This document shows positions 1-38,720 of a stretch of DNA of 38,720 nt, piece after piece. Every line of letters starts with the position of its first letter. Positions within the stretch are counted from its first letter, which is position 1. A program made the position numbers and the translations under genes. The notes under the pieces are model-generated. The model was not told the DNA's origin and ran no database searches. It saw only the letters and a list, made by a program, of their open reading frames with translations. This DNA comes from a virus, in the IMG/VR virus record IMGVR_UViG_3300036791_000572, positions 1-38,720 of that record. One strand, given 5' to 3'.

Positions 1-2
1 CG

Positions 3-806
3 ACGGCGAAGCCGCGGGCGACCCTGTCGGAGCTGACGCTCGGCGTCGACACGATCGACTTCGACGTAGACAACGGCAAGGCGTCAAGCGAGGCGACCGT
101 CACCGCCCGGATCGTGCGGCTCGGGTTCCCGCCCGGGTCGGTCGTCGTGCTCGACGACGTCGGCCCCGCGAACGGCCGCTGGCTCGTCCAGACGGTCGAG
201 CGCGGCGTCTTCGACGCGCAGGGCACGATCACGCTGAAGCGCGTCACGAAGCCGCTGCCCGAGCCCGCGGCCGACACGACGACCTCGACGTCGACCGGCA
301 GCAGCCAGTTCGGGTTCGGCGGCGGCGCCGCCGGCGGCGGCACCGCGACGCCCGAGGTCGACCGGGCCTACTCCGCCGCGAAGGCCATCGACGGGAAGCG
401 CTACCCCTACGTCTGGGGCGGCGGCCACGCCCGCGCCGGCTACCCCGACCACGGCGTCAGCGGCCACGCCGACTCGGGCGGCACGATCGCCGTCGCCGGC
501 GTCGGCTACGACTGCTCCGGCTCGACATGCGCCGTGCTCGCCGCCGCCGACATGGGCTACCACCTCGGCGGCCCCGTCGATTCGTCCGGCCCGATCGCCG
601 CCCGCTGGGGCGCCCCGGGTGAAGGCCAGTACCTCACCGTCTGGGCGAACAGCGTGCACGTCTGGATGGAGTTCAAGACGTCGGGCGGCGCCCAGCACTT
701 CGGCACCGGCGACTGGGGATCCGATCAGAGCGGCGGCGGGCCCGCGTTCCAGCAGCGGATGCACACGAAGGACGGCTTCACACCGCGACACTGGCCTGGG
801 TCGTGA
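3..806 (+). CDS. Tail hub/lysin C-terminal part with NlpC/P60 peptidase (5' end outside window)
   Basis: The reading frame is open from the first bases of the window, so the start lies upstream and only about 267 residues are seen. They align throughout with the C-terminal part of the complete protein at 35834-37744. The end carries an NlpC/P60 cell-wall peptidase domain: a YVWGGGH stretch, DCSGS with the catalytic Cys codon at 513, and HVWMEF with the catalytic His codon at 657. Such domains at the tail tip cut peptidoglycan peptides during DNA entry. Compared with the second copy, a longer segment ([15 protein letters not shown]) lies before the catalytic Cys. The stop overlaps the GTG of the next gene by 4 bases. 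It may be the end of a full hub gene or a C-terminal cassette only; the window cannot decide. Confidence 0.8.
87..190 (+). repeat. Copy 1 of 104-base exact repeat (hub gene)
   Basis: These 104 bases are identical to 37058-37161, in the same orientation and frame, inside the two hub genes. The flanks are also homologous but diverged. A perfect block this long would allow homologous recombination between the two tail modules. Confidence 0.85.
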
Positions 807-1978
807 CGACGAAGCTCGCCGACCTGCTCGAACAGCCGAAGGCGCCGGTGTCGGCGGTGCGGGCGCTCGTCGACAACACGCCCGCCGACATCAACGCTGA
901 CCTGTTCGTGACCGTGCTCGCCTTCGACGGTCACCGGCAGCGGTGGGGCCCGTGCGCCTGGGTGCCGTCGAACGGGCTCCCCGCCGAGGGCGACGAGTGC
1001 CTGCTCGTCATCACCGAGGACAACGGCACACCGTGGGCGCTGACGACGGCGCCCGTCTACGCCGAGGGCGAGCCCGGCCCCGTGGGGCCGGAGGGCCCGC
1101 AGGGGCCCGCCGGCCCGCCCGGCGCGACCGGAGCGACGGGGCCGCCCGGCCCGCAGGGCTCGACGGGCTCGACGGGCACCCAAGGCCCGAAGGGCGACAC
1201 GGGCTCGACCGGCCCGGCCGGGCCGACCGGCGCGACGGGCTCCCAGGGCCCGCAGGGGCCCGCCGGCGCCGACTCGACCGTACCCGGGCCGCAGGGCCCG
1301 AAGGGCGACCCGGGCGCCACGGGCGCGCAGGGGCCCGCCGGCGCCACCGGCTCGACCGGCGCGCAGGGCGCGAAGGGCGACCCGGGCGCGACGGGTGCAC
1401 AGGGCCCGCAGGGCGCCGCAGGCGCCCAGGGGCCGCAGGGCGCGACCGGGGCGACTGGGGCGGCCGGGCTCGTCTGGCGCGGCGCCTGGGCGGCCGCGAC
1501 CGCCTACGCCGTCAGCGACGCCGTCACCTACGCCGGCGCGAGCTACCGCCGCAAGGTCGCCGGCACGACCGCCGGCACACCCGACACCGACCCGACGAAC
1601 TGGGAGCTGCTCGCCGCCCAGGGCGCACAGGGCCCGACCGGCGCCACGGGCACGCAGGGCCCGGCTGGCGCCACGGGTGCACAGGGGCCGAAGGGCGACA
1701 CCGGCGCGACCGGCACCCAGGGGCCGCAGGGCCCAGCCGGCGCCACCGGCGCGCAGGGGCCGCAGGGCCCGACAGGGGCGACCGGCCCGAGCGGCGCCTC
1801 GACGTTCGTCAGCGGCAGCGGCGCACCGACCGCCGGCGTCGGCGTCGACGGCGCCATCTACCTCGACCTCGCGAGCGACCGGCTCTGGGGCCCGAAGGCG
1901 GCCGGCGCCTGGCCGGGCACCGCGTTCGCCCGCGCGATGCCGCTGAGCCCGACCTACGCGCAGCTGAAGGCCGGCTGA
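803..1978 (+). CDS. Collagen-like tail fibre with embedded chitin-binding-like module
   Basis: This 391-residue protein has an N-terminal domain (1-88) shared with the fibre at 37741-38433, probably the part that attaches to the baseplate. A Gly-X-Y collagen-like stalk follows from about 89 to 222 ([10 protein letters not shown] type triplets). Residues 223-272 form a compact non-collagen module with the spacing of carbohydrate-binding family 5/12 (chitin-binding type 3) domains: Trp, then [18 protein letters not shown], then DPTNWELL. A second Gly-X-Y stretch (274-332) and a 58-residue C-terminal head complete it. The inferred role is binding of the host envelope. Start GTG overlaps the hub stop and the stop overlaps the next ATG, so it is cotranscribed with the baseplate genes. 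Confidence 0.85.
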
Positions 1979-2304
1979 TGGCCGACGTCCCGCACTTCTC
2001 GCTCCCGTTCCGCTTCGCCGGCAGCTCGTCGCAGGCGGCGGTGTCCGAGCAGGATTCGCTCGACGAGATCGCCGACTGCGTCTATGCGATCCTCGTCTGC
2101 CCGGTCGGGTTCCGCGTCGAGTCGCCGCTGTTCGGGCTGCCCGATCCGACCTTCTCGATGCCGGGCCCCGACCTCGACGAGATCCGCGCCGCGGTCGAGA
2201 CCTGGGAGCCCCGCGCCGCGGCGGTGCTCGACGGGCGACCCGACGCGGTCGACGAGCTGCTCGCGCACGTCGAGACCTACGTCCAGATCAGATCGGAGGC
2301 GTAA
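1978..2304 (+). CDS. Baseplate wedge protein, gp25/GpW-like
   Basis: This 108-residue protein matches the small gp25/GpW baseplate family in size and features: an N-terminal LPFRFAGSS stretch, a DSLDEIADCVYAIL helix, then the family-typical GFRVESPLFGLPDPTF segment followed by an acidic helix. GpW-like proteins form part of the baseplate wedge of contractile tails and initiate sheath assembly. The ATG overlaps the stop of the fibre gene (ATGA). The longer open frame upstream of this ATG is only a shadow of the collagen repeat gene. Baseplate J follows three bases downstream, the usual W-J-I order, which strengthens the call. Confidence 0.85.
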   Translation: MADVPHFSLPFRFAGSSSQAAVSEQDSLDEIADCVYAILVCPVGFRVESPLFGLPDPTFSMPGPDLDEIRAAVETWEPRAAAVLDGRPDAVDELLAHVETYVQIRSEA

Positions 2305-2307
2305 CCG

Positions 2308-3489
2308 ATGTCGAGCTACATCCCCGTGCCCGTCGACACCGAGCCCGTCGACCTCGCCGGCGAAGCGTTCGACTACCTGCAGGCGCAGGTGCCCGGGTGG
2401 CTGCCGGCCGACGGGAACCTAGAGACCTGGCTCGTCGAGGCGCTCGCGCAGATCGCCGGCGAGCTGCGGGCGCTCGTCGCGCTGGTGCCCGACGCGATCT
2501 TCGCCTACTACGGCGCGTCGATCCTCGGGCTGCCGCCCTACCCGGCGCAGCAGGCAATCGCGCAGACGACCTGGACGAGCCGCGACGGGGCCGGCTACAC
2601 GATCGACGCCGGCACCGTGATCGCGGTCACGCCGCCGGCGTCGGCGACCGGGTCGGCGTTCGCCGTGCAGCTCGACGTCGTGATCCCCGCCGGCTCGACC
2701 GTCGCCGCCGGCGTCGTCTGCACCGCGCTCGAAGCCGGCGCCGCCGCGAGCGGCCTCACCGGCACCGTCGACGTGATCGACCAGCTCTCGTTCATCTCGG
2801 GCGTGACGCTCGACGCGCCGACGTCGGGCGGCCAGGACGCCGAGACCGTCGACGCCTACCTCGCCCGCCTCTCGGCGCTGCTAACGCTGCTCTCGCCGCG
2901 GCCGATCCTGCCGCAAGACTTCGCCGTGCTCGCGCAGCGGTCGATCCCCGACGTCGCCCGCGCCGTCGCGATCGACCTCTACAACCCCGGGCCGCCCGTC
3001 GACACGAACTGCCCGCGCTGCGTGACCGTCGTCTGCGTCGACGCGGACGGGCAGCCGCTCGCCGCGCCGATCAAGCAGCAGGTCGACGACCTGCTGCAAG
3101 CGCAGCGCGAGGTCAACTTCCTGACCTTCGTCGAAGACCCGACGTACACGACGATCGACGTCAGCTTCGCCGTGATGAGCTACCCGGGCTACGACCCGAA
3201 CGACGTCGCCTCCCGCGTGATCGCGCAGCTGACGAGCTACCTGTCGCCCGCCGGCTGGGGCGTGCCGCCCTACGGCGACACCTCGGCGCGGTCGTGGATC
3301 AATGACACCGACGTTCGCTACCTCGAAATCGCCGAGCAGATCAACCGCGTCGACGGCGTGCACTACATCAACACGCTCGCGCTCTGCGTGTCGGGCGGCA
3401 CGCTCGGCCAGGCCGACCTCACGCTCTCCGGGATCGCGCCGATGCCGGAGCCGGGCTCGATCACCGGGACGGCGACCGCCGAGACATGA
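2308..3489 (+). CDS. Baseplate J family protein
   Basis: The 393-residue product has the baseplate J (gp47/Mu gp47-like) layout: an N-terminal helical part with ETWLVEALAQIAGELR, a beta-rich middle (AGTVIAVTPP, VIPAGSTVAAGVV) and a C-terminal half with GQDAETVDAYLARL, a hallmark of the family, then FAVLAQRSIPDVARAVAID. It is the main structural part of the wedge of a contractile-tail baseplate. It sits between gp25-like and tail protein I genes, the conserved order in P2-like and Mu-like tails. The stop overlaps the next ATG by 4 bases. An ordinary full-length gene with no sign of damage. Confidence 0.9.
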   Translation: MSSYIPVPVDTEPVDLAGEAFDYLQAQVPGWLPADGNLETWLVEALAQIAGELRALVALVPDAIFAYYGASILGLPPYPAQQAIAQTTWTSRDGAGYTIDAGTVIAVTPPASATGSAFAVQLDVVIPAGSTVAAGVVCTALEAGAAASGLTGTVDVIDQLSFISGVTLDAPTSGGQDAETVDAYLARLSALLTLLSPRPILPQDFAVLAQRSIPDVARAVAIDLYNPGPPVDTNCPRCVTVVCVDADGQPLAAPIKQQVDDLLQAQREVNFLTFVEDPTYTTIDVSFAVMSYPGYDPNDVASRVIAQLTSYLSPAGWGVPPYGDTSARSWINDTDVRYLEIAEQINRVDGVHYINTLALCVSGGTLGQADLTLSGIAPMPEPGSITGTATAET

Positions 3490-4211
3490 GCACGCTCGAC
3501 CGCAGCTACCCCGGCCTCCACCGGCTCCCCTTGTCCGGGTCGGTGCGCGACCTGCCCGACCCGCCGGCCGCGCTCACACCCGACACGTTCGCCGCCCGCC
3601 TCTACGCGATGCTCGCGCCGCTCGCGCAGCAAGACCCGACCGCCGGCGGCTGGTCGCTGCTGATCCTCCACAACGCGATCGGCACGATGTACCAGCTCGT
3701 CGAGGACTGGGTGCGCGACACGCCCGACGGGCCCGGCTGGTCGCTGCTGATGGATGCCGAGCGGTGCCCGCCCGAGGCGCTCCCGTGGCTCGGTCAGTTC
3801 GCCGGCGTCCGCATCCCCGCCGGCGTCACCGACGACGCCGAGCGGCGTGCCTGGGTCGAGTCGACCGACGGCTTCAACCGCGGCACCCGCGACGCGCTGA
3901 TCGGTGCTGCGAAGGCGACGCTGACCGGCGCGCAGCGGCTGATCTTCCGCGAGCGCGACGGCGCCGCCTACGGCGCCGGGTCGCCCGATTACGCCTACTA
4001 CCTGACCGTCTACAGCTACGCGACCGAGACCCCGAACCCGACGGCGACGCTGAACGCGCTGCTCGCGCAGAAGCCGGGCGGGATCGTGCTGCACTACCAG
4101 GCCGCGACGATGCAGGACTACCAGAACGTGAAGGACACGAACGCGACCTACGCCGTCGTCCACTCGACGTTCAAGGACTACGCCGCGCTCGCCATGAACC
4201 AACCCGGATAG
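3486..4211 (+). CDS. Tail protein I (phage tail protein)
   Basis: The 241-residue product fits the tail protein I / gp48-like family: the segment CPPEALPWLGQFAGVRIP followed by ERRAWVESTDGFNRGTRDAL is the family signature (baseplate wedge protein with an RG(T)RxAL helix). The C-terminal half is beta-rich (YYLTVYSYATETPNP) and ends in an N-T-Y segment that may be host-specific. It connects the wedge to the fibres. Its position directly after baseplate J and before the S74-type fibre supports this. ATG overlaps the J stop. Confidence 0.8.
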   Translation: MSTLDRSYPGLHRLPLSGSVRDLPDPPAALTPDTFAARLYAMLAPLAQQDPTAGGWSLLILHNAIGTMYQLVEDWVRDTPDGPGWSLLMDAERCPPEALPWLGQFAGVRIPAGVTDDAERRAWVESTDGFNRGTRDALIGAAKATLTGAQRLIFRERDGAAYGAGSPDYAYYLTVYSYATETPNPTATLNALLAQKPGGIVLHYQAATMQDYQNVKDTNATYAVVHSTFKDYAALAMNQPG

Positions 4212-4221
4212 GAGGCCCGCC

Positions 4222-5313
4222 ATGCCCACGACCGCCGCACACGCGCTCCGCTACCCGGCCGCGACCGACCCGGCCGACGTCCCGAGCGACATGCAGAAGC
4301 TCGCGAGCGACGTCGACGTCGCGCTCATCCCCTGCGACACGGTCGTCGCGGCAGCAACGCGCGTATTGCGGAGCTTCCTCGTTCAAGGTGACGCGAACGC
4401 CGCCTGGGTCGTCACCGGCAACGGCAAGCAGTCGTGGGGCGCAGGCGGCGCGAACGCGCTCGACACGACGCTCTTCCGGGCGGGCCCGAACTACCTGGCG
4501 ACGGGCGGCGGCTTCTACGCCAATCAGGGCGCCGCGAACCAGTTCCTCCTCGGCACCGACGGGCACCTGTATTTCGGCAGCGCGAACGACACCCACCTGT
4601 ACCGCCCCGCGGCCGCGACGTTGCAGACCGACCAGAAGTTCTTCGCGGGTCAGGAGATGCGGGCGGCGGCGCAGGCCACGCAGCTCCTCATCTTCGGCGA
4701 CGTGTCGCCGTACTGCGGCGGCTCGGCCCGGCCGGGGATCGTGTTCGGGTCGGCGGGTGACTCATGGCTCGCTCGCGCAAGCGCCAACGTCCTCAACGCC
4801 GGCGGCTGCGACCTCAACGTGGAGAGGAACTTCATGTGCAAGGGCGGGTGGGCGGCGCAGGTCAGGATGGGTGACCCGTGGGCGAACAACACCGCCGCGA
4901 TCGTGTTCAACGTCAACGCCGACGCCGGGTTACTGCAGTCCGGAGGCAGCGGTTCCAAGATCGCCAACTACACGTACTCGCAGGGTTACGGGCCGTTCGA
5001 CGCGCTCGCGTACAACGTCGCATCCGACCGCTCGCTCAAAGTCGACGAGCAGCGCGTCGAACCCGACTGGCACGACCAACTGCTCTCGGCGGGGATCTAC
5101 ACGTACCGCTACCGGCGCGGCTCGGACACCGAGGGACGGCATCTGGGGATGATGGCCGACGAGCTGCCGGACGTCGTCCGTAGCGTGGGCGAGGTCAAGG
5201 GCGCCGACGAGACGCAGATGGTCGATCTCTACAAGCTCTCGACGGCGCTGCTCGGCACCGTGCAGCATCTCGCCGGACGGCTCGCCGCGCTCGAGGCCCA
5301 ACTCGCGAACTGA
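4222..5313 (+). CDS. Tail fibre/spike with C-terminal S74 intramolecular chaperone
   Basis: A 363-residue protein. Residues 1-40 are a baseplate-attachment-like segment (LRYPAATDPADVPSDMQKLASDVD). A Gly/Asn-rich beta region with repeated features such as FYANQGAANQFLLGTDGHLYFG follows. The last ~105 residues form an S74 peptidase/chaperone domain: the SDRSLK motif holds the Ser268-Lys273 dyad, followed by YTYRYR, RHLGMMADEL and a C-terminal coiled coil (LSTALLGTVQHLAGRLAALE). In this family the domain trimerises the fibre and cleaves itself off. A ribosome site (GGAGG) precedes ATG. GC content and third-position GC are slightly lower than in the baseplate genes, common for receptor-binding genes. 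Host target unknown. Confidence 0.85.
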   Translation: MPTTAAHALRYPAATDPADVPSDMQKLASDVDVALIPCDTVVAAATRVLRSFLVQGDANAAWVVTGNGKQSWGAGGANALDTTLFRAGPNYLATGGGFYANQGAANQFLLGTDGHLYFGSANDTHLYRPAAATLQTDQKFFAGQEMRAAAQATQLLIFGDVSPYCGGSARPGIVFGSAGDSWLARASANVLNAGGCDLNVERNFMCKGGWAAQVRMGDPWANNTAAIVFNVNADAGLLQSGGSGSKIANYTYSQGYGPFDALAYNVASDRSLKVDEQRVEPDWHDQLLSAGIYTYRYRRGSDTEGRHLGMMADELPDVVRSVGEVKGADETQMVDLYKLSTALLGTVQHLAGRLAALEAQLAN

Positions 5314-5324
5314 AGGAGGAGCGC

Positions 5325-5528
5325 ATGGATCTTGTCATTGGCACGTTCGCCGTCAGCTACGAAGGGACGCTCGCCGTCGGCGACAAGGTCACGATCAGCG
5401 GCACCGCGACCGTGCAGCAGGTCACGAACGTCACGAGTGCCCCGCTCGAGGAGGGAGGAGCGCCCATCGAGAACGCGGCCGCGACGCTCGCCTACGACGG
5501 CGACACTGTGAGGGCGACGGCGGCGTGA
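5325..5528 (+). CDS. Small unknown late protein
   Basis: A 67-residue product preceded by a strong ribosome site (AAGGAGGAGCGC then ATG). It looks beta-rich (MDLVIGTFAVSYEGTL, GDKVTISGTATVQQV) and has no recognised domain. The stop overlaps the GTG of the next gene. Its place between the fibre and lysis genes suggests a small tail accessory or fibre-associated protein, but this is only from context. Internally a second purine-rich ribosome-like sequence (GAGGAGGGAGGAGCGCCC, 5449-5466) is followed by ATC rather than a normal start. Confidence 0.6.
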   Translation: MDLVIGTFAVSYEGTLAVGDKVTISGTATVQQVTNVTSAPLEEGGAPIENAAATLAYDGDTVRATAA

Positions 5529-5842
5529 CGCTCGAGCTGCTCAAGGTGATCGTGCAGCCCGTCTGCCTTGAACGCGACGAGCATGGCGGTATCGTCGGCG
5601 AGAAGCTCGGCGAGACGACGGTGCTCTACACGCTCGACCAGGTGGGCGAGTTCGTCGTCGCGTTGCGGAGCGAGATCGGCCGCGTGAACGCGGCATCCAA
5701 CGGAGAAGGGAGAGCACAGATGAGCGAGACACCGACGACCGAGCCGACCGAGCCGACCGTCCCGGCACCCGAGCCCGAGCCCGAGCCCGACACCGGCGGC
5801 GACGACGACGGAGGCGAGGGCGGTGACGACGACGCCGACTGA
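5525..5842 (+). CDS. Unknown protein with acidic Pro/Glu/Asp tail; possible internal start
   Basis: The 105-residue product starts with GTG overlapping the previous stop. Residues 1-62 look like a folded domain (LLKVIVQPVCLERDEHGGIVGEK, then LYTLDQVGEFVVALRSEI), and 66-105 are a low-complexity Thr/Pro/Glu and Asp/Gly tail. At 5720 there is an in-frame ATG preceded by GAAGGGAG at good spacing, so the 40-residue acidic tail may also be made alone. Function unknown. The acidic tail may simply be a spacer. Confidence 0.6.
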   Translation: MTLELLKVIVQPVCLERDEHGGIVGEKLGETTVLYTLDQVGEFVVALRSEIGRVNAASNGEGRAQMSETPTTEPTEPTVPAPEPEPEPDTGGDDDGGEGGDDDAD

Positions 5843-5999
5843 CGACGAGCGCGACAAGCGCGTCGAGTGGCCGCCGCCGGCGCCCGACCCGCCCGAGGAG
5901 CCGTCACACCGGGCGGGCCGGATCGTCGACCGCGACCGCGGCGACGAGCGCGGCGACGTCGCCGACGACGAGGGGAGGCGGCGGCTATGGCGGCGCTGA
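5823..5999 (+). CDS. Small charged unknown protein
   Basis: A 58-codon frame starting with GTG 20 bases inside the end of the preceding gene, with GGAGGCGAGGG just upstream as a possible ribosome site. The peptide is rich in Asp, Arg, Glu and Pro (EWPPPAPDPPEEPSHRAGR, then VDRDRGDERGDVADDE), with no recognisable fold. It overlaps the first 13 bases of the amidase gene. It fills the only space between its neighbours, and is otherwise weakly supported. Confidence 0.4.
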   Translation: MTTTPTDDERDKRVEWPPPAPDPPEEPSHRAGRIVDRDRGDERGDVADDEGRRRLWRR

Positions 6000-6793
6000 C
6001 GCGGAAGCCGATCCCATCGCCGAACTACAGCTCCCGCGGCGGCGCCGGCGTGCGGCTGATCGTGCTTCACACCGCCGAGGGCGCCCTCACGATCGAGGAG
6101 CTGGGCAACTTCTTCGCGTCGACGTCGAGCGGCGTGTCGTCGCACACCGGCATCGACGACACCGCCGGCGTCGTCGGCGAATACGTGAAGCGACCGAACA
6201 AGGCATGGACGGCCGGCAACGCGAACCCGGTCGCCGTGCAGGCCGAGCTGTGCGCGTTCGCGAAGTGGTCGCCGGACGAGTGGCAGCGCCACCCGGCGAT
6301 GCTCGACAACACGGCCCGTTGGATCGCGGAGGAGGCCGCCTACTTCGGGATCCCGATCACGAAGCTCAGCGCCGCGGAGGCGCAGGGCTCCGGCCGCGGC
6401 GTCTGCCAGCACAACGACCTCGGCTCCTGGGGCGGCGGCCACTGGGACTGCGGCGGCGGCTTCCCGATCGACCAGGTGCTCGACACGGCACGCGGAGGAG
6501 GTGACGACGAGATGGGCTACCCGGCATGGTTCTGGGATTGGTCGAACTGGTATCTGACGACCGACCGCGACGACGACGACCGGCCCGACACGGCGCCCGA
6601 CCAGATCCCCGAGTGGGCCTGGGACGGGCTCGACGAGATCCAGACGATCGGCAAGCGGTACGGCATGACCGGCGACGAGCGCGACTGGCTCGACTGGTAC
6701 CTCGACGGCAAGCAGGGCGCGCGGCCCGACGTGCCCGACACGATCCCCGATCGCTGGTGGGCCGACGAGCGCTGGGCGGTAGCGCGAGAGTAG
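5987..6793 (+). CDS. Endolysin, N-acetylmuramoyl-L-alanine amidase (amidase_2 type)
   Basis: A 268-residue protein beginning at ATG 5987 behind GGGGAGG; the frame is open further upstream but without a comparable ribosome site. Residues 20-165 are an amidase_2 (T7 lysozyme/PGRP-like) fold: IVLHTAEG with His28 as a zinc ligand, VSSHTGID, and QHNDLGSWGGGHWDCGGG with His142, His152 and Cys155, where the zinc-binding H-x-D-C pattern is expected. It cuts the bond between muramic acid and the peptide stem. The C-terminal 100 residues are Trp/Asp-rich (YPAWFWDWSNWYLTTDRDDDD, then IGKRYGMTGDERDWLDWYL) and probably bind the wall. No signal peptide, so release depends on the holin-like protein downstream. 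Confidence 0.88.
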   Translation: MAALTRKPIPSPNYSSRGGAGVRLIVLHTAEGALTIEELGNFFASTSSGVSSHTGIDDTAGVVGEYVKRPNKAWTAGNANPVAVQAELCAFAKWSPDEWQRHPAMLDNTARWIAEEAAYFGIPITKLSAAEAQGSGRGVCQHNDLGSWGGGHWDCGGGFPIDQVLDTARGGGDDEMGYPAWFWDWSNWYLTTDRDDDDRPDTAPDQIPEWAWDGLDEIQTIGKRYGMTGDERDWLDWYLDGKQGARPDVPDTIPDRWWADERWAVARE

Positions 6794-6800
6794 GCGCCGG

Positions 6801-6977
6801 ATGAGCCCGGTCAAGCGGCAGGTCGCCTTGATCCTGTGCGGCGTCGCCGCGCTCGCGCTCGCGGTCATCGTGCTCGTCTTGAACCGCGACACCAGCGGCG
6901 ACCTGCTCGCGGTGCTCGGGATCATCGGCGCGGTCGCGATCATCGTCGTGTCGCTCCCGCCGGGCAACGGCAAGTGA
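6801..6977 (+). CDS. Holin-like protein, two membrane segments
   Basis: The 58-residue peptide has a short positive N-terminus (MSPVKRQ), a first membrane segment at about 8-27, the polar stretch NRDTSGD, a second membrane segment at 34-52 and a short PPGNGK tail. Size, topology and position directly after the amidase fit a small holin that lets the endolysin reach the wall. No family motif can be claimed for so short a protein. It lies only 7 bases after the amidase stop. Confidence 0.65.
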   Translation: MSPVKRQVALILCGVAALALAVIVLVLNRDTSGDLLAVLGIIGAVAIIVVSLPPGNGK

Positions 6978-6985
6978 CGTAGACG

Positions 6986-7699
6986 TCAGACGCTGTGACG
7001 CTGCTTCTGCTCGTCTTCGTGGCCGTGCTCGCGGCGCTCGCCTACGCGATGATGCGCCGCTAGATGATGCGTCCGGTGCGCCATCGACGGTAGGCGGATC
7101 GGCGCATCGAAGATGTCGGCGGCCCAGAGCGCCGCGAGCGTGACCAGCACGACGACGACGAGCCCGAGCCAGGCGTCGAGCCATTCGCGGCGGAAGAGGC
7201 GCAGGCCGCCGGTGCCGCCGGTGCGGAGCTTCCGGTCGTGCACGGCCCGCTCGATCGTCGCGGTCGAGCAGCGCGCGTAGTCGGCGGCCTCCGCCTTCGT
7301 CAACCAGGCGGCGTCCGGGTCGTGGTGCGGCTGGATGGCCCGCGCCGCGCCGTCGGCCCGCAGGCGCAGCAGCTCGCCGGGCGGCGCCGCGTGCACGACG
7401 TACAGCTCGCCGCCGTTCACGACCCGGGCGGAGTACGCCGTGTCGACGTGCCGCCCGTCCCGGGTCAGCCATTGCGACGTCCCGCTCACCGCGCCGGTCG
7501 TCGCGAGCTGCTCGACGATCGCCGGCCGCTCGGGCTCCGGTCGCGTCGTGGTCTCCCAGGCCGACACGCCGATCAGGTCGCGAGGCCGCCACCCGAGCAT
7601 CAGCGCGACGTCGTCGCTCACCGCGACGTACCGCTGAGCGTGGTCGCAGACGACGACCCAGCGGCCCAGCAGCCGGGACGGCATCGCGCTGGTGGTCAC
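6986..7699 (-). CDS. PAS-sensor / helix-turn-helix protein with C-terminal membrane segment
   Basis: On the minus strand, against all its neighbours. With GTG 7699 as start there are 237 residues; ATG 7684 (Met6) is an alternative, since GGGGGGAGG lies directly against the GTG. Residues 12-105 read as a PAS domain: VVVCDHAQRYVAVSDDVALMLG, then W-R-P-R-D-L-I-G, then WLTRDGRHVDTAYS and GGELYVVHAAP. Residues 131-177 are an Xis/MerR-type winged helix-turn-helix (AWLTKAEAADYARCSTATIE, then LRLFRREWLDAWL). Residues 177-196 are hydrophobic enough to cross a membrane, followed by a His/Arg/Glu-rich tail of 40 residues. Its position beside the integrase block suggests a lysogeny regulator that senses a ligand, redox state or light; this is inference. 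No other repressor gene is obvious in the window. Confidence 0.75.
   Translation of the reverse strand: MTTSAMPSRLLGRWVVVCDHAQRYVAVSDDVALMLGWRPRDLIGVSAWETTTRPEPERPAIVEQLATTGAVSGTSQWLTRDGRHVDTAYSARVVNGGELYVVHAAPPGELLRLRADGAARAIQPHHDPDAAWLTKAEAADYARCSTATIERAVHDRKLRTGGTGGLRLFRREWLDAWLGLVVVVLVTLAALWAADIFDAPIRLPSMAHRTHHLAAHHRVGERREHGHEDEQKQRHSV
6995..7063 (+). CDS. Possible 22-residue membrane peptide
   Basis: A very short frame from GTG encodes one hydrophobic segment (TLLLLVFVAVLAALAYAMM) and ends RR. It follows the holin-like gene and could be a second lysis peptide. It lies entirely antisense to the 3' end of the PAS regulator, and there is no clear ribosome site, so it may be only a by-product of that gene. 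Confidence 0.25.
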   Translation: MTLLLLVFVAVLAALAYAMMRR

Positions 7700-7931
7700 C
7701 TCCCCCCGGAGTCGGTCAGGAAGCGCCAGAACCTACCATCCGGCCGCGCCCGTTCACGCCCCGGTCAACACGAATGCCGCAAAGAGCGGGAACTTCTCGC
7801 GGGCCCGTCACCGCGCCGCACCGTCCCGCACGACCCGACACCGCTACCGCAGGGCCCCGCAATTCGCCTCACCGCCCGTCAGGGCCCGTCATGCGCGACG
7901 ACACCGGCCGCGCTAGCGTGCGCCCTTCCTC
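7700..7931. other. Divergent intergenic region
   Basis: A 232-base gap between the minus-strand PAS regulator and the plus-strand HNH gene. It must hold the start signals of both. On the plus strand TAGCGT (7914-7919) fits TANNNT and is 12 bases before ATG 7932, compatible with a nearly leaderless transcript, but no good -35 is seen. No gene is supported inside. Confidence 0.5.
7730..7768 (-). promoter_or_regulatory. Possible promoter of the PAS regulator
   Basis: Read on the minus strand, TAGGTT (7735-7730) fits the TANNNT -10 pattern and lies about 30-45 bases before the gene. A TTGACC hexamer at 7768-7763 is 27 bases upstream of it, too far for a standard pair; a weaker GTGAAC lies at 16 bases. 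Promoter call is tentative. Confidence 0.3.
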
Positions 7932-8408
7932 ATGGCGAGCGACTCCACCAGCGCCGGCGGATCCGTGTTCGCATCCGTCGAGGCCTTCTACGACGACGAC
8001 GACCGCCGCCGATCGCCGGAGCGGCTGTGCCTTTGTGGCTGCGGCGGCACAACGCCACCGGCTACACGTACGCGGCTCAGTCTCGGCACCACGAAAGGCG
8101 AGCCGATTCGGTACCTGCAGGGCCACGGTCGACGTGCGACAGCTGGGCCACCGTTCCGCGTCGAGGGCAAGGGGTGCTGGATCTGGCAGCGCTGGGTGGC
8201 GAAGACCGGCTACGGAGAGCTACTCGACGGCGGCATTAAGCAGGGCGCACACGTCGTCTACTTCAAGCGGGCCGGAGGCCTCATTCCGAAGGGTTACGTG
8301 CTCCATCACCGTTGCGGCAACAAGCTCTGCGTCAATCCCGCACACCTAGAGCCGCTTAGCCGTCGCGATCACGTCAGACGGCACGTCGGCCTGGAGGCGA
8401 CGCTGTGA
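7932..8408 (+). CDS. HNH homing-type endonuclease
   Basis: The 158-residue protein carries a C-terminal HNH_3-type nuclease: GKGCWIWQRW, GYVLHHRCGNKLCVNPAHLEP and SRRDHVRRH, with paired Cys and the His-His/Asn/His core. A Cys-rich LCLCGCGG motif near residues 33-40 may be an extra zinc knuckle. Third-position GC is visibly lower than in its neighbours and the start ATG has no overlap with another gene, both typical of a free-standing homing gene acquired later. It lies between the regulator and the xis/int genes. Such enzymes promote their own spread; a role for the phage itself is unproved. Confidence 0.8.
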   Translation: MASDSTSAGGSVFASVEAFYDDDDRRRSPERLCLCGCGGTTPPATRTRLSLGTTKGEPIRYLQGHGRRATAGPPFRVEGKGCWIWQRWVAKTGYGELLDGGIKQGAHVVYFKRAGGLIPKGYVLHHRCGNKLCVNPAHLEPLSRRDHVRRHVGLEATL

Positions 8409-8647
8409 GCGACCCGGCGCCCTTGAGCCGGGTCGGCCTGCTCGCCGACGACCTCGACGCCGTCGACGCCCGGATCGCCGGCATCCGTCGCGACGTCGCC
8501 GACTGCCGCTACCGCGCCGGCGAGCTGCGCGGCCGCGGCACCCAGCTCGTCGCGCTCGACCTCGGCCGCGTGCTGATCGCGCTCGGCGCCGCCGACCTCG
8601 CGCTCGACCGGGCCCGCCGGCACACCCGGCTCGAAGAGGCGTCGTGA
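8405..8647 (+). CDS. Small helical unknown protein before xis
   Basis: An 80-residue, mostly helical product (VGLLADDLDAVDARIAGIRR, then DLGRVLIALGAADLALDRAR) with heptad-like spacing, possibly a coiled coil. GTG overlaps the HNH stop, and its own stop overlaps the GTG of the Xis-like gene, so it belongs to the integration operon. No family recognised. Confidence 0.6.
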   Translation: MSDPAPLSRVGLLADDLDAVDARIAGIRRDVADCRYRAGELRGRGTQLVALDLGRVLIALGAADLALDRARRHTRLEEAS

Positions 8648-8871
8648 CGGGCCCGCCCGAGTTCCTGACCGTCGCCGAGGTCGCCGCGCTCTGGCGCGTG
8701 TCGCCGCGCACCGTCCGCCGCATGGTCGGCGACGGCACCCTCCCCTTCATCCAGCTCGGGCCGCGCACGACCCGGATCCGCCGCGACGTCGCCGAGGCCG
8801 CGATGCACGGCGACGCGCCGCGAGCTACGATGGCCGCTGTCCATTATCTAGACAGAAGGAGTCACCCGTGA
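8644..8871 (+). CDS. Excisionase-like helix-turn-helix protein (Xis/RDF candidate)
   Basis: A 75-residue protein of the MerR/excisionase HTH_17 type: EFLTVAEVAALWRVSPRTVRR, then VGDGTLPFIQLGPRTTRIRR forming the wing. Proteins of this size beside an integrase usually act as the recombination directionality factor that turns integration into excision. The stop overlaps the integrase GTG. The HTH resembles the one in the PAS regulator 1 kb upstream. Whether it controls direction of recombination or transcription cannot be told from sequence. Confidence 0.75.
   Translation: MTGPPEFLTVAEVAALWRVSPRTVRRMVGDGTLPFIQLGPRTTRIRRDVAEAAMHGDAPRATMAAVHYLDRRSHP
8837..8855 (+). promoter_or_regulatory. Inverted repeat upstream of integrase
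   Basis: CTGTC (8837-8841) and GACAG (8851-8855) flank the AT-rich nonamer CATTATCTA in otherwise very GC-rich DNA, just before the integrase ribosome site AAGGAG. It could bind Xis or Int, or be part of an att site or promoter. The xis coding region continues through it. Confidence 0.35.
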
Positions 8872-10097
8872 CCACCAGCACGGAACCCGTTCTGCTCGAC
8901 GGCGTCGAACGCTACGGCGCCGGCTACCGAGTCAGGATCCGCTTCCCGAAGCACCTCGTACCGTCCGGCCGCCACATCGAGACCGTGCGGACGAATCCCG
9001 CGCTCCGCACACCCGGCGGCGCGAACGCCCGCGCGCTCGCGCTCGTCGAGCTACGCGAGGCCGGCGTGTCGCCGATCGTCGCCGCCGCCCAGGGCCGCAC
9101 CCTCGCCGACGCGACCGGCGACTTCCTACGCCGCAAGAAGGTCTCCGGTCGCAACCGGCAGCTCCGCCGCCGCGGCGTCGAGTTCTGGGAGCGGTCGTGT
9201 CGGCCGTGGCTCGAAGGCGAGCACGCCTCGACGCCGCTGTCGCTGCTGCGCCGCGACCAGGTCGAGACCACGATCCTCGCGCGGGCGCTCCTGGCGCCGA
9301 CGTCGGCCCGGAACGAGCTGCAGGCGCTGAAGGCGACCCTGCGGCACGCCGCCGACCCGGCCGTCGACCCGTCGATCTTCACGATCGAGCCGATCGCGAC
9401 CTGCCCGCGCACCCGCCGCGCGCTCACCCTCGACGAGCTAGACCTGCTCGCCGCGTGCGCCCCGGACTACGCCCGCCGCCTCGTCTGGATCCTCGGCACC
9501 GCCGGCTTCCGTGTCGGCGAGCTGTTCACGCTGACCGACGACCGGCTCGACCTTCACAGTGAGGCGCCGGCGGCGGTCGTGACCGCCGAGCTGGCGAAGG
9601 AGCGGCTGCCGAAGCGCGTAGCGTTCGACACCGACCAGGTGCAGGTCGTGCGCGAGCAGCTGATGGCACGCGCCCCGGGCACCCGGCTCGTCTTCGCGAC
9701 GAAGACCGGCAAGGCGTGGACGTACCGCCAATTCCACAAGCTCGTCTGGAAGAAGACGACGCACCGGGCCGCGCAGATCTGGCGGCACGACCGCGGGCTC
9801 GACGAGCACGCCGCGACACCGTTCGACGACCTGAAGCCGCACGACCTCCGCTCAACCGCAGCGACGCTGATGCGCGAGGCCGGGTTCACGCGGGAGGAGG
9901 CGGCCGACCGGCTCGGGCACGTCGACTCGGGCGAGCTGCTCGACCGCGTCTACGACCAGGGCGACCGCGGCCAGCGTGCCGCCCGCGCGATCGCGGCGAA
10001 GACGCCGGCCGGGCTCCGTGCCGCTCTAGCCGAGCGGGCGGCGCCGTCCACCAGGCCGACGACCGCCGCGCTCGGCGCACCGGAGGCTACCGCGTGA
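8868..10097 (+). CDS. int: Tyrosine integrase
   Basis: A 409-residue tyrosine recombinase. The N-terminal part holds an arm-binding-like segment and a core-binding helical domain (about 85-170). The catalytic domain shows Arg215 in GFRVGEL, the beta-hairpin Lys in AKERLPK, His325 and Arg328 in HDLRSTAA, His351 in LGHVD and the nucleophile Tyr362 in RVYDQGD. It joins phage attP to bacterial attB. GTG start has AAGGAG at ideal spacing. It is complete and should be active. Length is normal for actinophage integrases. The preceding Xis-like gene and the following early operon overlap it by 4 bases each. Confidence 0.92.
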   Translation: MTTSTEPVLLDGVERYGAGYRVRIRFPKHLVPSGRHIETVRTNPALRTPGGANARALALVELREAGVSPIVAAAQGRTLADATGDFLRRKKVSGRNRQLRRRGVEFWERSCRPWLEGEHASTPLSLLRRDQVETTILARALLAPTSARNELQALKATLRHAADPAVDPSIFTIEPIATCPRTRRALTLDELDLLAACAPDYARRLVWILGTAGFRVGELFTLTDDRLDLHSEAPAAVVTAELAKERLPKRVAFDTDQVQVVREQLMARAPGTRLVFATKTGKAWTYRQFHKLVWKKTTHRAAQIWRHDRGLDEHAATPFDDLKPHDLRSTAATLMREAGFTREEAADRLGHVDSGELLDRVYDQGDRGQRAARAIAAKTPAGLRAALAERAAPSTRPTTAALGAPEATA

Positions 10098-10282
10098 GCG
10101 CGCCCGACCTCGCCGTCAGCCGCGAGCGGATCGACTGGCTCCGAGCTGCGCTGGAGCACCTCGCCTCGCCGAACCGGAGCGCGCGGCCGACCGCCCGCGA
10201 CGCGCTCGACATGGTCGCCTTCGCCCGCGCCACGCTCGAATTCGACGCCGACCGCTACGGCGAGAAGGAGGCCGACGAGTGA
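10094..10282 (+). CDS. Small unknown early protein
   Basis: A 62-residue helical product (VSRERIDWLRAALEHL, then ARDALDMVAFARATLEFDADR) starting with GTG inside the integrase stop. No recognised motif. It opens the chain of overlapping small genes that follow the integrase. Confidence 0.6.
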   Translation: MSAPDLAVSRERIDWLRAALEHLASPNRSARPTARDALDMVAFARATLEFDADRYGEKEADE

Positions 10283-10680
10283 GCGGGCTCCGCGACACCG
10301 CCCCGCCCTTCTACTGGCGGCGCGTCTACACCGGCGCGACCGACATGGACGAGGTCACGACGTTCCACCGCGACCCCGACGGCACGCTCCGCATCGTGAT
10401 GGGCGTGCCGCGCGCATACGCGCCGCCCGTCGACGACGAGGCGGTCGTGACCGACATCGCGGCCATCGGGCTCGTCATCTACGGGCGCGCCGTCGACGTC
10501 GACGACGACCCGCACGACCACGACCACATCGCCCGGATGCGCCGCGTCGGGCAGGTCTTCTCGGAGTGCTTCTCGGTGCAGTGCCCGGACGGCGAGACCG
10601 GCACCCATCCGCTCGCCGCGGTCACAGAGATCTCCTGGGACGAGTTCGACCTGGCACGCCGCCGCGGTTGGTCGTCGTGA
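10279..10680 (+). CDS. Unknown early protein, 133 residues
   Basis: GTG start overlaps the previous stop. The protein seems to be a single alpha/beta domain, with FYWRRVYTGATDMDEVTTF at the N-terminus, a central VTDIAAIGLVIYGRAVDVDDD, then a His/Asp-rich patch (DDDPHDHDHIARM) that could bind a metal. A region with TGTHPLAAVTEISWDEFDLA closes it. No family recognised. Coupled by overlap on both sides. Confidence 0.65.
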   Translation: MSGLRDTAPPFYWRRVYTGATDMDEVTTFHRDPDGTLRIVMGVPRAYAPPVDDEAVVTDIAAIGLVIYGRAVDVDDDPHDHDHIARMRRVGQVFSECFSVQCPDGETGTHPLAAVTEISWDEFDLARRRGWSS

Positions 10681-10976
10681 CCGACCCGCGCTTCGCCGAG
10701 CCCGTCACCGGCAACGAGGTCGCCGGGCTCGCGGTCGCGTTCAAGGCGCTGGTCGTGCGCGCCGGCGGTCGCGTCGAGATCACCGAGGCCGAGCTGCTGC
10801 ACGCGCGCACACTGCTCGCCCGCGTCGAGGCCGACCCCGAGCGGATGGTCGTCGAGGTCGTCGACGGCGACCCGCCCGACGTGCCGCGGTTCGCGGCCGA
10901 GCCCGAAGCGCGCGACCCGCGCGACGCCGACGAGCCCTACCACGGCCTCGGCGAGATCGACGGAGGCGGCGAATGA
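10677..10976 (+). CDS. Small unknown early protein
   Basis: A 99-residue product beginning with GTG in the previous stop. The N-terminal half is helical (EVAGLAVAFKALVVRAGG, then ITEAELLHARTLLARVEADP), and the end is acidic and Pro-rich. No domain recognised. Confidence 0.6.
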   Translation: MTDPRFAEPVTGNEVAGLAVAFKALVVRAGGRVEITEAELLHARTLLARVEADPERMVVEVVDGDPPDVPRFAAEPEARDPRDADEPYHGLGEIDGGGE

Positions 10977-11356
10977 GCCCGCGCGTACCCGGCACCCGGA
11001 TCTCCGCCGGCGCCGGCACCCTGCGCCCCGTCGCGGTGCCCGCACCGACCAAGTCGCTCCCCGGCCAGCATCGCGCGTACCTGACCGCGACCGGGTGCTC
11101 CGTCATCGTCGCCCTAGAGCCGGCGAAGGCCGCGCCCGCCGGCATGTGGCTGCCCGAGGGCGCCCGCGACCTCTGGCACCTGTCGATCGCGCACCGGACG
11201 CGCTACCCGACCTGGGACGAGATCGCCGACGTCCGCTACGAGCTGGTGCCCGACGACGTGACGATGGCGATGCTGCTCCCGCCCCGCGGCGAGTACGTCA
11301 ACGCCCATGAGCGCTGCTTCCACCTCTGGCAGATCGACGACCGGCGGGCCCCGTGA
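10973..11356 (+). CDS. Unknown early protein resembling DUF7694-type phage proteins
   Basis: The 127-residue product contains WHLSIAHRTRYPTWDEIADV, then YELVPDDVTMAMLLPP and YVNAHERCFHLWQI. This run of motifs recurs in small actinophage early proteins of unknown function (I believe DUF7694; from memory, not searched). ATG overlaps the previous stop. The function is unknown. Confidence 0.65.
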   Translation: MSPRVPGTRISAGAGTLRPVAVPAPTKSLPGQHRAYLTATGCSVIVALEPAKAAPAGMWLPEGARDLWHLSIAHRTRYPTWDEIADVRYELVPDDVTMAMLLPPRGEYVNAHERCFHLWQIDDRRAP

Positions 11357-11535
11357 CCCGCCGCGCCCGCTACGAGGTGATCGTGTCGCGGCGCACGTCG
11401 CGCTTCACCGCCTACACGATCTACGACCACAAGAAGGGCCGCGTGCTCGCCGACCAGTCGACGCGCGACCGCCCGACCGCCGAGCGCACCGCCCGCGAGC
11501 TGAACGCCGCCCTCGATGAGGAGCCCCGTGGCTGA
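11353..11535 (+). CDS. Small basic unknown protein
   Basis: A 60-residue basic product (RYEVIVSRRTSRFTAYTIYD, then KKGRVLADQSTRDRPTAERT) starting with GTG at the previous stop. Strand-strand-helix layout with a final helix TARELNAALDEE could be a small nucleic-acid-binding or DUF fold; not recognised. Confidence 0.55.
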   Translation: MTRRARYEVIVSRRTSRFTAYTIYDHKKGRVLADQSTRDRPTAERTARELNAALDEEPRG

Positions 11536-11725
11536 TCGCGAGTTCAAGGTCACGGTCACCTTCACCGGCACCGCCGAGGTGATCGTCACGCTCTGGGACG
11601 ACGACGACGACGAAGACGCCGTCGGGCCCGACGCGGTCGAGATGGTCGAGAACGGTCTCACCTTCGCCGACGGCGACCTGAGCGGGATCGAGGCTGACGT
11701 GAGCGCCGTCGAGGAGCGCCCGTGA
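11528..11725 (+). CDS. Small acidic unknown protein
   Basis: Start set at GTG 11528 (M-A-D-R-E-F-K-V) because GAGGAG lies at the right distance; ATG 11516 in the same frame is the alternative. The 65-residue product has two beta strands (FKVTVTFTGTAEVIVTLWDD) and an acidic run. Overlaps the end of the preceding gene and the start of the next. No function recognised. Confidence 0.5.
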   Translation: MADREFKVTVTFTGTAEVIVTLWDDDDDEDAVGPDAVEMVENGLTFADGDLSGIEADVSAVEERP

Positions 11726-11916
11726 CCGACACGCTCCGCACCGTCTGGCGCATCACCGCGATCGAGCGCGGCGACCTCGGCCGGCCGATGCGCGGGCTCG
11801 ACGTGCAGCTCGTCGTCGACACGACGGCCGACGTCGTCGTCGACCTGATCGAGCACGCGGCGAGCCGCGCCGGCGTCGTGCTGGAGCGCGTCGAGCCCGA
11901 GGAGCCGACCGCGTGA
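11722..11916 (+). CDS. Small unknown early protein
   Basis: A 64-residue product starting with GTG in the previous stop: TLRTVWRITAIERGDLGRPM, then GLDVQLVVDTTADVVVDLIE. A beta-beta-helix layout is likely. No family recognised. Overlaps on both sides indicate cotranscription. Confidence 0.55.
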   Translation: MTDTLRTVWRITAIERGDLGRPMRGLDVQLVVDTTADVVVDLIEHAASRAGVVLERVEPEEPTA

Positions 11917-12503
11917 CCGACCCGCGGATCAGCGTCGGGCGGATCAGCGTCCGCGACGCCGGCGACCTCGCACGCAGTCTCGCGTTCAAGGGCGTCGAGG
12001 GCACCGACCTCCGCGCCGCGCTGCTGGGGATCGTCGACGCCGCCTACGGGCTCCGCGAGGCGCATGAGGCCGAGTGCGGGTGCACCCGGCCCGGCGACCC
12101 GGCCGCCTGCGTCTGGCCGCCCGAGGACGGCCGCCTGCTCGCCCGCTTCGACTTCGGCGACGACGACGACGGCCCTGGGTCTATTCCGGGTCTACCCGCC
12201 GGGCCGCTCGGGCCGCAACCCGTGGAGCCATGCGGGTTTGAGGGGATGGGCGGTACTGGGCTCGAACCCGTGCCCCCCAATTCGGACATAGGCGCCGGTA
12301 GCGGCACCGAAGGGCCCGAAAAGGCCATAGGTGCAGGGGATTCCGAGGATCCCGAGCGACCGTTAGCGGTCTCGACGGGGCCCGACCGGACACCCGGAAT
12401 CGGGGCCTCTGGGTCTAATCCGGGTCTAGTTCGGTGCCCGACCGGGCTCGCGTGCACCGGCTGCCGCTACTGCGAGCCGCTCTGGGAGGCGGTCGGCCGG
12501 TGA
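11913..12503 (+). CDS. Unknown protein interrupted by atypical low-complexity segment
   Basis: A 196-residue open frame in three parts. Residues 1-88 look like an ordinary phage protein (ISVRDAGDLARSLAFKGVEG, then AALLGIVDAAYGLREAHEAE). Residues about 89-172 are Gly/Pro/Ser-rich without structure, and their codons lose the strong third-position GC of the neighbours; this part coincides with the att-like element at 12177-12428. The last 24 residues are Cys-rich (RCPTGLACTGCRYCEPLW) and may bind zinc. The stop overlaps the start of the methylase. The middle part is perhaps coding only by necessity. Confidence 0.55.
   Translation: MTDPRISVGRISVRDAGDLARSLAFKGVEGTDLRAALLGIVDAAYGLREAHEAECGCTRPGDPAACVWPPEDGRLLARFDFGDDDDGPGSIPGLPAGPLGPQPVEPCGFEGMGGTGLEPVPPNSDIGAGSGTEGPEKAIGAGDSEDPERPLAVSTGPDRTPGIGASGSNPGLVRCPTGLACTGCRYCEPLWEAVGR
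12177..12428 (+). other. Candidate attP: paired arm-like repeats flanking a tRNA 3'-half match
   Basis: GGGTCTA occurs as tandem pairs 11 bases apart at 12177/12188 and at 12411/12422, all in the same orientation; the two pairs are 234 bases apart. Between them, on the minus strand, 12271-12247 reads as the 3' part of a tRNA: T-stem and loop with GGTTCGAGCCC and an acceptor strand ACCGCCC followed by A. No matching 5' half was found, so it is not a full tRNA. Phages that insert into tRNA genes carry such 3' halves as the attP core, and arm-type integrase sites are short direct repeats. It is 2.1 kb from the integrase, which is unusual. Confidence 0.45.
12339..12401 (+). other. Nested inverted repeats in att-like element
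   Basis: GATTCCG (12339-12345) pairs with CGGAATC (12395-12401), and inside it GACCG (12358-12362) pairs with CGGTC (12367-12371) across TTAG. A structured RNA or protein-binding DNA is possible. Confidence 0.35.
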
Positions 12504-13123
12504 CGCGCTACCGGACGATCGTCGCCGACCCGCCCTGGCCGGTCGAGTGGCACCCGCCGGCCGCCGGCCGCGCCGGCGGGTCGTGGCCGGGCAGCCGCCG
12601 CACGAAGGGCGAGCGGCCGACGCGCGGGCTCCCGCTCGCCTACGAGACCGCCGGCCTCGAAGCGATCGCCGGGCTCGACGTCGCCGGCGTCGCCGACGAC
12701 GACGCGCTGCTGTTCCTGTGGGCGACCCGCGCCGTGTTCCGCGAGGGCGCCGCCGCCGCCGTCGCGCGGGCCTGGGGGTTCGAGCCGTGCGGCGAGATCA
12801 TCTGGGGGCTCCGCAACCCGGGGCTCGGCGCACGCGCGGCCGCGAACGACCACGAACCGATCCTGGTCGCGCGCCGCGGCCGCGCCCGCCTCGATGCGGC
12901 CGTCCCGCTCGGCGTCGTCTTCTGGCGTCAGGTGTACGGCTACGACGAGCAGGCCCGGGCGCCGTTCAAGGTGCACAGCGCGAAGCCGGACGGGCTGCAG
13001 GATCTCGTCGAGCAGGTCTCGCCCGGCCCGTACCTGGAGCTGTACGCGCGCCGGCAGCGGCTCGGCTGGGACACCTGGGGCGACGAGGCCCTGCCGCACG
13101 TCGAGCTGGGAGCGACGCCGTGA
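12500..13123 (+). CDS. MT-A70 family DNA N6-adenine methyltransferase
   Basis: A 207-residue protein starting with GTG inside the previous stop. The catalytic motif DPPW occupies residues 10-13 (TIVADPPWPVEWH), followed by the MT-A70 layout: ALLFLWATRAVFREGAAAAV, WGFEPCGEIIWGLRNPG, HEPILVARRG, and the C-terminal HSAKPDGLQDLVEQVSPGPYLELYAR segment that binds cofactor. It should methylate adenine in DNA using S-adenosylmethionine. No restriction partner is near, so it is an orphan methylase, probably protecting phage DNA or marking it for regulation. Shorter than many family members but with all core motifs. Confidence 0.88.
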   Translation: MTRYRTIVADPPWPVEWHPPAAGRAGGSWPGSRRTKGERPTRGLPLAYETAGLEAIAGLDVAGVADDDALLFLWATRAVFREGAAAAVARAWGFEPCGEIIWGLRNPGLGARAAANDHEPILVARRGRARLDAAVPLGVVFWRQVYGYDEQARAPFKVHSAKPDGLQDLVEQVSPGPYLELYARRQRLGWDTWGDEALPHVELGATP

Positions 13124-13353
13124 CCGCGACGCGCCGGCTGCCGAGCTGGCTCGCCGACGGGCCCGAGGTCTCGCTGCTCGCCTACCAGGTCGTCGAGACC
13201 GCGCTCGACGCGCCCGCGACGATCGACACCCGCGGCGTGACCCTGCTCGACGTCGTCGACCACCTCGCCGACGTGCTCGACGTCGACGAGGCCGACGTGC
13301 TCCGCGCGTTCGCCGAGCTGGAGCGCGCCGGCGTGCTGACGGTGTCGCGGTGA
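13120..13353 (+). CDS. Small unknown, winged-helix-like protein
   Basis: A 77-residue product from GTG at the methylase stop. The order of helices (LLAYQVVETALDAP, LLDVVDHLADVLDV, DEADVLRAFAELERAGVLTV) with a closing strand resembles a small winged helix. No family recognised; a DNA-binding role is only possible. Confidence 0.55.
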   Translation: MTATRRLPSWLADGPEVSLLAYQVVETALDAPATIDTRGVTLLDVVDHLADVLDVDEADVLRAFAELERAGVLTVSR

Positions 13354-13538
13354 CCGACGTCTTCGCCGACGTGCTCGACGACTTCGAGGAGCTGCGCGGC
13401 GCGCTCGACGAGCTGCCGGCGGTGCCGTCGATGCTGGGCCCGCGGGCGGTCGTCGCGGCGCTGCTCGTCGTCGCGGCCCGGCTCGACTGGATCGCCCGCG
13501 AGCTGCACGCCGCGACGAACCCGGAGGCGCCCGAGTGA
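13350..13538 (+). CDS. Small helical unknown protein
   Basis: A 62-residue acidic-to-hydrophobic product (FADVLDDFEELRGALDELPA, then AVVAALLVVAARLDWIAREL). The hydrophobic stretch could be a buried helix or a weak membrane segment. GTG start and stop both overlap neighbours. Confidence 0.5.
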   Translation: MTDVFADVLDDFEELRGALDELPAVPSMLGPRAVVAALLVVAARLDWIARELHAATNPEAPE

Positions 13539-13648
13539 CGCTCGCCGCGGTGCTCTTCCTCGTCGGCGTCGGCGTCGGCTGCTTCGCCGAGCGGCTGTGG
13601 TCGACCGCCGTCGAGGTCTTCGACATCTACCGGGAGCAGGGCCGGTGA
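13535..13648 (+). CDS. 37-residue single-pass membrane peptide
   Basis: Starts with GTG in the previous stop. Residues 3-18 are a membrane segment (LAAVLFLVGVGVGCF) followed by a charged helix AERLWSTAVEVFDIYREQGR. Too short for a family call. It and the next gene form a pair of small membrane proteins. Confidence 0.5.
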   Translation: MTLAAVLFLVGVGVGCFAERLWSTAVEVFDIYREQGR

Positions 13649-13845
13649 TCTGGCTCGCCGTCGCAACGGTCGCCATCATCGTCGTGCTCGCCCTGGCGTA
13701 CCTGGTCTCGCGGCAACGCGAGCGGGAGGCCGCCGCCGACCGGCGCCGCACCACGGCCGAGCGCGATGGGGCTCGCTCGGCTCGTATGGAACGGCGCCGG
13801 CGGCTCGGCCTGCCCGACGACAGAGAGGACGACCGGCAGCCGTGA
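13645..13845 (+). CDS. Small membrane-anchored basic protein
   Basis: The 66-residue product starts with GTG overlapping the preceding stop, with a membrane segment at 2-20 (IWLAVATVAIIVVLALAYLV) and a strongly charged helical tail (SRQREREAAADRRRTTAERD). The layout recalls small inner-membrane spanin-like or envelope-modifying phage proteins, but its place in the early region argues against a lysis role. Function unknown. Confidence 0.55.
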   Translation: MIWLAVATVAIIVVLALAYLVSRQREREAAADRRRTTAERDGARSARMERRRRLGLPDDREDDRQP

Positions 13846-14267
13846 CGCCGCGCGAGGCCGCCCTGGTCGCCTTCGGCCCCGACGCGGTGCTCGCCTACGA
13901 GCGCGTCAAGACGTTCTACACCCGCTACGGGCACGCGCTGGAGCGGACGTTCGCCGACCGCGTCGACGGTAGGGTCGGCGGCCGCGGCGAGCCCGACGTC
14001 GTGACCCGGCTCGGCGCCTGGGAGTTCTGCGCGGCCGCGAACACGAAGAACAGCGCCGGCGACGCCGCCCAGCTCGCGAAGGTCGAGCCCGGTCACGTCG
14101 TGCAGGTCTCCGGCACGCCCCGACGCGGCCGCATCTCCGGCGCCGTCTTCCTCGCGCTCCACGGGATCAAGGAGCCGGCGCGGGCCGCCGGCGAGTGCGA
14201 GGTCGCCGCTTTGCAGCGCGCGAAGGTCGAGGCCGTCCAGCTCGCGCTCGACGAGGCGCCGGCGTGA
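13842..14267 (+). CDS. Unknown protein, 141 residues
   Basis: GTG start overlaps the previous stop. The product begins PREAALVAFGPDAVLAYERV and continues KTFYTRYGHALERTFAD, and has a C-terminal half with SGAVFLALHGIKEPARAAGE. Mixed helix and strand, no recognised catalytic motif. Directly followed by the membrane-anchored transglycosylase, again by a 4-base overlap. Confidence 0.6.
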   Translation: MTPREAALVAFGPDAVLAYERVKTFYTRYGHALERTFADRVDGRVGGRGEPDVVTRLGAWEFCAAANTKNSAGDAAQLAKVEPGHVVQVSGTPRRGRISGAVFLALHGIKEPARAAGECEVAALQRAKVEAVQLALDEAPA

Positions 14268-14794
14268 CGAGCCGCCCCGTCGCCGTGCTGCTCCTGACCG
14301 GCTTCGCCGCGGCCGTCGTCGTCGCGGTCGTGCTCTCCTCGCCCGTGTTCGGCGACAGCCAGGCGCACCGGGTGACCGGCTACGGGCAGATCCGCTACGA
14401 CGGCGCCGGGCCGGAACGATGGGCCGACCGTGCGCGTGCCGCACGCCGGCGGGTCGTCGAGCTGCAGGCCCGGATCGCCGGGCTCCGCCGCGACCTTCGC
14501 CGCGAGCGGCGCGTGCTGCTGCACGACCCGAACGTCGTCGAGGCGATCAACCTCGCCTGCGCCACCTACGGCTGGTGCTCGACGCTGTGGCGGAAGGCGC
14601 GCTGCGAGACCGGCGGCACCTTCGACCCGCACGTCGCGAACCCGTCCGGCGCCGCCGGCCTGTTCGAGTTCATGCCCGGCACCTGGCGCTCGACGCCCTA
14701 CGCCGTCTTCTCGCCCTACTCGCCCTACGCAGCGGCGCTCGCGGCCGGCTGGATGCACGTCCAGGGCCGCGGATCCGAGTGGAGCTGCCGGTGA
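14264..14794 (+). CDS. Membrane-anchored lytic transglycosylase-like protein
   Basis: The 176-residue product has an N-terminal membrane/signal segment at 5-24 (PVAVLLLTGFAAAVVVAVVL), a charged helix at about 50-85 that may be a coiled coil, and a C-terminal transglycosylase-like domain: RCETGGTFDPHVANPSGAAG with the likely catalytic Glu115, LFEFMPGTWRST, and AALAAGWM near the end. This arrangement is that of SLT/resuscitation-factor-like enzymes that cut glycan strands. It is far from the amidase-holin cassette, in the early operon, so a role in changing the host wall early in infection or in lysogeny (for example excluding other phages) is possible. Export signal could be cleaved after the VFG region. 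Confidence 0.75.
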   Translation: MTSRPVAVLLLTGFAAAVVVAVVLSSPVFGDSQAHRVTGYGQIRYDGAGPERWADRARAARRRVVELQARIAGLRRDLRRERRVLLHDPNVVEAINLACATYGWCSTLWRKARCETGGTFDPHVANPSGAAGLFEFMPGTWRSTPYAVFSPYSPYAAALAAGWMHVQGRGSEWSCR

Positions 14795-15036
14795 CGCGCT
14801 GCCGCTCCTGCAAGGCGCCGATCCTGTGGGCGCGCACCGAGCGCGGCAAGAACATGCCGCTCGACGCTGAGCCCTACGTCGGGCCCGAGCCCGGCGGGCT
14901 GTTCGTGCTGCGCGAGCCCGACGAGCCGAAGCCGCTCGCGGTCGCCGTCCCGCCCGGCGCCTTCCCCGACGAGCCGCACTACCGATCGCACTTCGCGACG
15001 TGCCCGCACGCCGCCGACCACCGGAGGAGCCGATGA
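14791..15036 (+). CDS. Small zinc-ribbon-like protein
   Basis: An 81-residue product from GTG at the previous stop. TRCRSCKAPILWARTERGKN with a CxxC pair near the N-terminus, and FATCPHAADH near the C-terminus, suggest a four-ligand zinc site. Proteins of this type are common and uncharacterised in actinophage early operons. Precedes the nuclease gene. Confidence 0.65.
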   Translation: MTRCRSCKAPILWARTERGKNMPLDAEPYVGPEPGGLFVLREPDEPKPLAVAVPPGAFPDEPHYRSHFATCPHAADHRRSR

Positions 15037-15836
15037 CGAAGAAGAAGCCCGACACCCGGATCGTGAACCGGGGCCGCGGCCACAGCTACCTGCTCGACGG
15101 CGAGAAGGTCGACGGCGTGACCACCGTCACCGGCGACGGCGTCCCGAAGCCGCAGCTGATCAAGTGGGCCGCCGAGCAGACGTGGAAGTACGCGATCGAC
15201 CATTGGGACGAGCTGTCGGCGCTCCCGCTGTCGGAACGGATCACCCGGATGGAGGGCGCCCGCTGGGATCACCTGCGCGAGGCGAGCGAGCGCGGAACCG
15301 AGGTGCACACCCAGATCCAGCGGTACCTCGCCGGCGAGCCCGTCGTGCCGTCGCCCGGCCTCGAAGGTCACGTCGACAACGCGATCCGGTTCGTCGAGGA
15401 GTGGCAGCTGCAGGAGCTGGTCGTCGAGGCGCCGGTGTTCTCGCGCGAGTTCGGGTACGCCGGCAGGCCCGACACGATCGCCCGGCTCGCCGACGGGCTG
15501 CTCTGGCTGCTCGACTGGAAGACGCACGCAAAGGGGCCCTTCATGGAGTCGGCGCTGCAGCTCGCCGCCTACCGCTACGCCGACTTCTACGTCATCCCCG
15601 ACGAGGTCGACGACGACGGCCGCGCGATCGAGCACCCGATGCCGACGGTCGACCGGGCCGGGATCGTGCACGTCAAAGCCGACGAGGCGCTGCTCTACCC
15701 GTTCGACGCCGGCCCCGACGCCTTCGCCGTGTTCGGCGCCGTGCAGCAGGTCGCCGCGTTCGCTAACTCGGCGCGCGAGTCGTGGATCGGCGACGCGCTC
15801 CGGCCGCCCGCCCCGGTCGCCGAGGCGGTCGCGTGA
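15033..15836 (+). CDS. PD-(D/E)XK exonuclease (RecB/Cas4-like)
   Basis: A 267-residue protein with ATG behind GGAGGAG. The nuclease core is Asp147 in AGRPDTIARL followed by Asp161-Trp-Lys163 in LLDWKTHAK, the PD-(D/E)xK motif, then the QLAAYRYADF helix typical of RecB-like nucleases. An upstream conserved His/Glu helix is ERGTEVHTQIQRYL. Beside a RecT-like gene this is the exonuclease half of a phage single-strand annealing pair: it resects ends and leaves 3' single strands for the partner. Complete, no signs of damage. Confidence 0.85.
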   Translation: MTKKKPDTRIVNRGRGHSYLLDGEKVDGVTTVTGDGVPKPQLIKWAAEQTWKYAIDHWDELSALPLSERITRMEGARWDHLREASERGTEVHTQIQRYLAGEPVVPSPGLEGHVDNAIRFVEEWQLQELVVEAPVFSREFGYAGRPDTIARLADGLLWLLDWKTHAKGPFMESALQLAAYRYADFYVIPDEVDDDGRAIEHPMPTVDRAGIVHVKADEALLYPFDAGPDAFAVFGAVQQVAAFANSARESWIGDALRPPAPVAEAVA

Positions 15837-15837
15837 A

Positions 15838-15849
15838 TTCCACATGGAA
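15838..15849. promoter_or_regulatory. Inverted repeat before recT-like gene
   Basis: TTCCA-CA-TGGAA is a perfect 5-base inverted repeat in one of the few AT-rich gaps, between the nuclease stop and the next ribosome site. Possible operator; no other support. Confidence 0.25.
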
Positions 15850-15864
15850 ACCCGAGGAGGAGAG

Positions 15865-17049
15865 ATGACCATCCAGCACTACGAGCCGCCGGCACCGCTT
15901 CCCGCGTCACGGCCCGGCGACGAGCACGCCCCAGGCCCCGTCGGCTGGGTCGCCCGCCTACGCGCCGCCGCCGAGATCGCCGGCCACATCGCCGAGACCG
16001 ACTTCGTGCCGCAACCGCTGCGCGGGAACGCACCCGCGATCGCCGCCGCGATCCTCTACGGCGACGAGGTCGGCCTCACACCGATGCAGTCGCTCGCGAA
16101 GGTCGCCGTCATCCGCGGCCGCCCGACGCTCACCGCCGAAGGGCAGCGCGGCCTGGTCACGTCCGCCGGCCACGAGATCTGGTTCGACGAGTCGACCACG
16201 ACCCGCGCGATCGCGGCCGGACGTCGCCGCGGCGAGGAGCGCGTCGCAAGGATCACCTGGACATTGGACGACGCGAAGCGCGCCGGGATCGCCGGCGGCG
16301 AGAACTGGCGCCGCTACCCGGCCGAGATGCTGCGGGCCCGCGCGAGCGCCGCCCTCTGCCGCGCCGCGTTCGCCGACGTGATCGGCGGGATGCCCGCCTC
16401 CGAGGAGATGGAAGACGAGCCCGAGCGCGCGAACGGTGTCGCGCCGGGCCCGCAGGTCGACACCGGCGAGCCGGCCGCGCCGCCTCGCGCACCGGCCCGC
16501 CGGCGTCGCACGACGGCGCAGGAGCCCGCACCCCCGCAAAGCCCGGCGGGCTCCGCGCCGACCTCTGAGCCCGTGCGCGGCCCGGTCGCGCCGACGCCGC
16601 CGCCCGACACCCAGCCGGAGCCGGCGGTGCCCGACGAGCCGCTCGCGACCGACGCACACAGACGGCGGATCTTCGCATCGATGCGAGACCTCGGCTTCCC
16701 CGACGACCGCGACCGGGTGCTCGCCTACGTGTCGCACGTCGTCGGCCGCCCGATCGCGTCACGGAACGAGCTGACGATCGGCGAGGCCGGACGGCTGATC
16801 GAGCAGCTCGACGCCGACAAGGCGAAGCGGCTCGCGGGCGAGCAGGCGCTCGTCGACGAGATCATCCGCACCTTCGACGCGCGCGTCGTCGCCGACGAGC
16901 GACGCGATACAACGCCTTCTGCCGGCGAGGAGGCGCCGGCCGACGCTCCACCCGCACCGACGCCCGCAGGCCCGGAGGAGGGCAACGGCGGCGGCGACGC
17001 CGGCGATCCCGGGCCCGTGCCCTACAACGAGTTCCCGCAGGGCTACTAA
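15865..17049 (+). CDS. RecT-like single-strand annealing protein with long disordered tail
   Basis: Start placed at ATG 15865, which has GAGGAGG at ideal distance; ATG 15844 upstream in frame would put that site inside the gene. Of 394 residues, about 15-190 match RecT-type annealing proteins: PAIAAAILYGDEVGLTPMQS, then KVAVIRGRPTLTAEGQRG, ITWTLDDAKRAGI and WRRYPAEMLRARASA. Residues 195-260 are Pro/Ala/Arg-rich and disordered. A second small helical domain (about 262-320) starts with TDAHRRRIFASMRDLGFPDD, as in C-terminal extensions of phage RecT-like proteins; a Pro/Gly-rich end follows. It anneals single strands made by the upstream nuclease. Confidence 0.85.
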   Translation: MTIQHYEPPAPLPASRPGDEHAPGPVGWVARLRAAAEIAGHIAETDFVPQPLRGNAPAIAAAILYGDEVGLTPMQSLAKVAVIRGRPTLTAEGQRGLVTSAGHEIWFDESTTTRAIAAGRRRGEERVARITWTLDDAKRAGIAGGENWRRYPAEMLRARASAALCRAAFADVIGGMPASEEMEDEPERANGVAPGPQVDTGEPAAPPRAPARRRRTTAQEPAPPQSPAGSAPTSEPVRGPVAPTPPPDTQPEPAVPDEPLATDAHRRRIFASMRDLGFPDDRDRVLAYVSHVVGRPIASRNELTIGEAGRLIEQLDADKAKRLAGEQALVDEIIRTFDARVVADERRDTTPSAGEEAPADAPPAPTPAGPEEGNGGGDAGDPGPVPYNEFPQGY

Positions 17050-17061
17050 GGCCCCGTCGTC

Positions 17062-18984
17062 GTGGTCGCGTTCGGCGCCGAGCTGCTCGGCTGGACACCC
17101 GACTCCGTCGGCCTCGTCGAGCACCTCCGCGGCTGGACAGAGACCGCGATCCTCGACCTAGAGCTGGGCTGGGACGCGGAGCGCCGCCGCGTCGTGATCC
17201 CGATCCGCGACGAGCAGCTCGAAGAGGTCGGCGAGCTGCGCTACGACCCGACCGGCGAACACCATCCGAAGATGCTCGCGACGTCGGGCTCGCCGCGGGT
17301 GCTGACACCGCCGCCCGAATCGATCGCGCTCGACACCCTCGACCAGCTCCGCACCGTCTGGCTCGTCGAAGGCGAGCCCGACATGATCCGCCTCCGCTCG
17401 CTCGGCCTCGTCGCGATCGCCGTGCCGGGCGCCGGCAACTGGCGCGACGAATGGGCCGCCCGGTTCACCGGGCAGCGCTGGCGCGTGATCGTCTGCTTCG
17501 ACTGCGACACCGCCGGCCGCGACGGCGCCCGCCGCGCCGCGGCCGCGATCGTCAACGCCGGCGGCGACGCCCGCCTGCTCGACCTCGACGGCACCCGCGA
17601 CGACGGCTTCGACCTGACCGACTTCGCGCGCACCGCCGACACCGCCGACCTCCGCGACCAGGCCGCCGCCGCGCTCACGACCATCGCCGACCACCTCGAC
17701 CTCCACCAGCCGGAGCCCGACAAAAACACTTCAACTGACTTTCCCGCCGAGCGGCCGTGGCGCTCCCAGACGTGGTCGACGTTCCGCGACACCTCACCGA
17801 CCGAGCACACCTGGCTGATCGACGGGCTCCTACCCGCCGGCGTGCTCTGCTTCGTCGCCGGCCCGCCGAAGCGCGGCAAGACCTGGGTAGGCATCGGCAC
17901 CGCGCTCGCCCTCGCGCTCGGCCGCCCCTACGCCGGCCAGTTCGAGGTGCCCGACCCGCGCGACGTGCTCTACGTCGCCCTCGAAGGATCCGCCACAGGG
18001 CTCCGCACCCGCATCGGCGCGCTCGCCCGCGGCTACGGCGGCGACCCCGACACCGACGACCTCGACCGGCTCCACATGCTCTACCGGCCCCGGCCGTTCG
18101 ACCTCGCCGAGATCGCGACCGCCGACTGGCTCGTCGCCGAGGCCGTCGACGTCGACGCCGCCTTCGTCATCGTCGACGTGCTCCGCGCCGCCGCCCGCTT
18201 CGACGAGAACGCCGCCGCCGACTTCGCCCGCATCCGCGACCGCCTCGACCCGCTCCTCACCGCCGGCCGCACCGTCGCGCTCCTACATCACTTCGGGAAG
18301 CTCACCGACACCCAGAAGGAGCGATCACCCGGCGAACGGATGGCCGGCACCGGCGCGATGTACGGCGCGCTCGACGTCGGGCTCCTGATCACCCGTTCGG
18401 AGGACGGCGCCCGCCGGCTCGGCGTCGTCGTCGAGGCCCGCGACTTCGCCGCACCCGACGCGCTCGCGCTCGCGATCGTCGGCGACGGCACCGGCAGGCA
18501 TGGCGGCTTCACCTACGCCGACACCGCGACCCTCGCGATCGACGAGACCGCCGACGAGCAGCGCGACCTCGTCGCGCTCGCCGAGGAGCTGCTCGCCGGC
18601 GACGGCGACTGGCTGCTCGCACGCGAGCTATCGGCGGCACCCGACAAGGGCGGCGTCGGCGCGAACATCGACGGGCTCCGCGACGCGCTCGAACCGGCCT
18701 GCACACCGCCGGCGCCGGGCGCCCCGAGTCGCCTCGTCCGGCTCGCGAAGGGCTCCGGCGTCGGTCGTGCCGCGACCGCTCAACCCTACGGCACCTGGGC
18801 GATGTACGAGGCCCTTCCCGAGCCCCGTCCCGACCGGCTCTACGCCCTAGAGCCGGTCGGAGCCGGTCAGCTGAATTTGGGGCCTGAGCCGGCGGCTCCG
18901 GCAACCGGCTCTATCCCTACGGGATATAGCCGGGTAGAGCCGGTAGCCGATCCACCGGCTCCCGGGGTCGGAGCCGGTCAGTGA
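17062..18984 (+). CDS. TOPRIM primase / RecA-like helicase fusion
   Basis: A 640-residue replication protein. The TOPRIM domain spans about 95-185, with Glu103 in LVEGEPDM and Asp147-x-Asp149 in CFDCDTAGRDGA. No zinc finger is seen before it. After a linker at about 219-230 whose codons are AT-rich (encoding KNTSTDF, 17722-17745), a RecA/AAA_25 ATPase follows, with Walker A GPPKRGKTW at 267-275, VLYVALEGSATGLRTRI and a FVIVDVLRAA Walker B at about 371-380, then LLHHFGKL. The final ~45 residues are low complexity because the iteron-like DNA at 18850-18978 is translated there. GTG 17062 lacks a clear ribosome site. It should unwind and prime phage DNA. Confidence 0.82.
   Translation: MVAFGAELLGWTPDSVGLVEHLRGWTETAILDLELGWDAERRRVVIPIRDEQLEEVGELRYDPTGEHHPKMLATSGSPRVLTPPPESIALDTLDQLRTVWLVEGEPDMIRLRSLGLVAIAVPGAGNWRDEWAARFTGQRWRVIVCFDCDTAGRDGARRAAAAIVNAGGDARLLDLDGTRDDGFDLTDFARTADTADLRDQAAAALTTIADHLDLHQPEPDKNTSTDFPAERPWRSQTWSTFRDTSPTEHTWLIDGLLPAGVLCFVAGPPKRGKTWVGIGTALALALGRPYAGQFEVPDPRDVLYVALEGSATGLRTRIGALARGYGGDPDTDDLDRLHMLYRPRPFDLAEIATADWLVAEAVDVDAAFVIVDVLRAAARFDENAAADFARIRDRLDPLLTAGRTVALLHHFGKLTDTQKERSPGERMAGTGAMYGALDVGLLITRSEDGARRLGVVVEARDFAAPDALALAIVGDGTGRHGGFTYADTATLAIDETADEQRDLVALAEELLAGDGDWLLARELSAAPDKGGVGANIDGLRDALEPACTPPAPGAPSRLVRLAKGSGVGRAATAQPYGTWAMYEALPEPRPDRLYALEPVGAGQLNLGPEPAAPATGSIPTGYSRVEPVADPPAPGVGAGQ
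18850..18978 (+). repeat. Iteron-like cluster, candidate replication origin
   Basis: GAGCCGGT occurs exactly at 18850, 18860, 18937 and 18971, inverted (ACCGGCTC) at 18904 and 18954, and with one change at 18886. Between them lies a long palindrome (18904-18933). The stretch sits at the 3' end of the primase/helicase gene where codon choice becomes unlike the rest of the gene. Such clusters next to replication genes are typical of origin-binding sites; binding is not shown. Confidence 0.5.
18904..18933. repeat. Palindrome within iteron cluster
   Basis: The left arm ending GGCTCTATCCC and the right arm starting GGGATATAGCC are separated by TAC. Eleven paired positions show one mismatch, and the arms extend further with another. 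No T-run follows, so it is not a normal terminator. Confidence 0.5.
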
Positions 18985-19451
18985 CCCGCGTCGAGTTCAA
19001 CGTGCTCGGCGAGCCCCAGCCGCAGGGCTCGAAGACGACCGTCGTCCGCGCCGGCCGCCGCCCGGTGATGCGCGAGGACAACCCGCTCACCGGGCCCTGG
19101 CGCAGCACGGTCACCGCGGCCGCCGTGAAGGCGATGGGCGACCGGCAGCTTCGGTCGGGCCCGCTGCGGCTCCGGGTCGTGTTCGTGTTCCCGCGTCCGG
19201 CCGGCCACTGGGGAACCGGCCGCAACGCCGGCCGGCTGAAGCCGTCGGCGCCCGTGTACTGCCGCACCCGCCCGGACGTCGACAAGCTGCTGCGCGCGGT
19301 CGGCGACGCGCTGACCGGGGTCGTGTTCCGTGACGACGCGCAGGTCGTGATCGTGGCGGCGGAGAAGCACTACGGCGAGCCGCCGTGCGCGCACGTCGTG
19401 ATCGAGGAGCTGGCGCTCGACGACGACCGGCCGGCGCCGGAGCCGCTATGA
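18981..19451 (+). CDS. rusA: RusA family Holliday junction resolvase
   Basis: The 156-residue product begins with the RusA signature VEFNVLGEPQPQGSKTT, continues LRLRVVFVFPRPAGHW, and has the acidic catalytic set in RPDVDKLLRAVGDAL (Asp99, Asp101) and GVVFRDDAQVV (Asp118/Asp119). RusA dimers cut four-way junctions left by recombination or replication. GTG overlaps the primase stop. Its end overlaps the end of the minus-strand operon by 6 bases, so transcription converges here. Confidence 0.9.
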   Translation: MTRVEFNVLGEPQPQGSKTTVVRAGRRPVMREDNPLTGPWRSTVTAAAVKAMGDRQLRSGPLRLRVVFVFPRPAGHWGTGRNAGRLKPSAPVYCRTRPDVDKLLRAVGDALTGVVFRDDAQVVIVAAEKHYGEPPCAHVVIEELALDDDRPAPEPL

Positions 19452-19658
19452 CGTCTTCGCTCGGGCGAGCCGCTGCCCGTAGGCGTCGAGCGCCGCGGCT
19501 GCCTTCACCAGCAGCTCGGCCTCGCCGGTCGCGAGCAGCGGCTCGCTGGTCTTCGAGTCGAGGGCGCCGTGGTCGCGGCACCCGATCTGGAGGATGCGGA
19601 TCGCGGTGTCGGTGCACCAGCGCGGCGTCGGCCGGCGGAACCGCGGCTCGGCGTTCAC
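19446..19658 (-). CDS. Small unknown protein, last of minus-strand operon
   Basis: Start chosen at GTG 19658, which overlaps the stop of the preceding minus-strand gene. The 70-residue product reads RFRRPTPRWCTDTAIRILQI, then SEPLLATGEAELLVKAAAAL and ends basic. No domain recognised. The longer open frame upstream is an Arg-rich shadow of the neighbouring genes. Confidence 0.55.
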   Translation of the reverse strand: MNAEPRFRRPTPRWCTDTAIRILQIGCRDHGALDSKTSEPLLATGEAELLVKAAAALDAYGQRLARAKTS

Positions 19659-19855
19659 GCCGCCTTCGTCGCGGTGCCGGCGACGATCCGCCGCACCCAT
19701 TCGGGGGAGAGGCCGGTCGCGGTCGCGATCGCGCGCAAGGGCATGCCGGCGTCGCGGGCGGTGCGGATCTCCTGGTCGAGCGCGGCGCGGGCGGCCGCGT
19801 GCTTCGCGGCCGCCCGGCGCAGCGCCTTGTCGGGCGTGGTCGTCGGGGCCGTCAT
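19655..19855 (-). CDS. Small helix-turn-helix protein
   Basis: Start at ATG 19855, which overlaps the preceding stop (ATGA). The 66-residue product has a basic helical N-terminus (KALRRAAAKHAAARAALDQE) and a helix-turn-helix like those of sigma-factor region 4 or Hin-type recombinases: GMPLRAIATATGLSPEWVRR. It is a candidate transcription regulator of this operon or of the early genes. It has no partner domain. Confidence 0.65.
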   Translation of the reverse strand: MTAPTTTPDKALRRAAAKHAAARAALDQEIRTARDAGMPLRAIATATGLSPEWVRRIVAGTATKAA

Positions 19856-20100
19856 CAGACGAGCCCCGCGTGCCGGCGCACCGTCCACAGCACCAGCTCC
19901 ATGATGCGCTCCTCGTCGCGGCCAGCGGTCGCGGACGCCTCGACGATGTAGGCGTTCGCCGCCGGCTCAAGGCGCAGCCGGTCGACGCGGCCGGCGAGGC
20001 GGAAGTCGAGCGCCTCGTCGAGCGGGTAGCCGAGCCGCACCAGGCGCTCGACGTGCTCGAAGACCGGGACGAGTTCCTCGGCGATCGTCGCGGCGGTCAC
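19855..20100 (-). CDS. Small unknown helical protein
   Basis: An 81-residue product from GTG 20100, overlapping the stop of the first gene of the operon. It is helical (IAEELVPVFEHVERLVRLGY, then AANAYIVEASATAGRDEERI), no recognised motif. Part of the four-gene minus-strand unit. Confidence 0.6.
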   Translation of the reverse strand: MTAATIAEELVPVFEHVERLVRLGYPLDEALDFRLAGRVDRLRLEPAANAYIVEASATAGRDEERIMELVLWTVRRHAGLV

Positions 20101-20408
20101 CGGGACACCTCGACGTCATCGAAGAGGCCCTGCTCTTCGGCTTCGAGGTCGAGCCAGTTGTCGTCGCCGACGCGCACTTCGAGCATCCAGGCGGCGTGCA
20201 CCTGGGCCCAGCCGGGCGCGGTAGCGGGCGCCGGCGTCGTGATCCGGTACTGCTGCTCAAGGCCGCCGTCGATCGTGTCGACGAGCGCGTAGCTGCGGTG
20301 CGACCCGTCGGCGCACTCGCCGATCGTGACGCCGGAGACTTCGCCGCCGTCGATCGAGGCGACGTCCGCGGCGAGAGTCGCGAGGCGGGTGAGGTGCGTG
20401 AGATCCAT
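20097..20408 (-). CDS. Unknown protein, first of minus-strand operon
   Basis: ATG 20408 has AGGAGG at ideal distance. The 103-residue protein has a helical N-terminus (LTHLTRLATLAADVASIDGG), then strands with SGVTIGECADGSHRSYALVD and WMLEVRVGDDNWLDLEAEEQ. No family recognised. It is the promoter-proximal gene behind the palindrome at 20464-20478. Confidence 0.65.
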   Translation of the reverse strand: MDLTHLTRLATLAADVASIDGGEVSGVTIGECADGSHRSYALVDTIDGGLEQQYRITTPAPATAPGWAQVHAAWMLEVRVGDDNWLDLEAEEQGLFDDVEVSR

Positions 20409-20463
20409 GTGGTTCCTCCTGGTGGTGAGGGCGGGCGCCCGTTGTGGGCGGCGCGTGGTCTAT

Positions 20464-20478
20464 GTCTACATAGTAGAC
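20464..20478. promoter_or_regulatory. Operator-like palindrome over minus-strand promoter
   Basis: GTCTAC-ATA-GTAGAC is a perfect 6-base inverted repeat in a short AT-rich island. Read on the minus strand, its centre contains TACTAT (20475-20470), a TANNNT -10 match, 62 bases before ATG 20408. A repressor bound here would block the minus-strand operon. A half-site GGTCTA lies just beside it at 20458-20463. Confidence 0.5.
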
Positions 20479-20514
20479 GGGCGCGGGGCCCGCCGTGTAA
20501 GGAGATTGATCGCA

Positions 20515-20544
20515 TTCACACCCCGCCGACGCCGCCGCTACGCT
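20515..20544 (+). promoter_or_regulatory. Promoter for the 29-residue membrane peptide
   Basis: TTCACA (20515-20520) and TACGCT (20539-20544) are 18 bases apart, close to TTGACA/TANNNT. The GTG at 20552 is 7 bases after the -10, so the transcript would be leaderless, which is common in actinobacteria. Confidence 0.5.
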
Positions 20545-20551
20545 CGCCACC

Positions 20552-20641
20552 GTGAACTTCCGCACCGTGACCGTCGGCGAGGTCGCGCTCGTCGTGATCG
20601 CCGTGTTCGTCGCGATCGCCTACTTCCACGGCTGGGGCTAG
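20552..20641 (+). CDS. 29-residue single-pass membrane peptide
   Basis: A short frame FRTVTVGEVALVVIAVFVAI then AYFHGWG with one clear membrane segment (8-25). No ribosome site, but a promoter match places the transcript start at or near the GTG. Divergent from the minus-strand operon. Function unknown. Confidence 0.45.
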   Translation: MNFRTVTVGEVALVVIAVFVAIAYFHGWG

Positions 20642-20813
20642 GCGACGTCGACGACGCGCACCTAGACGCGGGCCCGACGGGCCCGCCAGGCGGGCGCTTG
20701 CCGCGGTTGCCGCAGCCGCCGGGCGCCCGCCGCTTGCATCGCAGCCCGATCGCGAGCTACTGATGGGAGCACACCGCCGGCGACACCCGCCGGCCCGACG
20801 ATAGGAGATCGAG
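20642..20813. other. Intergenic region with strong hairpins
   Basis: 172 bases without a gene. GCGGGCCC-GAC-GGGCCCGC (20668-20686) is a perfect 8-base hairpin, followed by a second possible stem (CGGGCGC/GCGCCCG, 20690-20736). A terminator role for the short gene upstream or for read-through is likely, though there is no T-run. The ribosome site of the next gene (AGGAG) is at the end. Confidence 0.4.
20668..20686 (+). terminator. Perfect GC hairpin, possible terminator
   Basis: An 8-base perfect stem with a 3-base loop shortly after the membrane-peptide stop. No poly-T, so termination efficiency is uncertain. Confidence 0.35.
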
Positions 20814-21200
20814 ATGTCCACCAGCTCTCACCCGGCCGACGACCTGCACCCGGAAGGCGCCGAGCGCCCGTCCGAGGCCGCGATGCGCGAGGCCGCCCAG
20901 CACGACGCACCCGTCGAGCCCGTCGAGGCGCCGACGTCGAAGCCGAAGGCCGCCGCGAAGAAGCCGGCCGGCCCGAAGAAGGGCAGCGCCCGCGCCGCCG
21001 TCGCGAAGGTGCTCGCCGACGGGCAGCCCCGCTCGTCGAAGGAGATCACCGCCGCCGCCGCGAAGCTCGCGACCGGCCTCACCGGCAAGACCCCGGAGGC
21101 GTCGCTCCGGGCGCTGCTCTCGACCGAGGCGAAGAAGGCCGACGGGCTCGTCGAGCCCGGCCCCGACAAGGGCACCTACCGCCTCCGCCCGACGGCGTAG
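20814..21200 (+). CDS. Basic linker protein with C-terminal winged-helix (HARE-HTH-like)
   Basis: The 128-residue protein starts at ATG behind AGGAG. Residues 1-42 are acidic, 43-60 are a Lys/Ala/Pro linker like those of histone-like proteins (SKPKAAAKKPAGPKKG), and 60-126 form a winged helix: AAVAKVLADGQPRSSKEITA, then SLRALLSTEAKKADGLVEPG and TYRLRP. This resembles the HARE-HTH fold linked to DNA-acting proteins. It may bind phage or host DNA. A terminator follows. Confidence 0.65.
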   Translation: MSTSSHPADDLHPEGAERPSEAAMREAAQHDAPVEPVEAPTSKPKAAAKKPAGPKKGSARAAVAKVLADGQPRSSKEITAAAAKLATGLTGKTPEASLRALLSTEAKKADGLVEPGPDKGTYRLRPTA

Positions 21201-21245
21201 ACTCCGCGCTGCCGCGGCGCCACCCGCGGCCTTAGAACCTGACGA

Positions 21246-21283
21246 CGACGGCGATCCGAGCACGGGTCGCCGTCGCTCGCTTT
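21246..21283 (+). terminator. Intrinsic terminator
   Basis: CGACGGCGA (21246-21254) pairs perfectly with TCGCCGTCG (21267-21275) across a 12-base loop, then CTCGCTTT. It lies 45 bases after the preceding stop and directly before a promoter, as expected at an operon boundary. Confidence 0.6.
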
Positions 21284-21311
21284 GACGGCACGCCGCCGCG
21301 ACCCCTAGACT
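21282..21311 (+). promoter_or_regulatory. Strong promoter for the packaging/structural genes
   Basis: TTGACG (21282-21287), an 18-base spacer and TAGACT (21306-21311) give one of the best sigma-70-type matches in the window. The transcript would have a leader of about 85 bases before ATG 21404 containing the palindrome CCCGGCCGGG. Confidence 0.65.
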
Positions 21312-21403
21312 CCGCGGCGAGCCTTCGCACCATCAGAGGGATAGCCCGGCCGGGAACCTTGTAGCGAGTCTCACCCGCTCACCCGTGCCACGAAGGGAAC
21401 CCG

Positions 21404-21697
21404 ATGGCTCTGACCGCCAAGCAGCGCCGCGCACTACCACCGTCAGCGTTCGCCTACCCGTCGACCCGCACCTACCCGGTGCCGACGAAGGCCCAGGCAG
21501 CCAAGGCCGGCATCGGCGAGACCCAGCGCCTCGGCCTCCACCGCAACGCCCTCTCGCGCGCCGCGCAGTCGTCGACGTCGGGCTCCTACCCGACCGTCGC
21601 CCGCAAGGTGCGCGCCCGCACAGGCGGCAAGGTCGCGACCGTGTCGAAGACGAAGGGCACCGTGTCGAGCCCCGGCCTGCGGAAGCGGAAGCGGTGA
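21404..21697 (+). CDS. Basic unknown protein, 97 residues
   Basis: ATG preceded by GAAGGGA. The product starts ALTAKQRRALPPSAFAYPST and ends in a basic tail (VARKVRARTGG, GLRKRKR). Small proteins with an N-terminal KQRR-LP-s-aFA pattern are frequent in actinophages (from memory). Basic charge suggests nucleic-acid contact. First gene after the strong promoter, ahead of the HNH-terminase module. Confidence 0.65.
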   Translation: MALTAKQRRALPPSAFAYPSTRTYPVPTKAQAAKAGIGETQRLGLHRNALSRAAQSSTSGSYPTVARKVRARTGGKVATVSKTKGTVSSPGLRKRKR

Positions 21698-21873
21698 GCG
21701 CGCGCATCCTCGTCGACGTCGTGATCCGCGACGACGCCGGCGCCGTCGTCGCCCGCTTCAACCGCGCGCTCCTCCGCGACCACGACGACGGCACCCGCAC
21801 CATCACGCCGATCCCCGACGACTACGACGGCGACGTCGACGTCGAGCCCGAGCGGGTGGCGGTCGCAGCGTGA
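21694..21873 (+). CDS. Small acidic unknown protein
   Basis: A 59-residue product from GTG in the previous stop: ARILVDVVIRDDAGAVVARF, then DDYDGDVDVEPERVAVAA. Beta-rich and acidic, no recognised family. Its stop overlaps the HNH start. Confidence 0.5.
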   Translation: MSARILVDVVIRDDAGAVVARFNRALLRDHDDGTRTITPIPDDYDGDVDVEPERVAVAA

Positions 21874-22307
21874 GGGCCGCGTCGACGTGCGGCACCTTCG
21901 GCTGCTACCTGCCCGCCACCGCCGACGGCCGCTGCGACGCACACCGCCGACGCGGCGGCAGGGCGTGGCGCCGACTACGTGCCGACGTGCTCGACCGCGA
22001 CGGGTGGCGCTGTCGTCGCTGCGGTGCGCCGGCGTCGACCGTGCATCACCTCGACGCGCTCGCGCAGGGCGGCGTCGAGCTGCCGCACCCGTCACGGCTG
22101 GAGGCCCGGTGCCCGGCGTGCAACACGCGCGCCGTCGACGGCGTCGCACGCGCAGGCAACGAGGCGAGCGATGCCTGCCTTGAGATCGCTCCGCGATCTC
22201 GAGCTGGGCTACACGGGGGAGGGGAGGCATCGCTCGCGGCGGATCGGCCGGACAGGCTACGCGCCAGCCGCGAAAAAAAATCCGCGAACGGGGCCCCGGC
22301 GCGGTGA
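21870..22307 (+). CDS. HNH endonuclease of the packaging region
   Basis: A 145-residue product from GTG at the previous stop. An N-terminal Cys pair (CGTFGCYLP, GRCDAH) and the core RADVLDRDGWRCRRCGAPAS, then STVHHLDALAQGG and EARCPACNTR make a standard HNH with a zinc knuckle. HNH proteins next to terminase genes are needed for cos cleavage in several HK97-like phages; this is known for relatives and inferred here. The last ~48 residues look non-conserved, and their DNA contains a perfect hairpin and an A8 run, so the region may have another use. Confidence 0.8.
   Translation: MRAASTCGTFGCYLPATADGRCDAHRRRGGRAWRRLRADVLDRDGWRCRRCGAPASTVHHLDALAQGGVELPHPSRLEARCPACNTRAVDGVARAGNEASDACLEIAPRSRAGLHGGGEASLAADRPDRLRASREKKSANGAPAR
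22180..22198. repeat. Perfect hairpin in HNH gene tail
   Basis: GAGATCGC-TCC-GCGATCTC, an 8-base perfect stem with a 3-base loop, 75 bases before the A8 run. It could be a packaging (cos/pac) protein site or an RNA signal. Exact bounds are within a base or two. Confidence 0.4.
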
Positions 22308-23566
22308 CCACGAACGCCGACGCGATCTCCACCGCGAGAACGGCGCCGATCCCGACGACGCTCGCGCAGCTCGCGGTGCCGCTCGACTCGGTGCACCCGT
22401 ACCCGGGCAACCCTCGCCGCGGCGACGTCGCGACGATCGCCGCGTCGCTCGCCGAGCATGGGCAGTACCGGCCGCTCGTCGTGAACGAGCGGACGCGGGA
22501 GGTGCTCGCCGGGAATCACACCTGGGCGGCGGCGCGGGAGCTTGGCTGGTCGGAGATCGCGGTGACGTTCGTCGACGTCGACGACGACGAGGCGAAGCGG
22601 ATCGTGCTCGTCGACAACCGCTCCTCGGATCTCGGCGACTACGACGACGGCGCGCTGGCGGCGCTGCTGGCGTCGCTCGACTTCGACTACGCCGGCACCG
22701 GCTACGACGACGACTCGGCGGCGAAGGTGCTGGCGCGGATCGTGACGCCGGGCTCCGACACCGACCCGGGCCCGCTGCCCGAGCAGGCGACGTCGCGGCC
22801 GGGTGACCTCTGGGCGCTCGGCGAGCACCGTCTGCTGTGCGGCGACGCGACCCGCGCCGGCGACCTGGAGCTGGTGCTCGACGCCGGCGAGCGGCCGGCG
22901 TGCCTGTGGACGGATCCGCCCTACGGCGTCGACTACGTCGGCAAGACCGGCGACGCGCTGACGATGGCGAACGACGGCGCGGCCGGGCTGCCGGAGCTGC
23001 TCGACGCGGCCTTCGCCGCGGCCGCGGCGGTGCTCGCTCCGGGCGCCGCCGTCTACGTCTGCACGCCGCCCGGGCCCGACCGGCTCGCCGTGTTCGTCGA
23101 GGCGTTCCGGGCGCAGTGGCGGCCGCGGCAGTCGCTCGTCTGGGCGAAGGATCACATGGTGCTCGGGCACCTCGACTACCACTTCCAGCACGAGCTGATC
23201 CTGTTCGGGTACGCGCCGGCGCCGGGTCGGCGCGGCCGCGGCTCGAAGGGCTGGTACGGCGACCAGGCGCAGACGTCGGTCTTCGCGGTCGACCGGCCGC
23301 TCGCGTCACGGGAGCACCCGACGATGAAGCCGCTCGCGCTGATCGAGCCGATGCTCGTCAACTCGACCCGCGGCGGCGACCTGGTGCTCGACCCGTTCGC
23401 CGGCGCCGGCTCGACGCTGATCGCGTGCGAGAACCTGGGCCGCCGGGCGCGGCTGGTCGAGCTAGACCCGCGCTACTGCGACGTGATCGTCGATCGGTTC
23501 GAGCGGCACACCGGGCTGCAGCCGCGGCTCGTCGAGCAGGAGGTGGCGGTCGGTGCCGGCGTGTAG
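22304..23566 (+). CDS. ParB-domain / DNA methyltransferase fusion
   Basis: A 420-residue protein from GTG overlapping the HNH stop. Residues about 20-100 are a ParB/Srx-like domain (VHPYPGNPRRGDVATIAASL, HGQYRPLVVNERT, VLAGNHTWAAARELGW). Residues 190-410 are an N4/N6-type methylase of the D12/beta class: ATRAGDLE, DPPYGVDY at 204-210 as the catalytic motif, HEHPTMKPLALIEP-like region as SREHPTMKPLALIEPM, and VLDPFAGAGST for cofactor binding. It methylates adenine (or cytosine N4) in DNA. This fusion occurs in many phages and mobile elements beside terminase genes. No restriction enzyme is near. Confidence 0.88.
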   Translation: MTTNADAISTARTAPIPTTLAQLAVPLDSVHPYPGNPRRGDVATIAASLAEHGQYRPLVVNERTREVLAGNHTWAAARELGWSEIAVTFVDVDDDEAKRIVLVDNRSSDLGDYDDGALAALLASLDFDYAGTGYDDDSAAKVLARIVTPGSDTDPGPLPEQATSRPGDLWALGEHRLLCGDATRAGDLELVLDAGERPACLWTDPPYGVDYVGKTGDALTMANDGAAGLPELLDAAFAAAAAVLAPGAAVYVCTPPGPDRLAVFVEAFRAQWRPRQSLVWAKDHMVLGHLDYHFQHELILFGYAPAPGRRGRGSKGWYGDQAQTSVFAVDRPLASREHPTMKPLALIEPMLVNSTRGGDLVLDPFAGAGSTLIACENLGRRARLVELDPRYCDVIVDRFERHTGLQPRLVEQEVAVGAGV

Positions 23567-24071
23567 CGCGCAGACGGTGCGCGGGAAGCCGTGCCGGAAC
23601 CGGGCGCTGGTCGGCGCGGAGCTGTGCACGTCGCACCTTCGCCGCGGCGGCCGCGGCGGTGCGCCGACGGCGCTGACGCCCGAGGTCGCCGACCAGATCA
23701 CGACGTCGCTGCGGGCCGGGAACTACGTGCAGGTCGCGTGCCGCGCCGCCGGCGTGTCGCGGCAGGCATACGGCGACTGGATGCGCCGCGGCGTGAAGGA
23801 GCCCGGCGTCTACCGCGACTTCCGCGACCGGGTCGAGAAGGCGCTCGCCGAGAGCGAGGTGCTGCACGTCGCGCGGATCTCGCAGGCGTCGAAGGAGAGC
23901 TGGCAGGCGTCGGCGTGGCTCTTGGAGCGGCAGTTCCCCGAGCGCTGGGGCCGCGTGTCGACGCGGCTGCGGCTGGAGGCCGACCCGGAGCCGGCGGCGG
24001 TGCCGCCGGCGGAAGCCGACCCGTTCGAGGAGGTGGATGAGCTTGCCGCGCGCCGCCGCACCTCCGCCTGA
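23553..24071 (+). CDS. terS: Terminase small subunit
   Basis: A 172-residue protein whose GTG lies 14 bases inside the methylase end. It begins with a possible zinc motif, CSAQTVRGKPCRNRAL then ELCTSH, followed by a helix-turn-helix (YVQVACRAAGVSRQAYGDWM) and helices for oligomer formation (RVEKALAESEVLHVARISQA). This is the terminase small-subunit plan, and the product recognises the packaging site. It overlaps the large subunit start by 35 bases. Confidence 0.85.
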   Translation: MPACSAQTVRGKPCRNRALVGAELCTSHLRRGGRGGAPTALTPEVADQITTSLRAGNYVQVACRAAGVSRQAYGDWMRRGVKEPGVYRDFRDRVEKALAESEVLHVARISQASKESWQASAWLLERQFPERWGRVSTRLRLEADPEPAAVPPAEADPFEEVDELAARRRTSA

Positions 24072-25494
24072 GCTGGCGAAGTTCGTCCGCTTCTGCCAGG
24101 CGCTGCAGCTCGACGTCGGCGGCACGATGACGCTGGAGCCGTTCCAGCGGCGGATGCTCGGCGACTACTTCGGCGGCGCCGTCGAGACCCTGATCCTGAT
24201 CCCGAAGAAGAACGGGAAGACGACGCTGCTCGCCGCGCTCGCGCTCTACCACCTGATCACGACGCCCGACTGCGAATGCGTGATCGGCGCGGCGTCGCGC
24301 GACCAGGCCGAGATCCTGTTCAAGCAGGCGGTCGGGTTCGTCGGCCGCGACGAGCGGCTGCAGGAGCGGATCGTGACGCGCGAGGGCTACCGGCATCTGC
24401 GGGCCCGGCATCACGGTGGCCGCGTGCGGGTGCTCGCCGCCGACGCCGACACCGCCGACGGCGTGATCCCGACCCTGGCGCTGGTCGACGAGCTGCACCG
24501 GCACAAGAGCGCCGACCTGTACGGCGTCTTCCGCGACGGGCTCGGCCCGCGCGACGGCCGCATGATCACGATCTCGACCGCCGGCGACAACGAGGGCTCC
24601 CCGCTCGGGCTGATGCGCGCGAACGCCCGCAAGCTGCCCGTGCTCGACCGGCCCGGCGATCGCTACCTGTACGCGCGGTCGGCCGACGGCGGCTTCGCGA
24701 TGCACGAATGGGCGCTGGAGGAGGGCGACGACGTCGACGACCTCCGCCTGGTCAAGAAGGTGAACCCGGCGAGCTGGCAGACGCTCGCGAAGCTCCGCCG
24801 GCGGCACGACTCGCCGTCGACGCCGCCCTGGCACTGGGCCCGGTTCGCGTGCGGGATCTGGATCGCGGCCGAGGCATGGTGGATCAGCGGCGAGCAGTGG
24901 CAGTCGGCCCGCGCCGACGACCCGACGGCGCACCTGGAGCCCGACGACCGGGTCGCGCTCGGCTTCGACGGCTCCCGCTACGGCGACGCGACCGCGCTCG
25001 TAGCGTGCCGGCTCGACGACGCGCTGCTGGTGCCGCTGGAGGTCTGGGAGAAGCCGGACGGCGCGAAGGCATGGGAGGTGCCGGCCGGGTCGGTCGACGC
25101 CGCCGTCGCCCGCGCGTTCGAGAGCTACCGCGTCGAGCGCTTCTACTGCGACCCGCCGCTGTGGCAGACGGAGATCGACGAGTGGGCCCGCGTCTACGGG
25201 TCGGCCGTGATGCGGTTCCCGACCGCCCGGACACGGATGACGCAGGCCGTCGAGCGGTTCCGCACCGACCTCGTCGCCGGCACGATCGCGCACGACGGCG
25301 ACCTGCGGCTCGCGCGGCACGTCTTGAACGCGCAGATGCGCGAGACCAAGGCCGGCTACTGGCTGGAGAAGCCGCACGCCGGCACCGCCGGCAACGTCGA
25401 CGCCGCCGTCGCGGCGGTGCTCGCCTACGAGGCCCGCTGCGACGTGCTCGCCGAGGGCCTCCAGCGCAGGTCACGGGTGCCGGTGAGCTTCTGA
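24037..25494 (+). CDS. terL: Terminase large subunit
   Basis: A 485-residue packaging ATPase-nuclease. ATG 24037 has GAGGAGG upstream, inside the small-subunit gene. Walker A is IPKKNGKTT at about 55-63, Walker B LALVDE at 147-152 and the coupling ISTAGDNEGS motif near 184. The nuclease domain shows FDGSRYGDATALVAC starting near residue 310 (Asp311), then acidic residues in FYCDPPLWQTEIDEW. It pumps DNA into the prohead and cuts it. Complete. Family resembles the Gram-positive phage terminases with a P-K-K-N-G-K-T loop. Confidence 0.95.
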   Translation: MSLPRAAAPPPELAKFVRFCQALQLDVGGTMTLEPFQRRMLGDYFGGAVETLILIPKKNGKTTLLAALALYHLITTPDCECVIGAASRDQAEILFKQAVGFVGRDERLQERIVTREGYRHLRARHHGGRVRVLAADADTADGVIPTLALVDELHRHKSADLYGVFRDGLGPRDGRMITISTAGDNEGSPLGLMRANARKLPVLDRPGDRYLYARSADGGFAMHEWALEEGDDVDDLRLVKKVNPASWQTLAKLRRRHDSPSTPPWHWARFACGIWIAAEAWWISGEQWQSARADDPTAHLEPDDRVALGFDGSRYGDATALVACRLDDALLVPLEVWEKPDGAKAWEVPAGSVDAAVARAFESYRVERFYCDPPLWQTEIDEWARVYGSAVMRFPTARTRMTQAVERFRTDLVAGTIAHDGDLRLARHVLNAQMRETKAGYWLEKPHAGTAGNVDAAVAAVLAYEARCDVLAEGLQRRSRVPVSF

Positions 25495-26972
25495 TGGCGA
25501 CCGTCGAGACCACGACGACGAAGCCGACCGCGGAGCACTACCGCGACACGCTGCTCGCCGCGCTCACCGCCCGCCAGAGCTACCTGAAGCGCTGCGACGA
25601 CTACTACCGCGGCGCGCACAAGCTGCTGTTCGCGACCGCGAAATTCCGCGAGGTCTTCGGGCTCCTCTTCAGCGCGTTCAGCGATAACTGGTGCGACCTC
25701 GTCGTCGACGCATCGGCGGAGCGGCTGCGCGTCGAGGGGTTCCGCTTCGGCGACGACGAGAAGGGCGACCAGGACGCCTGGGATCTGTGGCAGCGCAACG
25801 GGCTCGACGCCGAGTCGGAGCTGGCGCACACCGAGGCGATCAAGCTCGGCGCCGCCTACGCGCTGGTCGGGCCCGACGACGGCGGCGAGCCGACGATCCA
25901 GCTCGAACCGCCGACGCAGGCGATCGTCGCGGTCGACCCGGCGAACGGCCGCCGGCGGATCGCCGGGATCCGCGACTGGATGGACGAGTGGGGCGTCGAG
26001 CATGCCGTGCTCTACCTGCCCGACGCGGTGATCTGGTGGCTGAAGGAGAGCGACTCGAAGGGCTGGGTCGAGGACGTCGGGTCGGGCACGAACCCGCTCG
26101 GCGTCGTGCCGCTGGTGCCGCTCCCGAACTCGCCGACGCTGCGCGAGCGGCAGGGCCGCTCCGACGTCGAGCGTGTGATCCCCTTGCAGGACGCGGTCAA
26201 CAAGCTCTGCGCCGACATGATCGTCGCGTCCGAGTACGCCGCCTTCCCGCAGCGCTGGGTGACCGGCGTCGAGATCCCCGTCTACCCGGAGGGCACGCCG
26301 AACGCCGGGCAGCCGCTGCCGTCGATCGCCGGGTTCCTCGCCGGCGCCGACCGCGTGATGGCGGTCGAGGATCAGAACGCCCGCTTCGGCAACTTCCAGG
26401 TGAGCGACCTCGGGATCTACGTGCGCGCGATCGAGATGCTGATCCAGCACGTCGCGGCGCAGACGCGGACGCCGCCGCACTACCTGCTCGGCGCGATGGG
26501 CTCGTTCCCGTCGGGTGAGAGCTTGAAGGCGACCGAGACCGGCCTCGTCGCGAAGGTGCGGCGCAAGCAGCTCGCGTTCGGCGAGGGCTGGGAGGAGGCG
26601 ATGCGGCTCGCGTTCGCGATCGCCGGCGACACCGCCCGCGCCGAGGCGACCGACTGCGAGACCATCTGGATGAATCCCGAGTCGCGGTCGACGGCCGAGA
26701 TCACCGATGCGGCGGTGAAGCTCGCCTCGATCGGCGTGCCGCGGCCGGCGCTCTGGGAGTACGTCGGCTTCTCGCCGCAGCAGATCGACCGCTTCGAGGC
26801 GATGGGCGCCGAGACCGAGGGCTACGCCGTCGTCGCCCGCGAGACCATTGCCGCGTCACCCGGCGAAGCAGCCGCGGTCGTGCCCGGAGCACCGGGCCCG
26901 CCGCAACAGGCGCCGCCGGCGGCCGCACCGCCTGTAGCACCGACACCGACGAGGGGAGGCCAGAGTGGCTGA
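25494..26972 (+). CDS. Portal protein (SPP1 gp6-like)
   Basis: The 492-residue product, ATG overlapping the terminase stop, has the portal layout: helical N-terminus (SYLKRCDDYYRGAHKLLF), DNWCDLVVDASAERLRVEGF, then an acidic/beta wing (AYALVGPDDGGEPTIQLEPP), the long clip and stem region (GRSDVERVIPLQDAVNKLCA), and a C-terminal HVAAQTRTPPHYLLGAMGSF and SLKATETGLVAKVRRKQLAF. The end is Pro/Ala-rich. It forms the dodecameric gate at one capsid corner. The scaffold gene overlaps its end by 8 bases. Confidence 0.9.
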   Translation: MATVETTTTKPTAEHYRDTLLAALTARQSYLKRCDDYYRGAHKLLFATAKFREVFGLLFSAFSDNWCDLVVDASAERLRVEGFRFGDDEKGDQDAWDLWQRNGLDAESELAHTEAIKLGAAYALVGPDDGGEPTIQLEPPTQAIVAVDPANGRRRIAGIRDWMDEWGVEHAVLYLPDAVIWWLKESDSKGWVEDVGSGTNPLGVVPLVPLPNSPTLRERQGRSDVERVIPLQDAVNKLCADMIVASEYAAFPQRWVTGVEIPVYPEGTPNAGQPLPSIAGFLAGADRVMAVEDQNARFGNFQVSDLGIYVRAIEMLIQHVAAQTRTPPHYLLGAMGSFPSGESLKATETGLVAKVRRKQLAFGEGWEEAMRLAFAIAGDTARAEATDCETIWMNPESRSTAEITDAAVKLASIGVPRPALWEYVGFSPQQIDRFEAMGAETEGYAVVARETIAASPGEAAAVVPGAPGPPQQAPPAAAPPVAPTPTRGGQSG

Positions 26973-27543
26973 CCAGGATCCGGCCCCGGGCGGCGCGACG
27001 CCGTCTACGGGCCCGACCCCGGAGGGCGCGACGCCCGACGGGCACACCGGCGAGGGCGCGACGCCCGACCTGGGAGCAGAAGACACCCGTGCACTAAGCG
27101 ACGCGGGCAAGGCGGCGCTCGAAAAGGAGCGGGCTGCGAGGCGCGAGGCCGAGCAGCGCGCGACCGACGCGGCGCGGCGCCTAGCCGAGCTTGAAGACGC
27201 CGGCAAGACGGAGGTCGAGCGGGCGATCGCTCGCCTCGACCGGCAGTCGGCCGAGCTTGACACCGCCCGCTCGCGCGTCACCGAGCTTGAGACCCGGCTC
27301 GCCGAACGCGAGCTGCTCGAACTCAAGCGCGAGATCGCCCAGGAGGCCGGGATTCCGTTCGAGGCGGCACACCGACTCCAGGGCACCGACGCACGCTCGA
27401 TCCGTGCCGACGCGCACCGCTACCTCGACGAGCGGAAGGGCGGCCAGGGCGACCTGGGCGTCGGGCGCGGCGGCGCGGCGACGGGCAAGGGCACGGGTGC
27501 CGACATGAACCAGCTCATTCGCGAGGCGTCCGGGCGTAACTAG
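26965..27543 (+). CDS. Capsid scaffold protein
   Basis: A 192-residue protein with GTG after GAGGGGAGG. The N-terminal 40 residues are Thr/Gly/Pro/Glu-rich repeats (GATP and EGATPD), the centre is a long charged coiled coil (KAALEKERAARREAEQRATD, then ARLDRQSAELDTARSRVTEL), and the C-terminus is Gly/Arg-rich ending NQLIREASGRN. This is the pattern of phage scaffolding proteins, and its place between portal and capsid is exactly where scaffolds lie. It shapes the prohead and leaves before packaging. Confidence 0.85.
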   Translation: MADQDPAPGGATPSTGPTPEGATPDGHTGEGATPDLGAEDTRALSDAGKAALEKERAARREAEQRATDAARRLAELEDAGKTEVERAIARLDRQSAELDTARSRVTELETRLAERELLELKREIAQEAGIPFEAAHRLQGTDARSIRADAHRYLDERKGGQGDLGVGRGGAATGKGTGADMNQLIREASGRN

Positions 27544-27576
27544 CCGCGGGGGCCTCGCCTGCCCGAAAGGAACGCG

Positions 27577-28521
27577 ATGCCCTACAACAACACGATCAGC
27601 CGCTCCGAAGGTGCGGCACTGATCCCGGAGGAGGTCACGAAGGAGATCGTGACGCACCTCCCTTCCGAGTCGGCCGCTCTGTCGCTGTTTCGGAGCGTGC
27701 CGATGTCCCGCGCGCAGCTACGCATCCCCGCCGAGTCGGCGCTCGCGGTCGCCTACTGGGTCGCCGGTGACACCGGCCTCAAGCAGACGAGCGAGATGAA
27801 CTGGGCAAACCTCTACCTCAACGCGGAGGAGCTGGCCGTCATCGTCACGATCGCCGAGGCGGTGCTCGACGACGTCGACTACGACATCTGGGCGGCGATC
27901 CGCCCGACGCTGACCGAGTCGATCGGGCGGGCGCTCGACGCCGCGATCTTCCTCGGCACGAACAAGCCGGCGTCGTGGCCGGCGGACATCTCCACGTCGG
28001 CGATCGCCGCGGGCAACATGGCGACCGAGGGCCTGACGCCCGACAAGGGCGGGATCATGGGCGACCTGTCGGCCGTCTACTCGACCGTCGAGGCCGACGG
28101 CTTCGACGTCAACGGTGTGATCGCGAACCGGACGATCAAGGGCAAGCTCCGCAACGCCCGCGCCACGACCGGCGAGTCGCTCGCGTCGGCGCCGCCCGAG
28201 GACGGCTCCGAAGCCTACGGCGCCCCGGTCACCTACCCGATGCGCGGCATGTGGCCGGCACCGGCGACCGGCGCGATCGAGGCGATCGCCGGCGACTTCT
28301 CGCAGGGCCTGATCGGTGTCCGCCAGGACATCACCTTCAAGGTGCTCGACCAGGCCGTCATCCAGGACGGCACCGGCGCGATCCAGTTCAACCTCGCGCA
28401 GCAGGACATGATCGCGCTGCGCGTGACGGCGCGCTTCGCGTTCCAGGTGCCGAACCCGCTCACCTACGACCAGCCGACGGCCGGGTCGCGCTACCCGTTC
28501 GGCGTTCTGCAGCACGCCTGA
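27577..28521 (+). CDS. Major capsid protein, HK97 fold
   Basis: A 314-residue protein, ATG after GAAAGGAA. It has features of HK97-type capsid proteins: IPEEVTKEIVTHLPSESAAL, then FRSVPMSRAQLRIPAESALA, WVAGDTGLKQTSEM and the backbone helix VTIAEAVLDDVDYDIWAAIR, later EAIAGDFSQGLIGVRQDITF and MIALRVTARFAFQV. No separate protease gene is present, so the capsid is probably assembled with the scaffold alone. It has the longest unlinked ribosome region of the structural genes (33-base gap). Confidence 0.92.
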   Translation: MPYNNTISRSEGAALIPEEVTKEIVTHLPSESAALSLFRSVPMSRAQLRIPAESALAVAYWVAGDTGLKQTSEMNWANLYLNAEELAVIVTIAEAVLDDVDYDIWAAIRPTLTESIGRALDAAIFLGTNKPASWPADISTSAIAAGNMATEGLTPDKGGIMGDLSAVYSTVEADGFDVNGVIANRTIKGKLRNARATTGESLASAPPEDGSEAYGAPVTYPMRGMWPAPATGAIEAIAGDFSQGLIGVRQDITFKVLDQAVIQDGTGAIQFNLAQQDMIALRVTARFAFQVPNPLTYDQPTAGSRYPFGVLQHA

Positions 28522-28721
28522 TGGCCGAGCCGACGACAACTCATGAGCTTGGCGACCCGGGATGCACCGACCCGGGAATCCTCGCCGAGGATCACGTCTA
28601 CGTCTTGGCGCTTGAGGCCGGCTGGTACGGCGACCCGAGCCAGCCGAAGGATGACGCGCACGACAACTTCCAGTCCACCGTCGCCGGCGTCATCGCGGCG
28701 GCGGCGAAGGAGGGAACATGA
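28521..28721 (+). CDS. Small unknown virion-region protein
   Basis: A 66-residue product with ATG overlapping the capsid stop. Sequence PGCTDPGILAEDHVYVLALE, then AHDNFQSTVAGVIAAAAKEG. No domain recognised. Cotranscribed with the capsid gene; could be a capsid or connector accessory. Confidence 0.6.
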   Translation: MAEPTTTHELGDPGCTDPGILAEDHVYVLALEAGWYGDPSQPKDDAHDNFQSTVAGVIAAAAKEGT

Positions 28722-28912
28722 GCAGCAGCGAGTCGACGTCGGCGCCGCGGAAGCGCTCGACGTCCGCGACCGAGGCGAAGGCGGCCGAGCCCGCCGCCGC
28801 GGCCGCGGTCGAGAGCTACGAGGACGCGCTCGACAAGGGCTACCTCGGCGGGCCGGCCGACGAGACCGACTACACCGTCGCCGCGAGCGCGGCGCCGGAG
28901 GCCGGTGAGTAG
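28718..28912 (+). CDS. Small Ala/Glu-rich virion-region protein
   Basis: A 64-residue product, ATG overlapping the previous stop. It has a Ser/Thr/Lys N-terminus and an Ala-rich linker, then YEDALDKGYLGGPADETDYT. A similar short Ala-rich protein with GY-GG motif precedes connector genes in many actinophages (from memory). Role unknown. Confidence 0.6.
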   Translation: MSSSESTSAPRKRSTSATEAKAAEPAAAAAVESYEDALDKGYLGGPADETDYTVAASAAPEAGE

Positions 28913-29117
28913 CGTCGACGACCCGCTCGGCGAGGAGGCTCGGGCGGAAGCCTGGCGCCAGGACGTGCGCGACCGTGTCGCGTACCAGCTCGACGTCTGG
29001 GCTGCGCTCCAGGCCCCGCCCGGGCCCCGGCAGGCGGTGATCGACGCCTGGATGCCCGTGCTGATGTGGCAGGCCGAACGTGCGGCCGGCCCGACCGACC
29101 CGGAGGACGATCCATGA
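28905..29117 (+). CDS. Small helical virion-region protein
   Basis: A 70-residue product from GTG 8 bases before the previous stop: EAWRQDVRDRVAYQLDVWAA, then IDAWMPVLMWQAERAAGPTD. Acidic, helical, not recognised. Stop overlaps the connector ATG. Confidence 0.55.
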   Translation: MSSVDDPLGEEARAEAWRQDVRDRVAYQLDVWAALQAPPGPRQAVIDAWMPVLMWQAERAAGPTDPEDDP

Positions 29118-29665
29118 GCACACCGCCAACCGACCCCGCCGTCGACGCGCCCTGGCGCCCGACGACTACCGATGTGGCCGCGCTGCTTCGCGCCCGCACG
29201 AAGGACGCGAGCGGGAACGAGCTGGGCGACTTCACGTCGGCGACACGGCCGACCGACCTCGAAGTCGAGCGGCTGATCACGAACGGCTGCGCGAAGGTGT
29301 CGGCGCTCGTCGGCTGGGACATCCCCGACGATGCCCTGGACGAGGCCCGGCACCTCGCATCGATCGTCGCCGCGTGCGAGGTCGAGCTTTCCTACTGGCC
29401 GGAGCAGGTGCGAAGCGACCGCTCGGCCTTCACGCAGCTCTGGGAGATCTTCCAGGCCGACGTCGCCGCGTTCCGCGAGATGGTCTCGGCGCTCGCACCG
29501 GCCGGCGGGCTGGCCGCCGGCGTCGGCAGCTTCTACACGCCGTCGAGCACCGTCGACTTCGCCTACCGCTACGGCTACGCCGGGCTCGCGACGCCGCTCT
29601 CCGACCTGGTGAACGTCGGGCTCGGCGGCGGCTCCGAGAAGACGGCGACGAGGCGCCGGCGGTGA
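29114..29665 (+). CDS. Head-tail connector protein
   Basis: A 183-residue product. The N-terminal ~100 residues resemble gp6/gp15-type adaptors: TDVAALLRARTKDASGNELG, then DLEVERLITNGCAKVSALVG and LDEARHLASIVAACEVELSY. The C-terminal part is Gly/Ala-rich and flexible. In this position it should dock under the portal to link head to tail. ATG overlaps the previous stop; stop overlaps the next GTG. Confidence 0.75.
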   Translation: MSTPPTDPAVDAPWRPTTTDVAALLRARTKDASGNELGDFTSATRPTDLEVERLITNGCAKVSALVGWDIPDDALDEARHLASIVAACEVELSYWPEQVRSDRSAFTQLWEIFQADVAAFREMVSALAPAGGLAAGVGSFYTPSSTVDFAYRYGYAGLATPLSDLVNVGLGGGSEKTATRRRR

Positions 29666-30120
29666 AGGCGCCGCAGCCGATCATCGAGACCCGCGGCGCC
29701 GGCAAGGCGGCCGCCGACCTGAAGCAGCTCGGCGACCGCGGCTCCGACGTCCGCCGTGTCGCCGACAAGGTGCGGAAGGTCTACCTCCGCTCGAACCAGC
29801 GGCGCTTCCAGACGGGCGGCAGCGGCCAGTGGCCGTCGCTGAAGCCGTCGACGGTCGAGCGGAAGGCCCGCCAGAACCTCGACCCGCGGCCGCTGCGCGC
29901 GACCGGCACCCTCTACCGCTCGCTCACCTCGTCACGGGCCGCCGACCAGGTCGACCAGCGCGAGGCGACCGAGCTGCGGTTCGGCAGCACCGTGCCCTAC
30001 GCCGGCTACCACGACCAAGGCAAGGGCCGGATGCACCGCGAGCTGATCGAGCTGACCGCGTCCGAGCGGGCGCAGGTCTCGAAGGCCGTCAGCGACTACA
30101 TCGCGAAGGCCGAAACGTGA
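29662..30120 (+). CDS. Tail completion/virion morphogenesis protein, Mu gpG/P2 gpS-like
   Basis: The 152-residue product shows the family signature: VYLRSNQRRFQTGGSGQWPS, then KPSTVERKARQNLDPRPLRA, TGTLYRSLTS, and RFGSTVPYAGYHDQGKG before a helical end. Such proteins finish the tail end that joins the head in contractile phages (Mu gpG, P2 gpS family). GTG overlaps the connector stop. Confidence 0.82.
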   Translation: MKAPQPIIETRGAGKAAADLKQLGDRGSDVRRVADKVRKVYLRSNQRRFQTGGSGQWPSLKPSTVERKARQNLDPRPLRATGTLYRSLTSSRAADQVDQREATELRFGSTVPYAGYHDQGKGRMHRELIELTASERAQVSKAVSDYIAKAET

Positions 30121-30767
30121 GCACGACCTGGCCGTCGATCTTCGGGCCGCTCGTCAGCGGCGGCGACGTCGAGCAGTGGACGCTCGATCTGCTGCAGCGG
30201 TGGATCTCCACCTACCTCGCCGAGGTCGAGCGGCAGCACGGCTACACGGGCAGCGACCTGCCGCGCCCGAAGGGCTGGGCGTTCGGCCCGAGCTTCGACA
30301 AGTGGCCGGAGGATCAGGTGCCGGGCGTGCTCGTCAGCTCGCGCGGCACGCTCGACCCGCCGCGCCGCTACGGCGACGGCGCCTACAGCGCCCGCTGGGG
30401 GATCGAGCCCGGCGTCGTCTGCTCCGCCCGCACCCAGAACGAGGCGCACGCGCTCGCGCAGCTCTACGGGCTCGCGGTGCGGGCGCTGCTCAAGCAGCGG
30501 CCGTCGCTCGACGGGCACGCCGCCGGCACCGTCTGGCTCGGCGAGAGCTACGACGACCTCGGCTACGACGACAGCCGCTCGCTGTACGCCGTCCGCGAGC
30601 TGTTCGCCGTCCAGGTCGACGAGGTCGGCTACGACAACGCCGGCCCGACGCTGCCGGACGCCCCGCTCGCGCCCGACGACACGCTGCCCTGGCCGCCGTG
30701 GCAGGAGGTCGAGACCTACGAGATCGACGTCGAGCACGTCGACTCGCTACCGGAGGAGGAACCGTGA
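30117..30767 (+). CDS. Probable tail terminator/neck protein
   Basis: A 216-residue product from GTG at the previous stop: WTLDLLQRWISTYLAEVERQ, PRPKGWAFGPSFDKWPEDQV, GVLVSSRGTLDPPRRYGDGA, then ARTQNEAHALAQLYGLAVRA and a strand-rich end with YAVRELFAVQVDEVG. Helix-strand order fits the tail terminator family, and position directly before the sheath is right. No motif is decisive. Ends acidic. Confidence 0.65.
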   Translation: MSTTWPSIFGPLVSGGDVEQWTLDLLQRWISTYLAEVERQHGYTGSDLPRPKGWAFGPSFDKWPEDQVPGVLVSSRGTLDPPRRYGDGAYSARWGIEPGVVCSARTQNEAHALAQLYGLAVRALLKQRPSLDGHAAGTVWLGESYDDLGYDDSRSLYAVRELFAVQVDEVGYDNAGPTLPDAPLAPDDTLPWPPWQEVETYEIDVEHVDSLPEEEP

Positions 30768-32074
30768 GACCAGGAGTCGATGTCATCTCCCGGGCGCTGC
30801 CGCCGCCGCGGTCGGCGCCGACCGATACCGGCGTCGCGTTCGTGATCGGCGAGACCGTCGCCGCCATGACGCCGGCGCCGCCCGACGTCGGGCTCGTCCG
30901 CTCGATGACCGAGTACGTCGCCACCTACGGCGACCGCGGCACCGGGCCCGAGCAGACAACCTACGACGCCGCGGACGTCTACTTCCGCGAGGGCGGCGCC
31001 AAGCTCTACGTCGCCCGCACGAACCCCGGCACTGTGACCGCGGCCGCGTTCGAGGTGCCGCCCGAGGACGAGCTGCAGAAGATGTCGCGGGCCGAGCTGG
31101 ACGCGCTCGCGACCGACCTCGGGATCGAGCCGACGCAGTTCACGACGAAGGCCGAGGTCGTCGCGGCGCTCGCCGGCGCGAGCCCGCGCGTCGCCGACCC
31201 CGGGATCACGTCCGCGCTCGCCCTGATGACGAAGGATCTCGGGCCCGGACAGGTCTTCATCGCCGACCCGGTGCTCGCGGCCACCGTCGACAACCAGTCG
31301 GCGCTGCTCGCGCACGCGCTCGCCAATAACCGCGTCGCGCTGCTGTCGTGCGCCGACGGCACCGCCGCCGAGATCGAGGCCGCGGCGACGGCGCTCAACA
31401 CCGACGCGAACGCCCGCTACGGCGCGCTGTTCGCGCCGTCGGCGATCGTGCCTGGCGTCGTCGCCGGCACGACCCGCACCGTGCCCTACTCGGCGGTCGA
31501 GGCCGGGATCATCGCCCGCAACGATGTGACGTACTCGCCGAACCAGCCGGCCGCCGGCGACCTCGGCCAGTCGATGTTCGCGCTCGACGTCGCCGCGCAC
31601 TACACCGACCTGGAGTACCAGACGCTGAACGACGCCGGCGCGTCGATGGCGCGGCTGATCTACGGCGGCGTCCGCACCTACGGCTACCGCTCCTGCGTCG
31701 ACGCGACGTCGCAGCCGCAGTGGCTGATGTTCGGCTGGGCCCGGCTGAACATGGGGATCACCGCCGAGGCCGAGGCGATCGGCGAGCACTACGTCTTCTC
31801 GCAGCTCGACGGGCGCGGGCACACCCTGAGCGAATTCGGCGGCGACCTGTCGGCGATGCTGCTCGGCTACTACACCGACGACTCGCTCTTCGGCGCGACC
31901 CCGGAAGAGGCATACGACGTCGACGTCGGCTCGTCGGTCAACACGCCCGACACGATCGCGAACGGCGAGCTTCACGCCGTGCTCTCGGTGCGGATGAGCC
32001 CGGATGCCGAGTGGGTCGTGATCGAGATCGTGAAGGTCGCATCGAACCAGGCGCTGCCCGCCGTGGCGGCGTGA
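30764..32074 (+). CDS. Contractile tail sheath protein with inserted HeH/SAP-like domain
   Basis: The 436-residue protein starts with GTG in the previous stop, with GGAGGAGG before it. Sheath features: PGVDVISR start, GVAFVIGET, VRSMTEYVATYG, YDAADVYFREGGAKLYVAR, and the conserved C-terminal domain with YQTLNDAGASMARLIYGGVR and a LHAVLSVRMSPDAEWVVIEI end. Residues about 103-138 (LQKMSRAELDALATDLGIE, then FTTKAEVVAALAGA) look like a HeH/SAP helix-extension-helix, normally a nucleic-acid-binding fold, placed in a surface loop. The sheath contracts to drive the tube through the envelope. Confidence 0.88.
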   Translation: MRPGVDVISRALPPPRSAPTDTGVAFVIGETVAAMTPAPPDVGLVRSMTEYVATYGDRGTGPEQTTYDAADVYFREGGAKLYVARTNPGTVTAAAFEVPPEDELQKMSRAELDALATDLGIEPTQFTTKAEVVAALAGASPRVADPGITSALALMTKDLGPGQVFIADPVLAATVDNQSALLAHALANNRVALLSCADGTAAEIEAAATALNTDANARYGALFAPSAIVPGVVAGTTRTVPYSAVEAGIIARNDVTYSPNQPAAGDLGQSMFALDVAAHYTDLEYQTLNDAGASMARLIYGGVRTYGYRSCVDATSQPQWLMFGWARLNMGITAEAEAIGEHYVFSQLDGRGHTLSEFGGDLSAMLLGYYTDDSLFGATPEEAYDVDVGSSVNTPDTIANGELHAVLSVRMSPDAEWVVIEIVKVASNQALPAVAA

Positions 32075-32097
32075 CCAACCCGAGGAGGTGAACGACC

Positions 32098-32508
32098 ATG
32101 CGTAAAGACCAGCACCGCGTGACCGTCGTCGTCGACGGGCGCAAGCTCGGCGTCTGGGACATCCTGACCGGCGGCGAGACCGACTCCGACGAGCTGAAGT
32201 ACCGGCCCGGCGGGATGGCGCCGCAGATCTCGCTCGGCGGCACCGTGACCGTCGGGCAGCTGATCGTGTCGCGGCTCTACAAGCTCGACCGCGACCACGC
32301 GCAGATCCACTGGCTGCTCGGCCGCGTCGGCAAGGGGAACGCCGTCGTCAACAAGGCGGTACTCGACCCGGACGGCAACGCCTACGGGAAGCCGCTCGTC
32401 ACGAAGGGCACGCTCAAGCGGGTGACGCCGCCGGAGGTCGACTCGAACGCGACCGGCGACGCCGCGATCATCGAGATGGAGATCACGCCCGAAGGCGTCG
32501 TGACCTGA
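32098..32508 (+). CDS. Tail tube protein
   Basis: A 136-residue product, ATG after GAGGAGG. It is compact and beta-rich: HRVTVVVDGRKLGVWDILTG, SLGGTVTVGQLIVSRLYKLD and AAIIEMEITPEGVV. Gene order sheath-tube-chaperone-tape measure makes it the tube monomer of the contractile tail. Its ATG has a strong ribosome site and a 23-base gap before it, as expected for a highly made protein. Stop overlaps the next ATG. Confidence 0.82.
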   Translation: MRKDQHRVTVVVDGRKLGVWDILTGGETDSDELKYRPGGMAPQISLGGTVTVGQLIVSRLYKLDRDHAQIHWLLGRVGKGNAVVNKAVLDPDGNAYGKPLVTKGTLKRVTPPEVDSNATGDAAIIEMEITPEGVVT

Positions 32509-33080
32509 TGGCGTCGGTCGACGAGCACACCGAGACCGAGTGGGCCGACCTCGAAGAGACCGCCCAGCTCGACGAGCCGGAGCCGGCCGACACGATCGAG
32601 GTCGCGGCGGCGGGCACGGTGCTCGACGTGATCCGGGAGCGGCGCGAGACCCTCGCTGTCGAGCACACCTACCTGATGCTCGTCCCGGGCTACAACGAGC
32701 TGCTCGCGCTGCGGTGCACACCGCTGCGCGGCCGCGAGCTGACGCAGCTACGGCTGCGGCTCGAACGGTCGAAGGATCCGTCGCGCGACTTCGCGCTCGG
32801 AGCCGACATCGTGATCAACGTCTGCGAGGCGGTCGTCGCGCGCCGCACGACGGCCGACCCTTGGGAGTCGCTCGACCCGACCGGCGACGACGTCACGGTC
32901 GGCGAGCGGCTCGCCGAGCTGCTCCGCGTCGAGGCGACGTCGTCGCGGCAGGTCGTGCGGGCCCTGTTCGACCTCGCGCCGTCACCGGAGCTGGCGGTCG
33001 GCGACGCCGTCGGCGACTACCTCTCCTGGGCCCAGGGCGCCGACGCCGACCTCGACAAGGGCCTGCTGGGGGAATCTTGA
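32508..33080 (+). CDS. Tail assembly chaperone (G-type)
   Basis: The 190-residue product overlaps the tube stop. The N-terminus is acidic and disordered, then TVLDVIRERRETLAVEHTYL and VPGYNELLALRCTPL, RSKDPSRDFALGADIVINVC as a helical core. Between tube and tape measure genes this is the tail assembly chaperone. The end contains GGGGGAA (33068-33074) placed in frame as G-GGG-GAA just before the stop. The downstream frame is open across it in the -1 frame, so ribosomes may slip to make a longer fused protein with the next gene, as lambda gpG-T and P2 gpE-E' do. Confidence 0.75.
   Translation: MASVDEHTETEWADLEETAQLDEPEPADTIEVAAAGTVLDVIRERRETLAVEHTYLMLVPGYNELLALRCTPLRGRELTQLRLRLERSKDPSRDFALGADIVINVCEAVVARRTTADPWESLDPTGDDVTVGERLAELLRVEATSSRQVVRALFDLAPSPELAVGDAVGDYLSWAQGADADLDKGLLGES
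33068..33074 (+). promoter_or_regulatory. Candidate -1 frameshift site
   Basis: G-GGG-GAA read in the chaperone frame, 3 codons before its stop. A -1 shift leads straight into the open frame of 33077-33277 (GILSGSTVD junction). Confidence 0.5.
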
Positions 33081-33277
33081 GCGGGAGCACCGTCGACGTC
33101 GCCGCGACGATGGCGGTGCTCGGGCTTCCCGCGATGCGATTCCTGACGACCCGCGACCGCGAGGAGCGGCTGCTGCTGCTCGCGCTCGCCGACCGGGTGC
33201 TCCGCGTGCACGACCGGCTGCAGCGGCAGCTCGCCGTGCACATCGTGAACGCCTACGCGAAGGCCCGCCGTGGCTGA
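33077..33277 (+). CDS. Second tail assembly chaperone part (T-type)
   Basis: The frame begins at a TTG overlapping the previous stop (TTGA), a poor start without a ribosome site; the frame is open far upstream. That suggests it is normally translated by -1 frameshift from the G-type gene. The 66 residues are helical (VAATMAVLGLPAMRFLTTRD, then LLLLALADRVLRVHDRLQRQ). It overlaps the tape measure start by 8 bases. Role: binding the tape measure with the G-type partner. Confidence 0.6.
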   Translation: MSGSTVDVAATMAVLGLPAMRFLTTRDREERLLLLALADRVLRVHDRLQRQLAVHIVNAYAKARRG

Positions 33278-34943
33278 CGTCATCGAGATGATCCTGCAGC
33301 TCCGCAACGTCGCGCAGTTCGTGCAGGGCGCGCACCAGGCCGCCGGCGCGGCCGGCCAGGTCGGCACCGACACCGAGGAGGCCGGCAAGAAGGCGTCGTC
33401 TGGGTGGAAGGGCCTCGCGAAGTGGGCCGGCGGCGCCACCGCGATCTACGGGGCGACCCGCTACATCAAGGGCGCGGTCGGGGCGACCGAAGACCTCGCG
33501 AAGTCGACGCTGACGGTGCAGCGGACGACCGGCATGGACACCCAGACGGCGTCCGAGTGGTCGGCGGTGATGAAGGAGCGCGGGATCTCGACCAAGCAAT
33601 TCCAGACGTCGCTGGTCAAGCTCTCGAAGACGATGGAGGCGTCGCGGACGGGCACCTCGAAGGAGTCGGCGACCGTCGCGGGGCTCCGCAAGCAGATCGA
33701 CCAGGTCGCGGCCGCCGGCGGCAAGAAGGCGCCGGCCGAGATCGCGAAGCTCTCGAAATCGATCGCGACGGCCCAGGCCGCCGGCACGAAGGCCCGGCTG
33801 GTGCTGCAGCAGCTCGGCGCGTCCGGCGCCGACATCGCGAAGGGCAAGACCGCCGACGTGCTCTACAAGGTCGCCGACTCGCTCAAGGCGATGCACAACC
33901 CGGCGCAGCGCGCCGCGACGCTCCAGCAGCTCTTCGGCCGCTCCGGGATCGCGCTGCTACCGATCCTGATGAAGGGCCGCGCCGGCGTCCGCAAGCTGCT
34001 CGACGAGCAGAAGGCCGCCGGGAACTACATCTCCGGCAAGGGGATGAAGACGGCCAAAGACCTCGTCGCGCAGCAGCGCGCCCTGAACACGGCGCTCGCC
34101 GGCGTGAAGGTGCAACTCGGGCAGCAGCTAATGCCCGTGCTGCTTCAGGTCGTGAAGCTCTTTGTCGCGATGCTGAAGGTGATCTCACCGCTGACGAAAA
34201 ACGCGACGCTGTTCAAGATCGTGCTCGGCCTGATCGCCGGCGCGATGCTCGCCTACAAGGTCGCGACGATCGCCGCGACGATCCAGCAGCTCGAACTGAA
34301 CGCCGCGATGATCGCGAACCCGATCGGGCTCATCATCGCCGGCGTCGCCGCGCTCGTCATCGGCGTGATCGTGCTCTACAAGAAGTGGGGCTGGTTCCAC
34401 AACGCGCTCGACGCGACCTGGCACTGGATCAAGACGAACTGGCCGCTGCTGCTCGCGATCCTGCTCGGCCCGTTCGCCGTCGCCGCGCTGGAGATCTACC
34501 GGCACTTCGACACGATCAAGAAGGTCGTGCTCGGCGCCTTCGACGCGATCAAGGGCGCGCTCCCCGCCGTCGGCCAGGCGTTCGTCACGGCGTTCTCGAC
34601 CGTGAAGCAGGCCGTCCGGTCGGCGCTCAACTTCCTGATCCGCGGCTGGAATAGCCTCCAGTTCAAGATCCCCGGCGTGCACGTCGGGCCCGTCCACTTC
34701 GGCGGCGTGAAGATCGGCGTGCCGCAGATCCCGCTGCTGCAGCAGGGCGGCCGGATCACCAGCGCCGGCGCCGCGATCGTCGGCGAGCGCGGCCCCGAGC
34801 TGGTCACCCTCCCCGCCGGCGCCGGCGTCCACCCGCTCGCCGCCGGCGGCCCGCTGGAGATCGTCGTGCCCGTCATGCTCGACCGTCGCGAGATCGCCCG
34901 CGCCGTCGCCCAGGTCGGCGCCGACCAGCTCGCGAGGCGGTGA
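33270..34943 (+). CDS. Tape measure protein
   Basis: A 557-residue protein from GTG 8 bases before the chaperone stop. The first 300 residues are helical and Lys/Ala-rich (AVGATEDLAKSTLTVQRTTG, MDTQTASEWSAVMKERGIST). Residues about 313-370 hold a hydrophobic pair (FKIVLGLIAGAMLAYKVA, IGLIIAGVAALVIGVIVLY) and 385-408 another membrane-like segment. A Gly-rich C-terminus with ITSAGAAIVGERGPELVTLP is typical of the family. It sets tail length; at this size the tail should be short, about 80 nm by the usual 1.5 angstrom per residue rule. Confidence 0.88.
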   Translation: MADVIEMILQLRNVAQFVQGAHQAAGAAGQVGTDTEEAGKKASSGWKGLAKWAGGATAIYGATRYIKGAVGATEDLAKSTLTVQRTTGMDTQTASEWSAVMKERGISTKQFQTSLVKLSKTMEASRTGTSKESATVAGLRKQIDQVAAAGGKKAPAEIAKLSKSIATAQAAGTKARLVLQQLGASGADIAKGKTADVLYKVADSLKAMHNPAQRAATLQQLFGRSGIALLPILMKGRAGVRKLLDEQKAAGNYISGKGMKTAKDLVAQQRALNTALAGVKVQLGQQLMPVLLQVVKLFVAMLKVISPLTKNATLFKIVLGLIAGAMLAYKVATIAATIQQLELNAAMIANPIGLIIAGVAALVIGVIVLYKKWGWFHNALDATWHWIKTNWPLLLAILLGPFAVAALEIYRHFDTIKKVVLGAFDAIKGALPAVGQAFVTAFSTVKQAVRSALNFLIRGWNSLQFKIPGVHVGPVHFGGVKIGVPQIPLLQQGGRITSAGAAIVGERGPELVTLPAGAGVHPLAAGGPLEIVVPVMLDRREIARAVAQVGADQLARR

Positions 34944-34944
34944 C

Positions 34945-35679
34945 ATGCCGACCGCGGCGCCACCCGCCGGCTGGGTGCGGATCACGTCCGCCGACCCGCC
35001 CGTCGCGATCACCGCTCGCCTCTCCGACGCCCGCCCGAACGTCACCGCCGGCTACGGCGGCTGGCAGGAGATCGCGCGCCCGCGCCGGCGGCCGCTGTCG
35101 GTCTGGACGGGCTCGCCCGGGCTCCGCATGGATCTCCCGATCCTGCTCGACGGCTTCGCGGCCGGCGCGTCGATCGAGCGGCAGATCACGCAGATCGAGT
35201 CGCTCGCGCTGCCGACGGCCGCCGACGGGTCGCCGCCCCGGGTTCGCTTCGTCGCCCGGGGCGGCGCGGTGCCGCATCAGAACCGCGTCTGGGTCGTCGA
35301 CACGCTCGCCTGGGGCGACGCGCTGATGAATCGCGCCGGCGACCGGACGCGGCAGCAGGTCACGCTGTCGATGCTCGAATGGATCGCCGACGTCCGCGTC
35401 AGCGAGAAGGCGACCTCGACGCAGATCCGGCGGCAGCAGGCCCGGGCGAAGACGAAGCCGGGCGCCGCGTCGAAGCGGATCGTCGCCGGGCACGGCCGCC
35501 CGAAGGCCGGCGGCAAGGGCCGCACCGCGACCGATACGACGTTCGGCGCCGGCGAAGACCTGCTCTCGATCGCGGCGCGCGAGCTGGGCGACGCTGACCG
35601 CTGGATCGAGATCGCGCAGCTCAACGGCCTCCGCGACCCGCGGGCGATCGCGCCCGGCCAGGTGCTTCGGCTCCCGTGA
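34945..35679 (+). CDS. LysM-type tail/baseplate protein (gp53-like)
   Basis: The 244-residue product begins with a beta-rich part (WVRITSADPPVAITARLSDA, RPNVTAGYGGWQEIARPRR, SIERQITQIESLALPTAADG), then a Lys/Arg-rich linker and a LysM motif at about 198-244: FGAGEDLLSIAARELGDADR, WIEIAQLNGLRDPRAI, PGQVLRLP. Proteins with this plan (gp53/XkdP-like) lie after the tape measure and fix the hub to the tube or bind peptidoglycan. ATG follows the tape measure stop almost directly. Confidence 0.82.
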   Translation: MPTAAPPAGWVRITSADPPVAITARLSDARPNVTAGYGGWQEIARPRRRPLSVWTGSPGLRMDLPILLDGFAAGASIERQITQIESLALPTAADGSPPRVRFVARGGAVPHQNRVWVVDTLAWGDALMNRAGDRTRQQVTLSMLEWIADVRVSEKATSTQIRRQQARAKTKPGAASKRIVAGHGRPKAGGKGRTATDTTFGAGEDLLSIAARELGDADRWIEIAQLNGLRDPRAIAPGQVLRLP

Positions 35680-35837
35680 GCGAGCGGACGACACCGCCGC
35701 TCGGATGGTGGACGATCTCGGGCGAGGCGCTGCTCGACGCGCTGCGTCGGGTCGCCGCTGGCGAGTCGCCCGACCTCGTCTACGCCGAGCTGTACGCGAA
35801 CTGCGAGCAGCACGAGCGCTTCGGGCGGGACGAGTGA
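35676..35837 (+). CDS. Small unknown tail-region protein
   Basis: A 53-residue product from GTG at the previous stop: TTPPLGWWTISGEALLDALR, then ESPDLVYAELYANCEQHERF. Acidic at its end, no recognised domain. Coupled to the hub gene by a 4-base overlap. Small proteins of this kind at this place are common in actinophages and unassigned. Confidence 0.55.
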   Translation: MSERTTPPLGWWTISGEALLDALRRVAAGESPDLVYAELYANCEQHERFGRDE

Positions 35838-37744
35838 GCGCGCTCGCGACGACGAGCGACGTCGACGTCGGCGCCGTCATGCTCCAGGTCGCCGGCAAGA
35901 AGCTCGGCCGCGTCCGCGTCGACCAGCGCCTCACCGACGGCCGCCTCGAACGAACGATGGACGGCGCCTCGACGCTGACGCTCACCGTCGACGACACCGA
36001 CCGGGCGCTGATCACCGCCGGCGTCTTCGACAAGCAGATCGACGTGCAGCTCCTCGGCGAATGGTGGCGGCTCGTCCAGGTGTCGAAGTCGGGCGACACG
36101 CTCACGCTCACCTTCGAAGATCGCGCGGTCTCGTACCTGCGGAAGCAGACGAAGCCGCGGAAGGCGGCCCGGTCGAAGATGACACGCGCGCAGTTCGCGC
36201 TGTCGCTCGTCCGCGAGGTGAAGGCCGGCGGCGGGATCAAGTTCGTCTGCCCTGACCTGACCGCGAAGCAGCCGATCGCGAAGTCGTCGCAGAAGCCGAC
36301 GCCGGCGTCGAAGGCGGCGCCCGCCGGCGGCCAGGGGATCTCGTCCGCCGCGGGCCTGACCTGCAAGCACGCGCCCGCGTCGGCCGAGCAGCGGAAGAAC
36401 GCCGAGCGGGTGCTCGACGTCGCCGCGTCGCTGAACGCCGGGCCCCGCGCGTCGCTCGCGCTGCTGCAGGCGTGCACCCAGGAATCGGGGCTCAAGAATC
36501 TGAGCTACGGGATGGGCGGCTCGACCGGGATCCTCCAGGTGCTCGCGTCGACCGGGCAGGGGATGGGGATCGACCCGCGCGACGTCGAGGCGTGCGCGAA
36601 CGTGTTCCTGACCCGCGGCTTCTACGCCGACCCGCAGATGGGCGCCGGCGGCGCGATCTCGAAGGCCGGGAAGTACCCGTCGGCGACGACGGGCCGCGTC
36701 GCGCAGGCCGTGCAGGGCTCCGGGCATCCGACGCTCTACGACCAGTGGCAGGCGGAGGCGCAGAAGTGGCTCGCCGCCTACGGCGGCGTCACCGGCGGCG
36801 GCAGCGGCAGCTTCGACACGACGACGACCGTCCCGTACCAGTTCCAGCGCGGCGGCACCGACGGCACCGTCGAGGATTCGTGGACGTGCCTGCAGCGGCT
36901 CGCGTCCGAGGTCGGGTGGCGCTGCTTCATCGTCGAGGGCGCCTGCTACTTCGTGTCCGAGACCACGCTCGCGACCGCGAAGCCCAGGGCGACCCTGAGC
37001 GAGCTGACGCTTGGCGTCGACACGATCGACTTCGACGTCGACAACGGCAAGGCGACGAGCGAGGCGACCGTCACCGCCCGGATCGTGCGGCTCGGGTTCC
37101 CGCCCGGGTCGGTCGTCGTGCTCGACGACGTCGGCCCCGCGAACGGCCGCTGGCTCGTCCATACCGTCGCGCGAGGCGTGTTCGACGCGCAGGGCACGAT
37201 CACGCTCAAGCGCGTGACGGAGCCGCTGCCGGAGCCCGCCGCCAGCACGACGACGACGTCGACCGGCAGCAGCCAGCTCGGGTTCGGCGGCGCCGCCGGG
37301 CTCGGCACCGCCACCCCGGACGTCGACCGGGCCTACCAGGCCGCGAAGGCGATCGACGCGAAGCGCTACCCGTACGTATGGGGCGGCGGCCACGCGCACT
37401 GCGGCACACCCGACCGCGGCACCGGCCGCGACCCCGGCATCGGCTTCGACTGCTCCGGCTCGACGTGCGCCGTGCTCGCCACCGCCGGCATGGGCTACAC
37501 GCTCGGCGGGCCCGCCGACGTGTCGGGCACGATCGCCGCCCGCTGGGGCGCAGCCGGCGAGGGCCAGTACCTGACCGTCTGGGCGAACGCGATCCACGTC
37601 TGGATGGAGTTCAAGACGTCGGCCGGCGATCAGCACTTCGGCACCGGCGACTGGGGCTCGGACACCGGCACCGGCGGCCCCGCGTTCCAGGCGCGGATGC
37701 ACACGAAGGACGGCTTCACCCCTCGACACTGGCCCGGGTCGTGA
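35834..37744 (+). CDS. Tail hub with two wall-hydrolase domains (transglycosylase-like and NlpC/P60)
   Basis: A 636-residue protein from GTG 35834; the frame open before it is a shadow. Residues 1-125 are a hub (gpD/gp27/XkdQ-like) beginning [20 protein letters not shown] and [20 protein letters not shown]. Residues about 180-320 are a lysozyme/transglycosylase-like insert with likely catalytic Glu217 in [17 protein letters not shown]. Hub sequence resumes near 335-475 ([20 protein letters not shown]). The C-terminus is NlpC/P60: YVWGGGHAH, Cys540 in FDCSGS and His588 in HVWMEF. It should open peptidoglycan by cutting both glycan and peptide. The 3-806 fragment is a diverged copy of its last 255 residues. 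Confidence 0.88.
37058..37161 (+). repeat. Copy 2 of 104-base exact repeat (hub gene)
   Basis: Identical to 87-190 and in the same reading frame; offset 36971 bases. The related but diverged region continues on both sides, up to the collagen fibre genes. Confidence 0.85.
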
Positions 37745-38433
37745 CGACGAAGCTCGCCGACCTGCTCGAACAGCCGACGGCGCCCGTGTCGGCGGTGCAC
37801 GGCGAGATCGCGAACACGCCGGCGGACATCGACTCCGACCTGTTCGTCGTCGTGCAGGCGTTCGACGGGTCGCGGCAGCACTGGGGGCCGTGCCGCTGGG
37901 TGCCGTCGAACGGGCTGCCGGCGCAGGGCGACGAGTGCCTGCTGGTGCTGACCGAGGACGACCAGACGCCGTGGGCGCTGACGACCGCGCCCGTCTACGC
38001 CGCCGGCGAGCCCGGCCCCGCGGGCCCGGAAGGGCCGCAGGGGCCGGCCGGCCCGGCGGGCGCTACAGGCGCGACGGGGCCGCCCGGGCCGCAGGGCTCG
38101 ACCGGGGCGACGGGGCCGCAAGGCCCGAAGGGCGACCCGGGCGCCGCCGGCGCGACCGGCCCGCAAGGGCCGAAGGGCGACACGGGCGCGACGGGCTCGC
38201 AAGGGCCTCCGGGCGCTACCGGCCCGCAAGGCGCGACCGGGGCTCAAGGCCCGGCCGGGCCGACCGGCGCGACCGGGCCGCCGGGCCCGCAGGGCGCGCC
38301 CGGCGTCGTCGCCGTCTACGAGCAGGCGGCCGAGCCGGTCGGCGCCGTCGTCGGCTCGATCTGGATCACGAGCGACCCGCCGCCGACGTCGATCGCGCTC
38401 TACCCGCCCCTCGTCTACGACGACCTCACATGA
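37741..38433 (+). CDS. Collagen-like tail fibre, short version
   Basis: A 230-residue protein from GTG in the hub stop. Residues 1-88 match the first 88 of the fibre at 803-1978 closely ([45 protein letters not shown]). Residues 89-183 are one Gly-X-Y stalk, without the chitin-binding-like module of the other copy, and the last 47 residues are a different head ([39 protein letters not shown]). So attachment domain is kept while stalk and tip differ. Stop overlaps the next ATG. Confidence 0.85.
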
Positions 38434-38672
38434 CCGACGACCGCGACCCGACCACCGACGAGCTAGAGCAGCTCGTCGAGCCGCGCGAGGGGATGGCGGT
38501 CGTTCATGGGCCCGACGGCGTCTACCTCGGCTGCATCAGCGTCGAGCGCTGGGCTCGGCTCGTCGAGGACGAGCGGGAGCGGCTGCGGGAGCTGGTGCTT
38601 GAGGAGCGGGCGGTCGAGGCGCTTGAGCGGATCGCGACGGCGCTTGAGCTTGTTCGGCGGGTGCGGGGATGA
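38430..38672 (+). CDS. Small coiled-coil protein after fibre
   Basis: An 80-residue acidic protein with ATG overlapping the fibre stop. A short strand part ([20 protein letters not shown]) precedes a long charged helix ([20 protein letters not shown]) likely to form a coiled coil. It takes the position occupied by baseplate W in the other module. No family recognised; a fibre chaperone is possible. Confidence 0.6.
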
Positions 38673-38720
38673 GCGACGAGCCGACCACCACCGCGACGAT
38701 CGACCCGCCGCGCGCGATCC
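38669..38720 (+). CDS. Start of a gene cut by the window end
   Basis: ATG in the preceding stop opens a frame of 17 codons to the end of the window ([16 protein letters not shown]). Too little is seen for a product. It is not the start of the baseplate W gene of the other module. Confidence 0.45.
   Translation, partial: MSDEPTTTATIDPPRAI

Follow-up and report, generated by a model that had tools for sequence, protein, structure and literature searches.

Phage switches known to read a chemical signal are few, and the known PAS example, of the VqmA type, does not use an excisionase fold; the HTH of VqmA is LuxR-type, and the protein has no membrane anchor. ToxR and CadC, which are membrane-integrated one-component regulators, consist of a cytoplasmic winged HTH and one transmembrane (TM) helix, with a periplasmic, C-terminal sensor. 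VqmA of vibriophage VP882 is a phage-encoded PAS + HTH regulator of the lysis-lysogeny decision with DPO as its ligand (PMC12802170, PMC8284805), and it acts through the antirepressor Qtip on cI, with no tie to xis-int. Winged-HTH recombination directionality factors (RDFs) of the Apl/Cox type can also be promoter repressors: Apl of phage 186 binds direct repeats at 10-11 bp spacing, five at attP and seven at pR-pL, and represses both promoters (PMC7498355). Head-to-tail oligomers on direct repeats, at about 9-10 bp per subunit, are also formed by RdfS, with one molecule per 10 bp (PMC11963761), and by BldC, on 9-bp repeats (PMC5859096). A PAS-HTH phage switch protein (VqmA) and RDFs that double as transcriptional regulators (Apl) are thus already known; our search of the literature turned up no membrane-tethered HTH of the excisionase type, whether joined to PAS or not. 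The locus described here encodes, beside its integration genes and facing a repeat array, a sensor-HTH protein with a predicted membrane anchor, which suggests a new way to tie dormancy to a host signal.

The DNA analysed (the window) covers a whole IMG/VR virus record (38,720 bases, 73% GC), and its genes for tail sheath, baseplate wedge, terminase, portal, capsid, RecT, primase/helicase, endolysin and integrase mark it as a contractile-tailed temperate phage. Among the terminase matches listed, the best in named phages were those of Streptomyces phages, at about 29% identity. A gene begun at 38669, with an ATGA overlap at its start, continues in frame at base 1 (38669-38720 and 1-806), and the record is for this reason probably a complete, circularly permuted genome. 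By eye, the product of this gene is NlpC/P60-like. The genes of the lysogeny locus are the following.

6986-7699, minus strand: PAS-HTH_17-TM regulator gene, 237 aa from GTG 7699, with homologues in L044 and L053
7932-8408, plus strand: HNH endonuclease (HNH_3, 5e-12), first gene of the opposed operon
8405-8647, plus strand: small conserved protein of the operon, with a relative in L043 (5547-5783)
8644-8871, plus strand: Xis-like HTH_17 protein of 75 aa, overlapping the integrase start
8868-10097, plus strand: tyrosine integrase, with relatives at 47-67% identity

Judged from its sequence, the minus-strand ORF is a real gene; its codon-position GC (0.76/0.53/0.93-0.94) matches that of the true genes in this genome. 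Third-position GC is 94% overall and falls, down to 0.68, in the last ~28 codons only, which overlap a plus-strand mini-ORF (6995-7063). This mini-ORF has 22 codons, is of membrane type (MTLLLLVFVAVLAALAYAMMRR), and lies antisense to the regulator tail, directly after the lysis genes. As the start of the regulator, ATG 7684 is likelier than GTG 7699, since the resulting MPSRLLG.. aligns with MPTRKLL.. of the L053 homologue. A prior reading of the DNA, made without database searches (the sequence-only reading), had called this the only minus-strand gene near the integrase and had placed it at the lysogeny locus. Both statements are correct: the second minus-strand cluster lies farther off, at about 19655-20408, and the regulator faces xis and a tyrosine integrase in the window as well as in L044 and L053. 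The parts of the regulator are as follows.

7394-7660, minus strand: PAS domain, residues ~14-102 (Pfam PAS_4 14-91, NCBIfam sensory_box 15-102, PDB profile, Foldseek)
7166-7306, minus strand: excisionase-family winged HTH (HTH_17), residues 132-178 (HTH_17, TIGR01764)
7112-7168, minus strand: predicted single TM helix, residues 178-196 (hydropathy; AlphaFold helix 171-197)
6989-7111, minus strand: charged tail at the C-terminus, residues 197-237; L044 and L053 likewise have a tail behind the TM helix

The identity of the N-terminal part as a PAS domain was confirmed by four lines of evidence, namely PAS_4, sensory_box, the PDB profile and Foldseek. On the single window sequence, PAS_4 scored 22.9 bits (E 1.1e-4), slightly below the Pfam cut-off of 23.1, while in the genome search the window protein (23.9 bits) and the L044 homologue (24.5 bits) were both over it; the L053 homologue scored 27.1 with sensory_box, against a cut-off of 22.9. 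A profile of the three homologues matched HIF-3alpha in the PDB (E 3e-8), and Foldseek, given the AlphaFold model of the regulator, returned PAS/LOV domains as its best matches. It is to be noted that the confidence of this model is low (mean pLDDT 57.5, with most of the HTH and TM blocks at 77-87), and hence only the fold assignment was taken from it. Membership of the PAS superfamily was judged by profile match together with topology (five strands, with helices between strands 2 and 3); in addition to the profile matches, the order predicted by the low-confidence model was E-E-H-H-H-E-E-E. The profile and structure-prediction searches that the sequence-only reading had proposed thus recovered both the PAS and the HTH, and its boundaries (PAS at about 12-105, an Xis/MerR-like HTH at 131-177, a hydrophobic segment at 177-196 and then a charged tail) agree closely with those listed above.

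The nature of the sensed signal is another matter. Across the three homologues, the alignment revealed no invariant His or Cys in the PAS part, and the NCRFLQ-type motif with the flavin-adduct Cys of LOV domains is absent from the regulator PAS. Haem and flavin of the LOV type, which had been offered as options, accordingly look unlikely, and redox sensing was put low on the same ground. With no residue fit for haem or LOV-flavin chemistry kept in all three proteins, the PAS part more likely senses a small organic ligand or serves only in protein-protein contacts.

The HTH scored 31.8 bits with HTH_17 (E 1.7e-7; cut-off 27) and 36.1 bits with the TIGR01764 'excisionase family' model (cut-off 28.8), which places it in the excisionase family of winged HTHs by curated cut-off. 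The BldC-family model NF033787 gave no match to the regulator; the window Xis reached 27.3 with it against a cut-off of 77, and the G008 relative was also a weak match. A similarity of the regulator to PADLOC mad1 was rejected, being due to the shared HTH only. The protein resembles VqmA in being a phage-encoded combination of PAS and HTH, and may play a comparable role in lysogeny; however, the only HTH that follows its PAS is HTH_17, not a LuxR/GerE-type domain, and it is predicted to be anchored in the membrane. Directly after the HTH, mean hydropathy is 2.43 over the 19 residues 178-196 (2.2-3.0 in the homologues), and a post-HTH hydrophobic segment is indeed predicted in all five relatives, so that a winged HTH is joined to a single TM helix much as in ToxR and CadC. 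In contrast to these, the recognised sensor precedes the HTH, the PAS would be cytoplasmic and N-terminal, the outer tail has only ~40 residues, and the HTH is of another family.

Searches for related loci with a single protein or with the integrase alone found nothing, whereas alignments as queries did find them. Full PAS-HTH-TM homologues are encoded in L044 (IMGVR_UViG_3300036791_000363; 34% identity pairwise, 32% in the three-way alignment) and in L053 (IMGVR_UViG_3300036791_000089; 47% identity over the core). In both, the gene opposes xis and a tyrosine integrase, and late phage genes lie on its other side, which in L053 include an amidase endolysin very like that of the window. Two further relatives, found through the terminase, lack PAS but have an HTH and membrane segment(s): in G008 (2570-3097) the gene faces xis-int, and in G011 (41957-42304) it lies next to a serine recombinase. 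On this comparison of sequences, what is conserved at the lysogeny locus is therefore an excisionase-type HTH tethered to the membrane, and PAS is a module added in one branch. The regulator and both homologues had no tblastn match in 50,697 annotated phage genomes, two scans of bacterial genomes found no relatives, and a plasmid search gave only weak PAS matches to Streptomyces ATP-binding proteins (E 0.06 or worse).

The divergent slot of L043 (4469-5108, minus strand) holds a separate HTH gene and then a small separate membrane protein, as if the parts had been split, and an apparently decayed HTH_17-like remnant (VSEATLDRAIHAGELEVGGTRGRR), similar to the HTH of the regulator, lies at about 4930-5020 of L054, close to the four-unit array of that contig. 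In G008, about 1 kb at the contig end (L035, L042) repeats the start at 99% identity, and the genome is for that reason regarded as near complete.

It could be argued that the fusion is accidental or decaying, and its hydrophobic stretch or PAS similarity functionless, given that the single-sequence PAS score is slightly below the Pfam cut-off and that PAS is missing from two relatives. However, the same three-part order occurs in three proteins that are 32-47% identical, with hydrophobicity maintained by different codons, and the coding composition of the regulator is typical of the genome. The sequence-only reading had named the recurrence of the fusion in other prophages as the check, and a chance fusion as the outcome that would overturn it; in fact, three phage contigs share the fusion, each with it in the corresponding divergent position of the lysogeny locus, although two relatives are without PAS. 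The homologues in L044 and L053 refute an accidental origin, which we regard as extremely improbable.

Between the regulator gene and the opposed operon lie the following elements.

7801-7891, plus strand: nine 10-bp direct repeats, consensus about NNGCCCGTCA, all ending in CA, with one 1-nt slip (L053 matrix)
7776-7799, plus strand: second conserved cis element, GCCGCAAAGAGCGGGAACTTCTCG / GCCGCAAAGAGCGGGAACTTC (matrix from six relatives)
7914-7919, plus strand: -10-like TAGCGT (consensus match only), which follows the array at 22 bp and precedes ATG 7932 by 12 bp

The units of the array are, in order, GGGCCCGTCA CCGCGCCGCA CCGTCCCGCA CGACCCGACA (C) CGCTACCGCA GGGCCCCGCA ATTCGCCTCA CCGCCCGTCA GGGCCCGTCA. 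When a matrix made from the L053 units alone was chained nine times and scanned over the whole window, it peaked at 7891 with a score of 27.4, whereas no separate site on that strand scored above -8.5; in 5000 dinucleotide shuffles the window score was never reached, and no shuffle scored above 3.5. Four other contigs likewise have a 10-bp array ahead of the integration operon, with eight units in L053 (tnGCGCGtCA) and in L044 (ncGcGCGCCG), about seven in L043 (..CGCCA), and four in L054 (TCGGCCGTCA, at about 5214-5251). No other 10-bp periodicity in the whole locus is as strong as that of the array in L053, L044 and L043 (z 8-10), that of the window being weaker (z 3.4), and a -10-like TAAAAC (consensus match only) follows the L053 array at the same distance of 22 bp. 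A different strong 10-bp tandem repeat, of the GGCNNGGCNA type, is found away from xis-int at L040 9743-9800.

Considering that Apl, RdfS and BldC bind direct repeats one helical turn apart, head to tail, the array has the form expected of a footprint left by either HTH_17 protein encoded here, be it the PAS protein or Xis. There are differences, however: Apl is small, has neither PAS nor TM and does both jobs as one protein, whereas the window encodes a separate Xis as well; BldC and RdfS lack a sensor or membrane domain, and the window regulator has its HTH in TIGR01764. The hedge in the sequence-only reading that the protein might control excision directly gains weight, since an excisionase-family HTH faces a 10-bp array of the kind bound by RDFs. 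Between the window and L053, HTH identity favours the PAS protein (67%, against 42% for Xis), but the L044 and L053 arrays are also similar; the array consensus does not clearly track either HTH protein, which counts against assigning it to the regulator, as does G008, where no clear 10-bp array was found despite the HTH-TM protein.

The second cis element is the best window match of the six-relative matrix (17.9, against 11.7 for the next), has an inverted-repeat look, and is placed 23-25 bp ahead of the array in the window as well as in L053 and L043; an operator and an attP core are its candidate roles. The array could then be the Xis-binding (and integrase-arm) region of attP, with the 7776 element as a possible core, in which case the PAS protein would modulate recombination by competing with or joining Xis. 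Known RDFs do bind tandem repeats in attP, one helical turn apart (PMC11963761, PMC7498355), the element keeps its spacing of about 24 bp in three phages, and every array phage has Xis, including L043, which has an array and no detectable PAS-HTH-TM protein and so makes Xis a serious alternative binder. On the other hand, a 7776-like element is also present in G011, which has a serine recombinase, and the L044 copy is in the opposite orientation and about 300 bp from the array. No complete attP was identified; a tRNA-type attP was sought in the window and not found, the region having no tRNA-like sequence. (A tRNA T-loop-like stretch in the L043 intergenic region was rejected as attP because it does not pair as a T-arm.) Overall, we consider the attP reading rather unlikely. 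Three points favour the PAS protein for control of the xis-side promoter: its gene adjoins the array, arrays lie near all three PAS genes, and no HTH_3 was found in these phages.

This last point bears on immunity. The sequence-only reading had seen no classical CI-like repressor, and the profile search agreed, with no HTH_3 (CI/Cro-type) protein in the window. None was found in L044 and L053 either, where its absence is weaker evidence, since these records are partial (32 and 23 kb), nor in the near-complete G008. Across 12 related records, PAS_4 was confined to the three PAS phages; HTH_3 was absent from these and occurred in five other records. The regulator could nevertheless be a transcriptional activator or an accessory lysogeny sensor, with immunity due to a different repressor, for example the small HTH protein (19655-19888) in the minus-strand cluster of small genes at about 19655-20408. 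A precedent exists in VP882, where the PAS receptor VqmA activates an antirepressor and cI stays the repressor (PMC12802170), and HTH proteins similar in appearance directly adjoin the xis-int locus in L043 and L044. The HTH hits of the 19655-19888 protein were sub-threshold, however, its gene is 12 kb from the integration locus, and the window has no HTH_3 repressor; we therefore think this arrangement improbable.

The interpretation we favour, to which we give about an even chance, is that the protein is an Xis-like regulator, tethered to the membrane and gated by PAS, which forms oligomers on the array and governs the xis-int promoter. The regulator would be a single-pass inner-membrane protein of the lysogeny/excision locus, anchored by the helix that follows the HTH, its PAS and winged HTH being cytoplasmic. 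Several copies would line up head to tail along 7801-7891, each taking one helical turn of the array, where the last units extend to the expected -35 region of the HNH-xis-int promoter. Binding would most likely repress this promoter, and perhaps that of the regulator itself, so that lysogeny is stabilised; a ligand or state sensed by PAS, probably a small organic ligand and not haem or LOV flavin, would alter oligomerisation, release xis-int expression and lead to excision. Of the original proposal that the protein ties lysogeny to a signal, the PAS, HTH and membrane parts, the locus and the lack of HTH_3 stand, while we infer binding to the array, membrane topology, repression rather than activation, and control by a ligand. 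The low AlphaFold confidence and the small HTH gene at 19655-19888, a possible repressor, speak against the model. If it is true, a membrane-anchored regulator of excisionase fold couples excision control to a ligand or the membrane, and the control DNA of the prophage would be pulled to the membrane; with the array conserved, one protein and short DNA fragments would suffice for a direct test of the idea. A wider version is doubtful, namely a lineage without a CI-type repressor in which a membrane-tethered, PAS-gated relative of the phage's own excisionase keeps lysogeny by holding the xis-int promoter through a nine-turn filament, released upon a change in a host metabolite or the membrane.

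In the HNH gene that opens the opposed operon, the first ~27 codons (SVEAFYDDDDRRRSPE..) match a different short phage protein in the relatives L035 (1839-2246) and L054 (5251-5742). It seems that the HNH domain took the place of the native C-terminal part.

Follow-up and report, generated by a model that had tools for sequence, protein, structure and literature searches.

Why should an open frame of a phage carry two pairs of short direct repeats around what reads, on the opposite strand, like the end of a tRNA? Positions 12177–12428 of the DNA analysed here raise this question. The whole stretch, referred to as the window, is 38,720 bp long and constitutes the entire IMG/VR virus record IMGVR_UViG_3300036791_000572, in which end repeats are absent. 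Its phage genes include those for collagen-like tail fibre, baseplate, endolysin, primase/helicase, terminase and tape-measure proteins. A tyrosine integrase of 409 aa is encoded on the plus strand (8868–10097), as revealed by PHROG and Pfam matches and by an alignment in which the catalytic residues R215, K244, H325, R328, H351 and Y362 are invariant and an N-terminal extension is visible. The gene of a 75-aa HTH_17 protein (8644–8871, plus strand; Pfam HTH_17, 2.4e-10) overlaps the start of int by 4 bp, and the protein is likely the excisionase or directionality factor (RDF), a role predicted for it here. According to the gene chain, seven small genes (10094–11916, plus strand) separate int from the attP-bearing gene, a 196-aa open frame (11913–12503, plus strand) that overlaps each neighbour by 4 bp, a regularity that is partly built in, as the gene-chain method favours 4-bp overlaps by design. 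The next gene in the operon encodes an MT-A70-type DNA methyltransferase (12500–13123, plus strand), which was assigned by the gene chain and by PHROG and Pfam matches of the query frame 12434–13123.

The repeats lie where the sequence-only reading had placed them. Four copies of GGGTCTA in the same orientation, on the plus strand at 12177, 12188, 12411 and 12422, form two tandem pairs with 11-bp spacing that are 234 bp apart, and one more copy is found in the window at 23463 on the minus strand. The left, int-side pair (12177–12194) and the right, far-side pair (12411–12428), both of which are putative arm-type sites of the integrase, are 95% identical over their 20-mers. The window contains a single instance of two 7-mer tandems, each at 11-bp spacing, that are separated by 150–350 bp; among 300 dinucleotide shuffles, one shows this double-tandem pattern. 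The arrangement of the repeats exceeds chance.

Between the pairs, the minus strand of 12241–12268 is identical over 28 bp with the 3´ end of tRNA-Val(GAC) and the first downstream bases in a candidate host. The host genomes were searched for tRNA genes ending in the core by means of a 25-mer pattern (the minus strand of 12242–12266), which matched two contigs of the genome collection, both of them from Actinomycetota MAGs and both with the match at the 3´ end of a tRNA-Val(GAC) gene; the 28-bp identity is to the first MAG. This identity bears out the tRNA 3´ half without a 5´ half that had been discerned on the minus strand, and ARAGORN detects no tRNA in the whole window. The core proposed from the letters at 12247–12271 holds as a match to a tRNA end, with its limits slightly shifted, as the identity covers 12241–12268. 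An Rfam scan of 12000–12600 returned chance matches only. The exact 27-bp antisense tRNA end (ATGGGCGGTACTGGGCTCGAACCAGTG), which is the attB sequence, occurs in 60 of 299 genomes drawn from the class of the first MAG. Several genomes contain two or three copies of this end on a single contig, which indicates that tRNA-Val(GAC) is a target for several kinds of element. Other kinds of integrase were seen at host tRNA-Val(GAC) genes (L048–L053), where, in several elements, the repeated identity continues in the direction of the anticodon, which distinguishes them from the T-loop type described here; these direct-repeat elements showed no match with the six integrases used, and they were left out of all counts.

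When the window and the host are recombined in silico, ARAGORN recognises a complete tRNA-Val(GAC) at the int-side junction and no tRNA at the other. Since the program kept calling a tRNA-Val when the exchange was shifted as far as 35 bp into the core, the position of the crossover cannot be deduced from the rebuilt tRNA alone. GCTCGAA (12260–12266), 7 bp of the tRNA T-loop and the putative overlap, is the centre of an inverted repeat in four close phages, and it is flanked by the core half-sites C (12246–12259, the left arm of the inverted repeat) and C´ (12267–12280), which are complementary at 10 of 14 positions. The corresponding values are 14/14 in L039, 13/14 in L037, 10/14 in L040 and 10 in the host tRNA itself. 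Because the half-sites form an inverted repeat around GCTCGAA, strand exchange likely takes place in the T-loop, with both the crossover position and the overlap length predicted from the core sequence. The window-host identity stops two bases past the T-loop, and homology would therefore be lacking for strand exchange at the anticodon.

Free, unintegrated relatives were reached through the integrase alignment and the core. In the phage collection, a similarity search with the stretch returned just two partial matches (E 0.1), and tblastn with the integrase and with the 196-aa frame returned none; in IMG/VR, single-protein scans with the same two queries yielded no confirmed relative, and a 32-mer of the core plus flank had no match. 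The integrase alignment scan of IMG/VR gave six loci (L037, L038, L039, L040, L041 and L042), with L038 and L039 being the two ends of one contig. A second integrase alignment added L059, its two other loci being the contigs of L037 and L040. Of the six contigs retrieved with the 23-bp core, three had been reached before and three were new (L062, L063 and L066); as the new ones were found via the core, their cores are no independent evidence, whereas their arms are. The integrases are 66% (L037), 64% (L040) and 48% (L059) identical to that of the window, and free relatives with a 64–69% identical integrase have the same tRNA-Val core.

Eight free contigs (L037, L039, L040, L042, L059, L062, L063 and L066) share the plan of the window, such that 11-bp tandem pairs flank a core resembling a tRNA 3´ end in all nine free attPs. 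The arm words vary among them (GGGTCTA, GCGTCTA, TGTCCA, TGGTCCA and others). The sequence between arms and core is near chance identity, and the distances are nevertheless conserved. The pair-to-pair distance is 234 bp in the window, L037, L039 and L066, 233 bp in L040 and L062, 223 bp in L063, 247 bp in L059 and 211 bp in L042. With arm starts set by hand in the 7-mer register, the left pair begins 86 bp from the centre of the 7-bp overlap in seven attPs and 84 bp in L042 (84–86 bp in 8/9), and 99 bp in L059. The right pair begins 147–148 bp from this centre in seven, 137 bp in L063 and 127 bp in L042, which at 10.5 bp per turn amounts to 14.0–14.1, 13.05 and 12.1 turns and places the right arms of all nine close to whole turns. 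The left arm of L059, at 9.43 turns, is off phase and counts against the reading as an attP. In L062 (5448–5476), the right arm is a GGGTCCA triple at 11-bp steps instead of a pair.

The integrated relatives show the same arrangement. The window integrase is matched in 32 of the 299 genomes of the class examined. At the six best integrase loci (L007–L012; 37–52% identity), the integrase gene is convergent, 3´ to 3´, with an adjacent tRNA gene, which is, in order, tRNA-Glu, Val(GAC), Val(GAC), Val(CAC), Val(CAC) and Ala. A tRNA is present at four of the nine weaker integrase loci that were kept (L013–L021). The G260 family, in which 7 of the 103 genomes gave a match (E 1e-20), added L043, and L041 is an integrated relative with a complete tRNA-Val(CAC). 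A tandem, defined as a 7-mer with at least 6/7 matches recurring at offset 11, ends 50–55 bp before the tRNA end in all nine integrated loci tested (L003, L007–L012, L041 and L043); the core pattern led to L003 and the integrase to the others, and four weaker loci with a tRNA (L016, L017, L018 and L020) were left out. Random segments of L007 pass the tandem test in 3.5% of cases, a background taken from that locus alone. Two tRNA-Glu fragments upstream of the integrase in G260 were considered as far ends of the L007 element and rejected; the first has its own 12-bp-spaced repeat, the second has no matching arms by eye, and neither was counted. The lack of a matching far arm pair in G260 tells against the attP reading.

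Both attL- and attR-type junctions are visible in one relative, G086. The tRNA end recurs there as a 26-bp copy at a distance of about 7.3 kb; the left pair alone is found on the int side and the right pair alone on the far side, where the core-to-arm distance is 136 bp, or 12.95 turns. One arm pair at each end is as expected from the splitting of a site of this plan. Junctions at another site would have told against the sequence-only reading, and this relative does not have them; a lysogen of the phage of the window itself was not found in the genomes searched. A further locus, L036 in G192:C32, has a tRNA-Val fragment flanked by a family arm pair and, on its opposite side, by other repeats (GTGGTAGCACG), and looks like two elements integrated in tandem.

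These observations indicate that 12177–12428 is very probably the attP of a temperate actinobacterial phage and the site at which its own tyrosine integrase (8868–10097) acts. The reading draws on several independent tests: the core is the end of tRNA-Val(GAC), the six best integrase relatives lie at tRNA 3´ ends, the plan recurs in eight phage contigs, and G086 displays the two half-sites. Arm repeats around a tRNA-end core, the plan that had been recognized from the letters, are thus found together with inverted half-sites, arms on both sides and an integrase with its catalytic residues, as in a lambda-type attP. In the lambda paradigm, the N-terminal domain of the integrase binds the arms and the catalytic part binds the core, with the DNA between them bent in phase. 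By analogy with lambda, and with the actinophage systems as excerpted in PMC3203893, PMC3706429 and PMC10865867, the N-terminal domain of the window integrase would bridge the arm pairs to the core half-sites in a lambda-type intasome, the DNA between arms and core would be bent in phase, and strands would be exchanged within GCTCGAA, with the 75-aa HTH_17 protein presumably acting as the directionality factor. On integration, the phage genome would be cut open at 12260–12266. In the resulting prophage, xis, int and the seven small genes would border the tRNA, the methyltransferase and replication genes would occupy the opposite end, and the 196-aa frame would be cut to a 131-aa product, the tail of which, as the in-silico integration shows, comes from antisense tRNA sequence.

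The position of this attP inside a gene requires a separate account. The frame stays open across the stretch while its third-position GC falls from 0.93–0.97 to 0.63–0.77, the loss of bias that had first drawn attention to it. The frame ATG GGC GGT ACT GGG CTC GAA is open through attP in six of the nine free attPs (the window, L037, L039, L040, L063 and L066) and closed in L042, L059 and L062; another frame is open in L042 and L062, and none in L059. Against dinucleotide shuffles, the Poisson-binomial P for six open frames is 0.0015, a statistic that ignores shared descent; the nine attPs are related by descent, and shuffle probabilities serve as a guide only. Outside core and arms, the identity among the equal-length attPs (window, L037, L039 and L066) is 27–56% per codon position, with positions 1 and 2 no better conserved than position 3. 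A conserved protein over residues 89–172, which would speak for coding, was sought, and the search yielded just a weak tblastn match of residues 89–186 to L039 (35%, E 5e-6) that covers the shared arms and core. As the protein is unconserved outside core and arms, the suggestion that selection acts on the DNA rather than on the protein is supported; judged from these alignments, the attP spacing and not the coding appears to be under selection; there is, in addition, a tendency to avoid stops and keep the frame open.

One conceivable reason for this tendency is that attP breaks an operon. The open frame would carry translation unbroken from xis-int to the methyltransferase and replication genes, and integration would cut the operon, part the replication genes from their promoter and thereby help lysogeny without a repressor acting on them. 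This idea is suggested by the four closest phages (window, L037, L039 and L040), which keep the frame open with 4-bp overlaps to both the preceding stop and the following start. We nevertheless regard it as rather unlikely. In L040, L063 and L066, strong terminator-like hairpins lie inside attP, between the core and the right arms, which argues against free read-through there, while the window has no terminator-like site; a terminator and promoter scan of 11900–12700 found nothing.

A further alternative is that the gene is itself a regulatory switch, in which integration changes the product from 196 to 131 aa and so stabilises lysogeny. As described in the excerpts of PMC4557955 and PMC9934374, integration-dependent immunity of the BPs type likewise has attP within an ORF that is truncated by integration, and in BPs and its relatives this ORF is the repressor (PMC4557955), of which the window ORF shows no sign. 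The truncation at the in-silico int-side junction fits such a switch, but the protein does not: the whole 196-aa ORF has no Pfam or PHROG match, residues 1–88 have no Pfam match and belong to no DNA-binding family, and neither the N-terminal nor the C-terminal part has relatives among all loci analysed (best E 0.16). Moreover, the C-terminus WEAVGR is unlike an ssrA-type tag, and the HTH proteins of the phage are located elsewhere. We consider a switch of this kind very improbable.

The distance from int was noted at the outset as unusual, and the left arm is indeed 2079 bp from the int stop. The attP could therefore be a relic, an old site left behind by an integrase that now uses another nearer its gene. 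The gap is 8–648 bp in six relatives (L066, 648; L040, 636; L062, 313; L037, 311; L059, 12; L039, 8), and the arm of L042 starts at –36 bp. In contrast, L063 has an equally wide gap (2310 bp), and that of integrated L041 is about 1.4 kb. The family range of –36 to 2310 bp means that 2.1 kb does not disqualify an attP, and with this precedent the distance is real but less exceptional than supposed. Since the arms and core of the window are intact, with exactly the spacing of the family, and the free relatives closest in integrase use the same tRNA-Val core, we give a relic very little credence. The interval looks like a place of gene gain and loss, because, for two of its small genes (10677–10976 and 11722–11916), homologs are located on the upstream side of int in L037 or L038. 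That the stretch is ordinary coding sequence, tRNA-like and repetitive by chance or protein selection, is scarcely credible: the open frames and the weak L039 match would fit it, but no codon pattern exists outside arms and core, and the geometry recurs with other arm words and in another frame or none, its conservation beside related integrases being decisive.

The preferred reading, an attP serving the integrase of the window, has close parallels in actinophages. According to the excerpts of PMC3706429, the Cluster J mycobacteriophages Omega and BAKA also have a tyrosine integrase with attP 3´ of int and a core that is a tRNA 3´ part between direct arm-type repeat pairs; theirs is a 44-bp core about 100 bp from int that matches tRNA-Leu, whereas that of the window is a 28-bp identity with tRNA-Val(GAC), 2.1 kb away and inside an open frame. 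In Cluster K, as far as the excerpts of PMC3203893 describe it, CrimD and Pixie have arm-type repeat pairs around the core, and phages whose integrases are related can have different arm words, as is the case here. The right-hand triple of Pixie resembles that of L062, and a CrimD stem-loop lies between core and right arms as in L040, L063 and L066. In contrast to the window, attP lies 5´ of int in Cluster K, and the right pair of CrimD is inverted. Phages with tRNA-dependent lysogeny share the tyrosine integrase, the paired arms and the tRNA target, but do not rebuild the tRNA and carry their own, according to the excerpts of PMC10865867; in the window, the tRNA is rebuilt in silico and ARAGORN finds none of its own. 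Within these sources, both paired arms around a tRNA core 3´ of int (Omega type) and attP inside an ORF (BPs type) are known, and the site in the window is thus of a familiar type, its location being what is unusual. In the portion of the open-access literature covered, we saw no attP parted from int by several genes in a non-regulatory, translated-looking frame, and we do not claim that it is unreported; no literature on attP with Thermoleophilia was found, a class name that is only a guess.

The tRNA-Val(GAC) of uncultured Actinomycetota thus offers a testable integration target. The nine attPs form a natural series with conserved geometry and with arm words that vary from one related integrase to the next, and they provide data for deciphering the code by which tyrosine integrases recognise arms and for testing the helical-phase rule of the intasome. 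They also show that an attP need not adjoin int, and that finders restricted to the vicinity of int will miss such sites.

Two further observations concern other parts of these genomes. In L039, at about 1130–1520, the peptide LADSNGC(K/N) is repeated in neighbouring frames, a repeated DNA segment that resembles a tRNA end. In the window, 6986–7699 on the minus strand, opposite to its neighbours, encodes a 237-aa protein with PAS-like and HTH_17 parts, possibly a sensor-type phage regulator.
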